From positions 62,001 to 126,000 of the forward strand of contig JAHBSJ010000006.1 of assembly GCA_019639155.1 (NCBI GenBank): a stretch of DNA of 64,000 nucleotides, given 5' to 3'. Position numbers and translations under genes: made by a program. The stretch comes from Acidobacteriota bacterium. GTDB lineage: Bacteria; Acidobacteriota; Blastocatellia; Pyrinomonadales; Pyrinomonadaceae. Below, one piece after another: positions 1-64,000 of this stretch. Position 1 is the stretch's first letter. The number at the start of each line of letters is the position of its first letter. The notes beneath the pieces were generated by a model that saw only the letters and a program-made list of their open reading frames with translations, did not search any database and was not told the origin of the DNA.

Positions 1-662
1 CAAATGACCGCTTGCAGGCCGTTATCATTGAAATGATCGCGGAAAAGCTCGAATTCCTTGATCGTCGGCAGGTCTTTCAGATCGACGATCGCTATCGTCG
101 GTGCGGTTTCCGGCTTTCGGCCGAGATATTCTTCATAACAGTCAAGCAAGACCTGCCGCATCTTTGACCGCCCTTCGAGTCCTGAAAAACGATATCTGTC
201 TGCAAAACGCTTCATCACCGGAAGCTGCTTGAAGATCTCGGTCGCAGAATCTGAGAACGCGATACCAGCGGGGCTTTCACCATTCAGCTCAACAAAACTG
301 TACGCATCGTCTGTCAGGAACGAATCGAGCCTTGCGGTCGGCGAAACGTGTGAATAGCCGGGATCTATCTTTATAAGGTCTTTTTCGATCTCAGTAAGGC
401 CGAGTTCATTCAGGATATTGTCATCTACAAGGGCCGCGTCCTTTACCTTCTGCAGAGAACCGAAAACGGTCTCACAGATCGCCGCTACACGGTCCCAATC
501 GGACCGCGTGACGAAATGCGGCCGAAGGTAAGGCGTGAGGCGACGTCCGCCGAAGATCAGTTTTGAGGATTCAAGCTGCTCGTCCAACATCGCGAGGGAC
601 GAACCGGCAAGCTCGGTGTCTGATAACAATTCGTGGTAGTGTTCGACAGCGTCAATCGTCAT
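1..662 (-). CDS. Circularly permuted ATP-grasp / glutathionylspermidine-synthase-like protein (3' end outside window)
   Basis: The reading frame opens at an ATG at 662 and stays open to base 1, so only the N-terminal 220 residues are visible. They align by eye along their length with the complete 450-aa protein at 46836-48188. Shared blocks include ELGLTE, PGY, the RLD-x-FL segment, E-x-N-x-E-x-PAGI and the later AIVD segment. The catalytic ATP-grasp part lies off the edge. The paralogue's C-terminal half looks like an ATP-grasp ligase of the permuted type, which joins a carboxylate to an amine. The substrate is unknown. The gene starts 3 bp after the stop of the 120-aa gene upstream, so the two are probably cotranscribed with the EVE gene. 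Family assignment comes through the paralogue and is an inference. Confidence 0.7.
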   Translation of the reverse strand, partial: MTIDAVEHYHELLSDTELAGSSLAMLDEQLESSKLIFGGRRLTPYLRPHFVTRSDWDRVAAICETVFGSLQKVKDAALVDDNILNELGLTEIEKDLIKIDPGYSHVSPTARLDSFLTDDAYSFVELNGESPAGIAFSDSATEIFKQLPVMKRFADRYRFSGLEGRSKMRQVLLDCYEEYLGRKPETAPTIAIVDLKDLPTIKEFELFRDHFNDNGLQAVI

Positions 663-665
663 ATG

Positions 666-1028
666 TCAGTTGCAGAATAGCTGTTCGGCCGAATCATAGA
701 ATGACAGTATCGAATCATCGGAGCCATTTGCTATCTGTTTTGCTGTCTTATTGAATGGAAATGCCTTATTCCCGTCGCCGAAAACTACGGCAATTCCAAG
801 ATCATCCTGTTCCCAAAAGGCGCCTAGATTGCGGCAAATACACTCTCCAAGAAATGACCCAAATACACTTGCAAGACTGTATCTGGTTTCTTCATCCCAA
901 TTATCACGGTTTCTCTCGATATAGCCGTCTATCCATGCGACCGAATCGCGGTCAAAGCCTAAATCGGCATCTGGGAATGTCTTGATAACCAGTTTGGAAT
1001 TCTCCGCTATCTGTTCAAATATGTCCAT
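666..1028 (-). CDS. Hypothetical 120-aa protein
   Basis: I do not recognise this protein. It is a soluble, acidic 120-aa chain without signal peptide or membrane segment. It has a WIDGYIERNR segment near residue 32, a GSFLGECICRNLG segment near residue 57, and a C-terminal half with FGDGN and FPFNK motifs ending in a DSILSFYD stretch. These look like conserved family features rather than noise. The start abuts the stop of the EVE-domain gene with no gap, and its stop lies 3 bp before the start of the permuted ATP-grasp gene. Translational coupling in a three-gene operon is therefore likely. The compact fold and location could suit an accessory or immunity-type protein, but nothing in the sequence proves that. 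Confidence 0.75.
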   Translation of the reverse strand: MDIFEQIAENSKLVIKTFPDADLGFDRDSVAWIDGYIERNRDNWDEETRYSLASVFGSFLGECICRNLGAFWEQDDLGIAVVFGDGNKAFPFNKTAKQIANGSDDSILSFYDSAEQLFCN

Positions 1029-1436
1029 TTATGCCCCCATGCTCAGGATCTCTTCGAATTCATCTCTTGTTACTGCGATCACCGAAAGCTGCGACTGTTT
1101 TATCAGCCCGAGATTCGCCAATGCTAAATTCGCTTTCATATCGGCTAGGCCGACCGGCTTTTTGAGCTTTTTAGCAGGTGTCAACTCTACTGCGACCCAG
1201 CGATCGTCGTCGGTTGTCGGGTCTTGGAACGCAGTTTTGGTTACTCTCGCGACACCAACGACCTCTTTGCCGATATTCGAGTGATAAAAAAGCACCTTGT
1301 CGCCCTTTTTCATCTCACGCAGATTGTTCCTGGCCTGATAATTTCGCACACCCGTCCAATCCGTCTGCCCCTCAGCCACAAAATCATCCCATGAATACTT
1401 GTCGGGCTCTTGTTTAACCATCCAATAATGAGTCAT
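1029..1436 (-). CDS. EVE domain-containing protein
   Basis: This 135-aa protein is a complete EVE (PUA/ASCH-like) domain of the thymocyte nuclear protein 1 type. It opens with a YWMVKQEPDKYSW block and continues with WTGVRNYQARNNLR, a GDKVLFYHSN block and a GVARV strand. EVE domains form an aromatic cage and are thought to bind modified bases in DNA or RNA. In bacteria they are often single-domain proteins of unknown physiological role. Length and motif order match the family, with no truncation. It is the first gene of a tight minus-strand group with the 120-aa protein and the permuted ATP-grasp protein. The specific ligand cannot be inferred. Confidence 0.93.
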   Translation of the reverse strand: MTHYWMVKQEPDKYSWDDFVAEGQTDWTGVRNYQARNNLREMKKGDKVLFYHSNIGKEVVGVARVTKTAFQDPTTDDDRWVAVELTPAKKLKKPVGLADMKANLALANLGLIKQSQLSVIAVTRDEFEEILSMGA

Positions 1437-1446
1437 AAGTCTCGGA

Positions 1447-1469
1447 GGTCCGGAAAGTCTGGGAAGTCA
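1447..1469 (+). repeat. Left arm of inverted repeat bracketing the four-helix-bundle gene
   Basis: The segment GTCCGGAAAGTCTGGGAAGTC is the near reverse complement of the tandem GACTTCCCA array at 1901-1943, on the other side of the four-helix-bundle gene. It carries about two degenerate copies of the 9-bp unit in the opposite orientation. Seen directly in sequence; function unknown. Confidence 0.7.
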
Positions 1470-1493
1470 GTTCGATCCAGACAGTTGCAGGCA

Positions 1494-1856
1494 TCATTTC
1501 CGCAAATGCGAAGACAGACTAAACACCATCCGACCAATTTCGTCTAGTTTCTCGTAGATATTATCAAAATCCGCTTGTTCGATATATCTGAGGTCGAGTG
1601 CCAAATAAAGATGCGATTTAGTTTCAGCCACTGATCCAAGCACGATGTTCAGAAAATTGGCAAAATCTTTATCCGTTCTCCTGCCTTGGCCCTCAGCTAT
1701 ATTCGCCATGATCGACGTTGACGAACGTCTGATCTGGCTTCTGAGATCAAAATCCTTTGCAAATTCATTCTTGCGACATAGATCGTAAACTTCCACCGCT
1801 AAGACCCGTGTTTTCTGCCACGCCTGAATGTCCTCAAACCGCTTGAAAGTCGCCAT
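1494..1856 (-). CDS. Four helix bundle protein (23S rRNA-intervening-sequence / S23 family)
   Basis: The 120-aa protein has the family signature: an N-terminal FEDIQAWQKTR-like helix, the FDLRSQIRRSSTSIMANIAEG block at about residues 36-56, a GRRTDKDFANFL segment, then the SVAETKSHLYLALDL helix. The family was first found inside intervening sequences of 23S rRNA genes, and members form pentameric four-helix bundles related to the Avd protein of diversity-generating retroelements. Here it is a free-standing gene between single-copy neighbours. It is flanked by inverted arrays of a 9-bp repeat, which suggests it moved or copied itself as a small cassette. Biochemical role unknown. Confidence 0.92.
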   Translation of the reverse strand: MATFKRFEDIQAWQKTRVLAVEVYDLCRKNEFAKDFDLRSQIRRSSTSIMANIAEGQGRRTDKDFANFLNIVLGSVAETKSHLYLALDLRYIEQADFDNIYEKLDEIGRMVFSLSSHLRK

Positions 1857-1900
1857 TTCTGAATAGCTCCGTGCGTTCTAAAATGATCAGATCGAAAAAC

Positions 1901-1943
1901 GACTTCCAAGACTTCCCAGACTTCCCAGACTTCCCGGACTGAC
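1901..1943 (+). repeat. Tandem 9-bp repeat GACTTCCCA, right arm of inverted repeat
   Basis: Four consecutive copies of a 9-bp unit begin at 1901, 1910, 1919 and 1928 (variants GACTTCCAA, GACTTCCCA, GACTTCCCA, GACTTCCCG), followed by a partial copy. The array ends at the stop codon of the 194-aa gene. Reverse-complement copies occur at 1447-1469, so the array forms inverted repeats around the four-helix-bundle gene. Confidence 0.85.
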
Positions 1944-2527
1944 TACTTCTTCGCCGCTGCCGCCTTTTTATTCAGCCATCTTGCCCAGCGTTCAAGGACG
2001 GGGCGGAAAGGTTTGAACAGTTTTGCACGCATGCTTCCTTCGGCTTGTTTTTCGCCCCAGGCTTTTAAGTTTTTCTCAGCGTACTGCCGTATTTGGGGTT
2101 CGAGTCCTGTCTTTTTCACCGAATGCCGAAGCGTCAAATAATAATGCTGTCCGACGAGCGAAAACAGCAATCCCGCGAGGTTTCCTTTGAAACCGCTTTT
2201 CGCCATCCAACGTTTGAAGAATCCCTCCGTCGGCTGCAGCAGAGCACCCGCCGATATCTCGAACCACGGCGGCTGATTCTGCACACGCGGATGATAAAGC
2301 CCCGGCAGATCGCCTTTCATCGGCATATCAATGTTCTTTAGCCGCGGGTCATTTATAAAATCGACGATCTTTACGCGGTCGATGCCGCGGGTCTGTTCGA
2401 CCGGCAGAAAATCGAGCACCTTAAAGATGGTCGATTCGTAATCTTTCGGGAGGTCGATCGACGCTGCGTTGTCGATCTTTACTTTTGCCTGTTTCGCCGA
2501 CTTCTGTCCGGCGGTTTGTATAGCCAT
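1943..2527 (-). CDS. Hypothetical 194-aa protein
   Basis: No family is recognised. The protein begins with a basic, low-complexity stretch rich in K, A and Q, followed by a folded region with an LPVEQTRGIDRVKIVDFI segment (about residues 41-58). A tryptophan- and proline-containing PPWFEISAG motif lies near residue 86. The C-terminal third is very basic and helical, with LERWARWLNKK at its end. There is no signal peptide, although a LAGLLFSLVGQHYYL stretch near 118 is hydrophobic enough to be an amphipathic or buried helix. The gene stands alone, divergent from lpxC, and its stop codon overlaps the 9-mer repeat array. A nucleic-acid-binding role would fit the charge but is speculation. Confidence 0.75.
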   Translation of the reverse strand: MAIQTAGQKSAKQAKVKIDNAASIDLPKDYESTIFKVLDFLPVEQTRGIDRVKIVDFINDPRLKNIDMPMKGDLPGLYHPRVQNQPPWFEISAGALLQPTEGFFKRWMAKSGFKGNLAGLLFSLVGQHYYLTLRHSVKKTGLEPQIRQYAEKNLKAWGEKQAEGSMRAKLFKPFRPVLERWARWLNKKAAAAKK

Positions 2528-2711
2528 AATTCCTCGTCAATTGTAAATGGTGAATCGCAAATAGTAAATCGGGTCGGCGATTGTGGCGTTGGCGCGACAG
2601 AATGCGGATCTCGCCACAGACAAACGGCCATTCACCGCGATATTTACGCCATTTTCAACGCAAACTCGCACGGCACGCGTTTTGCCACGTGAATTTGCAG
2701 AATTGTTCGTT

Positions 2712-3575
2712 ATGAATCAAACAACTCTCGCGAGATCGATCGAAGTTTCCGGCGTCGGGCTGCATACCGGGGCCGAAGTATCGCTGCGGCTGCGGCCGGC
2801 GCCTGAGAATACGGGCTACATATTCGTCCGCACGGACCTTGATAATTTCGAGATACCGGCGTCGGTCGAATACATCTCGCATTGTTCTTACGCGACGACG
2901 CTGCTGCGGAAAGGCGTGGTGATCTCGACGTGCGAACATCTGCTTTCGGCGCTCAGAGGCAGCGGCGTGGACAATTGTTTCATCGATCTGGACAACATCG
3001 AGGTGCCGATACTCGACGGTTCGAGCGAAGATTGGGTCGAACTGATCGCAAACGCCGGCATCACGGAGCAGAATGCGCGGCGGCGGCGGCTTCGCGTAAA
3101 AGAACGCGTCGAGATCGAGCAGGGCGACCGCCGCATGTCGATAGAACCGTCGGAAAAATTCGAGATAGACTGCACGATCGACTTTCCGCATCCTTTTATC
3201 AACAAACAACGCCTGGTTTACACGGAAAACAACGGCGATTCCCCGACTCTCCACTCGCCTTACGGCCGCGAGATCGCGTCGGCGCGGACGTTCGGGTTTA
3301 CTCACGAGATCGATATGCTGAGAAAGGCAAACCTCGCTCTCGGCGGCTCTTTGGACAACGCGATCGTGCTGACCGACGAAGGCATGCTCAACGAAACTCC
3401 TCTGCGAACGCCCGACGAATTCGTCCGTCACAAAATACTCGACATCATCGGCGACGTTGCTCTCGTCGGAATGCCGGTGATCGGCCGCATAACGGCTCAC
3501 AAATCCGGCCACGCGGTCCACGCCGCCCTTATGTCCAAACTGTTAAAGACCGAATCCGCCTGGGAGATTGTTTAA
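2712..3575 (+). CDS. lpxC: UDP-3-O-acyl-N-acetylglucosamine deacetylase
   Basis: LpxC is the zinc deacetylase of the first committed step of lipid A synthesis, acting in the cytoplasm. The 287-aa protein has the two family domains. Expected motifs are present: SGVGLHTG near residue 13, the zinc ligand in TCEHLLSAL (H76), the C-terminal RHKILDIIGD block with the other zinc ligands, and a catalytic-type HKSGH near the end. The frame is open upstream to 2583, but the ATG at 2712 gives the canonical N-terminus (TTLARSIEVSGVGLHTG), and the upstream extension has no family character. It is monocistronic here, followed by a repeat-rich gene-free stretch. Its presence indicates an LPS-bearing outer membrane. 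Confidence 0.96.
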   Translation: MNQTTLARSIEVSGVGLHTGAEVSLRLRPAPENTGYIFVRTDLDNFEIPASVEYISHCSYATTLLRKGVVISTCEHLLSALRGSGVDNCFIDLDNIEVPILDGSSEDWVELIANAGITEQNARRRRLRVKERVEIEQGDRRMSIEPSEKFEIDCTIDFPHPFINKQRLVYTENNGDSPTLHSPYGREIASARTFGFTHEIDMLRKANLALGGSLDNAIVLTDEGMLNETPLRTPDEFVRHKILDIIGDVALVGMPVIGRITAHKSGHAVHAALMSKLLKTESAWEIV

Positions 3576-3623
3576 CTCTCGTTTGCGTTGATTTTTGTCG
3601 TTGAAGGCGACGCACATGTATAG

Positions 3624-3800
3624 CCTAGGGTAACACCCTAGGTTAGGTACGCATCATATTCTGGCGTCGCTGAAAGCGACGCACATCGACGGTGGTGTTG
3701 CTCGCTTACAGCGAGCGGTGGATCGTTGGGCGGTGTTCCCAGGGATGCACTCGCTTTGCTCGCTTTCCCTAGGCTATGACGGTTGGTCGCCGTTGGCGAC
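3624..3800. repeat. Cluster of REP-like hairpins downstream of lpxC
   Basis: Several short perfect hairpins lie close together: CCTAGGGT-AAC-ACCCTAGG (3624-3642), GCGTCGCT-GAA-AGCGACGC (3664-3682), GCTCGCT-TAC-AGCGAGC (3700-3716) and GTCGCC-GTT-GGCGAC (3786-3800). Such GC-rich palindromes with tiny loops are typical of REP elements mobilised by REP-associated transposases, and a remnant of one lies alongside. No protein-coding potential is evident between 3576 and 4307. Confidence 0.75.
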
Positions 3801-3809
3801 GGGGAGAAG

Positions 3810-3990
3810 GTTTCGGCGATGATCTGAATGTGGTCGTGCATCAGCACGCAGGAAAAGTCACAAACACTGCCGAACGCCGAGGAGCCTGAGCAGCGATCTG
3901 TGCCAATTTGGGGGTGCGAAAAATAGGTAAACGGCCGTGAGTGACCGAGGTCAGATAGTATGCGGGCGTTGTTCTTGATATTTGGAACAT
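3810..3990 (-). pseudogene. REP-associated (RAYT/Y1, IS200-like) transposase remnant, frameshifted
   Basis: Reading the minus strand from an ATG at 3990 gives an RTTPAYYLTSVTHGRLPIF start. This matches the N-terminus of REP-associated Y1 transposases (strand 1, YY-[LF]-T). It continues through a LAQIAAQA helix to FVTFPAC, where the frame stops at about 3841. Shifting by one base continues into VLMHDHIQIIAE, the counterpart of the family's catalytic V-[LM]-M-P-[DN]-H-[IV]-H block. The proline is replaced by H and the second histidine by Q, so the HUH-type metal site is lost. Everything downstream of this point, including the catalytic tyrosine, is missing and replaced by REP palindromes. It is a dead, truncated copy of about 60 codons. 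Family assignment is by motif recognition. Confidence 0.7.
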
Positions 3991-4160
3991 CAAGAACGGC
4001 GGCGCAGCAGCAAAGTTTAGGGGACGATCATCGGAAAAGCATAGCTTTTCCGCAAATAGAGCGGCAAAGCCGCCATAGGCAGATTCTATCATTGCTTAGC
4101 TTCGCCGCATCTCGAGCGGCAGAGCAGTAATTTGGTGATTCTATCTCTGCTGCCTAACTG
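3971..4160. repeat. REP-like hairpins around the transposase remnant start
   Basis: Perfect inverted repeats: GTTCTTGAT / ATCAAGAAC (3971-3979 with 3989-3997), CGGAAAAGC-ATA-GCTTTTCCG (4032-4052) and GCGGC-AAA-GCCGC (4061-4073). From 4074 to about 4160 follow degenerate copies of the same motif family, in which a 'GATTCTATC' string recurs at 4082 and 4138. The rest of the gap to 4307 shows no gene or clear signal apart from a possible weak promoter before the VWA gene. Confidence 0.65.
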
Positions 4161-4307
4161 AGTTTAGCGCCTAATCAAGTTGCAAAGCCGCAGCAATTGC
4201 TTCGGCCACCCGATACCGCTCGTCGTGCTTACTGGCATGAACCGTCGGTGTTGATGCCGATTGCGACGATCCTCAGGTACAATTGACACGTCTGATAGAC
4301 TTAAATC

Positions 4308-5267
4308 ATGTATCGACATCTTTTCGTGGCGGTGTTTCTGCTTGCGGCGGTTGTTTCGGTAACCGCTCAGAGGTCGGGACCGAAAAGCGACAAGGTCGCC
4401 GTGCGTGTGAATCTGATTGTCTTGGACGAGAATAGTGAGCATGTGCCGGGAATAAAGGCATCCGACATCACGTTGACCGAAAATGATGTTGCGCAACCGG
4501 TAACCTCGATCAGGCAGTTCGCATCAGGTGTTGATATCGCCTTGGTTATAGACAATTCCGGCTCAGTACGCCGTAGGATGGGCGAGTTCGAGAAGATCGG
4601 GAAACGACTGGTTGCCGACATGATGCCCGGCGATATGATGCAGATAATTCGGTTTGTGACATCAGACCAGATCGAAATCATTGCTGAATGGACAGACGAC
4701 CCAGCATCTTTACGAGAAGCTCTAGAACTCTTATTCGTAGAAGGCGGCCAAACCGCCGTCTATGACGCGATCTACCTGGCAGCTGAGAATCTGATCGAAC
4801 GCAACAAGAACCGACCCGATCGTAAACAGGCGATAATCCTTCTTTCCGATGGCGAAGATCGTTACAGTTTTCATACCGAGAAACAGCTCTTCAACCTTTT
4901 ATCCGGCAATCAAGTACCGGTTTTCACCATCGCTTTTACTAAAGACCTTCCAAGATGGGATTTCAATTCCCCTAATTCGCGGAAAACTGTGGGTGAAGTT
5001 ACACGGTTCGTGGATCGACTGGCTTTTGTTTCCGGCGGCACGTCCTACCTTGTTAATGAAAGATCTAACGACGAGCAACTTCGTGATTTTGCGAATGAAA
5101 TTCTCTCAAATATGCGTTCCCAATACGTCGTAACCTATCAAGCGGATACGACAAAAAAGACTAAAAGCGTGCGAAAACTTGCCGCCACCGTCGCCGACGG
5201 CCCCGACGGAGAAAAACGCCGGGCAGTAATCCGCAACACGATCGTTATCGCTCTTCCAAAGAAATAG
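4308..5267 (+). CDS. Secreted VWA domain protein (VWFA-related, acidobacterial type)
   Basis: The 319-aa protein starts with a cleavable signal peptide (hydrophobic residues 6-18, VTAQ cleavage region). A short beta-rich segment of the type that precedes VWA domains in Acidobacteriota follows (VNLIVLDENSEHVPGI). A VWA fold then starts with an intact MIDAS DxSxS motif (D82, S84, S86). Later blocks EGGQTAVYDAIYLAAEN and LLSDGEDRYS are shared almost word for word with the protein at 12716-13801. VWA domains bind metal ions and mediate protein-protein contact, and this one should act in the periplasm or outside. It is monocistronic and convergent with the 6-phosphogluconate dehydrogenase gene. 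Substrate or partner unknown. Confidence 0.88.
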   Translation: MYRHLFVAVFLLAAVVSVTAQRSGPKSDKVAVRVNLIVLDENSEHVPGIKASDITLTENDVAQPVTSIRQFASGVDIALVIDNSGSVRRRMGEFEKIGKRLVADMMPGDMMQIIRFVTSDQIEIIAEWTDDPASLREALELLFVEGGQTAVYDAIYLAAENLIERNKNRPDRKQAIILLSDGEDRYSFHTEKQLFNLLSGNQVPVFTIAFTKDLPRWDFNSPNSRKTVGEVTRFVDRLAFVSGGTSYLVNERSNDEQLRDFANEILSNMRSQYVVTYQADTTKKTKSVRKLAATVADGPDGEKRRAVIRNTIVIALPKK

Positions 5268-5296
5268 AAAGGAAAATAGACCTCCGCAGTTTCTCC

Positions 5297-6706
5297 CTAC
5301 GAATCCCAATCTTCGGTGTGGAAGGTGCCTTCTTTATCGATCCGTTGGTAAGTGTGGGCTCCGAAGTGGTCGCGTTGGGCTTGGATGAGGTTCGCGGGGA
5401 GCGTGGCGGAGCGAAATGCGTCGAAATATGCGAGTGCGGACGACATGCAGGCGGACGGGACGGCGTTCTCGTTGAAAGAGATGACTGCCTTTCGCAGCGA
5501 GCGGCTGCGTGAGAGCAAAATGGCGGCGAAACGGTCGTCGAGCAGCAATGTGTCGATGCCGGGGTTTGCGGCGTAGGCTTCGCGGATGGTCTCGAGCAGC
5601 CGCGAGCGTATGATGCAGCCGCCGCGCCATATTTTTGCGATCTCGACCATGTCCAGGCCGTAATTTCGTTCGGCGGATGCCGCCTGCAGCATCGACATTC
5701 CCTGCACGTAGGTCATCACAAATGCCGCGTAAAGCGCGTCTTTCAGCTCGTTTATCGACGTCCGCGAACGGCTGAGGTCGGCTGTGGCGTGGATGTCGTC
5801 GTATCGTGCCGATATCTGGTGACGAAGCTCTCTGCGTGCGGAGACCTGCCGCATCGTTACCGCACTGTCTATCGTCGGCACAGGCACGCCGAGGTCCATC
5901 GCCGCCTGCGACGTCCATTTGCCCGTGCCCTTTTGCCCCGCGGTGTCGAGTATCAGTTCGACAAGCGGACGGGCTGTTTCGGCGTCGATCTTTTTGAGCA
6001 CGATCGACGTTATTTCGATCAAAAAGGACGATAATTCGCCGCCGTTCCATTCGCCGAACGTGCGGTGCAGCTCGGTATTCTGCATCCTCAACACCCGACG
6101 CATGTAATCGTAAGTTTCCGCGATCAGCTGCATCATGCCGTACTCGATGCCGTTGTGGACCATCTTGACAAAATGCCCGGCCGAACCGCTGCCGACGTGT
6201 GCCGCACACGGCTCGCCGTTCACCTTTGCCGACGCGGCCTCGAATATCGGGCGGACGCGTTCGTAAACGTCCGCAGAACCGCCGATCATGATCGACGCAC
6301 CGCGGCGGGCGCCTTCTTCACCGCCGGAGACGCCGACGCCGAGGAACTCGAAACCGCGTTCATTCAGGAGCATTTCGCGGCGTTCGGTGTCGAGATAGAA
6401 AGAATTGCCGCCGTCGATCACCAGATCGCCCGGCGACAGATGCGGCAGAAGGTCGTTTATCACGCTGTCAACGATCGGCCCGGCCGGCACGAGCAACATA
6501 ATGCTGCGCGGCGCGGCGAGCTTGGACACGAATTCAGCAAGGTCGTTCGCAGTATCTATCGGCAGACCGTCGGCTTCAGAATGCAAAATGCCGCGTTTCG
6601 CCGCGTCGATATCGAAACCAACCGACGTGAAGCCCTGCTCGGCGACGTTCAGGAGAAAATTGCGGCCCATCGTGCCGAGACCGATCATTCCAAATTGCGA
6701 TGTCAT
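5297..6706 (-). CDS. gnd: 6-phosphogluconate dehydrogenase, NADP-dependent, decarboxylating
   Basis: This 469-aa enzyme oxidatively decarboxylates 6-phosphogluconate to ribulose 5-phosphate in the pentose phosphate pathway. The full dimeric-type length is present: Rossmann motif GLGTMG at residues 8-13, the substrate-binding GVSGGEEGARRGAS block near 128, the catalytic lysine region HFVKMVHNGIEYG near 183, and the GTGKWTSQAAMDLGVPVP block near 258. The C-terminal tail (YQRIDKEGTFHTEDW) that reaches into the partner subunit is also intact. The gene is alone on the minus strand. Its upstream region is a repeat-rich gap rather than an operon partner. No oddities in the coding sequence. Confidence 0.97.
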   Translation of the reverse strand: MTSQFGMIGLGTMGRNFLLNVAEQGFTSVGFDIDAAKRGILHSEADGLPIDTANDLAEFVSKLAAPRSIMLLVPAGPIVDSVINDLLPHLSPGDLVIDGGNSFYLDTERREMLLNERGFEFLGVGVSGGEEGARRGASIMIGGSADVYERVRPIFEAASAKVNGEPCAAHVGSGSAGHFVKMVHNGIEYGMMQLIAETYDYMRRVLRMQNTELHRTFGEWNGGELSSFLIEITSIVLKKIDAETARPLVELILDTAGQKGTGKWTSQAAMDLGVPVPTIDSAVTMRQVSARRELRHQISARYDDIHATADLSRSRTSINELKDALYAAFVMTYVQGMSMLQAASAERNYGLDMVEIAKIWRGGCIIRSRLLETIREAYAANPGIDTLLLDDRFAAILLSRSRSLRKAVISFNENAVPSACMSSALAYFDAFRSATLPANLIQAQRDHFGAHTYQRIDKEGTFHTEDWDS

Positions 6707-6738
6707 GGGTTTGATTATGCCACAGCGGAAAAAAAAGA

Positions 6739-6973
6739 TTCACCACAGAGAACACAGAGGACACAGAGAGGAGAGAATGTGAAAGTGTGAAAAAGTGAAA
6801 AGGAATGGCGAACAAACGATCTGTACTAAGAGTGATCGTTGACGCCCTTCTCCCGGAAGCCTACTCTCGAACCGTTCGAAGTTTGTATTTACTGCTTTGA
6901 ATCTTTTTTTCATTTCCACTTTTTCACTTTTTGTCCTTTTCCTCCGTGCCATCCATGTCCTCTGTGGTGAATT
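6739..6973. repeat. Inverted CACAGAG-type intergenic repeat element
   Basis: The arms are TTCACCACAGAG followed by further ACACAGAGG units at 6739-6770, and at 6941-6973 the reverse complement, whose arm also reads TTCACCACAGAG. Inside these lies a second inverted pair (GTGAAAAAGTGAAAAGG near 6786, and its near complement at about 6916-6935). The structure could be a small non-autonomous mobile element or a recombined pair of dispersed repeats. It fills the gap between gnd and the downstream dehydratase and carries no gene. Confidence 0.6.
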
Positions 6974-6999
6974 CTTCGGTCTGTGTTAAATTCTTTTCG

Positions 7000-7905
7000 A
7001 TGCGGACACTCAAAGAAGCCATCAGACCGACGACGTTCATTGTTTCTTCAAAGCTAAACGACGCACTCGGGCTCGATATCACCATAGCTAGCGAGACGTT
7101 TCAGCACACCGGCAGTTTTAAGTTTAGAGCTGCTTATAATCTGGCATTGAGCGTTGAGCAGGACGAGATACTGACGGCGTCGAGCGGCAATTTCGGCCAG
7201 GCTCTCGCCTATGCATGCAAACTCACCGGCAAGCGATGCACCGTCGTTATGCCCGAGACATCGGCACAGGTCAAGATAGACGCCGTTCGAGGTTTCGGCG
7301 CGACGGTCGATCTAATTGATACGAAACAGATCGGCCGCAACGAACGCGTTGCCGAGCTCGCTGCACTGATGCCGGAGGCTTATCACGCATCTGCATACGA
7401 CGACGAATACGTGATCGCGGGCAATTCGACGCTCGGCGACGAGCTGGCCGGAAAAGGTTTTGACGCCGTTATAGTGCCGGTCGGCGGCGGCGGGCTGATA
7501 TCGGGCGTGGTGACAGGATTGTGTCGCAGCGGAGACACGGCGGAAGTTTTCGGCGCCGAGCCACTGATCGGCAACGACGCTACGCGTTCGTTTCGTGAAG
7601 GCCGCCTGATCCCGAATGATACCGAACCGACGACCATCGCCGACGGTGCGAGGACGATCTCTCTGGGCAAGTTGAACTGGCCGATAATTCGTGACGGCGT
7701 GAAGGATATGATCGAGGTTTCAGACGAAAAGATCGCCGATGCGGTGAGAATGTATTACGGACTTGCGAACCTGAAAAGCGAGCCCACGGGAGCTCTGACG
7801 CTTGGAGCTCTTCTGGAAGATTTGGAACGCTTTGCATGCAAAAGGCTCTGCATCGTTGTCAGCGGCGGAAACGTCGATCCCGCAGTCTATAAAGAATTGA
7901 TCTGA
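7000..7905 (+). CDS. PLP-dependent threonine/serine dehydratase-like enzyme (fold type II)
   Basis: The 301-aa protein has the fold-type-II PLP core. The Schiff-base lysine lies in TGSFKFRAA (about residue 40), followed by the SSGNFGQALAYACK block that holds the PLP-adjacent substrate loop. The glycine-rich phosphate-binding GGGGLISG motif is near residue 165, and a C-terminal CIVVSGGNVDP closes the cofactor site. This pattern fits threonine dehydratase or serine racemase, which deaminate or racemise hydroxy amino acids. There is no ACT regulatory domain, so it is a catabolic or racemase-type form. An in-frame extension back to 6931 is made of repeat sequence, so the ATG at 7000 is the better start. 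Exact substrate undetermined. Confidence 0.88.
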   Translation: MRTLKEAIRPTTFIVSSKLNDALGLDITIASETFQHTGSFKFRAAYNLALSVEQDEILTASSGNFGQALAYACKLTGKRCTVVMPETSAQVKIDAVRGFGATVDLIDTKQIGRNERVAELAALMPEAYHASAYDDEYVIAGNSTLGDELAGKGFDAVIVPVGGGGLISGVVTGLCRSGDTAEVFGAEPLIGNDATRSFREGRLIPNDTEPTTIADGARTISLGKLNWPIIRDGVKDMIEVSDEKIADAVRMYYGLANLKSEPTGALTLGALLEDLERFACKRLCIVVSGGNVDPAVYKELI

Positions 7906-7911
7906 GCGTAG

Positions 7912-8595
7912 CTATTTCTTAGCTTTTCGGTAAACGCCCGAAAACGACACATTTGCGCCGCCGCAATTCATATTGTCGCGAACGACGAGGAACTGTCCAA
8001 CCATCCGAATAGTCACTTTGCAGTCGAATTCGTCATCGCCGTCGGAATACTGAACGACGTTAGCTTCGACCTTTCCTTTATTCCCAAGTTCGCCGATGTG
8101 GATATTGTCACCGAGACCTTTCCAGAATGCCGTGCCAATAACGTTCAAATATCCGCGGTTCCTTGTCGCTTCGAACTTGATCTCGTTCTCTCCGTATCGC
8201 CACGTGCCGTACCACGACGCAATACCGGGCCTTTTAGTGACCGGCCAATAATTTAGATCGCTTGCCTTAAGCCAGCCGACGTAGCCGGTTCCTTTAACAG
8301 GCGTGAACCAAGCACAGGCAAATCCATTGCGCTCGTTTGAGACGACGACCTGATCACCTGAAACTACATATGCCTTTTCGCGACAATCCTTCCCTTCCGG
8401 GCAGTCATCGCTGAAATCGTTGTAAAAATGACTCCTTCCGCCCTTTATGGCCTTGACGGACGCCAAGCGGTAGTCCTCAGTTTCTGCTGTGAACTTGCCT
8501 GCCCGGCACCAATTCTCCGGATCAGGATCAGTTTGCGCCGCAGCCAAACTGCTCAGAAGGGTCACGGCAATGATGAAAGTAAAAAATTGTCTCAT
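7912..8595 (-). CDS. Secreted SH3-like hypothetical protein
   Basis: This is a 227-aa exported protein: a signal peptide (residues 1-20, cleavage near LAAAQ) is followed by a cysteine-containing region. Residues 70-115 read like a bacterial SH3b domain (VVSGDQVVVS, CAWFTPVKGTGYVGWL), a fold common in cell-wall-associated proteins. A C-terminal beta-rich half (GTWRYGENEIKFE to SFSGVYRK) resembles lipocalin-like or META-like strands and ends in a FSGVYRK strand. Six or more cysteines suggest disulfides. Its start codon overlaps the end of the pilB-like gene by 4 bp, so it is probably translated from the same transcript, although it is unrelated by family. Function unknown. Confidence 0.75.
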   Translation of the reverse strand: MRQFFTFIIAVTLLSSLAAAQTDPDPENWCRAGKFTAETEDYRLASVKAIKGGRSHFYNDFSDDCPEGKDCREKAYVVSGDQVVVSNERNGFACAWFTPVKGTGYVGWLKASDLNYWPVTKRPGIASWYGTWRYGENEIKFEATRNRGYLNVIGTAFWKGLGDNIHIGELGNKGKVEANVVQYSDGDDEFDCKVTIRMVGQFLVVRDNMNCGGANVSFSGVYRKAKK

Positions 8596-10256
8596 CGTCT
8601 GATCTCCTCGACGAACGTCACGCGATTGATCTCGTAAAGCGTCGTTTGTCCGCTGGCAACCTTTTTGACGGCCGATTCTCGAAGCGACGAGAGACCTTCT
8701 TTTTCGGCTTGGCGGCGTATCTCGCTGCCGGGGCGGCGTTCGATGATCATCTCGCGGATGTTGTCGGTCATGTCCAGCAGTTCGTGAATCGCCGAACGGC
8801 CTCGATATCCGGTGTGATTGCAGGCATCGCAGCCGACGCTGCGATAAAATTCGGTTCCGGTGAACTCGTTTGGGTCCAAAGCTGATTCAACAAGCTCTTC
8901 TTCCGCCGGCTGATATGGCCGTTTACACGTCGGGCATAGCAGCCGGATCAGCCGCTGCGCAAGAACGCAGTTCAGCGAAGAGACGAAATTGTACGGCTCG
9001 ACGCCCATATTTAGGAATCGCCCGATGACGTCGATCACGTTATTCGCGTGGACGGTCGTAAAGACCAAGTGGCCCGTCAAAGCCGATTGGATCGCGATCT
9101 GTGCGGTCTCTTCGTCACGAATTTCACCGACCATTATCTTGTCCGGGTCGTGACGCAAGATAGATCGGAGGCCGCGAGCGAATGTAAGCCCCTTTTTTTC
9201 GTTTACGGGGATCTGCACAATACCGTGAAGCTGGTATTCGACCGGGTCTTCGATGGTGATGATCTTATCCTCGTCGTTACGTATCTCGTTCAGCGCAGCG
9301 TAGAGCGTAGTCGTTTTACCCGAACCGGTCGGCCCCGTGACCAGAACCATTCCATAGGGTTCTTTGATGTAGATCCTAAAACGCCTGACGTCCTCATCGT
9401 CGAAACCGACGACGTCCAGATTCAGATTCTTAAAACTCTCATTGATCTGCTCCTTGTCGAGAATTCGGATCACAGCGTCTTCACCGAAGATCGTCGGCAT
9501 TATGGAAACACGGAAATCTACGGTGCGGCCCTTGTAAATAACGCGAAAACGTCCGTCTTGCGGTATTCGGCGTTCGGCGATGTCGAGTTCGGACATGACC
9601 TTGATACGTGAGATCAGTGTCTGGTGAAAAGCGATGTCTATCGGATCGACCTTGGCGTAAAGAGCACCGTCAATGCGGAATTTGACCTGTACATCGCGTT
9701 CTCTTGTTTCTATGTGAATGTCGGAGGCCCGAGATTCCATCGCATTATAAAGGATGGTGTCGACCAATTTGATGATCGGCGACATGTCGCTGTCGGAAGC
9801 GAGGCGGTCGAGGTCCAGCACCTCTTCGCCATGTTCCGTTTCTTTTACCAGCGAAATTTTGAAGGTCGATGCAGCCTCTTGAAGGACACGCTGAGTCGAA
9901 TCGCCTCGGCGCAGGACGACGTCGATCGCACCGGCGGTCGCAACGTACGGGACAATACGGACATTTAGAACATTCTCGAGTTCGTCCAGCCTTTCCAAAT
10001 TACTAGGATCGGCCATCGCCGCATGAAGGCTGCCATTTTCGCGGCGGAGCGGGACAAATTGGTTCCGAAGCATCAGATCGACAGGGATCTGCGAGAGCTG
10101 TTCGATATCGATCGGTGACGGCTGGTCGGGCGGCAGCAGATCGATATAGGGCAGCCGATAACGCGTCGCCAGTTGCTTTGCCGCAACCACCTCAGGCGGA
10201 TCGTGCTCAGTATCTTTGAGCCCTTTAATGCTTGTTGTGACAGTTTCTTCAGTCAT
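8592..10256 (-). CDS. GspE/PilB-family secretion and pilus assembly ATPase
   Basis: The hexameric cytoplasmic motor of type IV pilus or type II secretion systems. The 554-aa protein has an N-terminal MshEN-like domain (about residues 30-120). The ATPase core follows with Walker A GPTGSGKT (308-315), an Asp box around TIEDPVEYQL, Walker B LRHDPDKIMVGEIRD, and a His box HLVFTTVHAN. A C-terminal zinc-binding tetracysteine (C441, C444, C476, C479), characteristic of GspE/PilB but not PilT, is present. The gene lies 12 bp downstream of the PilC/GspF-like gene in the same direction, the usual pairing. No pilin, secretin or PilM-Q genes are in view, so pilus and T2SS functions cannot be separated. 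Confidence 0.94.
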   Translation of the reverse strand: MTEETVTTSIKGLKDTEHDPPEVVAAKQLATRYRLPYIDLLPPDQPSPIDIEQLSQIPVDLMLRNQFVPLRRENGSLHAAMADPSNLERLDELENVLNVRIVPYVATAGAIDVVLRRGDSTQRVLQEAASTFKISLVKETEHGEEVLDLDRLASDSDMSPIIKLVDTILYNAMESRASDIHIETRERDVQVKFRIDGALYAKVDPIDIAFHQTLISRIKVMSELDIAERRIPQDGRFRVIYKGRTVDFRVSIMPTIFGEDAVIRILDKEQINESFKNLNLDVVGFDDEDVRRFRIYIKEPYGMVLVTGPTGSGKTTTLYAALNEIRNDEDKIITIEDPVEYQLHGIVQIPVNEKKGLTFARGLRSILRHDPDKIMVGEIRDEETAQIAIQSALTGHLVFTTVHANNVIDVIGRFLNMGVEPYNFVSSLNCVLAQRLIRLLCPTCKRPYQPAEEELVESALDPNEFTGTEFYRSVGCDACNHTGYRGRSAIHELLDMTDNIREMIIERRPGSEIRRQAEKEGLSSLRESAVKKVASGQTTLYEINRVTFVEEIRR

Positions 10257-10268
10257 ATTATCGCTGTA

Positions 10269-11498
10269 TCATCTGCCTGCCATCGGCCCGGCAGAGATCA
10301 TCTGAATGATCGGCAAGTAGATCGCAAGCAGGATCGAAACTACGATGCCGGCCATGAAAAGCAAGATCGCCGGCTCGAGCAGTGTCGTGAACTGCTCCAA
10401 ACGGACCTCGGCCTCAGCATCATAAAATGTCGCGACCTCATCAAGCATTTCGCGCAAACTGCCGGACCTTTCGCCGATGCCGATCATATCCAAGGCAAGC
10501 TCGGGCACCCAATTCGCCATTTCCAATGCCTCTGTAAATCCGCGGCCTTCCCGGATCATCGGGAGAACATTTTGGCTGCGGCGGCGAAGTTCCAAGTTGT
10601 TTATAGCCTGTGATGAAATGTCCCATGCCTCCGGCACCGTAATGCCGCCCGAGATAAGTGTAGAAAGTGACCTGGCAAGCTGTGCCGTCGTCATGTTCCT
10701 GATCAGTTGACCGCCGATCGGGACCTTCAAGAGTGCCTTGTGCAGCAAAAGCTTTCCGGATGACGTCCTAAGCCAAAATACCAAGACAAGTACTACTATC
10801 AATATCACGGGCAACAGCCAAACGATATTTGCCGCGAGCGTATTGGAGATCCACAAGACAACTAGCGTGATGGTCGGCATCGTTCTGTTCGCGCTCAGGC
10901 TTTTGAACAGGTCCGACATTCGGGGCACGATATAAAGCGTCAGGAACGCGACCATGAGCATCGCCGCGAAAAGCAGAAACGCGGGATAGGCCAGAGCACC
11001 TCGCAGCTTTCTCGAAACACCGACGCTTCGCCTCAAGTATTCGACAAATCGGGCAAGGACATCATCCAATGCTCCGCTTCGTTCTCCCGCAAGAATCGAA
11101 GCCGTGTAGATACGCGGAAAGATACCCTGAGATTCGAACGCTTCGGATAACGGAATACCGTTCTTTATCTTGTCCTCGACATCAGCAAGAACCGCTCGCA
11201 GATTCGCCGACGCACTGCGTGTTTTTAAAAGGCCGATCGACTGCAATACCGGGATACCTGCACGCAAAAGAGCGGATAGTTGTTGATTGAAGAGCAGGAA
11301 ATCTGCCTGCTTTACCTTTTTTCCCTTTGTGCCGCCGGAAACAAGAGCTGAAAGTCCTTCACCGGGCGATGACACCGCAAAAACCCGAAACCCCTCTTTC
11401 TCAAGGGCGTTTCGCGCCTCGGCAACACCTGTTGCCTCAACAACTCGTGTTATTACCTCACCTGAGGGAGTCCCTAACCTGCAGATATATTCGTTCAT
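10269..11498 (-). CDS. GspF/PilC-family inner-membrane platform protein
   Basis: This 409-aa polytopic protein is the inner-membrane platform that couples the GspE/PilB ATPase to pilin movement. It holds two GspF domains: the first at about residues 75-195 (LLFNQQLSALLRAGIPVLQSI, then ILAGERSGALDDVL), the second at about 275-395 (AQLARSLSTLISGGITVPEAW, then IGIGERSGSLREML). Three membrane segments follow the standard layout, one after the first domain, one mid-protein and one at the C-terminus. The N-terminal 60 residues form the usual small beta domain. It is first in a pair with the ATPase gene and divergent from the tandem VWA genes. Confidence 0.94.
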   Translation of the reverse strand: MNEYICRLGTPSGEVITRVVEATGVAEARNALEKEGFRVFAVSSPGEGLSALVSGGTKGKKVKQADFLLFNQQLSALLRAGIPVLQSIGLLKTRSASANLRAVLADVEDKIKNGIPLSEAFESQGIFPRIYTASILAGERSGALDDVLARFVEYLRRSVGVSRKLRGALAYPAFLLFAAMLMVAFLTLYIVPRMSDLFKSLSANRTMPTITLVVLWISNTLAANIVWLLPVILIVVLVLVFWLRTSSGKLLLHKALLKVPIGGQLIRNMTTAQLARSLSTLISGGITVPEAWDISSQAINNLELRRRSQNVLPMIREGRGFTEALEMANWVPELALDMIGIGERSGSLREMLDEVATFYDAEAEVRLEQFTTLLEPAILLFMAGIVVSILLAIYLPIIQMISAGPMAGR

Positions 11499-11648
11499 TC
11501 GAGGGTCAAGAAATATACCAAAATTCGAATTACTCGATTTTCTCTAGATGATAACACGTATCAGAAATTGTGCTGTTGCAAAAACATCCGACTCGACATG
11601 AGGGGCGAAGAACAACTTTTGGAGCCTCGTGAACATCGAAACATTGTC

Positions 11649-11677
11649 TTGCGAATGTCGCTGTAATCCAATAGTAT
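11649..11677 (+). promoter_or_regulatory. Predicted sigma-70-type promoter for tandem VWA genes
   Basis: TTGCGA, a 17-bp spacer and TAGTAT lie 24 bp upstream of the first VWA start codon. Spacing and position are ideal, hexamers are 4/6 matches each. No other candidate was seen in the 200-bp divergent gap. Prediction by eye only. Confidence 0.5.
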
Positions 11678-11700
11678 GAAGGTCATTCAAGGTTTGTAAA

Positions 11701-12699
11701 ATGAGGACAGACTCCGCCGGTCGAATTAAACTTATGGCAGGTGCACGACTATGGAATTCTGCGATTCCGGCGTTTTGCTTGGTACTCGTGGGCCTGATCA
11801 CCACTTATGCTCAAGTGCCGGCACCGACTCCTCCGGACGATAGAGATTCGCCGGTGCGCATCAAGACAGATCTCGTAACTCTCACTCTTACCGTTACCGA
11901 TCAGTACGGCCGATATGTCTCCGGGCTTTCCAGGAACGCTTTTACGGTAACGGATAACAACCGAGATCAGGATATTGTGTTTTTCAGCGACAGCGACGCT
12001 CCGATCTCAATTGGGATCCTCTTTGATGTCTCAGGCTCGATGAGCGGAACAAAGATCGGCAAGGCACGAAACGCACTTGAAAGGTTCATCCGGACCAGTC
12101 ATCCCAATGACGAGTATTTTCTTATTGCTTTCAACAGCCGGGCTCAGCTTTTGACGGACCGAACTCGGGACGGGGATTCGGTGCTTCGGAAGCTCACATT
12201 GGTACAGCCAAAGGCAAATACTGCCCTTTACGATGCCGTCTATTTGGGGATCGAACGCGTTACTCGCGGAAGCCATCAGAAACGCGCACTATTAATTATT
12301 AGTGACGGTCAGGATAATGCATCCCGTTACAACTTTAATGAGGTCAGGCGTCTGATGCGCGAGGCCGACGTGATAACATACGCGGTCGGGATCACTGACC
12401 GAGCGGACGCGATGAACGCCCTTGGGATGCAGGGCCAGGCATTTTTGGAGGAACTTACATCGGTTACGGGCGGAAAGGCCTTTTTTCCCCGAACCGACGT
12501 TGAAATGGACGAGATCTTCGAACGTATCGCATTGGAACTTCGCCATCAGTACTCCGTAGGTTATATCCCGACGGATTTTCATCCGGACGGTAAATGGAGA
12601 AAGGTCAAGGTCAGAGTCAAGCCGCCGAGGGGACTCCCGAGGCTTACCGTAAGAAGCCGCGAAGGCTATTACGCCACGCCAAATACCAACTACAAGTAG
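11701..12699 (+). CDS. Secreted VWA domain protein (VWFA-related)
   Basis: The 332-aa protein has an N-terminal signal or anchor (hydrophobic residues 20-36, cleavage near TYAQ) and a proline-rich linker. The short pre-VWA beta segment follows (RIKTDLVTLTLTVTDQYGRYVSGL), then a VWA domain with complete MIDAS (D109, S111, S113), a threonine-containing block near 180 and a LLIISDGQDNAS strand. The C-terminus LRHQYSVGYIP is the stereotyped end of this acidobacterial family. An internal ATG at 11734 is possible, but the first ATG gives the better signal peptide n-region and follows the predicted promoter. The next VWA gene begins 16 bp after its stop, so the two form an operon. Partner unknown. 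Confidence 0.88.
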   Translation: MRTDSAGRIKLMAGARLWNSAIPAFCLVLVGLITTYAQVPAPTPPDDRDSPVRIKTDLVTLTLTVTDQYGRYVSGLSRNAFTVTDNNRDQDIVFFSDSDAPISIGILFDVSGSMSGTKIGKARNALERFIRTSHPNDEYFLIAFNSRAQLLTDRTRDGDSVLRKLTLVQPKANTALYDAVYLGIERVTRGSHQKRALLIISDGQDNASRYNFNEVRRLMREADVITYAVGITDRADAMNALGMQGQAFLEELTSVTGGKAFFPRTDVEMDEIFERIALELRHQYSVGYIPTDFHPDGKWRKVKVRVKPPRGLPRLTVRSREGYYATPNTNYK

Positions 12700-12715
12700 A
12701 GATTGTTACGAAAAA

Positions 12716-13801
12716 ATGTCGATGATCAGCCCGAAAATCCTGCTTTTCACGCTCTCCATTGCTTTTATAGCAGCGGTGGTCTCTTTTGACGTAACATCCG
12801 CACAAACGGCGACCCCTTTGCCGTCGCCGACCGTAACGCCGCCCAGCATCAAACCCTCGCCGACGCCCGATGATTCAGATGAAGTGATCAAGGTCGATAC
12901 AGAGCTTGTTAATTTGAGCGTCAGGGTAGTTGATCGCAACAATCGGCCCATCAACAACCTTCGACAAAGTGAGTTCAAGATCTTCGAGGATGGAGTTCAA
13001 CAGCAGATCGAGTTCTTTTCTCAGGCAGAGGTTCCCACTAACTACGCCGTGGTTGTGGACAACTCGGGTTCGATGAGACCGCAATTGGACAAGGTTATTG
13101 AAGCCGGAAAGGTCTTTGTGAACGCCAACCGCCCTGAAGACGAGACGATGATCGTCCGATTTGTAGGGAGGGACAAGATCGAGATCGAGCAGCCTTTCAC
13201 GTCGAACAAGACAGACCTGATAGATGCACTCGAGAATTTATTCATCGAAGGCGGTCAGACGGCCGTTATCGATGCGGTGTATTTGACCGTCGAAAATGTT
13301 GATTCCTATGAAAAGAATGAGCGTGATGATCGCAAACGCCGTGCTTTGATCCTCGTGACAGACGGTGAGGACCGAAACAGCTATTACAGCGAAAAGCAGC
13401 TGATGGAACTTCTGCGGGAATCAGAGGTTCAGATCTACGCGATCGGATTTGTTGATCAACTTAGCAATGAGGGTGGTTTCATAAGCAAAAGCCCACAGGC
13501 AAAAGCAAAGGCTCTTCTTGAAAAAATGGCTTCCGAAACCGGTGGGAAAGCATACTTTCCGACCAGTGCCGCCGAACTGCCGCGTCTTGCGCAGGAAATC
13601 TCCAGCGAGATCAGAACACAATACTCAATTGGCTATATTCCGACCAACGACCGCCGTGACGGAACTTTTCGAAGCATCAGAGTAACTATTGCGGACGGGC
13701 CGAACAGTCAGAAGCGAATTGCCGTGACACGCGCAGGCAGAACTGCTGAAGGCGGGAATCCGGGCGGCGGCAAACCGGTCCCGTCAGAGAAGAATCAATA
13801 A
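12716..13801 (+). CDS. Secreted VWA domain protein (VWFA-related)
   Basis: The 361-aa protein has a signal peptide (residues 7-29), a low-complexity P/T/S linker (30-54), the pre-VWA strand block (VDTELVNLSVRVVDRNNRPI) and a VWA domain with MIDAS D115, S117, S119. The EGGQTAVIDAVYLTVEN and LVTDGEDRNS blocks make it the closest relative in the window of the protein at 4308-5267, despite being 7 kb away. Its immediate neighbour at 11701 is less similar. The C-terminal tail is glycine- and lysine-rich. It is second in the VWA pair and ends 3 bp from the convergent BMC gene, with no terminator room between them. Confidence 0.88.
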   Translation: MSMISPKILLFTLSIAFIAAVVSFDVTSAQTATPLPSPTVTPPSIKPSPTPDDSDEVIKVDTELVNLSVRVVDRNNRPINNLRQSEFKIFEDGVQQQIEFFSQAEVPTNYAVVVDNSGSMRPQLDKVIEAGKVFVNANRPEDETMIVRFVGRDKIEIEQPFTSNKTDLIDALENLFIEGGQTAVIDAVYLTVENVDSYEKNERDDRKRRALILVTDGEDRNSYYSEKQLMELLRESEVQIYAIGFVDQLSNEGGFISKSPQAKAKALLEKMASETGGKAYFPTSAAELPRLAQEISSEIRTQYSIGYIPTNDRRDGTFRSIRVTIADGPNSQKRIAVTRAGRTAEGGNPGGGKPVPSEKNQ

Positions 13802-13804
13802 TTT

Positions 13805-14125
13805 CTAGTTCTCTGGTACGGTACCTGAGATCTTTTTGCGATTTGTCTCGCCGGTAACCAACACCGGGATACCCTCGTCAACCTCCGAATGGGGCCGCGG
13901 TATCACATGAATTCCCGTTACGGTTCCCACCCGCCTCGCAGCTGCGGCACCGGCATCCACGGCCGCTTTTACGGCACCGACCTCGCCCCTTACAATGGCT
14001 GTGACAAGTCCGGCATCGACCTTCTCATAGCCGACCAATTGAACATTCGCTGATTTGACCATCGCATCAGCAGCCTCGATCATCGCCACGAGACCCATAC
14101 ATTCGACCATTCCAAGTGCCTGCAT
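13805..14125 (-). CDS. Bacterial microcompartment shell protein, hexameric BMC-H type (second copy)
   Basis: The 106-aa protein is a single BMC (Pfam00936-type) domain like EutM/PduA/CcmK, the hexamer that tiles microcompartment shell facets. Diagnostic blocks are [10 protein letters not shown] at the start, the [16 protein letters not shown] helix, [23 protein letters not shown] (about residues 43-65) and the [11 protein letters not shown] end of the domain. A tail of about 20 residues follows, not the long tail seen in the other copy. It is the last gene of the minus-strand operon that starts at 16784. The residue pattern at the pore (between VRGEVGAV) lacks cysteines, so an iron-sulfur pore is unlikely. 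Confidence 0.95.
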
Positions 14126-14136
14126 AAAATTTAAAC

Positions 14137-14238
14137 CTATTTTGATATACGCCGCCGCTTCAACAAGATAACGAAAGGTCCTACAAGCAACAGGCCCTGG
14201 CCTATCGTTCCAAGGAAAATGATCATCGGCGCGGACAT
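14137..14238 (-). CDS. 33-aa single-span membrane peptide in the BMC operon
   Basis: Between the zinc-ribbon gene and the second shell gene an ATG at 14238 opens a 33-codon frame ending at TAG (14137-14139). The product has a hydrophobic stretch (residues 5-25: [11 protein letters not shown] then [11 protein letters not shown]) followed by the basic tail KRRRISK, an ideal positive-inside single span. It starts 12 bp after the stop of the zinc-ribbon gene and ends 11 bp before the next start, so it fills its gap exactly as a real cistron would. A weak purine-rich stretch (GAAAG) precedes the start. Its reality is inferred from fit and composition. Confidence 0.5.
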
Positions 14239-14250
14239 TGCGCTTTCAAC

Positions 14251-14628
14251 CTACTTCCACAAAACCATCACGAAGATCACGGAAAAGACCAAAGCGGCGA
14301 TCAGCAGAGAGACAAGGACCACAAAAAGATTAGTTGGACTTGCCGCCGGCGACCAAACGACCTCTGTTTTCTTCCTCTTAGTGGCCCGTGACCTCTTTCG
14401 CTCTTTTGCCGCGGATTCGAGGCCCCGAACCTCTTTTTCATCTTCGTGGATCTTTTCTGCGATCTCCGCAATAGCGGTCCGAGCCTCATCTTCATCGACA
14501 GAAACCGATCCATTTTCGGATAATTCTCCCACCTTGTGTCCGCAGTTATAACAGAAGAACGTGTTCTCCCGCACTGCCATTCCGCAGTTTCCGCATTCGC
14601 CAAGCGCCTTTTCAACCGTTGCCGCCAT
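14251..14628 (-). CDS. Zinc-ribbon protein with C-terminal membrane anchor
   Basis: The 125-aa protein starts with a four-cysteine zinc ribbon (C12, C15, C26, C29; pattern CGNCG then CYNCGH). An acidic helix (about residues 40-65) and a very basic segment (KERKRSRATKRKK) come next, and the chain ends in one strongly hydrophobic span (about 100-122). The topology suggests a tail-anchored cytoplasmic zinc ribbon. Its start codon overlaps the aldehyde dehydrogenase stop (TGATG), so translation is coupled. Zinc ribbons of this kind are common generic modules; nothing identifies a specific partner. Membership in the BMC operon is what makes it notable: it could tether the compartment or its cargo to the membrane, which is inference. 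Confidence 0.85.
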   Translation of the reverse strand: MAATVEKALGECGNCGMAVRENTFFCYNCGHKVGELSENGSVSVDEDEARTAIAEIAEKIHEDEKEVRGLESAAKERKRSRATKRKKTEVVWSPAASPTNLFVVLVSLLIAALVFSVIFVMVLWK

Positions 14629-16340
14629 CAGATCCTTGCGAAGACCTCCCTTTCCTCACCGAGGTCTCTCGCGGACGGTGTAAGTATCGTCTTTTTTGAA
14701 ATGTAGATCTTTTCGCCGTTCTGCACGGCTCGTCGAACATCGTCTTCGCTCACGAAATCAACCGGTTTCGGAATGCCGCGATCCTGGGCGGAATTGGACT
14801 CGTTTATCTCATGAATAACGGTCGGCGGCGGAGTGGTAGATGCCTGCTTAACAGGTTCCGGCTGCGGAACTTCCAAAAGCTTTTTGCTCAAAAATCCATC
14901 GACGATAGCCTCGATCTCTTTTCTGTCAGGGCGTCTAGGGGTTACGGTCTTTGGTGGCGTACCGACCGACTGGGCATGCGTCGCTGCAACTCTATTGATC
15001 GGCTTTGTTTCAAATGCGACCCTTTTGATGTCCATCAGATGAATCGGCGAAATATTGTCAGACGTGACGTTCCCTCCCCAAGAGCCGCATCCGAGAGTCA
15101 TCGACGGCGGAAGGTCTGTCGTGAAACCGATCGCTCCGTGTGTCGTCGGAGAATTTATTATCACGCGAGCAGCAGGCATCAACTCACCGTACCGGATCGC
15201 AGCGGCGCGATCTTTTGAATGCATTCCAGCAGTGTGTCCCATACCGCCGAAATGAAGGATCTGTTGGCAAAGCTCAGCGCCTTCGTCAACTCCTCCAACC
15301 TCAAAGAATGCAAGGGTCGGCGAAAGCTTCTCGATAGACCAAGGAAAATCGCGGCCGACGCCGCCGCAGTCGGCGATCAAACAGCGGGTTCCTGCAGGAA
15401 CCGATATGCCTGCAAGTTGTGCAATGAATTCAGCCGACTTCCCTACAATATTCGGATTAAGCGAACGTTGCGGTGAAACCAGAACCTTTGCGACCGAATC
15501 AGCTTCGGCGGGAGACAAAAAGCAGGCACCCTGCGCTTTGAATTGCTCCCTAACTGCACCTGCGACTGAGCGATCGACAACAACCGACTGCTCGGACGCG
15601 CATATAGTACCGTTATCAAAGCACGTTCCTGTGAGGATATCAGCAACTGCCTTTTCTACATCGGCAGACCGTTCAACAAATACGGGCACATTGCCGGGAC
15701 CCACACCGAAAGCCGGCTTTCCGGAAGAGTAAGCAGCACGTACCAGACCGGTTCCGCCGGTAGCGAGTATTACGGCAGTCTGCTTGTTCTTCATCAGTTC
15801 TTCGGTCCCGTCGATGGTAGGATCCGTGAGACAAATAATTGCTTCCGGAGGAAGACCTGCCCCAACGCCGGCATCACGCATGATCCGCGCCGTTTCCGCG
15901 ATACAGTTGGCCGCCGATGGATGAGGCGATAGAACCACCGTATTTCGCGATTTGATGGAGATCAGAATTTTGAAAATTGCCGTAGATGTTGGATTGGTCG
16001 AAGGGATTATGGCAGCCACTACTCCGCGGGGCGAAGCAATTTCAACGACCGACGGAGTTTCATTTACGATACCAACAGTGCGAAGCCCCTTGAATCGTGC
16101 CCAAACGTCTTCGGCTGCAAATCGATTCTTCTCACGTTTGTCATCGGGTTTTCCAAAACCCGTTTCTTCATGCGCCATCCGGCCAAGACGAGCCGATTCA
16201 CCTAATGCGGCAAGCGACATCTGCTGGCAGATGTCATCAACTTGAGCCTGCGAGAACGCAGACACGGCCTTAAATGCAAGAGACGCGGCCTCCACCGCGT
16301 CGCGAGCCTGCTGTATCGATTTCAGGTCTTTGTCAGCCAT
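14628..16340 (-). CDS. CoA-acylating aldehyde dehydrogenase, BMC-associated, with C-terminal extension
   Basis: The 570-aa protein has an acylating aldehyde dehydrogenase core (residues 1-450) like the ALDH half of AdhE and like EutE/PduP. It converts an aldehyde plus CoA and NAD to acyl-CoA. Visible motifs are [13 protein letters not shown] near 112, the glycine-rich ATGGTGLV near 193, [11 protein letters not shown] near 211 and the catalytic Cys247 in NGTICASEQ. The typical core ends near 450. About 120 extra residues follow: a predicted amphipathic helix (about 472-490, [16 protein letters not shown]) resembling an encapsulation peptide, a P/T-rich linker, and a terminal module with [21 protein letters not shown] TPxARD-type end is shared by several BMC-associated proteins. 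Enclosure in a shell is inferred from the flanking shell genes. Confidence 0.92.
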
Positions 16341-16391
16341 CGCCGATGGTCAAACCTATGTTAGTACTTTTCGAATCTACCCGATCCGAAA

Positions 16392-16784
16392 TTAGCGTGA
16401 TTTCGATTTACTCGCCGCCGACCCCGATGCTTCGGAGGCAGCACTACCGGCTGAAAGCTGCTTGCCGCCGCCGCGGAGAGCTTTTTCGTCCGGGCTGAGC
16501 CCCACGGATCCCCCTTTGGGCAACACACGCTCAACTTCGCCGTGCGGACGCGGAATGACGTGAACACTAATGAGTTCCCCAACCCGCCTTGCAGCCGCCG
16601 CTCCGGCATCGGTCGCGGCCTTTACCGCTCCTACGTCACCGCGTACAAAGATCGTTACATAGCCGGCGCCGATATATTCTTTGCCGATAAGTCTAACATT
16701 TGCAGCCTTTACCATGGCATCAGCGGCCTCGACAGCCGAAACGAAGCCTTTTGTCTCAACCATTCCTAATGCTTCTAAGCTCAT
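16392..16784 (-). CDS. Bacterial microcompartment shell protein, hexameric BMC-H type (first copy)
   Basis: The 130-aa protein is a BMC-H domain (residues 1-88) with the family blocks [46 protein letters not shown] and [12 protein letters not shown] roughly 40-residue low-complexity tail rich in S, A, G and K follows. Such tails usually sit on one face of the hexamer and can recruit other proteins. The gene is first in the BMC operon. The RBS GAGGAT lies 8 bp before the ATG, and a strong predicted promoter is 34 bp upstream. It differs from the second copy mainly in the tail and in lacking the acidic C-terminus. Confidence 0.95.
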
Positions 16785-16817
16785 TTGGACATCCTCACTA
16801 GTTGTAGTGCTAGAAAG

Positions 16818-16846
16818 ATACTAATACAAGTGATGCATATTGCCAA
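16818..16846 (-). promoter_or_regulatory. Predicted promoter of the BMC operon
   Basis: On the minus strand TTGGCA, a 17-bp spacer and TAGTAT end 34 bp before the start codon of the first shell gene, predicting a leader of about 27 nt. Hexamers match consensus 5/6 and 4/6. It lies back-to-back with the predicted RodZ-like promoter at 16886-16915, leaving about 40 bp between them for a shared regulator. By-eye prediction. Confidence 0.6.
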
Positions 16847-16885
16847 AAGCAAAGCGTAAATGCTGAAGTTAAAAGGCTCAATCAA

Positions 16886-16915
16886 TTGACACACAATGCC
16901 CCGGAAAGATATATT
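16886..16915 (+). promoter_or_regulatory. Predicted promoter of the RodZ-like gene
   Basis: A perfect TTGACA at 16886 is followed after 18 bp by TATATT (an overlapping ATATAT gives 17 bp). The predicted start site is near 16922, about 50 bp before the ATG at 16971. This is the best -35 match seen in the window. Confidence 0.6.
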
Positions 16916-16970
16916 TCAATCCTAAGGACTAGCGTTTTTCTACGATAATTGCTCCTCCTGGACGTTCAAA

Positions 16971-18029
16971 ATGTCACAAACTTTGGGTGAAAAGCTGCGA
17001 CAGGCCCGCGAAGACCGCGGCGTTTCCATCAGTGAGGTAGCGGAGCAGACCCGGATCTCGCCCCACTATATCGAGTGCATAGAGAATGACGATTACGGTC
17101 CACTTCCGGGCGGCATTTTCAACAAAGGTTTCGTAAAATCGTACGCAAAATTTGTCGGGGTTGACGAACAGGAAGCCCTTGCCGACTATTCGCGTCTTCA
17201 GTCTACCGCACTTTCGGAAGAGCCCGACCTATCCTATCGGCCCGAAGTCCTCACAGACGATAGAACTTCGAATTCGTCGATCCCTACGATAATCGGAGCG
17301 ATCGTTATCCTAGGCATAATGAGCGCCGGAGTTCTATTCTTGGTGGATTATTTGCGCCGGCCTGCAGAAGATACTCCTGTTCGGCCTACTTCTAATACTG
17401 CAGCAACAAACACCGAACAACAGGCTCCTGTCTCACAGCAATTGCCTGAGGCGACAGCCCCGGATATGGCAAACGTTAGGATCGAGTTCAAAGCTATTGC
17501 TGAACCCGTCTCCCTAACTGTGAATTCCGACGGCAAACAGAGCAGTACGGTCGTGAATCCCGGAACGCCGATCGTTTTTGAGCCGAAAGAGAGTTTGAAA
17601 CTAAGCTACTCACGCTCGCTTGCTGCTAATGTGCAGCTTTCAATAAACGGCAAGGAGATCGCACTCCCGTCACAGCCGTTGCAGCCGCGGCGTAATGCCA
17701 TCGATTTCGAAATAAATAAGGACAATCTGGCCCGTATATGGTCCAGCGGAAGCATCTTGGACGAGGTTCCGTCAGCAGCTCCGACCGATGAAAGCACGAC
17801 CGCCACAGCGGGGACACCTGCGGTCGAAGCAGGAAACACGGCCTCTCCACCGGCTGCACCATCGGCAACATCGACACCTCGCCCGACGCCAAGGCAGGCT
17901 TCTAATGTCAATCAAGGAACAAATAGTGTCCGTCCCACGCCTAGGCCAACAGCTGAGCGGCCGGCAACGACACCGGCCTCTTCACCTGCGCCGCCGCGGA
18001 ATTCTGCGGCAGATAGGCCAAGCCAGTAG
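16971..18029 (+). CDS. RodZ-like helix-turn-helix membrane protein
   Basis: The 352-aa protein has the RodZ/YfgA layout: an N-terminal cytoplasmic HTH_25 domain (about residues 5-75, LGEKLRQAREDRGVSISEVAEQT, then GGIFNKGFVKSYAKFVGVD), and a single membrane span at about 105-126. A periplasmic DUF4115-type beta domain (about 165-250, VRIEFKAIAEPVSLTVNSDGK) follows, then a long Pro/Thr/Ala-rich tail. RodZ links MreB filaments to the membrane and helps set rod shape. The tail is longer and more repetitive than in enterobacterial RodZ. It is transcribed divergently from the BMC operon and is followed by a terminator-like hairpin just before guaB. No clear Shine-Dalgarno sequence precedes the ATG. 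Confidence 0.87.
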   Translation: MSQTLGEKLRQAREDRGVSISEVAEQTRISPHYIECIENDDYGPLPGGIFNKGFVKSYAKFVGVDEQEALADYSRLQSTALSEEPDLSYRPEVLTDDRTSNSSIPTIIGAIVILGIMSAGVLFLVDYLRRPAEDTPVRPTSNTAATNTEQQAPVSQQLPEATAPDMANVRIEFKAIAEPVSLTVNSDGKQSSTVVNPGTPIVFEPKESLKLSYSRSLAANVQLSINGKEIALPSQPLQPRRNAIDFEINKDNLARIWSSGSILDEVPSAAPTDESTTATAGTPAVEAGNTASPPAAPSATSTPRPTPRQASNVNQGTNSVRPTPRPTAERPATTPASSPAPPRNSAADRPSQ

Positions 18030-18053
18030 GCCGGCAAACTGGATCGAATAGGA

Positions 18054-18084
18054 TGTCCGCAAGTTTTTTTGCGGGCATTTTTAT
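18054..18084 (+). terminator. Rho-independent terminator-like hairpin between RodZ-like gene and guaB
   Basis: Stem TGTCCGCAA / TTGCGGGCA (one G-T pair) with a 6-nt loop is followed by TTTTT at 18078-18082. It ends only about 14 nt before the guaB start codon, so it could act either as the terminator of the upstream gene or as part of a guaB leader. A perfect TATAAT occurs at 18086-18091. Confidence 0.8.
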
Positions 18085-18090
18085 ATATAA

Positions 18091-19566
<1,476 letters not shown>

Positions 19567-19641
19567 CAACAGATGCGTGAAACACAAATTTGTTGTATCG
19601 TTCCTTTAAGGTAGTAGCTGACTTTCCGAGGTACCCAATCA

Positions 19642-20916
19642 ATGATGCGATTCATGAGAACATTTATTCTTTCTTGCGTAGCTTTTTGTCTTGCAATATT
19701 CGTCGTTGTTCAGAACGGCAGTACAAATGCCGGTGCCTCGGAATTCTGGATCACGGTCGACTCTTCCGAATTACAGCATATTCTTTCGGACCGCGGCTCC
19801 CAACAGCGGAGCAGCCTCAAAAATGCCGGCGTTGAACGGGTCGTTGGCGACCTTGCCATCCTTAAGCTCAACGACGTCCAGATGGAAGAACTGTCGAGCG
19901 CAATGCACGACAACTTTCACAAATGCAGCGGATATGTGGCACATACGAACGAGAACGATGCGTTGACCTGGGCAAGGGATCAGTATGCAGCAACTACGGA
20001 GTCACAACTAGTAAACTACACTATCGACAATCCGGTGGCAGTTAACTCCATGCTGGGTTATGTTAGCGAGCCTCAGATCCGACAGACAATTCTCGACCTC
20101 TCGGCATTTCCGAACCGCCGCTACAATCAATCCAGCGGCCTTCAATCGGCCAACTGGATAAAGGACAAGTGGGCTCTCCTTGCTGCCCGCCAAAGCCGCG
20201 GACAGGTCTCGATCGAGTTCTTCAACCATCCAACGGCTACTTCACCCCAACCCTCTATCATTATGACGGTCTGGGGAACACGATTTCCTGACGAGATCAT
20301 TGTTTTGGGTGCCCATCAGGATTCGATCAATTCGTCGGGTCAAACCGCAGCGGCTCCAGGTGCCGATGACGATGCGTCCGGCGTCGCATGCCTCACCGAA
20401 ACGATCCGCGTGATGATGGAAACCGGCTTCAAGCCTGAGCGAACCGTTCAATTCATGGCATACGCGGCGGAGGAAGTAGGTCTTCGCGGATCTAACGCGA
20501 TAGCAACCTCATACCGAAACGCCAATAAGAACGTTCTGGGCGTAATGCAGCTGGACATGACCAATTACCGTGGCACACAAGGCTACGATATGGTCATGAT
20601 CACGGATAACACCAACGCGGCGCAGAACCAGTTCCTCCGCGATCTGCTGATCACATATCAGCCGGGACTGACCATTGGGAACTCATCTTGCGGCTATGCA
20701 TGTTCAGATCATGCGTCATGGCATAACAAGAGCTACCCTGCATCGTTCCCTTTTGAGGCTCCTTTTGGCAATGACAATTCGGCGATCCACACCGCGAATG
20801 ATACCATCGCCCGCAGCAATAACAATGCTAATCACGCGGTGCGTTTCTCGAAACTTGCGTTGTCGTATATTGGTGAGCTTGCTAAGGGATGCGTGGCAAT
20901 TGCCACACGGTGTTAG
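19642..20916 (+). CDS. Secreted M28-family zinc aminopeptidase
   Basis: The 424-aa protein has a signal peptide (residues 8-31) and an N-terminal prodomain-like region (to about 150). It then carries an M28 catalytic domain like that of the Vibrio/Aeromonas leucyl aminopeptidases. The two-zinc site is readable in order: GAHQDS (His), PGADDDASG (bridging Asp), YAAEEVGLRGS (catalytic Glu then zinc Glu), QLDMTN (Asp) and AIHTANDT (His). Cysteines in SSCGYACSDH mark the disulfide found in this family. It should release N-terminal hydrophobic residues from peptides outside the cytoplasm. It lies downstream of guaB with a 75-bp gap and is convergent with the ABC-F gene. Confidence 0.92.
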   Translation: MMRFMRTFILSCVAFCLAIFVVVQNGSTNAGASEFWITVDSSELQHILSDRGSQQRSSLKNAGVERVVGDLAILKLNDVQMEELSSAMHDNFHKCSGYVAHTNENDALTWARDQYAATTESQLVNYTIDNPVAVNSMLGYVSEPQIRQTILDLSAFPNRRYNQSSGLQSANWIKDKWALLAARQSRGQVSIEFFNHPTATSPQPSIIMTVWGTRFPDEIIVLGAHQDSINSSGQTAAAPGADDDASGVACLTETIRVMMETGFKPERTVQFMAYAAEEVGLRGSNAIATSYRNANKNVLGVMQLDMTNYRGTQGYDMVMITDNTNAAQNQFLRDLLITYQPGLTIGNSSCGYACSDHASWHNKSYPASFPFEAPFGNDNSAIHTANDTIARSNNNANHAVRFSKLALSYIGELAKGCVAIATRC

Positions 20917-20957
20917 GTGCCGATCTGAGCGAGGTTACCGGGAGAAATGCTTACACG

Positions 20958-22856
20958 CTAGTCGATCTCGTCGTTAAGCTCTTCCCATTCCCGATAATGG
21001 GCGTTGACGTTCTCTTCGGCTTTAGATAGTGCGTCCGTTAGGTTTTGCAGCCGAGGGTAGTCCGAAGCCACCTCGGGTTCTGCCATCTCAGCCGACAGCC
21101 GCAGAACTTCTTCTTCTAAGGCCGGAAGTCGTTCTTCTATCTCTGCGATCCGCCGCTCGATCTGTTGCCGCTGATTCTTTGAGAGTTTAGTTCTTACGCC
21201 GGTTGGAGCCGCATCAACTATTATCGAACGGGATCTCACATCCTTGTCGTCGCTGTTTGAGCTCCTGCTGTCCCGCCAGGCGTGAAATTCGGTGTAATTC
21301 CCATCGAAATCGAGAACTGTGCCATCTGCCTCAAGCGATAGGATCTGAGTTACGATTCGATCCAAAAAAAAGCGGTCGTGGCTGACGGCTATGATCGTTC
21401 CCGGATATTCATCCAATGCCGCTTCGAGTGCCTCACGGGCCGGAATGTCCAGGTGATTCGTCGGCTCGTCAAGGATCAAAACATTCTTTTGTGAATAGAT
21501 GAGTTTTGCTAAGGCCAGCCTCCCCTTTTCGCCACCCGACAGGTCCCGAACTTTCTTTTCGATATCTTCTCCGAAAAAAAGAAAACGTGCGAGGAAGGAC
21601 CGAACCTCACCATTATCGACCATCGGAGCGACTCGGCGAAACTCCGCGATCACGTCATTTCCGTCATAGAGGTCGTCAAGTGATTGCGAATAGTAGCCGA
21701 TGTTGACCTTGGTTCCCCACGTTATACTGCCGGAAACCTCACGGATCTGGCCGAGGAGGGTCCTTAAAAGGGTAGTCTTGCCTGTACCATTAGCACCGAT
21801 AACGCCCAAAACGCCGCCGCGATGAAGTAAGATATTGATCCCTCTCGCGAGCACGTTTTCACCATACCCGATGGCGAGGTCTTCGGTAGTGAGGACATTG
21901 TTGCCTGTCCTCTCTATCTTCTTCAAATTGAAATTGCCTCCATGCTTCTCGCTTCGAACCGCATCGACCCGTTCCATTCGCTCGAGCATGTTTCGGCGGG
22001 ATTTTGCCTGCTTTGTCTTTTGACCTTCCAGATTTCGGCGGATAAATTCTTGGGTCTTGCTGATCAATGCCTGCTGATTTTCGTATTCACGCAGCTGCTG
22101 TTCGCGGCGAAGCTCGCGTTCAACAATGAACTTTGAATAGTTTCCCTTGTAGCTGACCGCTTTGCCGTTCTCGATCTCAACGATCCTTTCGGCAGTTCGA
22201 TCCAGAAAATAGCGGTCATGGCTGATGATCACGTATGCCTTGTCGATCTCTTGCAAATACCCCTCAAGCCATTCGACCGCATTGACGTCAAGGTGATTCG
22301 TGGGTTCGTCAAGCAATAGCACATCGGCATTTGATAGAAGCAGGCGAGCCATGCCAAGCCGGTTCCTTTGACCACCGGACAAGATCGCAGTGTCCATGTT
22401 CCACTGTTCTCTGCTGAACCCTACACCCAGCAAGACGGCCTCCGCCGTCGAAGCATATGCAAAGCCGTCGGCGTGTTCGAACTGAGTCTGAAGGTCAGCA
22501 TAACGCTCTAGTATTGAGTCAGAATGATCCGTTTCCATCTGCTTCTCCAGGCGTCGCATCTCGGCCTCAATATCGTGGATATGCTTAAAGGCCGACAAAG
22601 CGGCAGTATGAACGGTATCGCCGGCATCAAAATCCACGTGCTGATCCAGCAAGCCAAGACGGAGTCCGTTCATCTTCACGACCACTCCCGTATCAGGAGA
22701 TTCTGTTTCCGTCAAAAGACGAAACAGTGTGGTCTTACCGGCGCCGTTGCGTCCAACAAGCCCGACCTTTTCACCCGGATTGATCTGGAACGACACGCCG
22801 CGGAGGATCTGATTGCCCCCGTAGGATTTCGTGATGTCAGAAAAGCGGAATAACAC
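20958..22856 (-). CDS. ABC-F family ATPase (ribosome-associated, Uup/EttA-like)
   Basis: Two ATP-binding cassettes on one soluble chain, without membrane spans, define the ABC-F family, which acts on the ribosome in translation or antibiotic protection. Cassette 1 has GRNGAGKTT and LSGGQRNRLGMARLL. A charged linker (about 230-310) with the RRNMLERM-type arm follows. Cassette 2 has GANGTGKTT and LSGGEKGRLALAKLI, and both have DEPTNHLD Walker B motifs. A C-terminal coiled coil (last 75 residues, QIERRIAEIEERL) resembles the Uup tail. An upstream ATG at 22889 would add a hydrophobic prefix encoded by a terminator hairpin, so I take the GTG at 22856 (VLFRFSDITKSYGG). No Shine-Dalgarno sequence is seen. 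Specific subfamily uncertain. Confidence 0.92.
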   Translation of the reverse strand: MLFRFSDITKSYGGNQILRGVSFQINPGEKVGLVGRNGAGKTTLFRLLTETESPDTGVVVKMNGLRLGLLDQHVDFDAGDTVHTAALSAFKHIHDIEAEMRRLEKQMETDHSDSILERYADLQTQFEHADGFAYASTAEAVLLGVGFSREQWNMDTAILSGGQRNRLGMARLLLSNADVLLLDEPTNHLDVNAVEWLEGYLQEIDKAYVIISHDRYFLDRTAERIVEIENGKAVSYKGNYSKFIVERELRREQQLREYENQQALISKTQEFIRRNLEGQKTKQAKSRRNMLERMERVDAVRSEKHGGNFNLKKIERTGNNVLTTEDLAIGYGENVLARGINILLHRGGVLGVIGANGTGKTTLLRTLLGQIREVSGSITWGTKVNIGYYSQSLDDLYDGNDVIAEFRRVAPMVDNGEVRSFLARFLFFGEDIEKKVRDLSGGEKGRLALAKLIYSQKNVLILDEPTNHLDIPAREALEAALDEYPGTIIAVSHDRFFLDRIVTQILSLEADGTVLDFDGNYTEFHAWRDSRSSNSDDKDVRSRSIIVDAAPTGVRTKLSKNQRQQIERRIAEIEERLPALEEEVLRLSAEMAEPEVASDYPRLQNLTDALSKAEENVNAHYREWEELNDEID

Positions 22857-22865
22857 GATGACAAT

Positions 22866-22904
22866 CAGAAAAAGCAAAAGGCAAAACAACGTTCTGCCTT
22901 TTGC
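22866..22904 (-). terminator. Rho-independent terminator downstream of the parvulin lipoprotein gene
   Basis: On the minus strand a perfect 10-bp stem GCAAAAGGCA / TGCCTTTTGC (22904-22895 with 22883-22874) and an 11-nt loop are followed by TTTTT (22873-22869). The T-run ends 12 nt before the preferred GTG start of the ABC-F gene in the same direction, so it may also work as a leader attenuator. Confidence 0.85.
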
Positions 22905-22931
22905 CTTGGATGTAATGGGCTCCGATCTAAG

Positions 22932-24176
22932 CTACTTTTTCTCCGCAGAATTGGCAGCGTTTGTCGAAGCAGAATTGGACGCGGCAGCCGTATTCGAACC
23001 GGTATTTGAATTTCCGTTTGAGGACGTATTCGCGGCCACATTCGAATTTCCCGCGGCGTTCGAGTTTGACTCGCCGTTCATAGAACCGGCAGGGCGTGCC
23101 CCGCTCAATTCGTTGGGATTGTCGACAACCTTCTTAGCAAGAAAATTCTCTATCTTCGCTTCGTTCATGGCGACGGCCTGATACGAAGCTGCCAACAGCT
23201 GCTTGCGGTTTTCGACAAGAAGCTGCTGTATCTGCGGCCGGACATCAGGACTTTCCAGAGTCAGATTCTCATCCTTCTCAATGCGTTCAACCAGCTTGAA
23301 AATATAGTAGCGGCCGCTAATGTTCAGCGCATTGGTGATCTGGCCGACCGTGAACTGCGGATTCATAAAGCCGGCTGCAAGCTGCGGATAATTCTGTTTC
23401 AGATCATCCTCGCTCAGATATCCCATGTCGCCGTTTTGCAACCGGCTTGGATCTTCGCTGTATTCACGTGCCAAAGCACCAAAATCGCTTGCCGGCTGCG
23501 AGACCTTTGCAAGAACCTCTTTGACCCGTTGTTCCGCTTCGGCCTGGTTTCGCGTTGTATCGCCCTGGCCGCCGTCGGCCGGATCGACCACGATCGCCGC
23601 CAGACGGACACCGCGCTTCTTGATGAACATCTCGGGATTGCCCTTGTAGAACTGTTCGATCTCGCTGTCTTTCGGATTTTCGATACGGCCCGTGACCTTG
23701 TCAACAAGTTTCGCTATCGCCAATGCCTTTTTGATGTCGTCTCGGAAGGATTTCTCGGTAAGCCCAGCCTCAGCCATCCTTTTATCGAATTCCTCCGCAG
23801 ACATACGGCTCTCGACCTTACGCTTATTGATCTCAACCGTGATCTCGTCATCCGTCGGAACAAGATTTTCCTTTTCGGCTTTTTGGAACATCACTTCCTG
23901 CTCGATCAGGTTCTGCAGGACCTGAAGTCTTGCGCCGGCAAGTTCGAGAGGCGAGAATTTAGATTCCTGCCCTTGAGCCTGCTGTTTGACCGACCGGTCA
24001 ACCTCTTCCATCGTGATGATCTTGCCATTGACCTTTGCCGCGGTTTCGTTCGGGTCAACTTTGCCCGGGCCGCCGGTCGAAGGCGCACCGTTACCGCAAG
24101 CCGCCGCAAATACCGAGATCCCGGCGATCAGGATGGCTAGGGTAGATCTGAAATTGAACTTTTGCACTAGTGCCAT
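22932..24176 (-). CDS. SurA/PrsA-like parvulin peptidyl-prolyl isomerase, putative lipoprotein
   Basis: The protein has a signal peptide ending in a lipobox-like VFAAAC-G and a SurA_N-like helical region (about residues 45-170, EVDRSVKQQAQGQ, EEFDKRMAEAGL). A parvulin domain follows (about 180-290, RGVRLAAIVV, ALAREYSEDPSRLQNGDMGYLSEDDL), then a helical C-lobe and a low-complexity N/A/S/G tail rich in SNSNAAGNSN. It should be a periplasmic chaperone for outer-membrane proteins. Two start codons compete: ATG at 24197 without a ribosome-binding site, and ATG at 24176, which directly begins a better signal sequence but has AAGGAG very close. I prefer 24176. It is followed by a strong terminator. 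Divergent from rpmB. Confidence 0.9.
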   Translation of the reverse strand: MALVQKFNFRSTLAILIAGISVFAAACGNGAPSTGGPGKVDPNETAAKVNGKIITMEEVDRSVKQQAQGQESKFSPLELAGARLQVLQNLIEQEVMFQKAEKENLVPTDDEITVEINKRKVESRMSAEEFDKRMAEAGLTEKSFRDDIKKALAIAKLVDKVTGRIENPKDSEIEQFYKGNPEMFIKKRGVRLAAIVVDPADGGQGDTTRNQAEAEQRVKEVLAKVSQPASDFGALAREYSEDPSRLQNGDMGYLSEDDLKQNYPQLAAGFMNPQFTVGQITNALNISGRYYIFKLVERIEKDENLTLESPDVRPQIQQLLVENRKQLLAASYQAVAMNEAKIENFLAKKVVDNPNELSGARPAGSMNGESNSNAAGNSNVAANTSSNGNSNTGSNTAAASNSASTNAANSAEKK

Positions 24177-24211
24177 TACTCCTTGAGTGTTTCTCATTAT
24201 CTTAACCTAAC

Positions 24212-24241
24212 TTGACTGGGTAAAACCCAATTTGATACAAA
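24212..24241 (+). promoter_or_regulatory. Possible rpmB promoter
   Basis: TTGACT, an 18-bp spacer and TACAAA lie about 60 bp upstream of the rpmB start codon in the divergent gap with the parvulin gene. The -35 is good, the -10 is weak (4/6). Confidence 0.35.
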
Positions 24242-24300
24242 TACTAGTTTGAGCCGTAAACGGCCCAACAGAAAGTAACCGTCCTCGGGAGGAAAACATT

Positions 24301-24495
24301 ATGGCAAAACGCTGCGATATTTGCGGGAAAGGCCCGCAGTTCGGAAACAACGTTTCACACGCAAACAACAAAACGCGGAGGCGTTTTAACCCTAACCTTC
24401 AGCCCGTAAGGGTGCAGCTGCCTGCTGGCGGAAATGCCAAAATGAAGGTTTGTACGCGTTGTATTAAGTCAGGCCGTATTATAAAAGCCGCCTAA
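24301..24495 (+). CDS. rpmB: 50S ribosomal protein L28
   Basis: A 64-aa protein with the L28 signature [20 protein letters not shown] and [16 protein letters not shown]. It carries both cysteine pairs (C5/C8 and a CTRC near residue 50), so it is the zinc-binding 'C+' form of L28. A strong ribosome-binding site GGGAGG lies 8 bp upstream of the ATG. It is transcribed alone and followed at once by a rho-independent terminator, which is common for isolated rpmB genes. No anomaly. Confidence 0.97.
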
Positions 24496-24525
24496 CTTCC
24501 ACCGAGGTTTTCAAATACCAAGGAT

Positions 24526-24559
24526 GCCCGAACCTGCTCAGAGCGGTTCGGGCTTTCCT
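24526..24559 (+). terminator. Rho-independent terminator of rpmB
   Basis: Perfect 9-bp stem GCCCGAACC / GGTTCGGGC (24526-24534 with 24545-24553) with a 10-nt loop is followed by a T-rich TTTCCT stretch. It sits 30 bp after the rpmB stop and abuts the end of the convergent ridA gene. Confidence 0.88.
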
Positions 24560-24938
24560 AATCGATCAAAGCCACACACTCGATCTCGACGCGTGCATCG
24601 CGAGGCAACCGAGCGGCCTGAACTGTAGCCCTAGCCGGCTTTGAATCACCAAACACACCTGCATAAATCTCGTTCATAGCGGCGAAATCATTCATATCCG
24701 CGAGAAAAACCGTGGTCTTGACCACATTGCCTATGCTGCTGCCGGCTGCGTCGAGTACCGCTGAGAGGTTCTTCAGGACCTGTGTCGTTTGCTCCTCAAT
24801 GCCGCCGGGGACAAAGTCACCGGTCGCCGGATCGATCGGGATCTGCCCCGAACAATAAACCATACCGTTCACGGAAACCGCCTGAGAATAGGGCCCGATC
24901 GCCCCCGGAGCGTTTTGTGTGGAAACGACCTTCTTCAT
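24558..24938 (-). CDS. ridA: RidA family enamine/imine deaminase
   Basis: RidA (YjgF/UK114) proteins are trimeric and hydrolyse reactive enamine intermediates from PLP dehydratases. Here 126 residues from the ATG at 24938 give the expected N-terminus KKVVSTQNAPGAIGPYSQAV. The catalytic-type motifs are present: YCSGQIPIDPATG, the AVLDAAGSSIGNVVKTTVFL helix-strand and the C-terminal PARATVQAARLPRDARVEIECVA, which contains the conserved arginine. Ten more in-frame codons extend upstream to 24968 but add non-conserved residues. It is a single minus-strand gene, convergent with rpmB. It could serve the dehydratase at 7000, although the two genes are not linked. Confidence 0.95.
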   Translation of the reverse strand: MKKVVSTQNAPGAIGPYSQAVSVNGMVYCSGQIPIDPATGDFVPGGIEEQTTQVLKNLSAVLDAAGSSIGNVVKTTVFLADMNDFAAMNEIYAGVFGDSKPARATVQAARLPRDARVEIECVALID

Positions 24939-25033
24939 AAAGAACAGATCTACCCGTACTTCGGGCAAAAGGCAGATTATAGCGAATAGAGGGGCAAAAG
25001 AAAAGGAGGCGTGATGTTATTGGCTCACTCAGA

Positions 25034-27241
25034 TCAGCTATTTACTCTTTCAACCGCAAGCACCCCGGGAACCTGTTCTATCGCGCTGATCACCCGATCC
25101 AAATGCTTCTTGTCGTGAACCTCGACGGTCACCTCGATCAATCCCGTATCATCGCGTGAAACATTCGCACGAGCGTCGCGGATGCCGGTTTTGATCTCAG
25201 CAATGGCATTGGTGATTCCGGCAAGCATTCCCGTTCGGTTCTCCGTCGTCGCGAGCAATTGTACAGCCTGTATGTGTCCGTCCGTGGTTTTGGCCCAACT
25301 GACCTCAACAATGCGGTCTTTATTCACCATTAGATAGGACATGTTCTTGCATCGCTTGTTATGAACCACGATCCCTTTATCCAGAGAGATGTAACCCACG
25401 ATCTCTTCGCCGCGGAGCGGATTGCAGCATTTTGCACGCGTTATCAGCAGATTGTCGACGCCGTTGACCACGATGGCATCATCCGGCATCCCAATGAACT
25501 TGCGCGCCGCCTTGACCGCCGACTTCAGCCGAGTCTCTTTCTTACCTTCGGGGTCCAGCTCCTTGAACTTTTCTGCACCCAAATGTTTTGCGATCACGTT
25601 GCGCGGCAGGGTCTTACCGTAGCCGACCGAAGCGAATAGGTCATCGGGCCGGCTCAGTCCGTAATCATTAGCTATACGTTTGATCTCCGCCTCGTTATTC
25701 AGGAATTTCTTAACGGTCAAACGAAACCTTTCGGCCTCTTTTTCGAGCATCTTGCGGCCCAGCTCGATTGATTCCCGCCTCTGTTCCTGCGATATCCAAT
25801 GCCGGATCCTGCTGCGAGCTCGAGCTGTCTGAACAAAGTTTAGCCAATCGCCCGAGGGCTTTGAGTCCTTGGTAGTGAGGATCTCCACAACGTCGCCGTT
25901 GTGCAATTCACTGCGGAGAGGAACAATACGGCCATTCACCTTTGCGCCTGTGCAGGAATCGCCAATGTCGGAGTGGATGGTGTACGCAAAATCGATCGGC
26001 GTTGCCCCACGCGGAAGCTGAATCACCTTTCCCTGAGGTGTGAATGTGTAAACGTCTTTGGGATAGAGATCGAGCTTTAGACTTTCTACAAAATCCTCTG
26101 AGTCGCTGGCCCGGTCCGAATCTTCAACCAAGGGCAGCAAAAGCCGTTCGACCGTCTTTCGAAGTTCGTCCAGATTCTCTTCCTCTTCAGCCGCACCGAG
26201 CTTTTTCTCCTTATAACGCCAATGTGCCGCGACTCCTTCTTCTGCGATGTGATGCATTTCTTCCGTGCGTATCTGCACCTCGAATGGCTGTCCGTTTTCC
26301 CCTATGACGGAGGTGTGGAGAGATCTGTACAGGTTGTCGCGAGGAATTCCTATCCAGTCCTTGAAACGCTCAGGGACGGGCGTCCACACGTCATGGATGA
26401 CACTCATCGTAAGATAGCAATACTTCTTGTCGTTCGGCGTAATAACCCTTGCTGCGATAAGATCGTAAACCTGTTCTATACGGATCTTCTGCTTTTTCAG
26501 CTTCTTCCAAAGCGAATAAAGTCGCTTAACGCGCCCCTCGATGGCAATAAATGGAATATCGTTCTCACGAAGCTTTTCAGCGATTGTGGACTTTATCTTC
26601 TCAAGATTGGCTTCAAGTTCGGGACGCCGTGCATCTACTTGGCGAGCCAGACGCCGATATTCGTCCGGATACAGATTCTGAAATGCTAGATCCTCCAACT
26701 CGCCGCGTATCTTACCCATGCCGAGCCGGTGTGCTATCGGAGCGTATATATCCAATGTTTCCTGTGATATACGTTCTCGTTTTTCAGGCTTTAGAAACTG
26801 CATCGTCCGCATATTGTGCAGACGATCGGCCAATTTGATCAGCACTACGCGAACGTCGGTGATCATGGCAAGAACCATTTTACGCACGTTCTCGGCCTGC
26901 TGTTTCTCTTTGGGAAGGTCGCTGATATTTGCTATCTTGGTGAGTCCGTCCACCAGAAGAGCCACCTCATCGCCAAAATACTCTTTGATGGTCTTTAGGT
27001 CGACAAGCGTGTCCTCGACGACATCATGCAAAAGCCCGGTCGAAACGCTCACCTCGTCGAGACGCATATCGGCCAAAATATCTGATACCTCCAGCGGGTG
27101 AACCAAATATGGCTCACCGGAGGCTCGCATTTGGCCGCGATGATGCAAGGCGGAGAAAAGATAGGCGCGGCGAATCATCTCGGTATCGGCTCCCGGCCGA
27201 TTATGTTGAACTTTTTCGATTATATCCTCGATCCGGATCAT
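25034..27241 (-). CDS. rel: RelA/SpoT-type bifunctional (p)ppGpp synthetase/hydrolase
   Basis: The long RSH protein (735 aa from the ATG at 27241) makes and degrades the stringent-response alarmone. Domains in order: HD hydrolase (about residues 30-190, with HHRGQ, LLHDVVEDT and KLADRLHNMRTM), synthetase (about 240-350, RVKRLYSLWKKLKK, YDLIAARVI, YRSLHTSVIG), TGS (about 395-455, DVYTFTPQGKVIQLPRGATPIDFAY), a helical/zinc-finger region with RAKCCNPLRGEEIVGYIS and a C-terminal ACT domain. Hydrolase residues look intact, so it is a bifunctional Rel, the only RSH in view. A TTG at 27256 would start inside a terminator T-run, so the ATG with its GGCGGGA box is preferred. Confidence 0.96.
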   Translation of the reverse strand: MIRIEDIIEKVQHNRPGADTEMIRRAYLFSALHHRGQMRASGEPYLVHPLEVSDILADMRLDEVSVSTGLLHDVVEDTLVDLKTIKEYFGDEVALLVDGLTKIANISDLPKEKQQAENVRKMVLAMITDVRVVLIKLADRLHNMRTMQFLKPEKRERISQETLDIYAPIAHRLGMGKIRGELEDLAFQNLYPDEYRRLARQVDARRPELEANLEKIKSTIAEKLRENDIPFIAIEGRVKRLYSLWKKLKKQKIRIEQVYDLIAARVITPNDKKYCYLTMSVIHDVWTPVPERFKDWIGIPRDNLYRSLHTSVIGENGQPFEVQIRTEEMHHIAEEGVAAHWRYKEKKLGAAEEEENLDELRKTVERLLLPLVEDSDRASDSEDFVESLKLDLYPKDVYTFTPQGKVIQLPRGATPIDFAYTIHSDIGDSCTGAKVNGRIVPLRSELHNGDVVEILTTKDSKPSGDWLNFVQTARARSRIRHWISQEQRRESIELGRKMLEKEAERFRLTVKKFLNNEAEIKRIANDYGLSRPDDLFASVGYGKTLPRNVIAKHLGAEKFKELDPEGKKETRLKSAVKAARKFIGMPDDAIVVNGVDNLLITRAKCCNPLRGEEIVGYISLDKGIVVHNKRCKNMSYLMVNKDRIVEVSWAKTTDGHIQAVQLLATTENRTGMLAGITNAIAEIKTGIRDARANVSRDDTGLIEVTVEVHDKKHLDRVISAIEQVPGVLAVERVNS

Positions 27242-27253
27242 TCGGTTTCCCGC

Positions 27254-27297
27254 CAAAAAAAGAAGCGGCGCTCAACTAGATTGTAATTGAGCACCGC
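27254..27297 (-). terminator. Rho-independent terminator between the TPR lipoprotein and rel
   Basis: On the minus strand an 11-bp stem GCGGTGCTCAA / TTGAGCGCCGC (one G-T pair) with an 11-nt loop is followed by TTCTTTTTTT. It ends the tonB-exbBD-TPR operon. The T-run finishes 13 nt before the rel ATG, and a TACAAT sits in the hairpin loop and could serve as a -10 element for rel. Confidence 0.88.
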
Positions 27298-27319
27298 GTA
27301 AGTTGGAAAGAATTCTGCG

Positions 27320-28285
27320 CTATTGTTTCTGTTCTTCAGGCTTTTTGGTCTCAGCCGCAGCCGCTGCAACACGTTCTTCGATCTCAGCCTGTATCTTCTT
27401 GACCACATCACTGATCTCGAGGAATTTATCGCGGGCCGCATCCGACTCGGTCTTTAGACGATCTCGGTCTTCGTTACGTCCGTCCATTTCCGCCGTCCGC
27501 ATCGCTTGTACCAAAAGACTGGCCCTGTACGACCGGGCAGATTCAAATACTTTCAGAAGGTCCTGTGCCTTTTTAAGATCAGCGTCAGAAAGAGCCTTGA
27601 CGTCGAGTGACTTGGCATTCTTAACCTGATCAGGTTCCAATGCTACAGCACGTTCAATGAGCTGGCGGCCTTCCTCAACACACTTCTTGAGTTCTTCGAA
27701 TTCTTCCGGCTTTTCAGGCTTAACAAACTGAAATGCAGGTTTACCGTCCTTGGTGATGGTCTTTTTCGTCTTATCAGTGTCAGTAATATCGTTGGCGCAG
27801 GTGTTCTTTTTCGCAGCCAAAGACGTCAAAGCCTCCGCTCGCTGTTCAGGAGCGATGTCGTTGTTGTTAGCTCGAGCAGTTACCCATTTCAGCCAGTCAT
27901 CGCTACGTTGGAGGTTTTCGTAGAGACTGGCGATCGCCTTATACGAACTCTGATCGCCCGGATTCATCGCTAGGGCCTTCTGGTACTCTGAGATAGCTTC
28001 TTCCGCTTTTGCGGTGTCCGATCGATTTCCGATGTATTCAGAATGCAATGTTCGAGCGAGGAATACCTGTGCGGTCTGACCTTCGAGATACTCACCGTTC
28101 GGGTCGCGTGCGATAGCCGCTCGGAAGAGTTCCTCAGCCTCTTTGAACTTACGGTCCTTGTAAGCCTTTGAGCCGTCAACAAGGTTCTTACGCGCGAGGA
28201 CGCGATTATAATAGGAGCAATTCGCTCCGACCAATACGGTTATTGTTAGTAAAACAAGAACCCCTAAACGAGAGAATCTCATCAT
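27320..28285 (-). CDS. TPR-repeat exported protein of the TonB/ExbBD operon
   Basis: The 321-aa protein has an N-terminal signal sequence (residues 5-22) with a cysteine at position 23; the preceding GAN is not a canonical lipobox, so lipidation is uncertain. TPR-like helix pairs follow at about 35-75 (KAYKDRKFKEAEELFRAAIARDPNG) and 80-135 (AEEAISEYQKALAMNPGDQSSYKAIASLYENL). A long charged helical region runs to the end, rich in K, E and A. It is the last gene of the tonB-exbB-exbD-exbD operon, 72 bp after the second exbD and 23 bp before a strong terminator. TPR partners are common next to TonB systems and could couple them to periplasmic assembly; that role is inferred from context. Confidence 0.86.
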   Translation of the reverse strand: MMRFSRLGVLVLLTITVLVGANCSYYNRVLARKNLVDGSKAYKDRKFKEAEELFRAAIARDPNGEYLEGQTAQVFLARTLHSEYIGNRSDTAKAEEAISEYQKALAMNPGDQSSYKAIASLYENLQRSDDWLKWVTARANNNDIAPEQRAEALTSLAAKKNTCANDITDTDKTKKTITKDGKPAFQFVKPEKPEEFEELKKCVEEGRQLIERAVALEPDQVKNAKSLDVKALSDADLKKAQDLLKVFESARSYRASLLVQAMRTAEMDGRNEDRDRLKTESDAARDKFLEISDVVKKIQAEIEERVAAAAAETKKPEEQKQ

Positions 28286-28357
28286 TTGACTCCATTCAGT
28301 GCCTTCCGGCTCTCAATGTTCCGGCATACGATGCGGGAACAGCCGGCAGTTGGCATA

Positions 28358-28840
28358 TCAATTTGCAAGATCGTCTATCTGTAAGCCGATAGGCGAGGCT
28401 CCGGCTACTTTCGCCGCGTCGATAACCTTTACCACATCACCGTATCGCATAGATTTTGGCGATTTTATGAAAATGGTTTTCTCAACCTCGTTAGTTCCCT
28501 CTCGAAATACACCATTATTGGTGCGGTCCTGAAAGATCGCTTTAAGGCGATTACTAAGAGGTTCGGTATCGGTAATATTACCGAACGCCTCGTTGTTCAG
28601 CGTTATGCCGCCGGTCTCTCGATTAAGAGCGACAACAAGCGTAAGCGGATTAGGCTTAACATTTGCCTGTTGCTGCTCCGGCTTGGGTTCGGCCGGCACT
28701 TTCGCCTCGAATCGACTCGGCTTCATCGGCGTGATGACCATAAAGATGATCAGCAGCACGAGAAGTACGTCGATAAGCGGCGTCACATTAATATGTGGGG
28801 TAGCTCCTTCATTTCCAGAGCTCGGCATTGACATTCCCAT
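28358..28840 (-). CDS. ExbD/TolR family biopolymer transport protein (second copy)
   Basis: The 160-aa protein has the ExbD/TolR layout: a short cytoplasmic N-terminus, the conserved INVTPLIDVLLVLLIIFMV span with its proton-conducting Asp (residue near 29), and a periplasmic domain with a GDVVKVIDAAKVAGASPIGLQ end. With ExbB it forms the proton-driven motor that energises TonB. Its periplasmic part contains an unusual insert relative to the neighbouring ExbD (GITLNNEAFGNITDTEPLSNR). It follows the first exbD by 45 bp in the same operon. Confidence 0.94.
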   Translation of the reverse strand: MGMSMPSSGNEGATPHINVTPLIDVLLVLLIIFMVITPMKPSRFEAKVPAEPKPEQQQANVKPNPLTLVVALNRETGGITLNNEAFGNITDTEPLSNRLKAIFQDRTNNGVFREGTNEVEKTIFIKSPKSMRYGDVVKVIDAAKVAGASPIGLQIDDLAN

Positions 28841-28885
28841 AACTTCAATTGCGTCAATACCGCCGCAGAAACTGCGGCGGGACCT

Positions 28886-29329
28886 TTAATTCTGACCGTC
28901 GCCACCCTTCTTCTTATCCGCGACAAGCCCTATCTTATCGATATCCTGACGTCGGATAGTTTCGATGGCTTGAACCACACGTCCGTAATCAACATCCACT
29001 CCGCTCTTGATATATACGATGCGTTTGTCGGGCGTTCTGCCCTCCATTCGGCGCTTGACCACATCGCCCATCGCATCCAACGGAAACTGCTCTTTACCGA
29101 TGTAAAAATTGCTGTTATCCGGGATAGCGATCACGACCGACGTGTCTTTCGCAATATCCGGGTCCTCATCAGGACTCACCATGTCGCGGGGCAGATTAAC
29201 CGATACACCCTGCTGGAGGAGTGGTGTGACGATCATGAAAATGATCAGCAACACCAACATCACGTCCACCATTGGTGTAACGTTGATATCGGAATTATAT
29301 TCTTCGGTTCCACCGATACTCATGCCCAT
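28886..29329 (-). CDS. ExbD/TolR family biopolymer transport protein (first copy)
   Basis: The 147-aa protein has the hallmark DINVTPMVDVMLVLLIIFMI span at about residues 14-34 with its essential Asp, and a periplasmic domain ending in a VDVDYGRVVQAIETIRRQDIDKIGLV segment. Two ExbD-type genes in tandem are common in Acidobacteriota and other phyla. Whether they form one heteromeric motor or two separate ones cannot be told from sequence. It lies 33 bp after exbB. The tail is short and charged. Confidence 0.95.
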   Translation of the reverse strand: MGMSIGGTEEYNSDINVTPMVDVMLVLLIIFMIVTPLLQQGVSVNLPRDMVSPDEDPDIAKDTSVVIAIPDNSNFYIGKEQFPLDAMGDVVKRRMEGRTPDKRIVYIKSGVDVDYGRVVQAIETIRRQDIDKIGLVADKKKGGDGQN

Positions 29330-29362
29330 AGCATTGTTCTCCTAAACTACTGACGAACCAAG

Positions 29363-30109
29363 TTAACGGGCGCCTTTTGCACGCTGTCTGATGAAGTAGT
29401 CAACGAGTTCCGAAGCCGAGTTGTTCATTTCGACGCTAAAGCTCGTTACCTTGTTCGTGAAGTAGTTAAACAGCCACACACCCGGGATCGCCACGAGAAT
29501 ACCGAACGCCGTAGCGACAAGGGCTTCTGCGATAGCGCCGCCGACCGCACCGATACCGGCCGATTCATTGACAGCGAGAGCCTGGAACGCACCGATAATA
29601 CCGACGACCGTTCCGAACAGCCCGACGAACGGAGCCGTAGAACCGACCGTTGCAAGACCCGACAGGCCGCGTTTGAGTTCGGCTGTCTTAACGGCAATCG
29701 CACGGTCAAGAGCGCGCTTCGACGCTTCCATCTCGTCCGCGGTGATCTCTCCGCTGCCCTGGTGAGCCGCGAATTCCTTAAGACCGCTCGAAACGACCAT
29801 AGCGAGGTGCGAATCTTTGTGCTTGTCGCTGATGTTGATCGCTTCCTCGATATTGCTGTTCTTAAGGGCCTGTGCGACCTTCGGTGCATACTGACGGGAC
29901 TGTGCTTTCGCCTTGTTATAGGTAAGCCAGCGCTCAATACCAACAGCGATCAGGTAAACCGACTGGATAAGAAGGGTTATAATAACCCCCCAACCCGGGA
30001 TCGTAAGGCTCTGTGCGATATCGTAGATACCGAAAGATACGCCCTCTCCGGCGAACATCATAAATAAGCCCGAAAAGTCAGTTCCGATCAGGCTGCTAAC
30101 AAAAGTCAT
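29363..30109 (-). CDS. exbB: MotA/TolQ/ExbB proton channel family protein
   Basis: The 248-aa protein is the proton-channel subunit of the TonB energising complex. It has an N-terminal span (about residues 38-58, WGVIITLLIQSVYLIAVGIERW), a cytoplasmic loop and two C-terminal spans carrying the family motifs. These are the GLSGLATVGSTAPFVGLFGTVVGI block (about residue 147) and the AIAEALVATAFGILVAIPGVWLFNYF block. A strong RBS GGAGG lies 7 bp before the ATG. The short hydrophobic N-terminal segment before the first classical span could add a further membrane contact. It is second in the operon after tonB. Confidence 0.95.
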   Translation of the reverse strand: MTFVSSLIGTDFSGLFMMFAGEGVSFGIYDIAQSLTIPGWGVIITLLIQSVYLIAVGIERWLTYNKAKAQSRQYAPKVAQALKNSNIEEAINISDKHKDSHLAMVVSSGLKEFAAHQGSGEITADEMEASKRALDRAIAVKTAELKRGLSGLATVGSTAPFVGLFGTVVGIIGAFQALAVNESAGIGAVGGAIAEALVATAFGILVAIPGVWLFNYFTNKVTSFSVEMNNSASELVDYFIRQRAKGAR

Positions 30110-30214
30110 GGTTTTTCCTCCAAAGAATTGAAAAAATATCTGCTACGATTGCAAAATTCTTATGCTTTCAAAACTACAGGGGCGGCAAATACCACCCCTG
30201 CGTGAAATGCCGAA

Positions 30215-31033
30215 TTACGGCACAAAATTGTACGTGATGACACCTGATACCTTGACCGGTTGTCCGGAAAGAAGTGTCGGGCTGAATCTGGCTCCGCGAG
30301 CCGCCGATGCTGCAGCTGCCTGAAGCAGCGGATGGCCGCTGACGGCGTTAGCTGAAACAACGTTGCCGTTCTCGTCGATCAACACCTGCACGCTAACCGA
30401 GCCCCCTGCCCTGACAGCTTTGGCTGCCGGAGGGTAAGCCGGCTTCGGCAGGCTGATGGCTTTACCGTTCAACACTCCGCCCGAAACTGTTTTCGGAGCG
30501 GGTTTCGGGGTCGGCTTCGGCGGCGGCGGTGCATCGTCATCGTCATCGCGGCCGCGAGTGGACGTTCCGGTTCCCGTAGAAAGACCTCCTGTACCGCCTG
30601 AATCAACGACACGTGCTACTCCGGGATCCACTCGGGCACCGGTGTCGGAATCTGATGTACCCAATTTGGTGATGCGGTCGAGACGCATTTCCTTGACCTG
30701 GTTCCTAGTCGTACTGATAGTGTCCGGCGGTTTAACCGGCGACTGCATGATGTTCTGAATAAGTTCTTTTCGAACGTCAACATCAGGCTGTTTCTGTTCC
30801 TGCGGTTTTTTCTCCTCAGGCGGCGGCGGCTCTTCCTCGGCGACCGGAACGGGCGCAACCAGCGTCGTCAGTTCAAGGCCGTCGCTGACACCGCTGAAGT
30901 CCTTTCCAAAAAGACTTGCGGTCCAAGATGCGAACAAAACCGAAACGGCAATTATGAACGTCACGAGGACGAATTCACCGCGTCTCTTGTTAACGCTGGA
31001 GTTGTCTCTAGATTCTACTAATTGGTCAAGCAT
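30215..31033 (-). CDS. TonB family energy transducer
   Basis: The 272-aa protein has the TonB plan: a cytoplasmic N-terminus, one membrane span (about residues 22-43, FVLVTFIIAVSVLFASW), a proline-rich periplasmic linker (EEEPPPPEEKKPQEQKQ and PPPPKPTPKPAPK) and a C-terminal TonB domain. The last includes VSVQVLIDENGNVVSANAVSGHPLLQ and ends in VSGVITYNFVP. A glycine/threonine-rich stretch lies in the linker. It carries proton-motive energy from ExbB/ExbD to outer-membrane receptors, none of which are encoded here. It is first in its operon, with a predicted promoter about 180 bp upstream. Confidence 0.94.
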   Translation of the reverse strand: MLDQLVESRDNSSVNKRRGEFVLVTFIIAVSVLFASWTASLFGKDFSGVSDGLELTTLVAPVPVAEEEPPPPEEKKPQEQKQPDVDVRKELIQNIMQSPVKPPDTISTTRNQVKEMRLDRITKLGTSDSDTGARVDPGVARVVDSGGTGGLSTGTGTSTRGRDDDDDAPPPPKPTPKPAPKTVSGGVLNGKAISLPKPAYPPAAKAVRAGGSVSVQVLIDENGNVVSANAVSGHPLLQAAAASAARGARFSPTLLSGQPVKVSGVITYNFVP

Positions 31034-31216
31034 TTCTTACTACCTCACTTAACTATCGGTGCCAAACCGGGCCAAAAACCACTTGGTCGTTTTTGTCTGA
31101 ACGGCCGCCCGAATTCTATCGGACATGAACCGTAACACAAAAGAATTCACCCGTACCTCTCCTCAACGAATTAGGACAAAGCAGAGTGAAATCATCTATT
31201 GACCAACAACAATCGA

Positions 31217-31245
31217 AGTCTAAAAGGTTGATACTCGAAAGTCAA
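31217..31245 (-). promoter_or_regulatory. Predicted promoter of the tonB-exbBD operon
   Basis: Minus-strand TTGACT, a 17-bp spacer and TAGACT lie in the 266-bp gap upstream of tonB. Start of transcription would be near 31210, giving a leader of about 175 nt with no strong hairpin that I could identify. Confidence 0.55.
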
Positions 31246-31299
31246 GATAAAACAAGACCTTTTTACTGCTTTGAGCACCGAAATTATCAACAGATATTA

Positions 31300-32421
31300 C
31301 TATCGAGTCACCGGCCGCCGCGTAACCGAACGCCGGGAGCTTGATGCCAGTTTGGTTCCCTCTTCCTGAGGGGTAAGTACATCTTTCACCTCAGCAACCC
31401 CGATCTTGCCCTGCCACCAAATAGCGATCGGGCTCGCGATGGCTATTGTTGAATATGTGCCTGCAATTGCTCCGACAAACAGTGCCAGCGAAAAACTCCT
31501 CAATACCTCTCCGCCGAACAGCACAAGAGCAAGAACCGCCAGCGTTGTCAATCCGTTCGTCACGATGGTTCGCGACATCGTCTGATTGATCGACTGATTC
31601 GTAAGCGAATAAAGGGATTCGGTTCGGTGCAGCGTTAAATTCTCGCGAATACGGTCGAAGATAACGATACTGTCATTGACCGAGAAGCCCACGAGGGTCA
31701 GCATAGCTGCAAGCACGGTCAGATTCACTTCCCACTGAAATATCGAGAAGAATGCCAGCGTAACCAGCACGTCATGGAAAACCGCGACGACCGCGCCGCC
31801 GGCGTAGGTCCAGTCATAACGGAAAGCTATGAATAGCAAAATACCGACCATACCCAAAAGCGTCGCCAAAACAGCCGCATCTCTAAGCTGGGCTCCGGCA
31901 ACAGGACCGACCGAGTCGGTACCGACGATTTTGTATGCCGCCTCGGTGTCCTGATCCAAAGCCAGTTCAGCAGAGGCTTCGCGGCCGAACGTATCAAGGG
32001 CTCGTTTTACGGACGCTCGGCCAACCTCAACCTGAGTTCCGGTAGTAGGCGCTTGCGGCTCGGCCGCCCCGCCTTCGCCCGCCGTTTGAGCAGCCGGAAG
32101 TTCCTTTCCTTCAATTATCGGTATCTTGATGAGCTTCTCATCAAGCTTGTCGGTCGAATCTTGGATCACGGCATCCGAAATGCCTACGTTGTTCAGAGCG
32201 GATCGAACCGCGTCTGCAGTCGGTTTCTCTTTGAACTTGACCGTGATGACCGTTCCACCCTGAAAATCGACGCCGAGGTTGAAAGCGTCGGTTCCGCCCG
32301 GGGTGATCTGGCGGCCGACAGCCGATACCATTCCGGCGATCAAAACAAGTATCGATATGACAACGAATACCTTTCGCCATCCCATCCAATCGATATTGAG
32401 ATTAGTAAAAAACTGAAACAT
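31300..32421 (-). CDS. secF: Protein translocase subunit SecF
   Basis: SecF works with SecD to pull proteins across the inner membrane using the proton gradient. The 373-aa protein has the N-terminal span and FNLGVDFQGGTVITVKF block (about residue 43), a periplasmic domain, and five C-terminal spans. Within these lie the motifs VTLAFFSIFQWEVNLTVLAAMLTLVGFSVND and VIFDRIREN. The periplasmic region contains an A/G/E-rich insert (about residues 108-135, TAGEGGAAEPQAP) that looks lineage-specific. It lies 34 bp after secD. A basic RRSVTRRPVTR tail closes the protein. Confidence 0.96.
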   Translation of the reverse strand: MFQFFTNLNIDWMGWRKVFVVISILVLIAGMVSAVGRQITPGGTDAFNLGVDFQGGTVITVKFKEKPTADAVRSALNNVGISDAVIQDSTDKLDEKLIKIPIIEGKELPAAQTAGEGGAAEPQAPTTGTQVEVGRASVKRALDTFGREASAELALDQDTEAAYKIVGTDSVGPVAGAQLRDAAVLATLLGMVGILLFIAFRYDWTYAGGAVVAVFHDVLVTLAFFSIFQWEVNLTVLAAMLTLVGFSVNDSIVIFDRIRENLTLHRTESLYSLTNQSINQTMSRTIVTNGLTTLAVLALVLFGGEVLRSFSLALFVGAIAGTYSTIAIASPIAIWWQGKIGVAEVKDVLTPQEEGTKLASSSRRSVTRRPVTR

Positions 32422-32455
32422 TTTTCTCTTTCAAAGCCTTGTAAAACCGGCCGGC

Positions 32456-34144
32456 CTAGATGCTCAACTTCTTCATCTCCGGATTGCGTTCAAGCAGCCA
32501 CATGAAGATCGTCCTCGAGACGAATACTGCCGTGAACAGGTTGATCAACAGAGCCAGGATCAGCGTTACCGCAAATCCGCGAATTGGCCCCGATCCGTAC
32601 ATATAAAGAATTACGCCCGCAATGATAGTCGTTACGTTCGAGTCGACGATAGTTATGAACGCCCGGTCAAATCCGTTCTTTATGGCCTTCGGTATCTCTC
32701 GACCGTCACGGATCTCTTCACGCATACGCTCAAAGATAAGTACGTTCGCGTCCACCGCCATGCCGATACCCAGAATGAAGCCCGCGATACCCGGAAGGGT
32801 CAGCGTAGAATCCATCGTTATCAACGCAGCCGCGGTCAGGATCATATTCAAAAGCAGAGCTATCACCGCATTGATACCCGAGCCGCGGTAATAAAACAGC
32901 ATGAAAATGATGATGAAGACCAACCCCGCCAACGATGCGGAAACACCCGCACGTATCGAGTCAGCACCGAGGCTCGGGCCGACGGTTCGCTCTTCCTGAT
33001 ATTCGATCTTTGCGGGCAACGCACCTGATTTGAGTGTCAGCGCAAGGTCTTCGGCTGATTGCTTTGTGAAACGTCCTGTTATCTGCCCTTGATCGAAGAT
33101 CTGCGAGCGAATGTATGCTGCGGACTTGACCTCATCATTAAGTACGACGGCCATATAATTGCCGATGTTCTTACCGGTCCAATCGCCGAATTTCTGAGCA
33201 CCCGCCGGCTTCAGCGAAAATGAGATCTCAAAATCCCTGTCGCTTCCCGTCCTTGAGGTCGCTGCAGCGTCGCGGAGTTCGCTTCCGTCGACTATCGCCG
33301 GATATTCGACGACCACATACGACTTCGGTCTATTCGGGTCGGGCGTGGCTGACGCACCCGCCGTGGGCTCGTCGCGTTCTGAATAAGGAAATATCTTTCT
33401 GTTCGGCGGAACCGTTCCGCCCAGCGACTGACGAGCCGCGTCCTCCGTCGGATACGTCTGAACAGGCGATGGATTGGGCGGGCTGACGATCTTCATTAGG
33501 GTCAGATTTGACTCAGCACCGATCAGGTTCTTTACACGCTCGGGGTCATCGACGCCCGGCATCTGCAAGAGGATCTGCCCCGCACTTTCAGCGCCATGCT
33601 TCTGAAGGGTTGGTTCCTTCACTCCGAATGCGTTGATACGGCTTTCGATGATCTTTAGCGCTTGGTCAACAGCTTGCCGTTTGAGCAGTTCCTGCATCTG
33701 AACCGGCAGCGACCAGCTGATAGTGTTACCGTCTATCGACTCGGTCCAATTGAAGAAATCAACCTTTTTCTTGATCTCTTCCACAGTTGCGTTTGCCTGA
33801 GAAGGGTCGGAAACAATTATGTCAACCTGATAGTTGCCGGGTTCGGCGGTAATGCGGTTCTCCATTGCGGGCATTTTCGCGTCCTGTGCCGCCGTCAAAG
33901 CCGCTTGGGCGTTGTTTTCAGTCAGAGTCTTAAGGTACTCATCCGTTTTGACGCGCATCACAAGGTGCGAACCGCCCTTCAGATCTAGTCCGAGATTGAT
34001 ATTCTCAGAAAGGTTGTTCTTTATCCCTTCCAACGTGAAGTCAGCCGCCGTCGGCGAATGCCGAGGCCCGAAGACCACATAGATGCCCACTAGGGCGATC
34101 ACAACAATGATCGCCGTTCTGATCAACAAACCCGTATTTTTCAT
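32456..34144 (-). CDS. secD: Protein translocase subunit SecD
   Basis: The 562-aa SecD has an N-terminal span, the LGLDLKGGSHLVMRV block near residue 52, a large periplasmic P1 domain (about 60-360) and six spans in the C-terminal third. These include AGFILGIGMAVDANVLIFERMREE, the signature with the conserved Asp, and GFDRAFITIVDSNVTTIIAG. The periplasmic part has a low-complexity PTGASATPDPNRPK-like insert. It assists late steps of Sec export. It sits between yajC and secF, the standard order. Confidence 0.97.
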   Translation of the reverse strand: MKNTGLLIRTAIIVVIALVGIYVVFGPRHSPTAADFTLEGIKNNLSENINLGLDLKGGSHLVMRVKTDEYLKTLTENNAQAALTAAQDAKMPAMENRITAEPGNYQVDIIVSDPSQANATVEEIKKKVDFFNWTESIDGNTISWSLPVQMQELLKRQAVDQALKIIESRINAFGVKEPTLQKHGAESAGQILLQMPGVDDPERVKNLIGAESNLTLMKIVSPPNPSPVQTYPTEDAARQSLGGTVPPNRKIFPYSERDEPTAGASATPDPNRPKSYVVVEYPAIVDGSELRDAAATSRTGSDRDFEISFSLKPAGAQKFGDWTGKNIGNYMAVVLNDEVKSAAYIRSQIFDQGQITGRFTKQSAEDLALTLKSGALPAKIEYQEERTVGPSLGADSIRAGVSASLAGLVFIIIFMLFYYRGSGINAVIALLLNMILTAAALITMDSTLTLPGIAGFILGIGMAVDANVLIFERMREEIRDGREIPKAIKNGFDRAFITIVDSNVTTIIAGVILYMYGSGPIRGFAVTLILALLINLFTAVFVSRTIFMWLLERNPEMKKLSI

Positions 34145-34169
34145 TTACTTACTGCAGCGGACAAATGGT

Positions 34170-34466
34170 TTACGGCTTTTTACCGACGACCGCGCTTTTG
34201 CCCACCTCCAGAAAAGATTTCTCAGCGCTCTGTATGATGAAGCTTGTCTCTTTGATCTCTTTGATCTTTCCGATTATCCCGCCGTTCGTGACGACCTCGT
34301 CATTTATCGCAAGATTGTTGATCAGCTCCTGAAGCTGCTGTTTCTGCTTCTTCTGAGGAAGAATGACCAAAAAGTAAAAGATACCAAAAATGAAGACGAA
34401 AGGAAGCAATGTCCATATCAGACTTCCACCGCCGGCTTCTTGAAAAAACAATAGATACATCATCAA
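34170..34466 (-). CDS. yajC: Preprotein translocase subunit YajC
   Basis: The 98-aa protein has one N-terminal membrane span (about residues 17-36, LIWTLLPFVFIFGIFYFLVI) followed by the signature PQKKQKQQLQELINNL and the small cytoplasmic beta domain with EVVTNGGIIGKI. YajC associates with SecDF and stabilises the holotranslocon. It lies between tgt and secD as in most bacteria, which strengthens the call. A slightly long, glycine-containing N-terminus precedes the span. Confidence 0.95.
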   Translation of the reverse strand: MMMYLLFFQEAGGGSLIWTLLPFVFIFGIFYFLVILPQKKQKQQLQELINNLAINDEVVTNGGIIGKIKEIKETSFIIQSAEKSFLEVGKSAVVGKKP

Positions 34467-34518
34467 TTAACGCCAAATAAAGACAAAAACGAAATCATAT
34501 ACATTTAGAGAACGTTAA

Positions 34519-35703
34519 TCAAACGCCATTTACATCGATTTCGCTCATTGCCCCGATCGTGTCCGCGGCAAATGCAGAAAATCTGCCTTGACGGATCGCT
34601 ATCCGGGCCGCCCGCATCAGCGACGCATAAAAATAAAGATTGTGATGCGAGATGAGAGTAGCGGCCGCCATTTCTCCTGCCTGATAAAGATGCCGCAGGT
34701 ATCCGCGGGAATGTCGTGCACAGACCGAACACTCGCATTCCGGGTCGAGCGGAGCACCGTCGAGTGCGAATTTCGCATTTCGAATATTGATCTTTCCACG
34801 CGAAGTAAAGGCGGAACCCGTCCGTCCATTCCGCGTCGGAATGACACAGTCGAACATATCCACGCCGTGCCCTATAGCGGTCAACATATCTTCCGGCGTA
34901 CCAACGCCCATAAGGTAGCGCGGCGATCCGGCGGGCATTTGAGGAGCGGTGTGGGCAAGTACGTCATACATCACACTCTTTTCCTCACCAACGCTCAAAC
35001 CGCCTATCGCGTACCCGTCGAAGCCGACCTCGACGGTTTTCTCCAAACTCTCGCTGCGCAGATCCAAATGCCCCGCGCCTTGGACTATCCCGAAAAGAGC
35101 CTGCCTTCCCGAAAGACCTTCAGAAGCGAGAAAACCCGTATCCTGACCCGCAGCCTGCAGTTCGTCAAATCTCTCCCTAGACCTTTTGGCCCAACGGGCG
35201 GTCAATTCGAGACTGATCTTCGTTGCGTCGTGCCCGGCATCGCCGGCCGGACATTCGTCAAAGACCATTACGATCTCAGATCCGAGAGCGGATTGGATCT
35301 CCATGGAAACTTCCGGCGAGATAAAGCACGGACTACCGTCAAGGTGAGAGCTGAACTCGACACCCTCTTCCGTCAGCTTGCGTCGTTCGCTGAGGGAAAA
35401 GACCTGAAATCCGCCTGAATCGGTCAGGATCGACCGCTCCCAAGAGATAAATTTATGAAGTCCGAGGAAATGTCTGATCGCATCAGTTCCGGGCCTGAGA
35501 AAAAGATGATATGTATTGCCGAGAATGATGCGGGCGTCGATCTCATCTTCAAGCCATTCGAAGCGAACCCCTTTGACGGAGCCTTGCGTACCGACGGGCA
35601 TGAAAACCGGCGTATCGATGACGCTGCGACGCGTTCTGAGCGTGCCTGCTCGAGCATTGCCGTCCGTCACGGCAATTGAGAAATCGATCGGTTTCGCGGT
35701 CAT
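34519..35703 (-). CDS. tgt: Queuine tRNA-ribosyltransferase (tRNA-guanine transglycosylase)
   Basis: Tgt exchanges guanine for preQ1 at position 34 of GUN-anticodon tRNAs. The 394-aa protein from the ATG at 35703 has the expected blocks: RTRRSVIDTPVFMPVGTQGSVKG, the catalytic ILTDSGGFQVFSL with its Asp, DECPAG, AIGGLSVGE, and VIPTRNGRTG with the nucleophilic Asp just upstream (MFDCVIPTR). The zinc site C-x-C-x2-C (CECSVCARH) with a later His is intact. The start overlaps the previous stop (ATGA), so translation is coupled to the MauE-thioredoxin gene. An ATG at 35727 would add eight residues inside that gene and is less likely. Confidence 0.97.
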   Translation of the reverse strand: MTAKPIDFSIAVTDGNARAGTLRTRRSVIDTPVFMPVGTQGSVKGVRFEWLEDEIDARIILGNTYHLFLRPGTDAIRHFLGLHKFISWERSILTDSGGFQVFSLSERRKLTEEGVEFSSHLDGSPCFISPEVSMEIQSALGSEIVMVFDECPAGDAGHDATKISLELTARWAKRSRERFDELQAAGQDTGFLASEGLSGRQALFGIVQGAGHLDLRSESLEKTVEVGFDGYAIGGLSVGEEKSVMYDVLAHTAPQMPAGSPRYLMGVGTPEDMLTAIGHGVDMFDCVIPTRNGRTGSAFTSRGKINIRNAKFALDGAPLDPECECSVCARHSRGYLRHLYQAGEMAAATLISHHNLYFYASLMRAARIAIRQGRFSAFAADTIGAMSEIDVNGV

Positions 35704-37169
35704 TTTCGCCTGCCGAGAAGTGCCCAAATGTCCGGTGCGCCGATAGCGGTTTCAGTCACAAAACGTGCATCTTCGTCCAGCAGTACCGCTGACGGGGTGC
35801 CGTACATACCAAATTCACCCGCGGTCTCGTGTCCCGGATCGATAATTATCGGCGACAACAGACCGAGATTCTCATGGGCCTCTTTATCACCGTCCGAAAA
35901 AACGATGAGCTGAGGATCGGCATCTGTGCGGTTCGAATCCCATTCGCGGAGTGCCGGCAGCATATTCTCGCAGTGCGGACAGGTCATGCTCCAAAATGCA
36001 ACGAGTGTGCGCTTACCGCCCAGAAAGTCATTGTTTATGACGCGGCCGCTGATATCCTTTACGGCAAAGTTCGGAGCGGCCTCACCAACCCGAAGCATAT
36101 GCGAATCGCGTGTTCCATTCACGAAATAGGCATATTGGCTATTCGTATCGTTCGACGCTATCTGTTGGATCAATTCGCGTATCGCCTGATCTCCGGCGGC
36201 AGGATGGCTTAACACACGCCCATCAGCGCTGACAAGGACAGCGGTTGGTGTCCATTTTGCCTTCAGGACGTCCGAAACCTCCCTGCCATTCTGCAGAATT
36301 ATAGTACCGGCGAACTCACCGAACTTAGCGGTATTCTCCTTCTTTTCCCCCGAGCTGATGAAGACAAGTCGGACCTTGCCCGCGAGTCTTCGCTCCCAAT
36401 CGGGAATGTCCGGTATGAGCTGAGCACACGGCGTGCAGTTCGGGCTGACGTAAAGGAACAATAGCGGCACTTTGTCGGCAAGAAGTCCGTCGAGCGTGAC
36501 CTTCCCGCCGCTAAGGTCTTTCGCTTCAAAATCCGCAACGTGGGCACCGATCGGAAGACCTTCGTGAGGATGGCCGGCTTCGTCACGTTCGACCTCACCG
36601 CCGTCTCGGGCGACCAGTTCCATAACTTCGATCCGGCGAACGATGTCATCCTGGCGTCTGAGTATGCGAACCAAGGTTTGGAAACACGTGAAGAGAAGAG
36701 CTGTCAGTGCGAGCCCGATCACAACAGGAAACGCATCGTCACGTCCTGAAACAAGTGGCGTTCCTTGCTCCGCTGCCCCTCGCGAGATCAGGAAGGACGA
36801 GAACAGAAGTAGAACAACGTTCCGAAAAACAGTGGAATTGCTGACGGGAGTACTGGTAACCTGGCCGAAACAATGACAGTCCGGATTTCGGCCCCTTGCC
36901 ATCTGATACAACATCGCAACCGTAAACAGCGCCAACAAGGCGGCTGATGCGATCGCTGCATACCACGACGTCGAAATGAACAATAAAGCGACTGCAATAC
37001 CGATCTCCGCGAGCGGCAGCAGAAATGCCAACGCCGGCACCAATGTTCCCGGCACACCGAAATCACGAAGAGCTTTTTCAGTGCCCTGACGGTCTAGAGA
37101 CTTCGCGAGTCCCGCTACGCCAAACACACCTGCAAGCAATAGCCTAAAGATGAGGAGTATCAGTTCCAT
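35700..37169 (-). CDS. MauE-like membrane domain fused to two thioredoxin-like domains
   Basis: The 489-aa protein has an N-terminal polytopic module of the MauE/DoxX type (about residues 1-170, four spans) with the redox motif C98-H-C100 in CHCFG. Two AhpC/TlpA-like thioredoxin domains follow. The first is at about 205-335 with SPNCTPCAQ (C245, C248), and the second at about 360-485 with MTCPHC (C397, C400). Both active sites look competent, and the second also shows a GTPSAVLLDED cis-proline loop. MauE-type modules supply reducing power across the membrane, so the fusion should be a self-contained periplasmic thiol-disulfide relay. It heads the tgt-yajC-secD-secF operon, linking export with disulfide chemistry. 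Substrates are unknown. Confidence 0.87.
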   Translation of the reverse strand: MELILLIFRLLLAGVFGVAGLAKSLDRQGTEKALRDFGVPGTLVPALAFLLPLAEIGIAVALLFISTSWYAAIASAALLALFTVAMLYQMARGRNPDCHCFGQVTSTPVSNSTVFRNVVLLLFSSFLISRGAAEQGTPLVSGRDDAFPVVIGLALTALLFTCFQTLVRILRRQDDIVRRIEVMELVARDGGEVERDEAGHPHEGLPIGAHVADFEAKDLSGGKVTLDGLLADKVPLLFLYVSPNCTPCAQLIPDIPDWERRLAGKVRLVFISSGEKKENTAKFGEFAGTIILQNGREVSDVLKAKWTPTAVLVSADGRVLSHPAAGDQAIRELIQQIASNDTNSQYAYFVNGTRDSHMLRVGEAAPNFAVKDISGRVINNDFLGGKRTLVAFWSMTCPHCENMLPALREWDSNRTDADPQLIVFSDGDKEAHENLGLLSPIIIDPGHETAGEFGMYGTPSAVLLDEDARFVTETAIGAPDIWALLGRRK

Positions 37170-37234
37170 TTGAAAAACGCCCGGCAGTGTTCGATGTTAT
37201 AAAACGCCCGCTGTAAAAGACAAACGCCACTGCG

Positions 37235-38617
37235 TCAGAACCTCTTTTTCTTTGATTTGTGCCGCTCGACAAGCCTGATGGGCGTTGCGAAAAAGCCGAA
37301 TTGCTCACGCAGTCGATTCTCAATATAACGGGTGTACGAAAAATGCAGTCCCGGTTTGCCGCCCGACGTAAAAATAATGAAGAGCGGCGGCCGAATTCCC
37401 GCCTGTGCTATAAACTGCACCCTAAGCCGTGAAAGGCCGCCTTTGACAGGCGATGGCGTAGCACCGCCTTTGGGTTGCGAGATCTCATTCTCGAAAAATC
37501 GATTTAACACCGATGTCTGTATTCGCTGATTTCTTGCCTTGTATGCTTCAGCCACCATCGGCAGTATTTTCGAAACTCTCTGCCCCAGAAGAGCTGATAT
37601 TGAGATTATCGGGGCCCAATCCAAAAACTTCATATTCCGGTGGATCTCGCGTTCGAACTCGTAAATGGTATTCGTTTCTTTCTCCTCAACAGCGTCCCAT
37701 TTGTTCACGGCGATGATCACCGAGCAACCCGAATCGACAGCGTAACCCGCGATATTGGCGTCCAGGTTCGTAACCCCCTCGACCGCGTCGATGACGAGTA
37801 TCGCTACATCCGCACGTTCAAGCGATTTTCGCGCCATGATCACAGACAGCTTTTCCGCCATCTCTGTCGTCTTTCCCTTTCGGCGAATGCCGGCAGTGTC
37901 AATAAGAAGATATTTTTGCCCTTCCACCTCAAGTTCGGTGTCGATCGCATCACGTGTTGTTCCGGCGATCGGGGAAACGATAACTCGGTCTTCGCCAAGG
38001 ATCTTGTTGAGAAGCGAAGATTTTCCGACATTCGGACGCCCGATGATCGCGAGGCTGATGACTCCGTCGTCCTTCGCTGCTTCTTCGGCTTCTTCGGCTT
38101 GTACGACATCGCTGTCTTTCTCTTTCGGAAGTGCGTCGAGCACCTTATCCAACAAGTCTCCAATGCCATTGCCGTGCTCAGCTGATACGGGTGTTATTTC
38201 GAAACCAAAACGATAGAATTCCGCCGCATCTGCTTCTACCTTGGACGACTCGGCCTTGTTCGCAGCGACAAAGATGGGCTTTCCGGTATTTCTAAGCAAT
38301 ATGGCGAGTTCTTCGTCAAGCGGAATTGCTCCTGAGCGGGCATCTACGACCCAAATGATCGCAGCGGCCTCGTTGATCGCGTTGGACGCCTGTTTGAAAA
38401 TATTCGCCGGAATGATCGCTTCGTCGTCCGGCACAATCCCGCCCGTATCCACTAGCCGAAAACCGCCGTCGCGCCATTCGACCTCGCCGTACATGCGGTC
38501 GCGCGTAATTCCCGGCTCATCGCCGACAATTGCCTTTCGCGAGCCCGTGAGGCGATTGAACAGCGTGGATTTACCGACATTAGGCCGGCCGATAATGGCA
38601 ACAAGCGGCTGCTTCAT
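37235..38617 (-). CDS. der: GTPase Der (ribosome assembly, EngA)
   Basis: Der is the only bacterial GTPase with two consecutive G domains and acts in 50S maturation. In the 460-aa protein the first domain has GRPNVGKSTLFN, DTGG and NKAE; the second has GRPNVGKSSLLNKI, DTAGIRRKGK and NKWD. A KH-like C-terminal domain (about 350-450, KPGLHFSYTRYIENRLREQFGF) ends in the basic KKKRF tail. An acidic EEAEEAAKDD linker joins the two G domains. The ATG at 38617 gives the canonical MKQPLVAIIGRPNVGKS start; an upstream ATG at 38653 adds 12 unrelated residues. No anomaly. Confidence 0.97.
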   Translation of the reverse strand: MKQPLVAIIGRPNVGKSTLFNRLTGSRKAIVGDEPGITRDRMYGEVEWRDGGFRLVDTGGIVPDDEAIIPANIFKQASNAINEAAAIIWVVDARSGAIPLDEELAILLRNTGKPIFVAANKAESSKVEADAAEFYRFGFEITPVSAEHGNGIGDLLDKVLDALPKEKDSDVVQAEEAEEAAKDDGVISLAIIGRPNVGKSSLLNKILGEDRVIVSPIAGTTRDAIDTELEVEGQKYLLIDTAGIRRKGKTTEMAEKLSVIMARKSLERADVAILVIDAVEGVTNLDANIAGYAVDSGCSVIIAVNKWDAVEEKETNTIYEFEREIHRNMKFLDWAPIISISALLGQRVSKILPMVAEAYKARNQRIQTSVLNRFFENEISQPKGGATPSPVKGGLSRLRVQFIAQAGIRPPLFIIFTSGGKPGLHFSYTRYIENRLREQFGFFATPIRLVERHKSKKKRF

Positions 38618-38671
38618 CCTATAAAGGATAATAGAACCGACAGGTTTGTGCATCCGGAAGACTGAATGCGG

Positions 38672-39361
38672 CTAATTTTTTTCGAATGTGTAATTGATGC
38701 GGACGTTCAATGACCGCTCACCAAATTCAGGGCGGACATCGCTCGCCTTCATTCTTAGCGATCCGCCGTTCTGCACCGGGACGTTGAAAGAAAGGCTATC
38801 TAGGCGGAGAATTTCGATGGGATTCAATCGGCGGTCGATCGATGACTTCAGCATGCGGGCGACCATCGTCCCGCCGACGCCTCGTGTTCCGTCGAGAACG
38901 ACATTGGCAACTGTAATGCGTCCTATCAATCTTCCCGATTCGCGTTCAAATTCAAGGGTAAGATTCGATTCTGCCCAACCTGCGAACTCCAGACAACCAA
39001 CAAGCGGGGCGCGGTAACTGCCGGAAAACGCCAACGGCACATACACCTTGCCTCCGCGAAAACGCACAGCGGTCCGTACGCCGCTATTCTCGCGAAGGAT
39101 ACTGATCGATTCACCGCAAGAACCATCATGTGATCCAGCCGAATTAGCAAAGCCGAAGAAACGCGAATTCACCGCATCGTCAGGACTGCCAACAACTGCC
39201 GCTATCGAGAACTGCGGCGGGGCGAAATTATTAAAAACCGCATTCAGAAAGGAATCGAAAAAATCCTCATTCAGGGTCAACCAGACCGGCGCCTGCTGAG
39301 CAGACACGGTTCCTGTAAAAAACAAGACAATGGCGGCAAGTGTTGATGTGTGTCTAAACAT
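38672..39361 (-). CDS. Secreted beta-rich hypothetical protein
   Basis: This 229-aa exported protein has a signal peptide (residues 1-21, cleavage at SAQQA). The mature part is rich in beta strands, with conserved-looking stretches VYVPLAFSGSYRAPLVGCLEFAGWAESNLTL (about residues 106-136, given in part), a GRITVANVVLDGTRGVGG segment and a C-terminal VRINYTF strand. Two cysteines (in GSCGE and GCLEF) may pair. The alternation of amphipathic strands hints at a lipid-binding or barrel-like fold. I do not recognise the family. It sits between der and kdsD, 49 bp from the latter. Function unknown. Confidence 0.75.
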   Translation of the reverse strand: MFRHTSTLAAIVLFFTGTVSAQQAPVWLTLNEDFFDSFLNAVFNNFAPPQFSIAAVVGSPDDAVNSRFFGFANSAGSHDGSCGESISILRENSGVRTAVRFRGGKVYVPLAFSGSYRAPLVGCLEFAGWAESNLTLEFERESGRLIGRITVANVVLDGTRGVGGTMVARMLKSSIDRRLNPIEILRLDSLSFNVPVQNGGSLRMKASDVRPEFGERSLNVRINYTFEKN

Positions 39362-39409
39362 TTCGACCCAACTTCGGATGAGCTTTGGCTGAAAAAAGTT
39401 GTGCGGTAT

Positions 39410-40411
39410 CTAGAGGCCGGCCTTGACAATATCGTGAAGTCGAATGAGGCCGACACAGGAATTCCCGTAATCGACGACCGGCAGGACCGATATTTGCGAA
39501 GGCCGATCCTCCATCACCTTCAATGCATCAAAAGCCAACATTTCCGGCGCAGCTGTTATCGGCGAAGCTGTCATCATGTCAGATGCTTTCAGGCCGACAA
39601 GGCCTTTGTCGCCGCTGCGTTCGATCGCTCGGCGAAGGTCGCCGTCCGTCACGATTCCGACTAGTTTGCCGTCCTTTGAAACAACATTCACTGCTCCGAG
39701 TGCATGGTCGGAAATAGCGCGGACAACCTCCAGCCAAGTTGTATCAGCTTCTACATTCGGGCTTTGGTGCATCAGATCGGCTACTCGCAGCGTAAGACGT
39801 TTGCCCAGCCGTCCTGCGGGATGATTCGCCGCGAAATCCTCGGGTGTAAGGCCGCGTGCCTTCATCAACGTCATCGCAAGTGCGTCGCCAATAGCAAGAG
39901 CAACCGTTGTTGAAGCCGTCGGCGCGAGGTTCAACGGACATGCCTCCTCGCTTACCGCCGCATCGAGTACGACGTCCGCCGAACGTGCAAGCGTGGAATC
40001 CATATTTCCAACGATGGCGATCAACGCAGAGCCACGTCGTTTCAAAGCCGGCAGCAAAGCAAGCAACTCCTCGGTCTCGCCGGAATTACTGAGCGCAATT
40101 ACGACGTCGTCCTCCGCGACGACACCGAGCCCGCCGTGCAATGCATCAGACGGATGTACATAAACCGACATCGTTCCGGTGCTGGTCAGTGTCTGAGCGA
40201 TCTTGTCCGCGATAATGCCGGATTTGCCGACCCCGGTCACGATGACCTTGCCTCTACACCGCAGGATCGAGTCAAGTGCCGCTGAAATTGAAACCGCATC
40301 GAGTCGGCTGCGAACGAGTTCGATCGCTTCCGCCTCGATGCGAAGTATCTCGGCAAATTCCTGCACGTCCATTCGTGCGTCAGATGTTCGTGATGCCGCA
40401 GGCTCGTTCAT
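39410..40411 (-). CDS. kdsD: Arabinose-5-phosphate isomerase (KdsD/KpsF family)
   Basis: The enzyme converts ribulose 5-phosphate to arabinose 5-phosphate, the first step toward the LPS sugar Kdo. It has an N-terminal SIS domain (about residues 40-170; VTGVGKSGIIADK, the HPSDALHGGLG block, ALSNSGETEELL) and two C-terminal CBS domains (about 200-330; VADLMHQSPNVEADTTWLEVV and ASDMMTASPITAAPEMLAFDALKVM). The DLRRAIE segment between them is also typical. A start at 40429 is possible (six more residues). Length and layout match KdsD. With lpxC it supports an LPS-type outer membrane. Confidence 0.96.
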   Translation of the reverse strand: MNEPAASRTSDARMDVQEFAEILRIEAEAIELVRSRLDAVSISAALDSILRCRGKVIVTGVGKSGIIADKIAQTLTSTGTMSVYVHPSDALHGGLGVVAEDDVVIALSNSGETEELLALLPALKRRGSALIAIVGNMDSTLARSADVVLDAAVSEEACPLNLAPTASTTVALAIGDALAMTLMKARGLTPEDFAANHPAGRLGKRLTLRVADLMHQSPNVEADTTWLEVVRAISDHALGAVNVVSKDGKLVGIVTDGDLRRAIERSGDKGLVGLKASDMMTASPITAAPEMLAFDALKVMEDRPSQISVLPVVDYGNSCVGLIRLHDIVKAGL

Positions 40412-40451
40412 CGTCGAACATTCTAACACACGCTTACACAGGTGAGCGTCG

Positions 40452-43400
40452 CTATTCGACGTTCACGAAGTCCGTCCCCGTTCTGCCAAAGGTCTCGGGG
40501 CTGTACATCTCTTCAGCTTTGGCAGGCGGTGCGACAAAACGTCCCGGCGTGGTCGCACGAGCGACGTAGGTATAGCTGTAAACACCTTCCCAGAGCAGCG
40601 ACGCGAATGCCTCGGCACGCTCATCGCGGAAGTTCTGATGCTCGAACCAATACTGCCGCCACCAATAGGTGTTGCGTCCGATCGAAGGGCTTCCGACCTC
40701 GAGAACGCCTGTGTTGCCGCCCGTATCGCGAGGGATCGATTCCGTCACGGCGAGCGACGGGTTGAGTATCTCAAGTCCGGCGGGAAGATTATCGACAAGT
40801 GCGACGTGATAACGCCTCGCCTGTGCGACCATCGTCAGCCGAACACGAACTCGGGCACCGGACCTAATCGTCCAACTCCCGTCCGCATTTTGCCGAACAT
40901 CATCGGCATTATCTACGGCCTCGTATTTACGAATGACGGTAAATCCGTAGTCCGCAGGATCGAGCTTTAGATTCTTCGGCGCGTATTGCATGCCGATGCG
41001 GTAATAGAGCCGCCCGGCGCCTTGCCGGTCGATGATCAGATCCGAAGAGCCACCCTGCTGAACCAAGTAGCTCATCGGGATGTTCAGCTGATTCGAATCG
41101 ACCGAACGTCCTTTGAATATCTGTTCGCCGGCATACGTCGATCCCAGCCAGACCAGAGCGACGAAATCAGGCGTGACCTTTTCGAAAGCATTAAAATACT
41201 TGTCGAGCGCCAGCAGGATAAAGACATTCTCCTGCGTCGAACCCCAATGGCCTTTTGTTCGATTCGCAAGCAGGCCGCGGACCAGCTTCGGAATGAGGTC
41301 ATCTACCGAAGCAGCATATGAAGCGTCTGCATTCTCACGCAGTTTGATCAGAGCCTCTAGCAAGACGCCGTCAGCACGCCGATTCGAGTGCATCACCAGC
41401 CAGCCGCCATCAGAATATTGCGTAACGAAATTCGCCGCCGCCGCGGTTTCTGTAGTGCGGTTGAGCAGGAATCGAACGCTCAATTCAACATCCTCGGTCG
41501 CGCCTTTATCTTTCGCCAGAACGGATAACACCCAGCCGAGTGCCTCGAACGGCATCTTTTCGATAGTTGCTTCATTGAGCAGCTTTCGTGCCTTCGCGGC
41601 GTCGCGGTCGCCCATCATGTCGCGGATATAGAGTGCATACGCAGAGATCGTCCAACGTGTCTGCGGCGAGCTGCGGTACCACTCGTTGTTGAAATACTTC
41701 TCAACGTCGCGAAGATACGGCTTTGTACGATCGAGCATCTCGTCAGGTACTTTGTACCCTTTGGATTTTGCCAATGCCAACGCGTGAGCGACATGCACCG
41801 TCAGGAAGGGATACTCGTAGCGTTCGCGATCCTTCTTCCAAAGTCCGAAGCTGCCGTCACTGCGCTGGCGAGACTGTAGCACCTCGATATCCCGCTTAAA
41901 TTGGGCCTCAAGCTGGTCTGCCGTCGGAGTCTCTTTGGCTTTGAAAGCCGACAGCACGTCGCGCAGTGCCGCGGTCGAGATCATCCTTGAGGCAATTTGT
42001 TCGGAACACGCATACGGATACTTCGCCAGAAAGATGAAGGCGTCCGTGAGTTCCTGGAGCTGCGTAGAGCTCGTCGTAACCTCAAGCCCGCCGAACTGCG
42101 GATACACATCTCCCGGCGTTTGGACCGGCTGGAATATCGCTCCGTTCTTGTCCGTCGTGCCGTATGTCGCAAACGCCTCGGTCGTTGCCGGCGTCCATAC
42201 AGGAAGCGATATCTCAGCCGCGTCAGAATGTTGGCCGCTGGTTACCGCGAATTGAAATCGCGCTGTTCCGGCCTTGATAGTTGACGCCGGGAAACGCACC
42301 TCTTCTCGGCCGTTCGCTTTAACAACAACGCGTTTTCCGGCGGTCTGTACCGCATCGCTTCTGTCAGTGAAAGCAGCATTCGATGCACGAACCGCGACAT
42401 CGACAGACATATCCTGATCGGTCTGGTTCTGGATAACGACGGGCAGCTCAATGCGGTCACCGAAGTTCATGAATCGCGGTGCCGAAGGCCGCACCATCAA
42501 CGGCTTGCGGGCCGTAATGTTCGATTCGGTCTTGCCGAAACGCTTGCCCTGATCGACCGAAACCGCGGTGATGCGGTAGCGGGTCAGATTATCGGGCAGC
42601 TTCACGTTCACCACGGCACGGCCGCTCGAATCGGTCTTGACCGACGGTGCGAACAGGGCGAGAGCATCGAAATTCTGACGAAGCTCAATTGCTTCCTGAC
42701 CGGAGCTTTGGCCGTCAAGTGCCATTTCAGAGCGCTTCATCTTGGCGTCATCTCTCATTTCGGCCGCCATCGGCGGAGCCGCCGCAGCTACTCCGCGGCC
42801 GGTGCCTCCCAAATTCGCGGATTCAGCAAGGGCCTGTTCTGCGATGTCTTTCGGGTTGCCTAAGAGAATGTATTCTCGAATTCGGAAGTCATTTACGCCT
42901 TTGCCGCGACTGGTGTAAAAGACCGTTAGCGGATCTGCAACGGTATAACGCGTGAGGGCCAGCACACTCTCGTCCACGACAACCACGGCAACTTCGCTGT
43001 TCGCGACCGGTTCACCATGATGGTCAGTCACGGCGACGTTGAGTTTGGTTTCACCGCCGGGGGTTAGCGTCCTATCAACAGGATCGGCGGTAACCATCAG
43101 CTTTCGCGATGCCATCGTTACGGACAGGTCGATGCTGCCCGAAGCAAACGCAGGCCGCCGCGGCAGTTTATCGTCAGGCTCGCCGGCGTCAGTCATTCGC
43201 GGTGCAGAACCGGTCAGGTCGATCTGCGCGTGGATATTCGGCAGATACCGCTCTTCGATGGGAATTCGCAGCGTGACGGAAGATTCTTTGATCGAAAACC
43301 TCTCGGTCTTGACCAAACCATCTCGGCGAAGTGTCAACACGCCTTCAGCCGGGCCGAACGGCGAAATCACAAGCAATTCCGCCGTTTCGCCGGGTGCGTA

Positions 43401-46400
43401 CTCCTTCTTCGACGGAATTATCTCGACCTCTTCCTGCTCGACCTCGCGTTTCGGCGGCGTCTTGCCGCCGGGAACCCAGATCGTGAATTCGCTCTGGTTG
43501 AAACGCTCGCGATCGTCCATAACGGTCGCCGTTATCGTGTAACGGCCGCCCGCTTTCGCCACAAACTCACATTTCGAGGGCGTCTGCGAAGACCTGATGT
43601 TGCAGGTCTGATCATCGACGGTTACTTCCTTCCACGTACCCGCGTCAAATCGCCAGTCCTTCAGCACCGCCTTTATCTCAACATCGCGATTCTCGACGAG
43701 ATTTCCGTCGATATCCGCAACGATCGATTCGACGACCATCTTCTCGCCCTTGGGAACGAAAGTCCGTGGCGTTTTGATGCCGACGTAGAGCGACGAAGGA
43801 TGAACGAGCAGCGATGTCGAACTCGCCCAGGTTTGGCGGTTAACGTCCTGTACCGAAGCGTTTGCCGTTATGGCATACGGCCGCGGCGGTTTGACCGAAT
43901 CGAAGTCAACCTTAAGAATGTGCTTGCCAGAAGCGTCCGTTACGCCTTTGAAACTCTGCGACGACCTGCCGCCAAAACTCGGCCGCCCAAAATCTCCGCG
44001 GTCGTACATTCTCCACCATGGCATCCACGTTCCGAATATGAAATCGTCACGATTCGGCGGTGTATAGTTGGTCGCGGTCGCGGTAACGACCCAATTCGTG
44101 CCAGCATTCGCCAGCGGGCCGCCGGCATAATATTTCGCCTCGACCGAAAGCATCGCGTTCGCGCCGACAAAGTGCGGCGCTTCGGTTTCCACCTTTGCAG
44201 ACACCTCGAATTCGGGTCGTCGAAATTCCTGTATCTGGAACTGATGCGATGTGCTGCCGCCGCCGAATTTGGTTGTCGCGATCAAGTCTATCCGAGCATT
44301 GCCGAGATTCGCATTGTCCGGCAGCTTGAATTTCAGATCGAACGCTCCAAAGGCGTTGAGATTGCCTTCGCCTTTCGCGATCTCGTTATTTCGCGGATCT
44401 TTAACCGACCAAGAGAATCCCGATACCGCATCGCCCAGGCCCTGAACATCACCAAACTTGCCGCCCGTGATAAGACGGATATAGCCTTTGACGGCAACCT
44501 CTTCTTTCGGCTTATAAATTCGCCTGTCGTCAAACACGAACCAACGAAGTGAATCGGATTCGGTCCGTTTGTACCAAGTTCCCGTGTCCTGCCAATAGTA
44601 ATCGGCGTTCTCCGGCAAAAATGCAACATCTTTTCCTTTTCGTGCTACCAAATAATTCTGGCCCTTACTGGCCGATGTTGTAGGCAGCGGCAAACGCAGT
44701 ATTCCATTCTCACCGGTTTTGTCGGTCTGAGATGTCTCGATCGTCTCGGTCGCTAAGCGATTTCCCTGCTCATCGGCGGCGGCAAACTCTTCGGCTTGGC
44801 CGCTGCCCCAGCTTGTCAGCCAGTTCCAAGCACGCGTCAGATAACCCGGTTTTTCGGGCTGAGCCGACGTGTCGAAGGAAAATGAGGCTTTGTCAGGTCC
44901 GATGCTCAGCTCAACGCCCACGATCGGTTTGCCGGTCTTCAGCTCCGTCGCAAAAACGACCAACTCCTGGCTGTCAACAAATGCGTCGAGCCCGATCAGT
45001 GTTGCCTGTATCCATTTCACGATCCGCGTTCGGTCGTATTGATCGCGTTTTACCGTCGGTTCGATATCGACTATCACATTGCCGAAACCATTATCGAGCG
45101 CCGATGTGAGCTCGATATTCGTTTCGACCATCTCATCGGGTTTTGCTGCGATCGGAATTACCTTGTCAAAAACGAGGCGTCCCGGCATCGCGGGTTTGCG
45201 GCCGTCGTCGTAATTCAAGTAGCGGACATATTGCTGAAATGCATGCCAATCGTCCGGCCCGACCTTATACATTCTTACCTTTGCATTACGGTGATTCGTC
45301 GAATAGATCGAAAAACCGGGCTTTCCGAACGGATCGACAACAAGCATCTGCTGCCCTTGCGCAAACATCACGGCCTGTGCCGAGCCGACATTGATCGTGG
45401 CGGTCGCGGCCGTGCCAAGCTTTTGTCCATAGATATCGGCGAGATTGCCGTCAACGGTGATCTTATAAGCGGTCTTCCCTATCTTCGTGCCCTTGATATA
45501 GATGTAATTTCCGGACGGATAGATATTTGCGTCTTCTATCGCAGGCTCGATCTTTACCAATTTCTTATCAAATTTGGATGCGTCAATAGTGTTCGAGAAT
45601 TGTATTTGCCACTGCTCGAAGGGCGAGCATCTCCGGTCATTGCTCCAGCCGCATTGCGCGCGAACGTACTTCATCGGCCCGAATGTCTTGAAGCCGAACG
45701 ACTGCGGTGTCGTTGTCGTTAAAGGGCCTTCAGCCGACGGTGTTCCTTTATCGATAACAACAGAGATCTGAGAATCGCCGGGCAATGCGTTCTCCGTTGA
45801 GCCGTCAGCATTTACGGCTCGGAACGCCAACCAGCGGCCCGGCTGAGCCTGCTTGCTGTAATATGAGATCGTGCTGTCGGCATCGATCTCGGCCTGAGTC
45901 GCGAGGCGTAGAGCAAGTCGCTTTCCGCCGCCGCTAGCATTGATCATTCTGAGGATGGCCGCAGGATTGATCGACTGATCAAACGCCAAAAACATAAGCA
46001 CATCGCGCCGCGTTGTTCCGCCATTCGGAAACATCTGAATCGCTTTCGGCGGCGGTGTGGTGAAGGTCCACGAGAAGTCCTTTTGCAGGATCTGTCCGGT
46101 TGCGGACTTGGTTCCCGCAGGAACACGCGCCGTAAATCTGGTCGCCATCGGAAAACGCTTGTCCGTATCGAACATCAGCGTCCGCGTGCCGAGCCATCGC
46201 CAACGCCCCTCGACTTGCGGCGAGATCTCAACAGGCTCGAATTTCGCGGCTTCATCCTGCGAAGTGACCGCGACCATCGGCTGCGAAAATGTAATTGACA
46301 GATCCGGTGCAAGCGAAACCTCGCCTTCAGGTGAGAAACGGACAATTTCGAGAGCTTTACCGTCACCCTGAACGGGCTGGGTCAGAGTTCCGCCGTCGGC

Positions 46401-46748
46401 AGGAAACTTGACCGGTACTTTTTCGCCGGTTTTCGGCGCAGGCAACGTTCCGGCGCGTTTCACAAAGTCCGACGTGTCATCCGGATCCTGTTTGATCGCG
46501 GGAAGCCTGCCCAGCAGGCCCGATGTTTGGCCATCTGATAGCGGTTCCGCCGATGCAGGCGTCTGAATGGCGCGCGGTCCGGGCGAATCGACACCTTCGC
46601 TTAGTCTGAATGTCAGGCCGTCAGCGGTATTTTGCAGGATCTCATCCATGACCTTGCCGGATGTACGTCCTTGGGCAAATGATGCCACCGGAGCGATGTT
46701 GCCGATGTAGATCGCGACGAAAAGCAGATAGGAAATTGTCTTTTTCAT
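40452..46748 (-). CDS. Bacterial alpha-2-macroglobulin family protein with thioester
   Basis: This is a 2098-aa secreted giant. A signal peptide (residues 1-26, cleavage near FAQG, no lipobox) is followed by repeated macroglobulin-like beta domains. In the last third an alpha-helical thioester domain holds the CxEQ motif C1581-S-E-Q1584, so the reactive thioester should form. The complement-like receptor-binding end follows. Such proteins trap proteases that attack the periplasm or cell surface. The N-terminal part contains the bacterial extensions seen in YfhM-type A2M. The usual partner, PBP1C, is absent nearby. An R/D-rich internal stretch near 700 and a GRGVAAAAPP bait-like segment near residue 1283 are candidate protease-bait regions. 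It follows the permuted ATP-grasp gene by 87 bp. Confidence 0.93.
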   Translation of the reverse strand: MKKTISYLLFVAIYIGNIAPVASFAQGRTSGKVMDEILQNTADGLTFRLSEGVDSPGPRAIQTPASAEPLSDGQTSGLLGRLPAIKQDPDDTSDFVKRAGTLPAPKTGEKVPVKFPADGGTLTQPVQGDGKALEIVRFSPEGEVSLAPDLSITFSQPMVAVTSQDEAAKFEPVEISPQVEGRWRWLGTRTLMFDTDKRFPMATRFTARVPAGTKSATGQILQKDFSWTFTTPPPKAIQMFPNGGTTRRDVLMFLAFDQSINPAAILRMINASGGGKRLALRLATQAEIDADSTISYYSKQAQPGRWLAFRAVNADGSTENALPGDSQISVVIDKGTPSAEGPLTTTTPQSFGFKTFGPMKYVRAQCGWSNDRRCSPFEQWQIQFSNTIDASKFDKKLVKIEPAIEDANIYPSGNYIYIKGTKIGKTAYKITVDGNLADIYGQKLGTAATATINVGSAQAVMFAQGQQMLVVDPFGKPGFSIYSTNHRNAKVRMYKVGPDDWHAFQQYVRYLNYDDGRKPAMPGRLVFDKVIPIAAKPDEMVETNIELTSALDNGFGNVIVDIEPTVKRDQYDRTRIVKWIQATLIGLDAFVDSQELVVFATELKTGKPIVGVELSIGPDKASFSFDTSAQPEKPGYLTRAWNWLTSWGSGQAEEFAAADEQGNRLATETIETSQTDKTGENGILRLPLPTTSASKGQNYLVARKGKDVAFLPENADYYWQDTGTWYKRTESDSLRWFVFDDRRIYKPKEEVAVKGYIRLITGGKFGDVQGLGDAVSGFSWSVKDPRNNEIAKGEGNLNAFGAFDLKFKLPDNANLGNARIDLIATTKFGGGSTSHQFQIQEFRRPEFEVSAKVETEAPHFVGANAMLSVEAKYYAGGPLANAGTNWVVTATATNYTPPNRDDFIFGTWMPWWRMYDRGDFGRPSFGGRSSQSFKGVTDASGKHILKVDFDSVKPPRPYAITANASVQDVNRQTWASSTSLLVHPSSLYVGIKTPRTFVPKGEKMVVESIVADIDGNLVENRDVEIKAVLKDWRFDAGTWKEVTVDDQTCNIRSSQTPSKCEFVAKAGGRYTITATVMDDRERFNQSEFTIWVPGGKTPPKREVEQEEVEIIPSKKEYAPGETAELLVISPFGPAEGVLTLRRDGLVKTERFSIKESSVTLRIPIEERYLPNIHAQIDLTGSAPRMTDAGEPDDKLPRRPAFASGSIDLSVTMASRKLMVTADPVDRTLTPGGETKLNVAVTDHHGEPVANSEVAVVVVDESVLALTRYTVADPLTVFYTSRGKGVNDFRIREYILLGNPKDIAEQALAESANLGGTGRGVAAAAPPMAAEMRDDAKMKRSEMALDGQSSGQEAIELRQNFDALALFAPSVKTDSSGRAVVNVKLPDNLTRYRITAVSVDQGKRFGKTESNITARKPLMVRPSAPRFMNFGDRIELPVVIQNQTDQDMSVDVAVRASNAAFTDRSDAVQTAGKRVVVKANGREEVRFPASTIKAGTARFQFAVTSGQHSDAAEISLPVWTPATTEAFATYGTTDKNGAIFQPVQTPGDVYPQFGGLEVTTSSTQLQELTDAFIFLAKYPYACSEQIASRMISTAALRDVLSAFKAKETPTADQLEAQFKRDIEVLQSRQRSDGSFGLWKKDRERYEYPFLTVHVAHALALAKSKGYKVPDEMLDRTKPYLRDVEKYFNNEWYRSSPQTRWTISAYALYIRDMMGDRDAAKARKLLNEATIEKMPFEALGWVLSVLAKDKGATEDVELSVRFLLNRTTETAAAANFVTQYSDGGWLVMHSNRRADGVLLEALIKLRENADASYAASVDDLIPKLVRGLLANRTKGHWGSTQENVFILLALDKYFNAFEKVTPDFVALVWLGSTYAGEQIFKGRSVDSNQLNIPMSYLVQQGGSSDLIIDRQGAGRLYYRIGMQYAPKNLKLDPADYGFTVIRKYEAVDNADDVRQNADGSWTIRSGARVRVRLTMVAQARRYHVALVDNLPAGLEILNPSLAVTESIPRDTGGNTGVLEVGSPSIGRNTYWWRQYWFEHQNFRDERAEAFASLLWEGVYSYTYVARATTPGRFVAPPAKAEEMYSPETFGRTGTDFVNVE

Positions 46749-46835
46749 TATGACGAACTCTCAAAGAAGTATATTTTTGAACGAAACTACGCCCGTTCTC
46801 AATGGTTAGAACGCCGAACAATGAAACTTCTTGCG

Positions 46836-48188
46836 TCAATAGTCTTCAAGGATGCACAGAGCCGCTTCCATGCCGCCCTGAGTGATATTGACAAGTGAGC
46901 CGCCGCCAAGCCGTACCATCGCCCCGTCCACATTTCCGTTGAACAGAAACGGATCCAGATCGACATTAAGGCTCTCGATGCCTGCTGTGCCGTCCGCATA
47001 GATCGGAATATCGGTACGTTCGACATCTACGCGCTCCTGCACAATGAAGTGGTCATTAAGAGCAGATTCGATCGCGCGGTCCCACTCCGCTTCGCTCGAT
47101 TCCCATCCGAAACTTATACCATGGCCGCCGTAATCGTCATTTGGCTTCAGAACGAAACGCTCCCGACGCTCTCTGACGAGATCTAGGAGGCCGACACTGC
47201 CGCCTCGATATGTGGTCGCAGTGTCCGCCAGTCGGCGCGTCCACGGAACATGTTTCGCAATGGTCTCTCGCTGTTCCGATGTGAACAGATGTGCGAAGCG
47301 GTCATCCGTCAGAATGGCAAATCCTGACTTCTTGTGCGGGATCTTTGAACGGAAGGAGTTGATCATGCAAACGCTTCCGCTCTTCAAAGCCTCAAAGAGG
47401 GCGTGGCCATTGCTGAATCTTTCGAAAAATTCGTGGATTATTATCCGTTTGAAAAAAACGTCGATATTGCGGCCACGGGCCGAAAGAACCTCGTTCGCAT
47501 ATTCTAATTCTCGAGGGTCGCATATGAAGGCCGACATTCCCTTTGACTCGAAATGCGCCGCAAGCAGATGAAACTCCGCCTCGGTATCAACGCCCTCCCA
47601 GTCAACGATTGCGACCGATGGACTGCTTTCACGACCGCCATATTCGCGATAAGCGCTTTCGACAGCACTTGAAAGGCTCTCCAGCGGATCCGGAAAATAA
47701 TGAGGAACGTCGTTGAGAAAATTGGCCACTGTCGGTATCGACCTCGCGAGTTTCGCAAGCGACCGTTGATCGCCGATGCCTGCCGGATTCTCGGCGTTAT
47801 ATTCAAGAAAAGCGAATCCGTCGGCAGAAAGGAAAGTATCGAGTCGGCTGTTCACCGAAACAGCTTCGTACCCGGGATGCAATCGAGCCCACTTTTCCTC
47901 GTCTTCGGTCAAACCGAGTTCGGCAAGGATCGCAGAGTCGGATAGTGCCGCTTCGGTCATTCGGTTAAATGCACCGAAGATCAATTTCGCGGCCTTTTGG
48001 ATCTCAGCGTATCGCGAAGCCTCTAGAAAATACGGCCGCAAAAACGGTGCTATCGGACGCTCGCCATGCATTATGCCTAGATCACGCTGCATCTCGGTCA
48101 GATGGTCGTGAAAAGCCGCATCGGTGCCATGCTCTCGCAATAGCGACGCATCAAGTTCAGCGACAAGTTCTCGCATTCTCTCTGTCAT
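46836..48188 (-). CDS. Circularly permuted ATP-grasp / glutathionylspermidine-synthase-like protein
   Basis: The 450-aa protein is the full-length paralogue of the truncated gene at the left edge. The N-terminal half has the LGLTEDEEKW, PGYEAVSVNSRLDTF and FLEYNAENPAGIGD segments. The C-terminal half carries ATP-grasp-like blocks: RERRERFVLKPNDDYGGHGISFGW (lysine and glycine-rich loop), the FIVQERV strand, and a terminal GGGSLVNITQGG. Permuted ATP-grasp enzymes join a carboxylate to an amine, as in glutathionylspermidine synthase, but no substrate can be read here. It has no signal peptide. It lies next to a perfect palindrome upstream and the A2M gene downstream. Confidence 0.8.
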   Translation of the reverse strand: MTERMRELVAELDASLLREHGTDAAFHDHLTEMQRDLGIMHGERPIAPFLRPYFLEASRYAEIQKAAKLIFGAFNRMTEAALSDSAILAELGLTEDEEKWARLHPGYEAVSVNSRLDTFLSADGFAFLEYNAENPAGIGDQRSLAKLARSIPTVANFLNDVPHYFPDPLESLSSAVESAYREYGGRESSPSVAIVDWEGVDTEAEFHLLAAHFESKGMSAFICDPRELEYANEVLSARGRNIDVFFKRIIIHEFFERFSNGHALFEALKSGSVCMINSFRSKIPHKKSGFAILTDDRFAHLFTSEQRETIAKHVPWTRRLADTATTYRGGSVGLLDLVRERRERFVLKPNDDYGGHGISFGWESSEAEWDRAIESALNDHFIVQERVDVERTDIPIYADGTAGIESLNVDLDPFLFNGNVDGAMVRLGGGSLVNITQGGMEAALCILEDY

Positions 48189-48200
48189 TCTATTTGTTTC

Positions 48201-48216
48201 AAAAGGTGCACCTTTT
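48201..48216. promoter_or_regulatory. 16-bp perfect palindrome upstream of the permuted ATP-grasp gene
   Basis: AAAAGGTGCACCTTTT is a perfect 16-bp palindrome located 12 bp before the start codon of the 46836-48188 gene, in the 210-bp divergent gap with pspA. The position and symmetry suit a dimeric repressor's operator, or a short hairpin at the ribosome-binding site. No known regulator is recognised. Confidence 0.45.
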
Positions 48217-48398
48217 AATTTATCGCACTATATGCCTCAAACAAATCCTTCTTTTGCTGCGGGTGTCATTTGAAATGCTTCAATTATGCGATTTTCCTGA
48301 TATACTTAGACGGTTCTTGCAACTTTGCCGCACAGTGTCTCGTAGAGATTCTGGTGGTATGATGATGTTCAAACCACATTAAGAGGAGCGAAATAGAA

Positions 48399-49178
48399 AT
48401 GGGATTGTGGCAACGAATTAAAAGGGTCTTCAGAGCCGGAACAGGAGCTGCTCTCGATAAGATCGAAAATCCGGAACTCGTCCTCCAACAGACGATCCGC
48501 GACATGCGGGATCGTGTGCCCGAATTGAACAATTCAGTGGCACAAGTGATGGCGACGGAACGCCTGCTTCAGAAGAATCAGGAAAATCTCGAAAAGCAGG
48601 TCGTCGATCTGGATTCCAAGATCAAGGCTTCGGTCAAGATGGGCCGCGACGACATTGCGACTGCGTACATTGGACAGCTTCAGCAGGCACAACTTGACCT
48701 TGAACGCACTTCTGCACAGCTTGAACTCGCTTCATCTGCCAGCAAGAACGCATTAAAAGCACGAGACAACTACGTGCTTAACATGAAGAAGAAGAGCGCA
48801 GAGGCGATGCAGCTTATCAGTGCCGCCAAACAGGCGAAACTGCAGGAGCAGCTTGCTCAGACCATGGACAGCTTCAACATCGGCGACGACGCATCCACGT
48901 TCAACGAGATGCGCGAGAAGATCGAACGCCGCGTCGCAGCCGCCGAAGCCAAACTCCAGCTTGGCACGTCGTCAGTGGATAATCAGATGGCAGATATTGA
49001 ACGCGAGGCGATGGACATTCAGCTGCAGGACAAGCTCCTCTCTTATAAACAGCAAATGGGGCTGCTGGGTGAGGCGAAGCCTGTCGGTCAGATCGAAGCA
49101 GGGTCTGAAACAACCGAGGCAGAGGTCGTTGAGCCTGCAATTCATAACGAGGACGAAGAAACCGGACGCGCGGCCTGA
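48399..49178 (+). CDS. pspA: PspA/IM30 family membrane-stress protein
   Basis: The 259-aa protein is a typical PspA/Vipp1: an N-terminal amphipathic helix (residues 1-25, LWQRIKRVFRAGTGAALDKIENPELVLQQ), then four long coiled-coil helices to about residue 220, and an acidic tail. It forms oligomers that coat and stabilise damaged inner membrane. A ribosome-binding site GAGGAG lies 8 bp upstream. No PspF, PspB or PspC gene is nearby. It is followed by a membrane coiled-coil protein 45 bp downstream, so an operon is likely. The upstream promoter is not obvious. Confidence 0.94.
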   Translation: MGLWQRIKRVFRAGTGAALDKIENPELVLQQTIRDMRDRVPELNNSVAQVMATERLLQKNQENLEKQVVDLDSKIKASVKMGRDDIATAYIGQLQQAQLDLERTSAQLELASSASKNALKARDNYVLNMKKKSAEAMQLISAAKQAKLQEQLAQTMDSFNIGDDASTFNEMREKIERRVAAAEAKLQLGTSSVDNQMADIEREAMDIQLQDKLLSYKQQMGLLGEAKPVGQIEAGSETTEAEVVEPAIHNEDEETGRAA

Positions 49179-49223
49179 ATTTCGCCGTAAACATTCATCA
49201 CGGACGACGCATCTAAACTGTTT

Positions 49224-50072
49224 ATGGCCGACCTCGCGAAGATCGATCAAGGCATCGAGCGATTCAACGAAAGCTACGCGAAAGCTGCGCTAAAAGAACC
49301 CGTAAATTTTTGGGGCCTTGCAGGGTTTGCGGCAGCAGCCGCATTTACAGGCAGCGTGATACCGCTTTTGATCGCCCTTTTTGTCGAAGCGGTGTATTTG
49401 ATCGTCGTCCCTAATATGCCCGCATACCGCCGTTTTGTTCAGCAGCGTGAACGTCAGCGGCTGCTTGAAGCGCAAACTGCCACTCGAGAGAATCTCATCA
49501 AATCCTTTACACCACGGGAACGTGAGGCAGTGGAATACCTTCGCTGGCTCAAGAACAAGATCCAGGAGAACTATCGCAAATTTACGGGCGCGGGCACATT
49601 GCCTTCGAACCTGCAGGCGCTCGACCAGCGTTGGGAAGATTTTGTCGACCTGCTCGATGTATATCGGCGTCGGAAGCAGCACCTGAAAACGATAAATCGT
49701 CAGGCTGTTCATAATCAGCTATCACAGGCGTTTCGTGCTGCAGAATCCGCAACGGACGAAAAGACCAAGCGAATTCAGCAGACGAACGTGGAGATCCTCA
49801 AACGCCGCATCGCGTCGTTCGAAGAGATCGAAAGGAGCGTAAAACTTGTTGAAGGCCAGCTTCAATCGATCGAGAATTTCTTCAGCTATCTGAACGACGA
49901 GATCGTAACTATCTCAACTCCCGAAAAGTTTTCGCTTCTCGATTTTGAGCAGCTTTCAGATTCAATTGCGATGACGAAACAAATGCTGGACGCAACCGCC
50001 GAGGACGTCGGAGCTCTCGACAGCTATAACCGGCAAGTGGGCAATCTCGAATTGCTCCCCGGTGCAAAATAG
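49224..50072 (+). CDS. Membrane-anchored coiled-coil protein linked to pspA
   Basis: The 282-aa protein has a short N-terminal segment and a hydrophobic region of about 35 residues (about 26-61, likely a two-span hairpin). A long, highly charged helical part (about 62-280) follows with strong coiled-coil character (FIRRF-like arginine clusters and EREAVEYLRWLKNKIQENYRK). I do not recognise a family. It lies 45 bp after pspA in the same orientation and stops 1 bp before the convergent gene at 50074. A role as a membrane partner of PspA is inferred from context and topology only. Confidence 0.8.
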   Translation: MADLAKIDQGIERFNESYAKAALKEPVNFWGLAGFAAAAAFTGSVIPLLIALFVEAVYLIVVPNMPAYRRFVQQRERQRLLEAQTATRENLIKSFTPREREAVEYLRWLKNKIQENYRKFTGAGTLPSNLQALDQRWEDFVDLLDVYRRRKQHLKTINRQAVHNQLSQAFRAAESATDEKTKRIQQTNVEILKRRIASFEEIERSVKLVEGQLQSIENFFSYLNDEIVTISTPEKFSLLDFEQLSDSIAMTKQMLDATAEDVGALDSYNRQVGNLELLPGAK

Positions 50073-50073
50073 G

Positions 50074-51192
50074 TCACAGATCCAGTGAAGTTTTCGCGTG
50101 ATCCCACTCCCGCATCCACGCCATTGAGCTGTGGCCCTCGGCAAATACTGAATACCGATTCCAATCAAAAAATCCTGACCTGTCGGGAACGATCTTCATA
50201 TCATCGTTCAGCAGCCTCGCGACCCGGCCGTCCGGAAAGAAGTGAAAGTCCGCTTTTCCGTATCTCTCCTGCCGAAGTCTGTGGATGATCGTGGTGAAGG
50301 TGCTTCGGTAAGTGCCAATGAAAGATTCGGAGGCGGCGCAGATCAATTGATTCAACACCGTCAGAGCATTGAAATCAGTGTACGGAAGCGCGGCGTAGCT
50401 GTCGCGAAATTCATCAAAGATGAGCTCGTCGATGAAAATGACCTCTGCACCGGCAAATATCTCCTCGAAAGTTTCCTTTTCATCCAGGCCGTCTGTGGCG
50501 ATCAGTACCGGAAGTTCCGGGTTGGCTAGATTTGCCCTGACGAAATCTCTGAACCGCGGACCGTCAACTGAGAATTCGTCTGCGGCGTAGTTGGTCCTGA
50601 AATCTCCCAGCCTTAAGTGAACAGCGTTGAACTTGCCGGCCTGTTCGATGACCTTCGATGCCAGCTTTTCCAACGGCTCGATGTACCGAATGGCACATTC
50701 TGCGAGCAGTTCCTCCTTTTCCCTCCGCGGAAGAAAGAAGAATGTACTCGGGTTAGCCAACTTCGTATGTGTCCATTCGATCAACTCCATTTCCATTAGC
50801 TGTTCTCGGATCATCGGAAAACGACCGAATCCGAAAAAGTCCCACATCATCGTGAGTTCAAATTTGGCACGCATCTCCTCTGTTGTCGCAAAATGACTGA
50901 AAAGCAGCTGGAATTCAGTCTTATTCTCGACATTCCGATCGATCTCAAAGACGCGGTCGGCCGGAATATCAAGCAGATCGGATACAAGACTTCGTTCGCT
51001 GTTCATCAGCAACGCAAATTTGTCCTTTAACTCGGGCTTTAGTGCATACGCCGGCGGCGTAGACGATGGGATCTCGAAATCGAGAAAAAATGGCCTATCA
51101 AGAAATTTCGAGAACGCAACGCAGAACGTGTATGACATCACGTGGGTGTTAAAGCCTTCGGTCCCCTTTGAAGCGTTCTCAAAATAGATCAT
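50074..51192 (-). CDS. O-fucosyltransferase-like GT protein
   Basis: The 372-aa protein shows features of the GDP-fucose protein O-fucosyltransferase fold: a Rossmann-like C-terminal half with NAVHLRLGDFRTNY (about residue 192, the HxRxxD-type motif). The later LIATDGLDEKE and the closing ESFIGTYRSTFTTIIHRLR segment (about 292-311) are like the S-x-F-[ST] loop of these enzymes. The N-terminal half has YTFCVAFSKFLDRPFFLDFE. There is no signal peptide. It is convergent with the pspA partner gene, and downstream neighbours include a linear ATP-grasp gene. Similarity to eukaryotic O-FucT is by motif reading and needs profile comparison. Confidence 0.6.
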   Translation of the reverse strand: MIYFENASKGTEGFNTHVMSYTFCVAFSKFLDRPFFLDFEIPSSTPPAYALKPELKDKFALLMNSERSLVSDLLDIPADRVFEIDRNVENKTEFQLLFSHFATTEEMRAKFELTMMWDFFGFGRFPMIREQLMEMELIEWTHTKLANPSTFFFLPRREKEELLAECAIRYIEPLEKLASKVIEQAGKFNAVHLRLGDFRTNYAADEFSVDGPRFRDFVRANLANPELPVLIATDGLDEKETFEEIFAGAEVIFIDELIFDEFRDSYAALPYTDFNALTVLNQLICAASESFIGTYRSTFTTIIHRLRQERYGKADFHFFPDGRVARLLNDDMKIVPDRSGFFDWNRYSVFAEGHSSMAWMREWDHAKTSLDL

Positions 51193-51333
51193 TTATCGTT
51201 GTCAGATATTTTTGTCAGATTCAATGCGCTTGTCATGCCCTGATGGCTGGTCTAGACTATGATTTTACACAAAAGCGGTCGAAATCAGACTGCCGAACCT
51301 ATAAAGAAAACTAATTGGAAGAGAACGTTATTT

Positions 51334-52293
51334 ATGAAAAAGGTCGGAATTTTGGTCGGGCGTGAAGTTACATTTCCCGAAGCAATGATCAATAGCATAA
51401 ATGAAAAAGGCGGCGGTGAAGTTACCGCTGAAATGGTGACCGTAGGCGGCATCCGTTTGGATGAACCGAAACGATATGACGTGATCATTGACCGCATCTC
51501 GCACGAGGTGCCTTACTATCGTGCGATGCTCAAGCGTATGGCGCTTGAGGGCACGTATATCATCAACAACCCGTTTTGGTGGTCTGCGGATGACAAGTTC
51601 TTCAATTTCTCACTCGCGGCAAAGATCGGCGTTGCTATTCCGAAAACTGTTCTGCTGCCGCAGCACAGCTATATTAAGGATATCGTTTCCGAATCGCTCC
51701 GAAATCTCGAATTCCCCATTAAATGGGAAGAGATCGTCGAATACGTCGGCTTCCCCGCTTTCCTAAAACCGCACGACGGCGGCGGCTGGAAGAATGTGTC
51801 GAAGGTAAATTCACTTGAGGAACTTTTCACCGAATATAATGATTCCGGAACGCTTTGTATGACCCTGCAGGAAGGCATCGAATACGATCATTTCGTCCGC
51901 TGCTACTGCGTCGGCAAAGAAAAGGTGCTGATCATGCCATATGATCCGTCGAAACCGTATCTGAGCGGAATGCAATATGTTGACATCGACGACTATCTGA
52001 CGCCGGAGCTCCATAAACGTGTCGAACAGGACGTTATTACCATCTGCACGGCCCTCGGTTACGACCTGAACACCGTAGAATTCGCCATTAAAGACGGCGT
52101 TCCGTACGCGATCGACTTCATGAATCCGGCTCCTGATGCCGAACTCGCTTCGGTCGGTGAGAAAAATCACCGCTGGATCGTTGATAATATGTCGGAATTC
52201 ATCCTTCGGAAGTTGAAAGAAGGTTGGGAAACGCCGGAATACCGCTGGTCAGCAATGCTGAATCCGCCGGAGAAAGCGGCAAAATTAGCGTAG
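51334..52293 (+). CDS. ATP-grasp domain protein (RimK/D-Ala-ligase-like)
   Basis: The 319-aa protein from the ATG at 51334 has an N-terminal alpha/beta domain (KKVGILVGREVTFPEAMINSI). An ATP-grasp core follows with lysine/glycine-rich FLKPHDGGGWKNVSKV (about residue 152), LCMTLQEGIEYDHFVRCYCVG and the metal-binding end segment VEFAIKDGVPYAIDFMNPAPDAELAS. It is a soluble ligase that activates a carboxylate with ATP. It starts 142 bp from the divergent O-fucosyltransferase-like gene. An upstream in-frame start at 51259 adds 25 non-conserved residues, while the later one has a GGAAGAG box. Substrate unknown. Confidence 0.85.
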   Translation: MKKVGILVGREVTFPEAMINSINEKGGGEVTAEMVTVGGIRLDEPKRYDVIIDRISHEVPYYRAMLKRMALEGTYIINNPFWWSADDKFFNFSLAAKIGVAIPKTVLLPQHSYIKDIVSESLRNLEFPIKWEEIVEYVGFPAFLKPHDGGGWKNVSKVNSLEELFTEYNDSGTLCMTLQEGIEYDHFVRCYCVGKEKVLIMPYDPSKPYLSGMQYVDIDDYLTPELHKRVEQDVITICTALGYDLNTVEFAIKDGVPYAIDFMNPAPDAELASVGEKNHRWIVDNMSEFILRKLKEGWETPEYRWSAMLNPPEKAAKLA

Positions 52294-52317
52294 GTTGACG
52301 TGGAAAGCGATTTTATG

Positions 52318-52350
52318 GGCCTTCGGAAATGCCGAAGGCCTATTTTGTTT
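52318..52350 (+). terminator. Bidirectional rho-independent terminator
   Basis: Perfect 9-bp stem GGCCTTCGG / CCGAAGGCC (52318-52326 with 52332-52340) with a 5-nt loop is followed on the plus strand by TATTTTGTTT. It separates the plus-strand ATP-grasp gene from the convergent TPR gene, whose stop codon overlaps its base. Confidence 0.9.
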
Positions 52351-53740
52351 CTTCTGAGAACATCCTGTATGGAATGCGCCGGCTAAGCATCCCTACACCG
52401 ATAGCCAGTCCGGACCATACTACGAGAGCAACCATCGAAATTGCCCAGCCGATATTTGCGATCAGGTCTTCCTCGGCAATGACGCCGTAGAGAATTGCGG
52501 GAAATCCAAGCATCGCGATCCGTAAAGCAGATCGTCGGCCCGCCAATATCTTCTCAAGCAGCCTTACTCTGGCGATCTCAGTTTCGAGATACTCATCGTC
52601 ATTACTGAGCGAAGCGAAATAATCGGTTTCATTTTTCGACCACCGTTTCAGGGCAGCAGACTCGGTTACCCGATTTGCCGCAGCGAAATGATGTACTACG
52701 TGCGCGAGCTTTCCTTCGCGCAGGGCCAGCTCGGCCATGCCGCGGGCAGATCGAAAGCTCTCGCCTAGATGCGATGATGCCCTTTTCAGGACGATCGCCG
52801 CTCGCTCGATCTCACCGATCTGGAAATACCACTCTCCGACCCGCACCAGTAATTCGCCGTCATCGCCGGCCTTAGATTCTGACCGTCTAAGTGCAGCCAA
52901 AGCACGGCGTTCGAGCCGCGGATCCCGCCGAACACTCGCAAACGTATAAAGACACCTTCCAAAATCGAACAACAGACGCGCATCACTCGGCCTTTGTGCG
53001 AGGCCCCGCCGAAATGCTTCTAATGCCTGCAGAAAATTCCCCGAAAGCCTAAGGCCGTTTGCAAGGGCACTCAATTGAGATACATCGCCTGCAGATGCAG
53101 TCCGTTGCACCGATACCTCTCGCGATGAATGCCGTGTGCGTACGGCTTTCAGAGTATCCTCCAGAACCTCAGATGAAGGTATTTTGAATTCTTCAGCCAA
53201 CGAAGTAAGTTCTTTAGGATCGCGGAGATGATCGCGAAGTTCTACGGACCGATGGTCGAGGATATCTTCGTTCAATAATGGCAACAATTTCGATAACAGC
53301 TTTCGATAGCCGTCTCCGCCGGATGAAACCGCGATCTCGAGGCCGCGGCCCTTTACAACGGTGCGATAGCGGTAATACACAGCACCACCGCGTCGAAGGG
53401 CTCGTGTCGCGTGTGTTTCGACCTGTTCAATATCTCTGTATTTGAGCGTATTTCGTGAACGATTCAATGCCGCCCAGACTCTAGGCACGAAACCCGTCCG
53501 CCGCAGCCGCCTGCCATCGAAAACGATCCGGTCGCGAAGGGCTAAGAACGGTACAAGTACCCAAGAAAAAACAAAAAGAACAACTCCTGCCAGGTCATTC
53601 TCGAGGTAAAAGAAAAATGCTGACAGGAAGCTGCCCATCAGCAATACAGTGAAATAGTTGTGCGGCGAGACCCGAACTGACACCCGATCCACACTTACTT
53701 CCAACGCATTCTTCAGTGTTCGGCCCTCAACCGTGGTCAT
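52340..53740 (-). CDS. Membrane protein with TPR-like repeats
   Basis: The 466-aa protein has a cytoplasmic N-terminus and two early spans (about residues 27-68). A basic region with repeated aromatic/arginine strands follows that resembles a PH-like fold (ALNRSRNTLKYRDIEQVETHATRALRRG). A helical section of TPR-like repeats runs through about 210-360 (LRLSGNFLQALEAFRRGLAQRPSDARLLFDFGRCLYTF), and one or two spans near the end complete it (ILAGRRSALRIAMLGFPAILYGVIA). No signal peptide. I do not recognise a family. It is followed by the YfgM-like gene 17 bp upstream on the same strand, so they may be cotranscribed. Confidence 0.75.
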   Translation of the reverse strand: MTTVEGRTLKNALEVSVDRVSVRVSPHNYFTVLLMGSFLSAFFFYLENDLAGVVLFVFSWVLVPFLALRDRIVFDGRRLRRTGFVPRVWAALNRSRNTLKYRDIEQVETHATRALRRGGAVYYRYRTVVKGRGLEIAVSSGGDGYRKLLSKLLPLLNEDILDHRSVELRDHLRDPKELTSLAEEFKIPSSEVLEDTLKAVRTRHSSREVSVQRTASAGDVSQLSALANGLRLSGNFLQALEAFRRGLAQRPSDARLLFDFGRCLYTFASVRRDPRLERRALAALRRSESKAGDDGELLVRVGEWYFQIGEIERAAIVLKRASSHLGESFRSARGMAELALREGKLAHVVHHFAAANRVTESAALKRWSKNETDYFASLSNDDEYLETEIARVRLLEKILAGRRSALRIAMLGFPAILYGVIAEEDLIANIGWAISMVALVVWSGLAIGVGMLSRRIPYRMFSEETK

Positions 53741-53757
53741 GAACCAAATTATAATAT

Positions 53758-54624
53758 CTATTGGAGAGAAATTCCCGGCATGCCGCCAAATGGATTTTCA
53801 GGCGTAGGTTCCACTATCTCCTTCGCCCGTTCGGGAGCGATCTCTTCAAGCCTCTTCTTTGACTCAGTTGCGGAATCGCTGAACAGCTTTGGTTTGCCCT
53901 CGGCGTCCTTCAGTTCACTCGCCGCCTTTGCGATATCGAAATAAATATCTGCAGCCTCTTCGGCTTTCCCTTGTTTCTCGAGTACCTTAGCCAGCTCGAA
54001 CTGTATGGACTCCTTCGCAATTATCGGATCGTCCGATGCAGCTAATTCACGCAGCAGCGTGACCGCATCATCAAATCGCCCGTCAGCGATCCGAGTCTGA
54101 GCGAGAGCGAATTTAGCCAAAGTACCGGCCGGCGATTTCGACTGCGAGATCGCCTCGAGCTCAGCGATCGCCGCGGCGCGATCCACATATAGCCGGTTCA
54201 CCGCAATGAAATACTTTGCCTTCTCCGCAATGGCCCCGCCGTATGTAGCAGCGACGCTCTCAAATTCGGCTATTGCAGCCTCGGCTCGCTCCTTTTCCGA
54301 CTTATAGCTCTTTTGGTTCGACCCGGCCAGCGGCCCTGCCTCATTAATTTGCGCTTGGGAGGTCTCAATGGCCTTGCCCAAAGCAGTCTGAGCAGCGGCT
54401 TCAGAGCGTTTGCTGTAATTGAACCAGAGAGCTATCAGTATAGCCAAGACTGCAAGAGCTGCCACGCCGTAGAGCAACTGACGCCCTTTGCCTTCGAATA
54501 CCTTACCGGCTTCCTCGATCTTAGGAACGACCTTTTCATGGAGCGGGTTTATATAGACCTGCTTTTCCTTAGGCGTCGCGGCAGCGGCCTCTAATTGTTC
54601 AAATCTGCGTTTTTTTCGAGCCAT
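53758..54624 (-). CDS. YfgM-like TPR membrane protein
   Basis: The 288-aa protein has a basic N-terminus, one membrane span (about residues 51-69, LLYGVAALAVLAILIALWF) and a long periplasmic helical region with TPR-like repeats. Among them are ALGKAIETSQAQ, ERAEAAIAEFESVAATYGGAIAEKAKYF and LAKFALAQTRIADGRFDDAVTLLRELA. The layout matches YfgM, an ancillary Sec/periplasmic chaperone partner. The C-terminus has a short proline- and glycine-rich tail. The gene is expressed on the minus strand and followed by the TPR membrane protein at 52340. Confidence 0.8.
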   Translation of the reverse strand: MARKKRRFEQLEAAAATPKEKQVYINPLHEKVVPKIEEAGKVFEGKGRQLLYGVAALAVLAILIALWFNYSKRSEAAAQTALGKAIETSQAQINEAGPLAGSNQKSYKSEKERAEAAIAEFESVAATYGGAIAEKAKYFIAVNRLYVDRAAAIAELEAISQSKSPAGTLAKFALAQTRIADGRFDDAVTLLRELAASDDPIIAKESIQFELAKVLEKQGKAEEAADIYFDIAKAASELKDAEGKPKLFSDSATESKKRLEEIAPERAKEIVEPTPENPFGGMPGISLQ

Positions 54625-54800
54625 CGTTAAAAAAGTGCAATCTTTAGTGCCTAAGCGCGTTATATTGAGCAGGAGAACGGCTATTGGCCAAAAGTGTTAA
54701 TTTAACCGAATTGAAGCAGAAGGGCAAACATGATCGAGGCAAATCCCCAGGACAGAAATCCATCCAACTTAGGGATCGGAAAAAAAATCGGCGAAGCTTG

Positions 54801-54828
54801 GGAACTTTCTCCGGTCTGCGGTGTCTAT
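54801..54828 (+). promoter_or_regulatory. Predicted ECF (sigma-E-like) promoter of the sigma factor gene
   Basis: GGAACTT at 54801-54807, a 16-bp spacer and TCTAT at 54824-54828 match the RpoE-type ECF consensus (GGAACTT, then TCTRA after about 16 bp). It lies about 75 bp before the sigma-factor ATG, which suggests autoregulation. The remainder of the 282-bp gap shows no gene. Confidence 0.6.
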
Positions 54829-54906
54829 TAACTTGAGTTCGCCTAAAAAGCGAAACCGGCAATTTGATCGCTGACCCGCTGTGGTGAGCATTTTTAGGGG
54901 CTTTCG

Positions 54907-55554
54907 ATGACCTTTGGCAAGTCACTCACCTTAACTGAAAAGGATCTCGGTAGCTCCAGGGCCGACGAGGTGACTCGTTTAGATAAGGAGAGGCCCGCTT
55001 TTATTGAAAAATTACGTTCGGGCGACGAGAACGCGTTCGAAGAGATGGTAATGCGATACTCCGGGGACGTTTACGCTATGCTCTATAGGCTGACGTCAAA
55101 CAGCGAGGAAGCAGCGGACCTAACTCAGGAGACCTTTTTAAAGGCTCTTGGAGCGATAAGAAACTTCCGTGGTGATGCGAGCCTCAGAACCTGGCTGTTC
55201 AGGATCGCGATAAACGAATCGCGAAACCGCAATCGCTGGTGGAAACGCCGCCGACGTGATGCAACTCTTTCGCTCGACGCTGCGATCGGCAATTCGGAAT
55301 TGACGGTCTCTGAAACCATCTCTGATCCGTCCGAGACGGCCGAAGACGCGACGATTCGAAGGGAACGCGAGAACGCTTTGGAGGCAGCTCTGCTCGAACT
55401 GCCGGAGGTCTATAGAGAGGCAGTCATTTTGAGGGATGTAGAAAGCCTCAGCTACGAGGATGCGGCAGCGGCATTGGGTACGACACTCGGCACCGTGAAA
55501 TCAAGGATCGCACGCGGACGCGAAGAGTTGAAGAAAAGGTTGAAAGGTTTTTGA
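54907..55554 (+). CDS. ECF RNA polymerase sigma factor (RpoE-like)
   Basis: The 215-aa protein has region 2 (about residues 38-105, ENAFEEMVMRYSGDVYAMLYRLTSNSEEAADLTQETFLKAL) and region 4 (about 155-210, EAALLELPEVYREAVILRDVESLSYEDAAAALGTTLGTVKSRIARGREELKKRL). It has no region 1 or 3, as in ECF sigma factors. It would redirect RNA polymerase to envelope-stress promoters. A GGAACTT/TCTAT promoter lies just upstream and an anti-sigma factor gene follows 238 bp downstream. The start has an AGGGG box 8 bp before the ATG. Similarity to RpoE/SigW-like groups is by motif, not by search. Confidence 0.95.
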   Translation: MTFGKSLTLTEKDLGSSRADEVTRLDKERPAFIEKLRSGDENAFEEMVMRYSGDVYAMLYRLTSNSEEAADLTQETFLKALGAIRNFRGDASLRTWLFRIAINESRNRNRWWKRRRRDATLSLDAAIGNSELTVSETISDPSETAEDATIRRERENALEAALLELPEVYREAVILRDVESLSYEDAAAALGTTLGTVKSRIARGREELKKRLKGF

Positions 55555-55792
55555 CAACTGAATGAATGGTTTTCCCGCCCCGAAAGAACCGAATTGACTC
55601 TGTAGACATCGGTGCCAAACGATGGGTCAAAAGGAACGAAAAACGGGAACCGGAGATCTCGGTAAATGAACGATGGCCGTTTGACACGACCAACAGCAAA
55701 AGGCCAACGCCAATACCGGGAAGAAAGTTACCGCCGATAGCCGTCCGCCGAGCGGCGCGACGGCCGGGGCGAGAAAGCCATTCACTCAGTAA

Positions 55793-56578
55793 ATGGTGAA
55801 CGATATGCTTTGTTCAGAGGTTCAGAATAGATTAGCTGAAGAAGATCTTACTGCAGAAGTAAAAGCACACATCGCGGTGTGTGGGGTTTGCGGTGAAGAA
55901 TACGAGGTTCTGAACGCAATGTGTTTGGAACTTAGCACTTTACGGCGTCCTGCGGCTCCCGCTGGGCTCAATATGGCCATTATAGATGCGGTGCGGACCG
56001 AAAACGCTCGTGCACGCGGCCGAATTATCCCGATCTCTACGTCTGCTCGCGAATGGTTCACGTTCAAATTTTTTCCGTATGCGGCAGGAGCAATTGCATC
56101 GGTTATCGTATGCATCGCGTTATTGGCGTCGCTGAATGCGCCTCCCAGTGATCTGGCAGTACGAAACGATAGGACGATCTTTATCCCGGGAGCGCCGGCG
56201 GCCGTCGACCCGTATGCCCTCACCCCGGAAGAATATGCCAAGAGCAGACTTCTGTTCGCAAGCGAATCACCCAGCATAAATCCGCAAGGTGCGATCGTGG
56301 CATTGTCGAGGTCGTTGGTTCGAGGCGAGATGACCGACGACGAGGTAGTAGTCGTCGCGGACGTATTTGGAAATGGCCTTGCCAAGATCGCGACGATCGT
56401 AGAGAGGCCTCGCGACCCCGGAACGATGGCGGCATTTGAGCGTGCGATTGAATCCGGAATGTCCGAAGCGCCGTTCGTGCCCGCCGAAATGGAGAATAGG
56501 CCGGAAATCGTCCGTGTTGTCTTTAGGTATCAGCAGGTGAACGTACATATCCGCCAAAGCGACAGGCGCCGTTCTTAG
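55793..56578 (+). CDS. Anti-sigma factor with zinc-binding N-terminal domain
   Basis: The 261-aa protein has a cytoplasmic zinc-binding anti-sigma domain with the H26-x3-C30-x2-C33 motif (HIAVCGVCGE). One membrane span lies near residues 96-116 (PYAAGAIASVIVCIALLASL), and a periplasmic part with proline-rich and beta segments follows. It should hold the ECF sigma factor inactive until a periplasmic signal is sensed. The first in-frame ATG (55793) is used; a second (MLCSEV) follows at 55805. The 238-bp gap from the sigma gene holds no convincing gene. Function by context and motif. Confidence 0.88.
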   Translation: MVNDMLCSEVQNRLAEEDLTAEVKAHIAVCGVCGEEYEVLNAMCLELSTLRRPAAPAGLNMAIIDAVRTENARARGRIIPISTSAREWFTFKFFPYAAGAIASVIVCIALLASLNAPPSDLAVRNDRTIFIPGAPAAVDPYALTPEEYAKSRLLFASESPSINPQGAIVALSRSLVRGEMTDDEVVVVADVFGNGLAKIATIVERPRDPGTMAAFERAIESGMSEAPFVPAEMENRPEIVRVVFRYQQVNVHIRQSDRRRS

Positions 56579-56584
56579 GCCTGT

Positions 56585-58072
56585 TCACATCCTGTCGATC
56601 TCTGCCTTCAATGCGTTTGCGAGTTTTTCGTCAAGCTGCAGCAACGCCTGATATTGTCCCATCGCCCCGGCCCTGTCCTTTTTCCGAGTGTAGATTATGC
56701 CCAGGTTGTAGCGAGCCTTTGTGAACTTTGGGCTTATCTCAAGACACCGCAAGTATGCGGCCTGAGCGTTGTCACGTTGATTGTCGGCAAAATAGGCATT
56801 TCCCAGCAAATACCATCCGTCCGCGTAGTCAGGACTTTCAACAACAAATACCTCTAGCCCTCTTACGGCCTGTGTGTATTGGCGCGTCGCCTCCGTTGTT
56901 TTGCCTGTCAGGTTCAGCGCACGGCCAAGATAGAAATGGGTCTCGCCGTCGCCAGGCTTCAATCGGAGTGCTGTGTTGCAGGCGGAGATAGCAAGGTCGT
57001 ACTGTTTAGTATCGTTATACGCACGGCATAGATTTGTGTAGCCCATGTGCTCATTCGGAAGCAGCAGGACAGCCGCCTTCCCTGCCCCTACGGCGTCTGC
57101 TGACCGATCAGCTAGGCTGTAGTACCAGCTAAGGTCAGTATAAATTCCGCCATCGTTCGGGAACACTCGAAGTGCCGACCTTGCAACATCGATCGCCTCA
57201 TTTAGCCTGTTCTCAACCCGCAGCACTTCTGCAAGCCTTCGATAGGCCTCATACATATCTTGTTTAGCACCGATGGACCTCCTGTACGCTTCAATCGCCT
57301 GCGTGTATCGGCGCTCCTTGTGGTGAGCATCGCCAAGCAAAAAGAACGCGCTCCCGGGTGAAAGCGATCCCTTTTGGATCGACATTTCAGCATACTTCTG
57401 TTGAGCTTTCAAATCGCCGGTCTGATATGCACATAAGGCGGCGGAATAAAATGCATTACCGTCATTCGGATCAATGGCCGACGCTTTGATATAAGCCTCG
57501 AGGGCCTTTGCGTGATCCTTTTTAGCGAACAGAACATCGCCGCGTGCCTTCCAAAATGCCGCATCGTTCGGAGCAAGCTTTAATGCCGCTTCGATGTCCA
57601 TGAGGGCGAGGTCATAACGCTCCTGCTGCTGATATACGAAATATCTGATACGAAAAACATCCAGCGGTTTATACCCGAGGGTCAGAGCCGTGGTGAATGA
57701 ATTTGCCGCCAAGGTCAGTTCATTGCCGCAAGTAGTGCGCTTTGCGGCTGCGCCCGAGGCAATTGTGCCCCGTCTCGCAGCGTCATTTTCTGCCTTCTGC
57801 TGAGCTTCCATTTCCTTAACGGCCTTATCGCATTCCTGGAAGAGATAATAATGAGCCGATCCGCGCCAAAAGTTAGAATGTGCATCGTTAGCTACCAGAG
57901 CGATGGCCTTTGAGTAATCATCTGATGCCTCACGGTAACGTTTTTGCTGAAAGGCCTTGTCCGCCTGTTCCCTGAGCTTCTTTGCCTGATCACGGTCCCT
58001 ACGCGATTGTGCATCAGCCGAGAAAGCTCCTAGAACAAAGACAGTGATAACAAACAACGCGAACTTTTTCAT
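56585..58072 (-). CDS. Exported TPR-repeat protein
   Basis: The 495-aa protein has a signal peptide (residues 1-21) and many TPR repeats covering most of the mature chain. Examples are ADKAFQQKRYREASDDYSKAIALVANDAHSNF, ALMDIEAALKLAPNDAAFWKARGDVLF, AISACNTALRLKPGDGETHFYLGRALNL and AAYLRCLEISPKFTKARYNLGIIY. TPR scaffolds mediate protein-protein contact in the periplasm. A cysteine pair near 117 could form a disulfide. It lies 21 bp from the kinase gene upstream on the same strand, so cotranscription is likely. Role unknown. Confidence 0.87.
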   Translation of the reverse strand: MKKFALFVITVFVLGAFSADAQSRRDRDQAKKLREQADKAFQQKRYREASDDYSKAIALVANDAHSNFWRGSAHYYLFQECDKAVKEMEAQQKAENDAARRGTIASGAAAKRTTCGNELTLAANSFTTALTLGYKPLDVFRIRYFVYQQQERYDLALMDIEAALKLAPNDAAFWKARGDVLFAKKDHAKALEAYIKASAIDPNDGNAFYSAALCAYQTGDLKAQQKYAEMSIQKGSLSPGSAFFLLGDAHHKERRYTQAIEAYRRSIGAKQDMYEAYRRLAEVLRVENRLNEAIDVARSALRVFPNDGGIYTDLSWYYSLADRSADAVGAGKAAVLLLPNEHMGYTNLCRAYNDTKQYDLAISACNTALRLKPGDGETHFYLGRALNLTGKTTEATRQYTQAVRGLEVFVVESPDYADGWYLLGNAYFADNQRDNAQAAYLRCLEISPKFTKARYNLGIIYTRKKDRAGAMGQYQALLQLDEKLANALKAEIDRM

Positions 58073-58092
58073 AAGTATTTGACCTCTTCGGA

Positions 58093-59832
58093 CTACTGCA
58101 TTATTACCGTCCGGTCATCGCCGGACTTGGGTTTCGGCGTGGCTTTTGGTGCTGCGGGCTTCTGCTCGCGGCCCGCGACATCACGCTGCTGAGTTGTGGT
58201 GGGCCGCGGTGTCGCACCCGCAGGCTTATTCGCCGCAGTTTTGCGATCCTCAGCGACCGTGTTCGAATTCGACGGATCAGTGTTAGCGGCCTCAGGTTCC
58301 GCAGCTTGCTGCTGCGGCTCTGCTGTCGGTTCGGGCGTTGGCTGGGATGCGGTATTCGCGGCAACGGCAGGTGTTGATGCCGGTTCGGGAACCGCAGCAC
58401 TATTTTGAGTGTAATAATAAAGCCCGCCCGCGGCGCCCCCCAAAACCACTATCACGCCCGCGATACCTGCGAGGATCATCACGACCAGTTTGCCACCCGA
58501 ACCCTTCTTTGGTGTGGAGGCGGAGACGGGCTGCGGAATCGACGACTTCAATCCTGCGGCGGCGGCCATAGGTCTTTCGAGCTCAGTGTCCACCACAACT
58601 CGCGAGGCCTCCGCCCTTTCAGCAGAATGCGGCGATGTCGGAACCGTCTTTTGAAGGTCTACGGCAGGCGGCTCGTCCGCTGTCGGCGGTACCTGCTGCG
58701 GCGTCACCGGTGCTTGCACAACCGGCAATACTTGGGTTTCGATATTGCTCTGTTGTGCGTGTTCCGTAAGGACGTTTTCCTCCATCACGATGGTTGCCCC
58801 CAGATCGGCAGAAACATGGTCGCCTCCTGTTCCGGGATCGGTCTCAGTAGCCGATTGACCACCGCCCATGACAAGTGTAGGCGTTTCGACGATCTCACTG
58901 CCTTGAGTGGAGGTCGAAGGCTTCACGGCAGCCTGCCCCGATGTGCCGCCAGGCATTACAAGAGTCTCGGCTCCGGTTTGCTGGCCGCTTGCATTGAACG
59001 CCCTCCTCAATTCACGCTGCATCTCGGCGGCCGTAGCGTAGCGTTCGTCCTGTCTCACGCTGAGTGCTTTCATGAATACTGCCGACACACCCTCAGGAAC
59101 CTGCGGATTGGCCACATGCAAAGGGATCACCGGATCACCGGCCCCGCCAAGCATCGCATCCGCCCGTGCCAAAGCGTCGGTCGGTATTGCATTCGCAAGC
59201 AGTTGATAAAAACTTGCCGCAAATGAATATATGTCACTGCGAGCGTTCGTTCCCGAACCCCGTATTTGCTCCATCGGTGCAAAAGCGGGTGAGTAACCCG
59301 AAACACTCGCAGAATTCACCGGGCTATCGCCCTTCCCGGTGTCGAAATCCTTGGAAAGCCCAAAATCAAGAAGGACGATATGGTTCTCGTCGGTAAGCTT
59401 CAAATTCTGCGGCTTAATGTCGCGGTGAATTATCGGCGGCTCGTGGGAATGCAGATAGTTCAACCCATCGAGCAATTGGTCCGACCAAAACATTACCCAA
59501 GAAAGCGGGAACGGCTTTCCCGCGGTCTCCAGGCGTTTCGCCAGGTCGTCGCCCGAAATATGCTCCATCACCAGGAATTGTCCGTTTGCATCAACAAAAT
59601 GATCGATGACCTTTGGCAGAACGGGATGCCGAAGGCGTCCGAGCACTTTGGCCTCTCGCTCAAATGCCGCTGCCATAACATCGTCGCCGATCAGGGTCAT
59701 TCGCTTAATAGCGACGGCACTGCCTAAACGCTGATCGACGGCGAGATAGACCTCGCCCATTCCGCCTTTGCCTATCTGATGAACCACCAAATAGCGGTTC
59801 TGGATCATGGTGTTTGGTGATATTGGTTTCAT
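58093..59832 (-). CDS. Membrane-anchored Ser/Thr protein kinase
   Basis: The 579-aa protein has an N-terminal Hanks-type kinase domain (about residues 13-275). The glycine-rich loop IGKGGMGEVYLA, catalytic lysine VAIKRM, HRDIKPQNLKL with the catalytic Asp, and DFG are intact. A long P/T/A/Q-rich linker, one membrane span near 455-475 (KLVVMILAGIAGVIVVLGGAAGGLYYYT, in part) and an extracellular Pro/Thr-rich tail follow. It could sense an envelope signal through the tail. No PASTA domains are visible. It starts 52 bp from the zinc-finger membrane protein gene and precedes the TPR gene. Confidence 0.93.
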   Translation of the reverse strand: MKPISPNTMIQNRYLVVHQIGKGGMGEVYLAVDQRLGSAVAIKRMTLIGDDVMAAAFEREAKVLGRLRHPVLPKVIDHFVDANGQFLVMEHISGDDLAKRLETAGKPFPLSWVMFWSDQLLDGLNYLHSHEPPIIHRDIKPQNLKLTDENHIVLLDFGLSKDFDTGKGDSPVNSASVSGYSPAFAPMEQIRGSGTNARSDIYSFAASFYQLLANAIPTDALARADAMLGGAGDPVIPLHVANPQVPEGVSAVFMKALSVRQDERYATAAEMQRELRRAFNASGQQTGAETLVMPGGTSGQAAVKPSTSTQGSEIVETPTLVMGGGQSATETDPGTGGDHVSADLGATIVMEENVLTEHAQQSNIETQVLPVVQAPVTPQQVPPTADEPPAVDLQKTVPTSPHSAERAEASRVVVDTELERPMAAAAGLKSSIPQPVSASTPKKGSGGKLVVMILAGIAGVIVVLGGAAGGLYYYTQNSAAVPEPASTPAVAANTASQPTPEPTAEPQQQAAEPEAANTDPSNSNTVAEDRKTAANKPAGATPRPTTTQQRDVAGREQKPAAPKATPKPKSGDDRTVIMQ

Positions 59833-59884
59833 GGCTCAAACCTACTGCAAAAGTTCCGGCTAAACTCTCATTGTCTATCAAATG

Positions 59885-60418
59885 CTACTTCACACGCAAT
59901 TCATTTTGTCCGACCATAGCCGGCATTCCCTCATGCTGGTAGCAGCGTTTCGGGCCTTTAACACGGCGGGAACACGGTGTTCCCTTCTTTGTTTGCGCTC
60001 CGCAGCGGTACTTTTCTTCGACGGGCTGGAGTGGCACGGCGATGTCCGCAGTTCTGCTTGGCGGTGCGTCGCCTGTTGGAACTGTTCGCTGTTCAGGCAA
60101 AGCGACGGGCGTAGCCTGCGGCGAGGGGGCCTGTACGATCGACTCGGATCGGACCTGATTCTGAGGCGGCAACACATTAGTTAAATTCCGAGCGACCTCG
60201 CGCTTGTCCGTTTTCGGTCTAATGGAGGTCCGAGTTGCGAACGCGATCCCGAGCAGGCCGATAAATATTCCTATCGCAGCAACGGCCCTGGGCAACAGGT
60301 CTGCGCCTTTGTTTACTGACGAACAAAGTTCGCAGAATCTGCGGCTCGCAAAAAGCGGCCAGTCGACCCGCATTATGCGTTCGCCGCATTCGGCACAGAA
60401 TTTTGGTCGGTAAAGCAT
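59885..60418 (-). CDS. Zinc-finger membrane protein with C-terminal C/H motif
   Basis: The 177-aa protein from the ATG at 60418 starts with a four-cysteine cluster (C8, C11, C29, C32: FCAECGERI and FCELC) followed by one hydrophobic span (about 42-64). A low-complexity linker rich in P, Q and T leads to a second, distinct cysteine/histidine module near the end (CGAQTKKGTPC, then RCYQHEG). This end motif resembles the short zinc module found in DUF5763-like proteins. A longer frame back to 60565 has no conserved character. It is next to the kinase gene. Function unknown; DNA, RNA or protein binding are possible. Confidence 0.75.
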   Translation of the reverse strand: MLYRPKFCAECGERIMRVDWPLFASRRFCELCSSVNKGADLLPRAVAAIGIFIGLLGIAFATRTSIRPKTDKREVARNLTNVLPPQNQVRSESIVQAPSPQATPVALPEQRTVPTGDAPPSRTADIAVPLQPVEEKYRCGAQTKKGTPCSRRVKGPKRCYQHEGMPAMVGQNELRVK

Positions 60419-60653
60419 CCGTTCCGGGCTTCCTCTTTCTTTTACCGCTGCTGAAAAACGAGATTTCTCAAATGAACTGAAAATTATAAACGAAGTCGCT
60501 GTGATTGTTAAGAAAACCGGCGACGCGATTTGCTTTCTGCGACCGACATCTGTTCCTCCGGGCACTTTGCACCCTGCTGCCCCCTGCTGCCCTAGGCGAA
60601 CGACGAATACAACTGCCTTTCGCCCAACTGCGTCAAATTGCTAAGATTCTGTT

Positions 60654-61643
60654 ATGCGCTTGTTGCGGCTGCTCCCTGCTATTATTTTTCTCGTCACCTC
60701 GACATCCTTCCTTTCGGCGCAGGACGACGATCCCATTAAGGTCGAATCGTCTATAGTGCGTCTGAACGTCGGCGTCGTTGACCGCCGCGGGCGTCCGATC
60801 ACAGATCTTTCTCCGAACCGATTTTCGATCTTTGAGGATGACGTAGAGCAGCAAATTTTGCGCTTTGAACCCGCGGACACACCATTTTCAGTCGTCATTA
60901 TGTTGGATATGAGCGGCTCTACACTCAGCTTTCGGCAGTTGATCAGAATGTCTGCGTCCAGATTTGTCGATGCGCTGTCGCCGAGCGACCGTGTTGCGGT
61001 GATCGAGTTCTATGACAAGGTGAACCTGCGCAACGATTTCACCACCAACCGCAGTACAATATTCAACTCGATAAACGTAGCGAACGGCCGCGGAAAGACC
61101 CATCTTTACAAAGCTCTCGACCTTGCGTTGGAAAAGCTCGAGAAAGAAAAGAATCGCCGCAAGGCGATCATCGTCCTAACTGACGGAGTTGACACTATCG
61201 CTCGGGATGCAGACCGTGAGATATTGGAGAGATTGCCGGACGGATCGGTTCCCGGTTCGCTGAAACCCGATACAAATCCGGAATTACTCCGAATTCTCAA
61301 CCGTTCCGACGCGATCGGCGCAACCATCTACCCGCTTGCATTGCCCACGGGCGATCCCGCTAAGTTGGCCGACCCGACGCCGCGGCAGGTGGAAATGTAC
61401 TCAGCAGCACGAAAACGGCTGGAACTTCTCGCACAGCGATCGGGCGGCACAATTAATGCTATCAACAGGCTCGAAGAGATGAGCCGGCTTTATGCCGAGG
61501 TCGCTGCCGATCTGAAAACGCTCTACACGATAGAATATTCGCCCTCGAACGGCAAGCGCGACGGCAAGTGGCGTTCGATAAGGATCGCAATTGACGACGA
61601 GGGACTTCTGCCGCGCACACGGCTGGGCTATTTCGCCCGCTGA
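60654..61643 (+). CDS. Secreted VWA domain protein (VWFA-related)
   Basis: The 329-aa protein has a signal peptide (residues 3-22), the family's pre-VWA segment (KVESSIVRLNVGVVDRRGRPITDLS) and a VWA domain with MIDAS D85, S87, S89 (LDMSGS). A LTDGVDTIARDADREILERLP block and the closing LKTLYTIEYSPSNGKRDGKWRSIRI strand follow. It is less similar to the other three VWA proteins than the 4308/12716 pair are to each other. It is expressed alone, with no clear promoter in the 235-bp gap with the divergent zinc-finger gene. Confidence 0.87.
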   Translation: MRLLRLLPAIIFLVTSTSFLSAQDDDPIKVESSIVRLNVGVVDRRGRPITDLSPNRFSIFEDDVEQQILRFEPADTPFSVVIMLDMSGSTLSFRQLIRMSASRFVDALSPSDRVAVIEFYDKVNLRNDFTTNRSTIFNSINVANGRGKTHLYKALDLALEKLEKEKNRRKAIIVLTDGVDTIARDADREILERLPDGSVPGSLKPDTNPELLRILNRSDAIGATIYPLALPTGDPAKLADPTPRQVEMYSAARKRLELLAQRSGGTINAINRLEEMSRLYAEVAADLKTLYTIEYSPSNGKRDGKWRSIRIAIDDEGLLPRTRLGYFAR

Positions 61644-61694
61644 CAGCCTTTTCTTGACAGAACCGTACCAGGTTTGTAGTCTATTCACTTGCCT

Positions 61695-61771
61695 GCACCC
61701 GTAGCTCAGCTGGATAGAGTGCTTGACTACGAATCAAGAGGTCGCATGTTCGAATCATGCCGGGTGTACCA
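61695..61771 (+). tRNA. tRNA-Arg (anticodon ACG)
   Basis: A 77-nt cloverleaf: acceptor GCACCCG / CGGGTGT, D-arm with AGCTCAGCTGGATAGAGT, anticodon stem CTTGA / TCAAG enclosing the loop CTACGAA with anticodon ACG, T-arm with GTTCGAATC, and encoded CCA. Anticodon ACG reads CGN arginine codons after A34-to-I editing. The first acceptor pair is a G-T wobble. It lies between the fourth VWA gene and the M3 peptidase gene. Confidence 0.95.
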
Positions 61772-61894
61772 TTTTTAAGGACCTGATCGCTCAATGCGGT
61801 GGGGTCTTTTCTATTTCGGCGCAGCCGGAAACTATTTGTCGAACCGTGCGTATAGATTTAGAATCCAAATATAGACTTTCCCGGAGAAGATTCA

Positions 61895-64000
61895 ATGAAA
61901 AAAAGCCTCGTATTCACAGCATTATTCTCGGCAGCTTTTGCCGTTTTTCTTTCGTCAGACCCTGTTGCTGATGCAGAAAACTTGACTGAACCGCCGCCGG
62001 CAACAAATCCGCTAATGGAAAAATGGGCGGGCCCCTTTGGCGGAGTGCCCGCATTTGACAAAGTAAAGATCGAGTATTTTAAGCCGGCTCTCGAAGCCGC
62101 GATGGAAGAGAATCTGCGTGAGATCGATGCGATCACACGTGTTCGTTCGGCACCTACATTTCAAAACACCATCGTCCCGCTTGAGCGTTCAGGAGCTATG
62201 CTCGACCGTGTAGGAACCGTTTACGGGATCTGGTCCGCAAATATGAGCAGCCGCGAATTTTCCGCGGTACAGAGTGAAATGGCTCCGAAGCTCGCAGCTC
62301 ATTCCGACAAGATCACCCAAAACGAAGCACTATTTAAGCGTATCGAGGCCGTTTACAATTCGCCGCAGAAGAAACGTCTTACGCCGGAACAGCAGCGCCT
62401 CGTATGGCTCTACCACAACAATTTTGTGCGTTCAGGAGCAAAACTGCCTGCTGAAGGCAAGGCTCGACTTGCCGCAATAAATCAGCAGCTCGCTGGTCAC
62501 TTCACGAAATTCAGTCAGAACCTATTGGGCGACGAGAACGAGATCTTTGTGAAATTGGAAAAAGAGGAAGACCTCGCGGGTCTGCCGCAATCGCTGCGAG
62601 ATGCCGCTGCCGCCGCGGCAGCTTCCAAGGGCATGCAGGGCGCATGGCTGATACGCAACACACGGTCGTCGGTCGATCCATTCATCACATATTCGGACCG
62701 CCGCGATCTTCGCGAGAAGGTGTGGAAAATGTTCGTCAATCGCGGCGACAACGGCGACGCCCGCGATAATAACTCGATCATCACGCAGGTCCTCAAACTT
62801 CGCGTAGAACGTGCAAAACTGCTCGGTTATACGACGCATGCCCATTGGCGGCTCGAGAACGCAATGGCGAAAACGCCAGAAAATGCGATGAAGCTGATGG
62901 AACGCGTTTGGCCGGCCGCCATCGCACGCGTGAAGGAAGAGGTCGCGGATATGCAGGCCTTGGCTGACAAAGAAGGAGCGGATATCAAAATAGAGCCGTG
63001 GGACTATAAATACTACATGGAGAAAGTTCGTAAGGACAAATTCGACCTCGACGAGAACGAGATCAAGCCATACATGCAGCTTGACAAGCTCCGTGAAGCT
63101 ATGTTCATGGTCGCCGGTGAACTGTTTGACATGACGTTCACGCAGGTCAACAATGTCCCTGTATTTCATCCCGACGTAACTGTTTACGAAGTTAAGAACA
63201 AGAAGAACGGTAAGCACATCGGGCTATGGTATTTCGATCCGTATGCCCGCGACGGCAAGCGTTCCGGTGCCTGGATGAATGCATATCGGAGCCAATCACG
63301 ATTCGACGGCGAATCGACCACCATCGTCTCGAACAACTCGAATTTCGTTAAGGGCAAACCCGGCGAACCGGTCCTCATTTCGTGGGACGACGCATCAACA
63401 ATGTTCCATGAATTCGGCCACGCACTTCACGGCCTGGCGTCGAATGTCACGTATCCGAGCCTTTCCGGGACCCGTGTAGCCCGCGACTATGTCGAATTTC
63501 CTTCGCAGCTGCTTGAGCATTGGCTCGAAACCCCGGAGGTGCTGCAGAAGTACGCTCTGCATTATCAAACCGGCAAGCCGATCCCGCAGGCTCTCGTCGA
63601 CAAGATCCAGCGTGCCTCGACCTTCAATCAGGGTTTTGCGACCACTGAATATTTGGCAAGTGCGTTGGTAGACATGAAGCTGCACCTCGCCGGGGACGTT
63701 ACTATCGACCCCGACAAGTTCGAACGTGAAACTCTGGCATCGCTCGGCATGCCCAAAGAGATCGTTATGCGGCACCGCACTCCGCAGTTTGGCCATGTCT
63801 TTTCGAGTGACGGTTACTCTGCGGGCTATTACAGCTATCTATGGTCGGATGTTATAACAGCCGACGCTTTCGGGGCATTTACCGAGGGCAAAGGGCCTTA
63901 TGACAAGGCCGTATCACAGCGGATGATCAAATATATCTTCTCGGTCGGAAATACGATGGATCCTGCTGAGGCGTATAGAAAGTTCCGCGGCCGCGATCCG
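61895..64000 (+). CDS. M3-family metallopeptidase (peptidyl-dipeptidase Dcp-like; 3' end outside window)
   Basis: From the ATG at 61895 the frame is open to the window end (702 codons), so the C-terminus is missing. A signal peptide (residues 3-26, cleavage near DAE) is followed by the helical M3 fold (PFGGVPAFDKVKIEYFKPALEAAMEENLREI). The catalytic zinc site H505-E-F-G-H509 lies in MFHEFGHALHG, with later blocks FPSQLLEHW and YSAGYYSYLWSDVITADAF. This matches peptidyl-dipeptidase Dcp (removal of C-terminal dipeptides), here in an exported form. A GGAGA box lies 5 bp before the ATG. Confidence 0.92.
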   Translation, partial: MKKSLVFTALFSAAFAVFLSSDPVADAENLTEPPPATNPLMEKWAGPFGGVPAFDKVKIEYFKPALEAAMEENLREIDAITRVRSAPTFQNTIVPLERSGAMLDRVGTVYGIWSANMSSREFSAVQSEMAPKLAAHSDKITQNEALFKRIEAVYNSPQKKRLTPEQQRLVWLYHNNFVRSGAKLPAEGKARLAAINQQLAGHFTKFSQNLLGDENEIFVKLEKEEDLAGLPQSLRDAAAAAAASKGMQGAWLIRNTRSSVDPFITYSDRRDLREKVWKMFVNRGDNGDARDNNSIITQVLKLRVERAKLLGYTTHAHWRLENAMAKTPENAMKLMERVWPAAIARVKEEVADMQALADKEGADIKIEPWDYKYYMEKVRKDKFDLDENEIKPYMQLDKLREAMFMVAGELFDMTFTQVNNVPVFHPDVTVYEVKNKKNGKHIGLWYFDPYARDGKRSGAWMNAYRSQSRFDGESTTIVSNNSNFVKGKPGEPVLISWDDASTMFHEFGHALHGLASNVTYPSLSGTRVARDYVEFPSQLLEHWLETPEVLQKYALHYQTGKPIPQALVDKIQRASTFNQGFATTEYLASALVDMKLHLAGDVTIDPDKFERETLASLGMPKEIVMRHRTPQFGHVFSSDGYSAGYYSYLWSDVITADAFGAFTEGKGPYDKAVSQRMIKYIFSVGNTMDPAEAYRKFRGRDP

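Follow-up and report, generated by a model that had tools for sequence, protein, structure and literature searches.

The window, by which we mean the whole 64,000-nucleotide stretch of Acidobacteriota DNA analyzed here, comes from a genome of 3.2 Mb (hereinafter G000; assembly 94.68% complete) and contains a cassette in which a gene for an S23-like four-helix-bundle protein is bracketed by short inverted tandem arrays (Table 1). Both parts of this arrangement, proposed in the preliminary description of the locus, held up: the right-hand tandem array (period 9, 4.4 copies, 93% matches as determined by TRF) faces 3.5 imperfect reverse-complement units on the left, with an arm-to-arm score of 19.5 in local alignment with one arm reverse-complemented, and the enclosed gene matches the profiles PF05635 (e-value 4.5e-37; 127 bits against a cut-off of 33.8) and TIGR02436 (e-value 4.8e-37; 126.5 bits against a cut-off of 24) far above their cut-offs. 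Its product has homologues in the PDB (2gsc, 2rld), and searches with Pfam and NCBIfam profiles detected no catalytic domain in it. The window contains three exact copies of GACTTCCCA, where 0.39 would be expected, and each of them belongs to this cassette. Compared with the bounds of 1447–1943 given in the preliminary description, the true extent of the cassette is slightly wider on the left side. The left arm abuts the start codon of the EVE-domain gene and the right arm stops 2 nt short of the stop codon of the gene on the other side; the arms thus fill the stop-to-start space of the neighboring genes, placing the cassette within a co-directional gene row. On folding of the gene-strand transcript of the cassette the arms pair with each other (z = -5.0; none of 100 shuffles was equally stable). 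Elsewhere in the window (6744–6801), two short direct tandem arrays (CACAGAGAA and AATGTGAA) lie between genes, and our detector saw no inverted partner for them.

Table 1. Coordinates of the S23 cassette, its parts and its neighbors in the window.
Feature	Position	Strand	Remarks
Whole cassette	1437–1940		504 bp; space from the stop codon at 1943 to the start codon at 1436
Left arm	1437–1468		3.5 imperfect units of an inward-reading AGTCTGGGA-type 9-mer; aligned to the reverse complement of the right arm
S23/23S rRNA-IVP-like four-helix-bundle protein	1494–1856	-	120 aa; PF05635 and TIGR02436 profile matches
Right arm	1901–1940		4.4 units of GACTTCCCA, by TRF
EVE-domain gene	1029–1436	-	Downstream neighbor and anchor for site comparison; PF01878, e-value 1.5e-44
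Conserved gene, unmatched in Pfam and NCBIfam	1943–2527	-	Upstream neighbor and anchor; synteny in relatives

Inverted arrays around S23 genes across bacterial phyla

A profile search of G000 recovered 13 PF05635 matches, of which 10 have arm scores of at least 13; in addition, L002 and L010 (score 11.5) have arrays on both sides according to TRF, and L013 on one side only. The units differ between these copies (e.g., AGAAGAC, GAGTTGCA, AAGGATA, GGTGAAAA, and CAGTGG). Our census, which covers 93 of the 103 PF05635 matches in nine genomes (G000, G003, G008–G013, and G018; the 10 omitted are weak, fragmentary, or unlisted), shows flanking arms at most S23 genes: arm scores reach at least 13 at 70 loci, at least 16 at 58, and at least 20 at 46, with 23 loci lacking arms (score <13). 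Most arms are no farther than about 150 nt from the S23 gene. As controls, a score of 13 was reached in 15 of 2000 random windows (0.75%; G000 sample) and by 2 of 244 small ORFs (400-kb G000 sample). A named sample drawn across phyla (80 loci, reduced to 79 by a missing flank) gave arms scoring at least 12.5 at 68 loci, against 5.9% for mismatched cross-pairs and 1 of 79 for the reversed control; its members come, among others, from Acidobacteria, Planctomycetes, Nitrospira, Chloroflexi, Verrucomicrobia, Omnitrophica, Bacteroidia, and Patescibacteria.

Thirty records of cyanobacterial plasmids showed an S23 match, and arms scoring at least 13 flank the gene at five of the six S23 loci that we fetched from them. 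Three of these six (L440, L441, and L443, on plasmids of Pseudanabaena, Picosynechococcus, and Anabaena) lie inside CRISPR-Cas operons with gene orders such as cas6-S23-cas4 and cas10-S23-cmr3, the S23 genes again being accompanied by inverted arrays. This may explain why '23S rRNA IVP' is named in a figure legend on CRISPR-associated proteins in PMC10910872. In Nostoc, two 50-kb plasmid stretches hold six and three array pairs, respectively, one in each with an S23 gene: pNe_5 has several gene-less pairs with GGGAACA-type arrays like those of its S23 cassette, and pNsp_c a single gene-less GGGGAAA pair near an S23 cassette with GGGAAAA arrays.

Chance repeats are ruled out by the random-window, small-ORF, cross-pair, and reversed controls together with the permutation described below, and confinement to the window genome or its genus by the named loci in many phyla and the cyanobacterial plasmids. 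Our analysis confirms that the inverted arrays at the window locus are real and one case of a general arrangement, in which convergent short arrays (about 4–5 units of 6–9 bp, usually containing GT and G-rich in the inward direction) enclose an S23 gene or a short gene-less loop. Beyond what the preliminary description had seen, the comparison brought out the specificity of the unit to the S23 lineage, the gene-less copies, and the spread over many phyla.

With regard to the S23 genes themselves, dN/dS values, where dS is usable, are about 0.08 (L158/L159), 0.03–0.05 (L173/L174/L184), and 0.27 (L153/L156), pointing to purifying selection. Internal stops are seen in 11 of 121 S23 frames (L031, L039, L122, L123, L125, L131, L149, L150, L187, L192, and L194), as expected of decaying element genes or assembly errors. 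Longer S23-like reading frames without arrays, which account for some of the 23 armless census loci, were found in G008 (L279), G003 (L287), and G012 (L315); these are possibly resident genes derived from the family.

The array unit follows the S23 lineage

We studied the anatomy of the arms in 83 loci with scores of at least 13. Read inward, GT exceeds AC in 76 of them and G exceeds C in 71; the period that fits best is 7 in 46 loci, 8 in 16, and 9 in 18, and GT is present in 66 of 79 unit consensuses. S23 arms (n=137) and gene-less arms of G018 (n=152) agree in their median of 4.4 copies.

The units are linked to the lineage of the enclosed gene. Similar units occur in 35 of 86 locus pairs with S23 identity of at least 0.6 and in 21 of 1547 pairs with identity below 0.4, in both cases with no flanking protein in common; permutation of labels gave a mean of 0.044, and none of 2000 trials reached 35/86 (L120 and L124 were removed as duplicates, coming from the same contigs as L024 and L019). 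The 9-mer word of the window recurs with the closest S23 relatives in G004, G008, G009, and other Acidobacteria, and units differ between S23 lineages inside one genome. Each S23 lineage thus keeps its own array unit at different sites, and the gene and its arrays travel together.

Presence and absence at syntenic sites

Elements are present in some relatives and absent from others at syntenic stop-to-start gaps, of which we compared four within the genus, each in 12 genomes (the automatic site table misplaced some gap starts, namely those of L431, L064, and L067, and the series rests on other site comparisons read alongside it). At the window site before the EVE-domain gene, an S23 gene with 9-mer arrays is present in G000 and G009, a gene-less 9-mer pair in G008, a gene-less 7-mer pair in G003, and weak pairs in G006 (score 14.0) and G011 (10.5); the gap is about 2–3 bp in G004 and G010, and short, longer, or rearranged in the others. 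The clpP-clpX gap holds an S23 cassette in G000 and gene-less pairs of other units in G007, G009, and G012 (scores 14.5–18) and, more weakly, in G010 and G011, and measures 3–38 bp in G001–G005 and G008. Between the Peptidase and SRPBCC genes, S23 with 9-mer arms is found in G004 and G010 and a single remaining array arm in G000, with a GC-rich hairpin in G006 and no pair in most other genomes. In the fabI-LOG gap, G008 has an S23 gene and both G009 and G010 have 9-mer pairs without a gene, with other units in G001, G007, G011, and, more weakly, G005; the gap is 0–8 bp in G000, G002, G003, and G004. Empty versions of these gaps go down to 0–10 bp in some relatives.

The closest S23 relative of the window copy (G004, 78% identical) lies at another site, and the window site of G004 is empty. 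The mobile cassette envisaged in the preliminary description is strengthened: the same combination of gene and inverted arrays turns up at different sites, and the empty sites for which it advised looking exist in G004 and G010, with G009 occupied. Retention of the gene here by every relative, which the preliminary description named as a refutation, is therefore not observed. Its alternative proposal, that the repeat may serve as a binding site of the protein, is compatible with these observations.

Many gene-less array pairs carry the units of S23 cassettes

Searches with the word AAGTCTNGGAAGTCTNGGAA, allowing up to two mismatches, gave 12 hits in G000, 6 in G004, 26 in G008, 34 in G009, 43 in G010, and 81 in G018, and zero or one in each of the other 14 genomes (reversed control 0–2). 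An S23 cassette with AAGTCTNGGAAGTCTNGGAA-type arms was found in each of the six high-hit genomes (L004, L277, L263, L296, L323, and L024), an association that ignores kinship and in which S23 arms are incompletely collected for 9 of the 14 low-hit genomes. The hits fetched in G004 all lie at the S23 cassette; those in the other five high-hit genomes include pairs of about 90–210 bp without an S23 gene. A second word, GAGTTGCA, gave 24 hits in G003, 15 in G009, 9 in G002, 4 in G000 (at one place), 2 in G001, and 1 in G010, with zero in the remaining 14 genomes. The preliminary description had reasoned that a 9-mer widespread without these genes would speak against a mobile cassette; literally, it is widespread in this way, but its copies lie in genomes whose own S23 cassettes bear this unit.

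A 400-kb sample of G018 contains 73 array pairs (reversed control 1), which corresponds to 182 per Mb, and 54 of these match the arms of the genome's own S23 cassettes (outward control 1 of 73), with mean scores of 23.1 against its own S23 arms and 8.7 against those of other genomes. Most of them (59 of 73) overlap ORFs by less than 20%, in a region with a coding fraction of 0.88. In G009, only 5 of 11 pairs match its own S23 arms, and in 400 kb of G000, only 2 of 3 (reversed control 1); since the detector finds so little in G000, this genome alone would not have revealed the effect. G019, which has no S23, holds a single pair, and two 50-kb stretches of Escherichia coli K-12 hold none. Pairs in G017, which lacks a PF05635 match, count against S23 as the partner of such arrays: it has 13, comprising 11 AACGGAACAAACGAAAT-type hairpins and 2 convergent AGTGCTG pairs (L110–L119). 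Gene-less pairs bearing the unit of an S23 lineage nevertheless populate the genome of that lineage, and they look as non-autonomous copies would. G018 also shows nested pairs (L345, 17653–17874, and others), in which arrays of one unit lie within the loop of a pair built of another.

The gene-less pairs are not deletion remnants of S23 cassettes, as their loops are unlike cassette interiors. Copying of whole elements fails as an account of all families: in G018, members of one gene-less family (GGGTTCA) share loop sequence, but in the two largest families every loop is unique. The uniqueness of these largest-family loops, their dissimilarity to cassette interiors, and the lack of near-identical cassettes at two sites among the 13 of G000 (the best pair being 0.61 identical) count against the reading as mobile elements, as do the 23 of 93 census loci that lack arms, the failure to detect a catalytic domain in the window protein, and the incomplete unit matches in G009 and G000. 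Simple copy-and-paste leaves the unique loops unexplained, and in-place growth of the arrays thereby stays alive as a rival. Here, host replication would make the arrays where they stand, by slippage and by template switching that mirrors the arms, and S23 would merely land in or bind the resulting hairpins. Besides the unique loops, this is favored by the different units that syntenic gaps carry in different species and by a modest signal of mirrored unit order between arms beyond unit sharing (23 of 61 loci at p<0.05 in unit-order permutation). Nevertheless, one genome reuses few units at many sites, mostly those of its own S23 cassettes, the unit follows the S23 lineage to different sites, and some empty gaps measure only 0–10 bp, and we consider an in-place origin unlikely.

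Candidate mobilizing enzymes and the role of S23

Another transposase, for example Y1, might move the pairs in trans with S23 as cargo. In favor of this, Y1_Tnp occurs in 19 of 20 genomes, the sole exception, G019, likewise lacks S23 and holds few pairs, and profile searches detected no catalytic domain in the S23 protein of the window. However, the unit specificity tracks S23, and the Y1 genes have ends of their own kind: 14 of 20 sampled Y1 loci (L392–L411) have inverted ends (control 1.9%) that read as palindromic and REP-like, unlike tandem arrays, and none of the 20 matches an S23 arm at a score of at least 10. RAYT is accordingly disfavored as the mover, and we regard mobilization by such a transposase as distinctly improbable. 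The Y1 genes at L392–L411, whose long inverted ends score as high as 100 (L401), represent a RAYT-like system of their own within these genomes.

It is very improbable that mobility is absent altogether and that the arrays serve the S23 gene itself as operator, terminator, or RNA-processing sites. The paired arms in the folded cassette transcript (z = -5.0) and the proximity of most arms to the gene (within about 150 nt) would fit such a role, but many gene-less pairs of the same unit lie away from any S23 gene, and relatives have precise empty sites. The least probable explanation is telomerase-like writing, in which a reverse transcriptase with an Avd-like S23 would extend the two 3′ ends at a break with G-rich repeats: this would yield the inward G-rich polarity seen as GT exceeding AC in 76 of 83 arms and agrees with the unique loops and the resemblance of PF05635 to Avd (PMC10053308), but profile searches gave no RVT_1 match in seven S23 carriers (G000, G002, G004, G007, G010, G011, and G012), including G010 with its 43 9-mer pattern hits, which excludes a reverse-transcriptase partner as a general need.

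Given the absence of RVT_1 from several carriers and the different kind of Y1 ends, we place S23 as the specificity factor. The window probably holds one member of a family of small mobile elements that end in arrays and have S23 as their lineage-specific partner.

Relationship to known systems

The S23 family was first seen in rRNA intervening sequences. In Coxiella, the 23S rRNA intervening sequence with its S23p ORF is described as about 430 bp long, sporadic, and selfish, with complementary ends that form a stem (PMC4990558). The window cassette resembles it in an S23-family ORF of similar size bounded by complementary ends (arm score 19.5; fold z = -5.0), but differs in its location between an EVE-domain gene and a conserved protein gene, outside 23S/16S rRNA genes, as well as in ends made of short tandem arrays of a lineage-specific unit and in gene-less copies dispersed in the genome.

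REPIN-RAYT systems combine a gene flanked by inverted repeat copies with gene-less inverted doublets of the same repeat dispersed in the genome, several independent types being described per genome (PMC3116915). S23 elements likewise have gene-less inverted doublets that share their ends and are scattered over the genome; however, the enclosed gene codes for a PF05635 four-helix bundle only and not a Y1 (PF01797) tyrosine transposase, the ends are arrays of period 6–10 rather than REP palindromes, and RAYT-type genes of the same genomes end differently. An arrangement like REPIN-RAYT but without a transposase is the best reading of our elements. MITEs are also short, gene-less, and intergenic with inverted ends, and the GGGTTCA family of G018 shares loop sequence as well; but our elements end in tandem arrays, other families lack common loops, and no matching transposase was found.

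The heptameric repeats described from Xanthomonas (GGGAATC) and Nostoc have a period of 7, are G-rich and mostly intergenic, and prefer four units, and convergent pairs number 70 and 75 in two genomes of Xanthomonas (PMC4692102); the text of that article that we consulted mentions neither S23 nor 23S nor four helix. Cyanobacterial heptamer arrays are dispersed and intergenic, and on Nostoc plasmids occur both with and without S23; for Xanthomonas, which has an S23 gene (XCC0516), the likeness is drawn from the description in PMC4692102. Avd and PF05635 are reported to be homologous (PMC10053308), but the window protein differs from DGR Avd in scoring 26 bits against an Avd profile cut-off of 80, and G000 has no RVT_1 match. 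In the passages that we consulted after searches of the open-access PMC library, no mention was found of tandem arrays at the flanks of S23 genes. As it lies outside the rRNA genes typical of the intervening sequences and has neither the transposase nor the palindromes of REPIN-RAYT while appearing to work like the latter, the array-ended S23 element would be a kind of mobile element not recognized so far.

Functional implications

A Xanthomonas S23 homologue is reported to be a pentamer (PMC4990558), and the Avd-related S23 ring is predicted to bind the G-rich arm in single-stranded form by recognizing its repeated unit, with one protomer perhaps reading roughly one unit, as the copy number and ring shape suggest. 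S23 would then bring both arms together, after which host replication or repair enzymes might move or copy the segment, and it could act in trans on gene-less pairs. Insertions into operons would be tolerated because in the transcript the arms could pair and enclose the S23 ORF in a hairpin, in the manner of rRNA intervening sequences.

More tentatively, S23 proteins might generally be unit-specific recognition factors of widespread array-ended mobile elements, each lineage reading its own word via the pentameric ring; such a system would bring under one explanation the S23 genes scattered over many phyla, the rRNA intervening sequences, and the long-known heptamers of cyanobacteria and Xanthomonas. 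Our findings offer a testable role for the S23 family, which carries the label 'function unknown' despite a solved structure (2gsc), and tie it to short tandem repeats that are usually taken as slippage products. They point to a type of element with array ends of a lineage-specific word that codes for no recognizable transposase, and whose specificity code, namely which S23 reads which word, is open to direct binding assays. At the 182 pairs per Mb of the G018 sample, such elements would play a major part in shaping the intergenic DNA of that genome.
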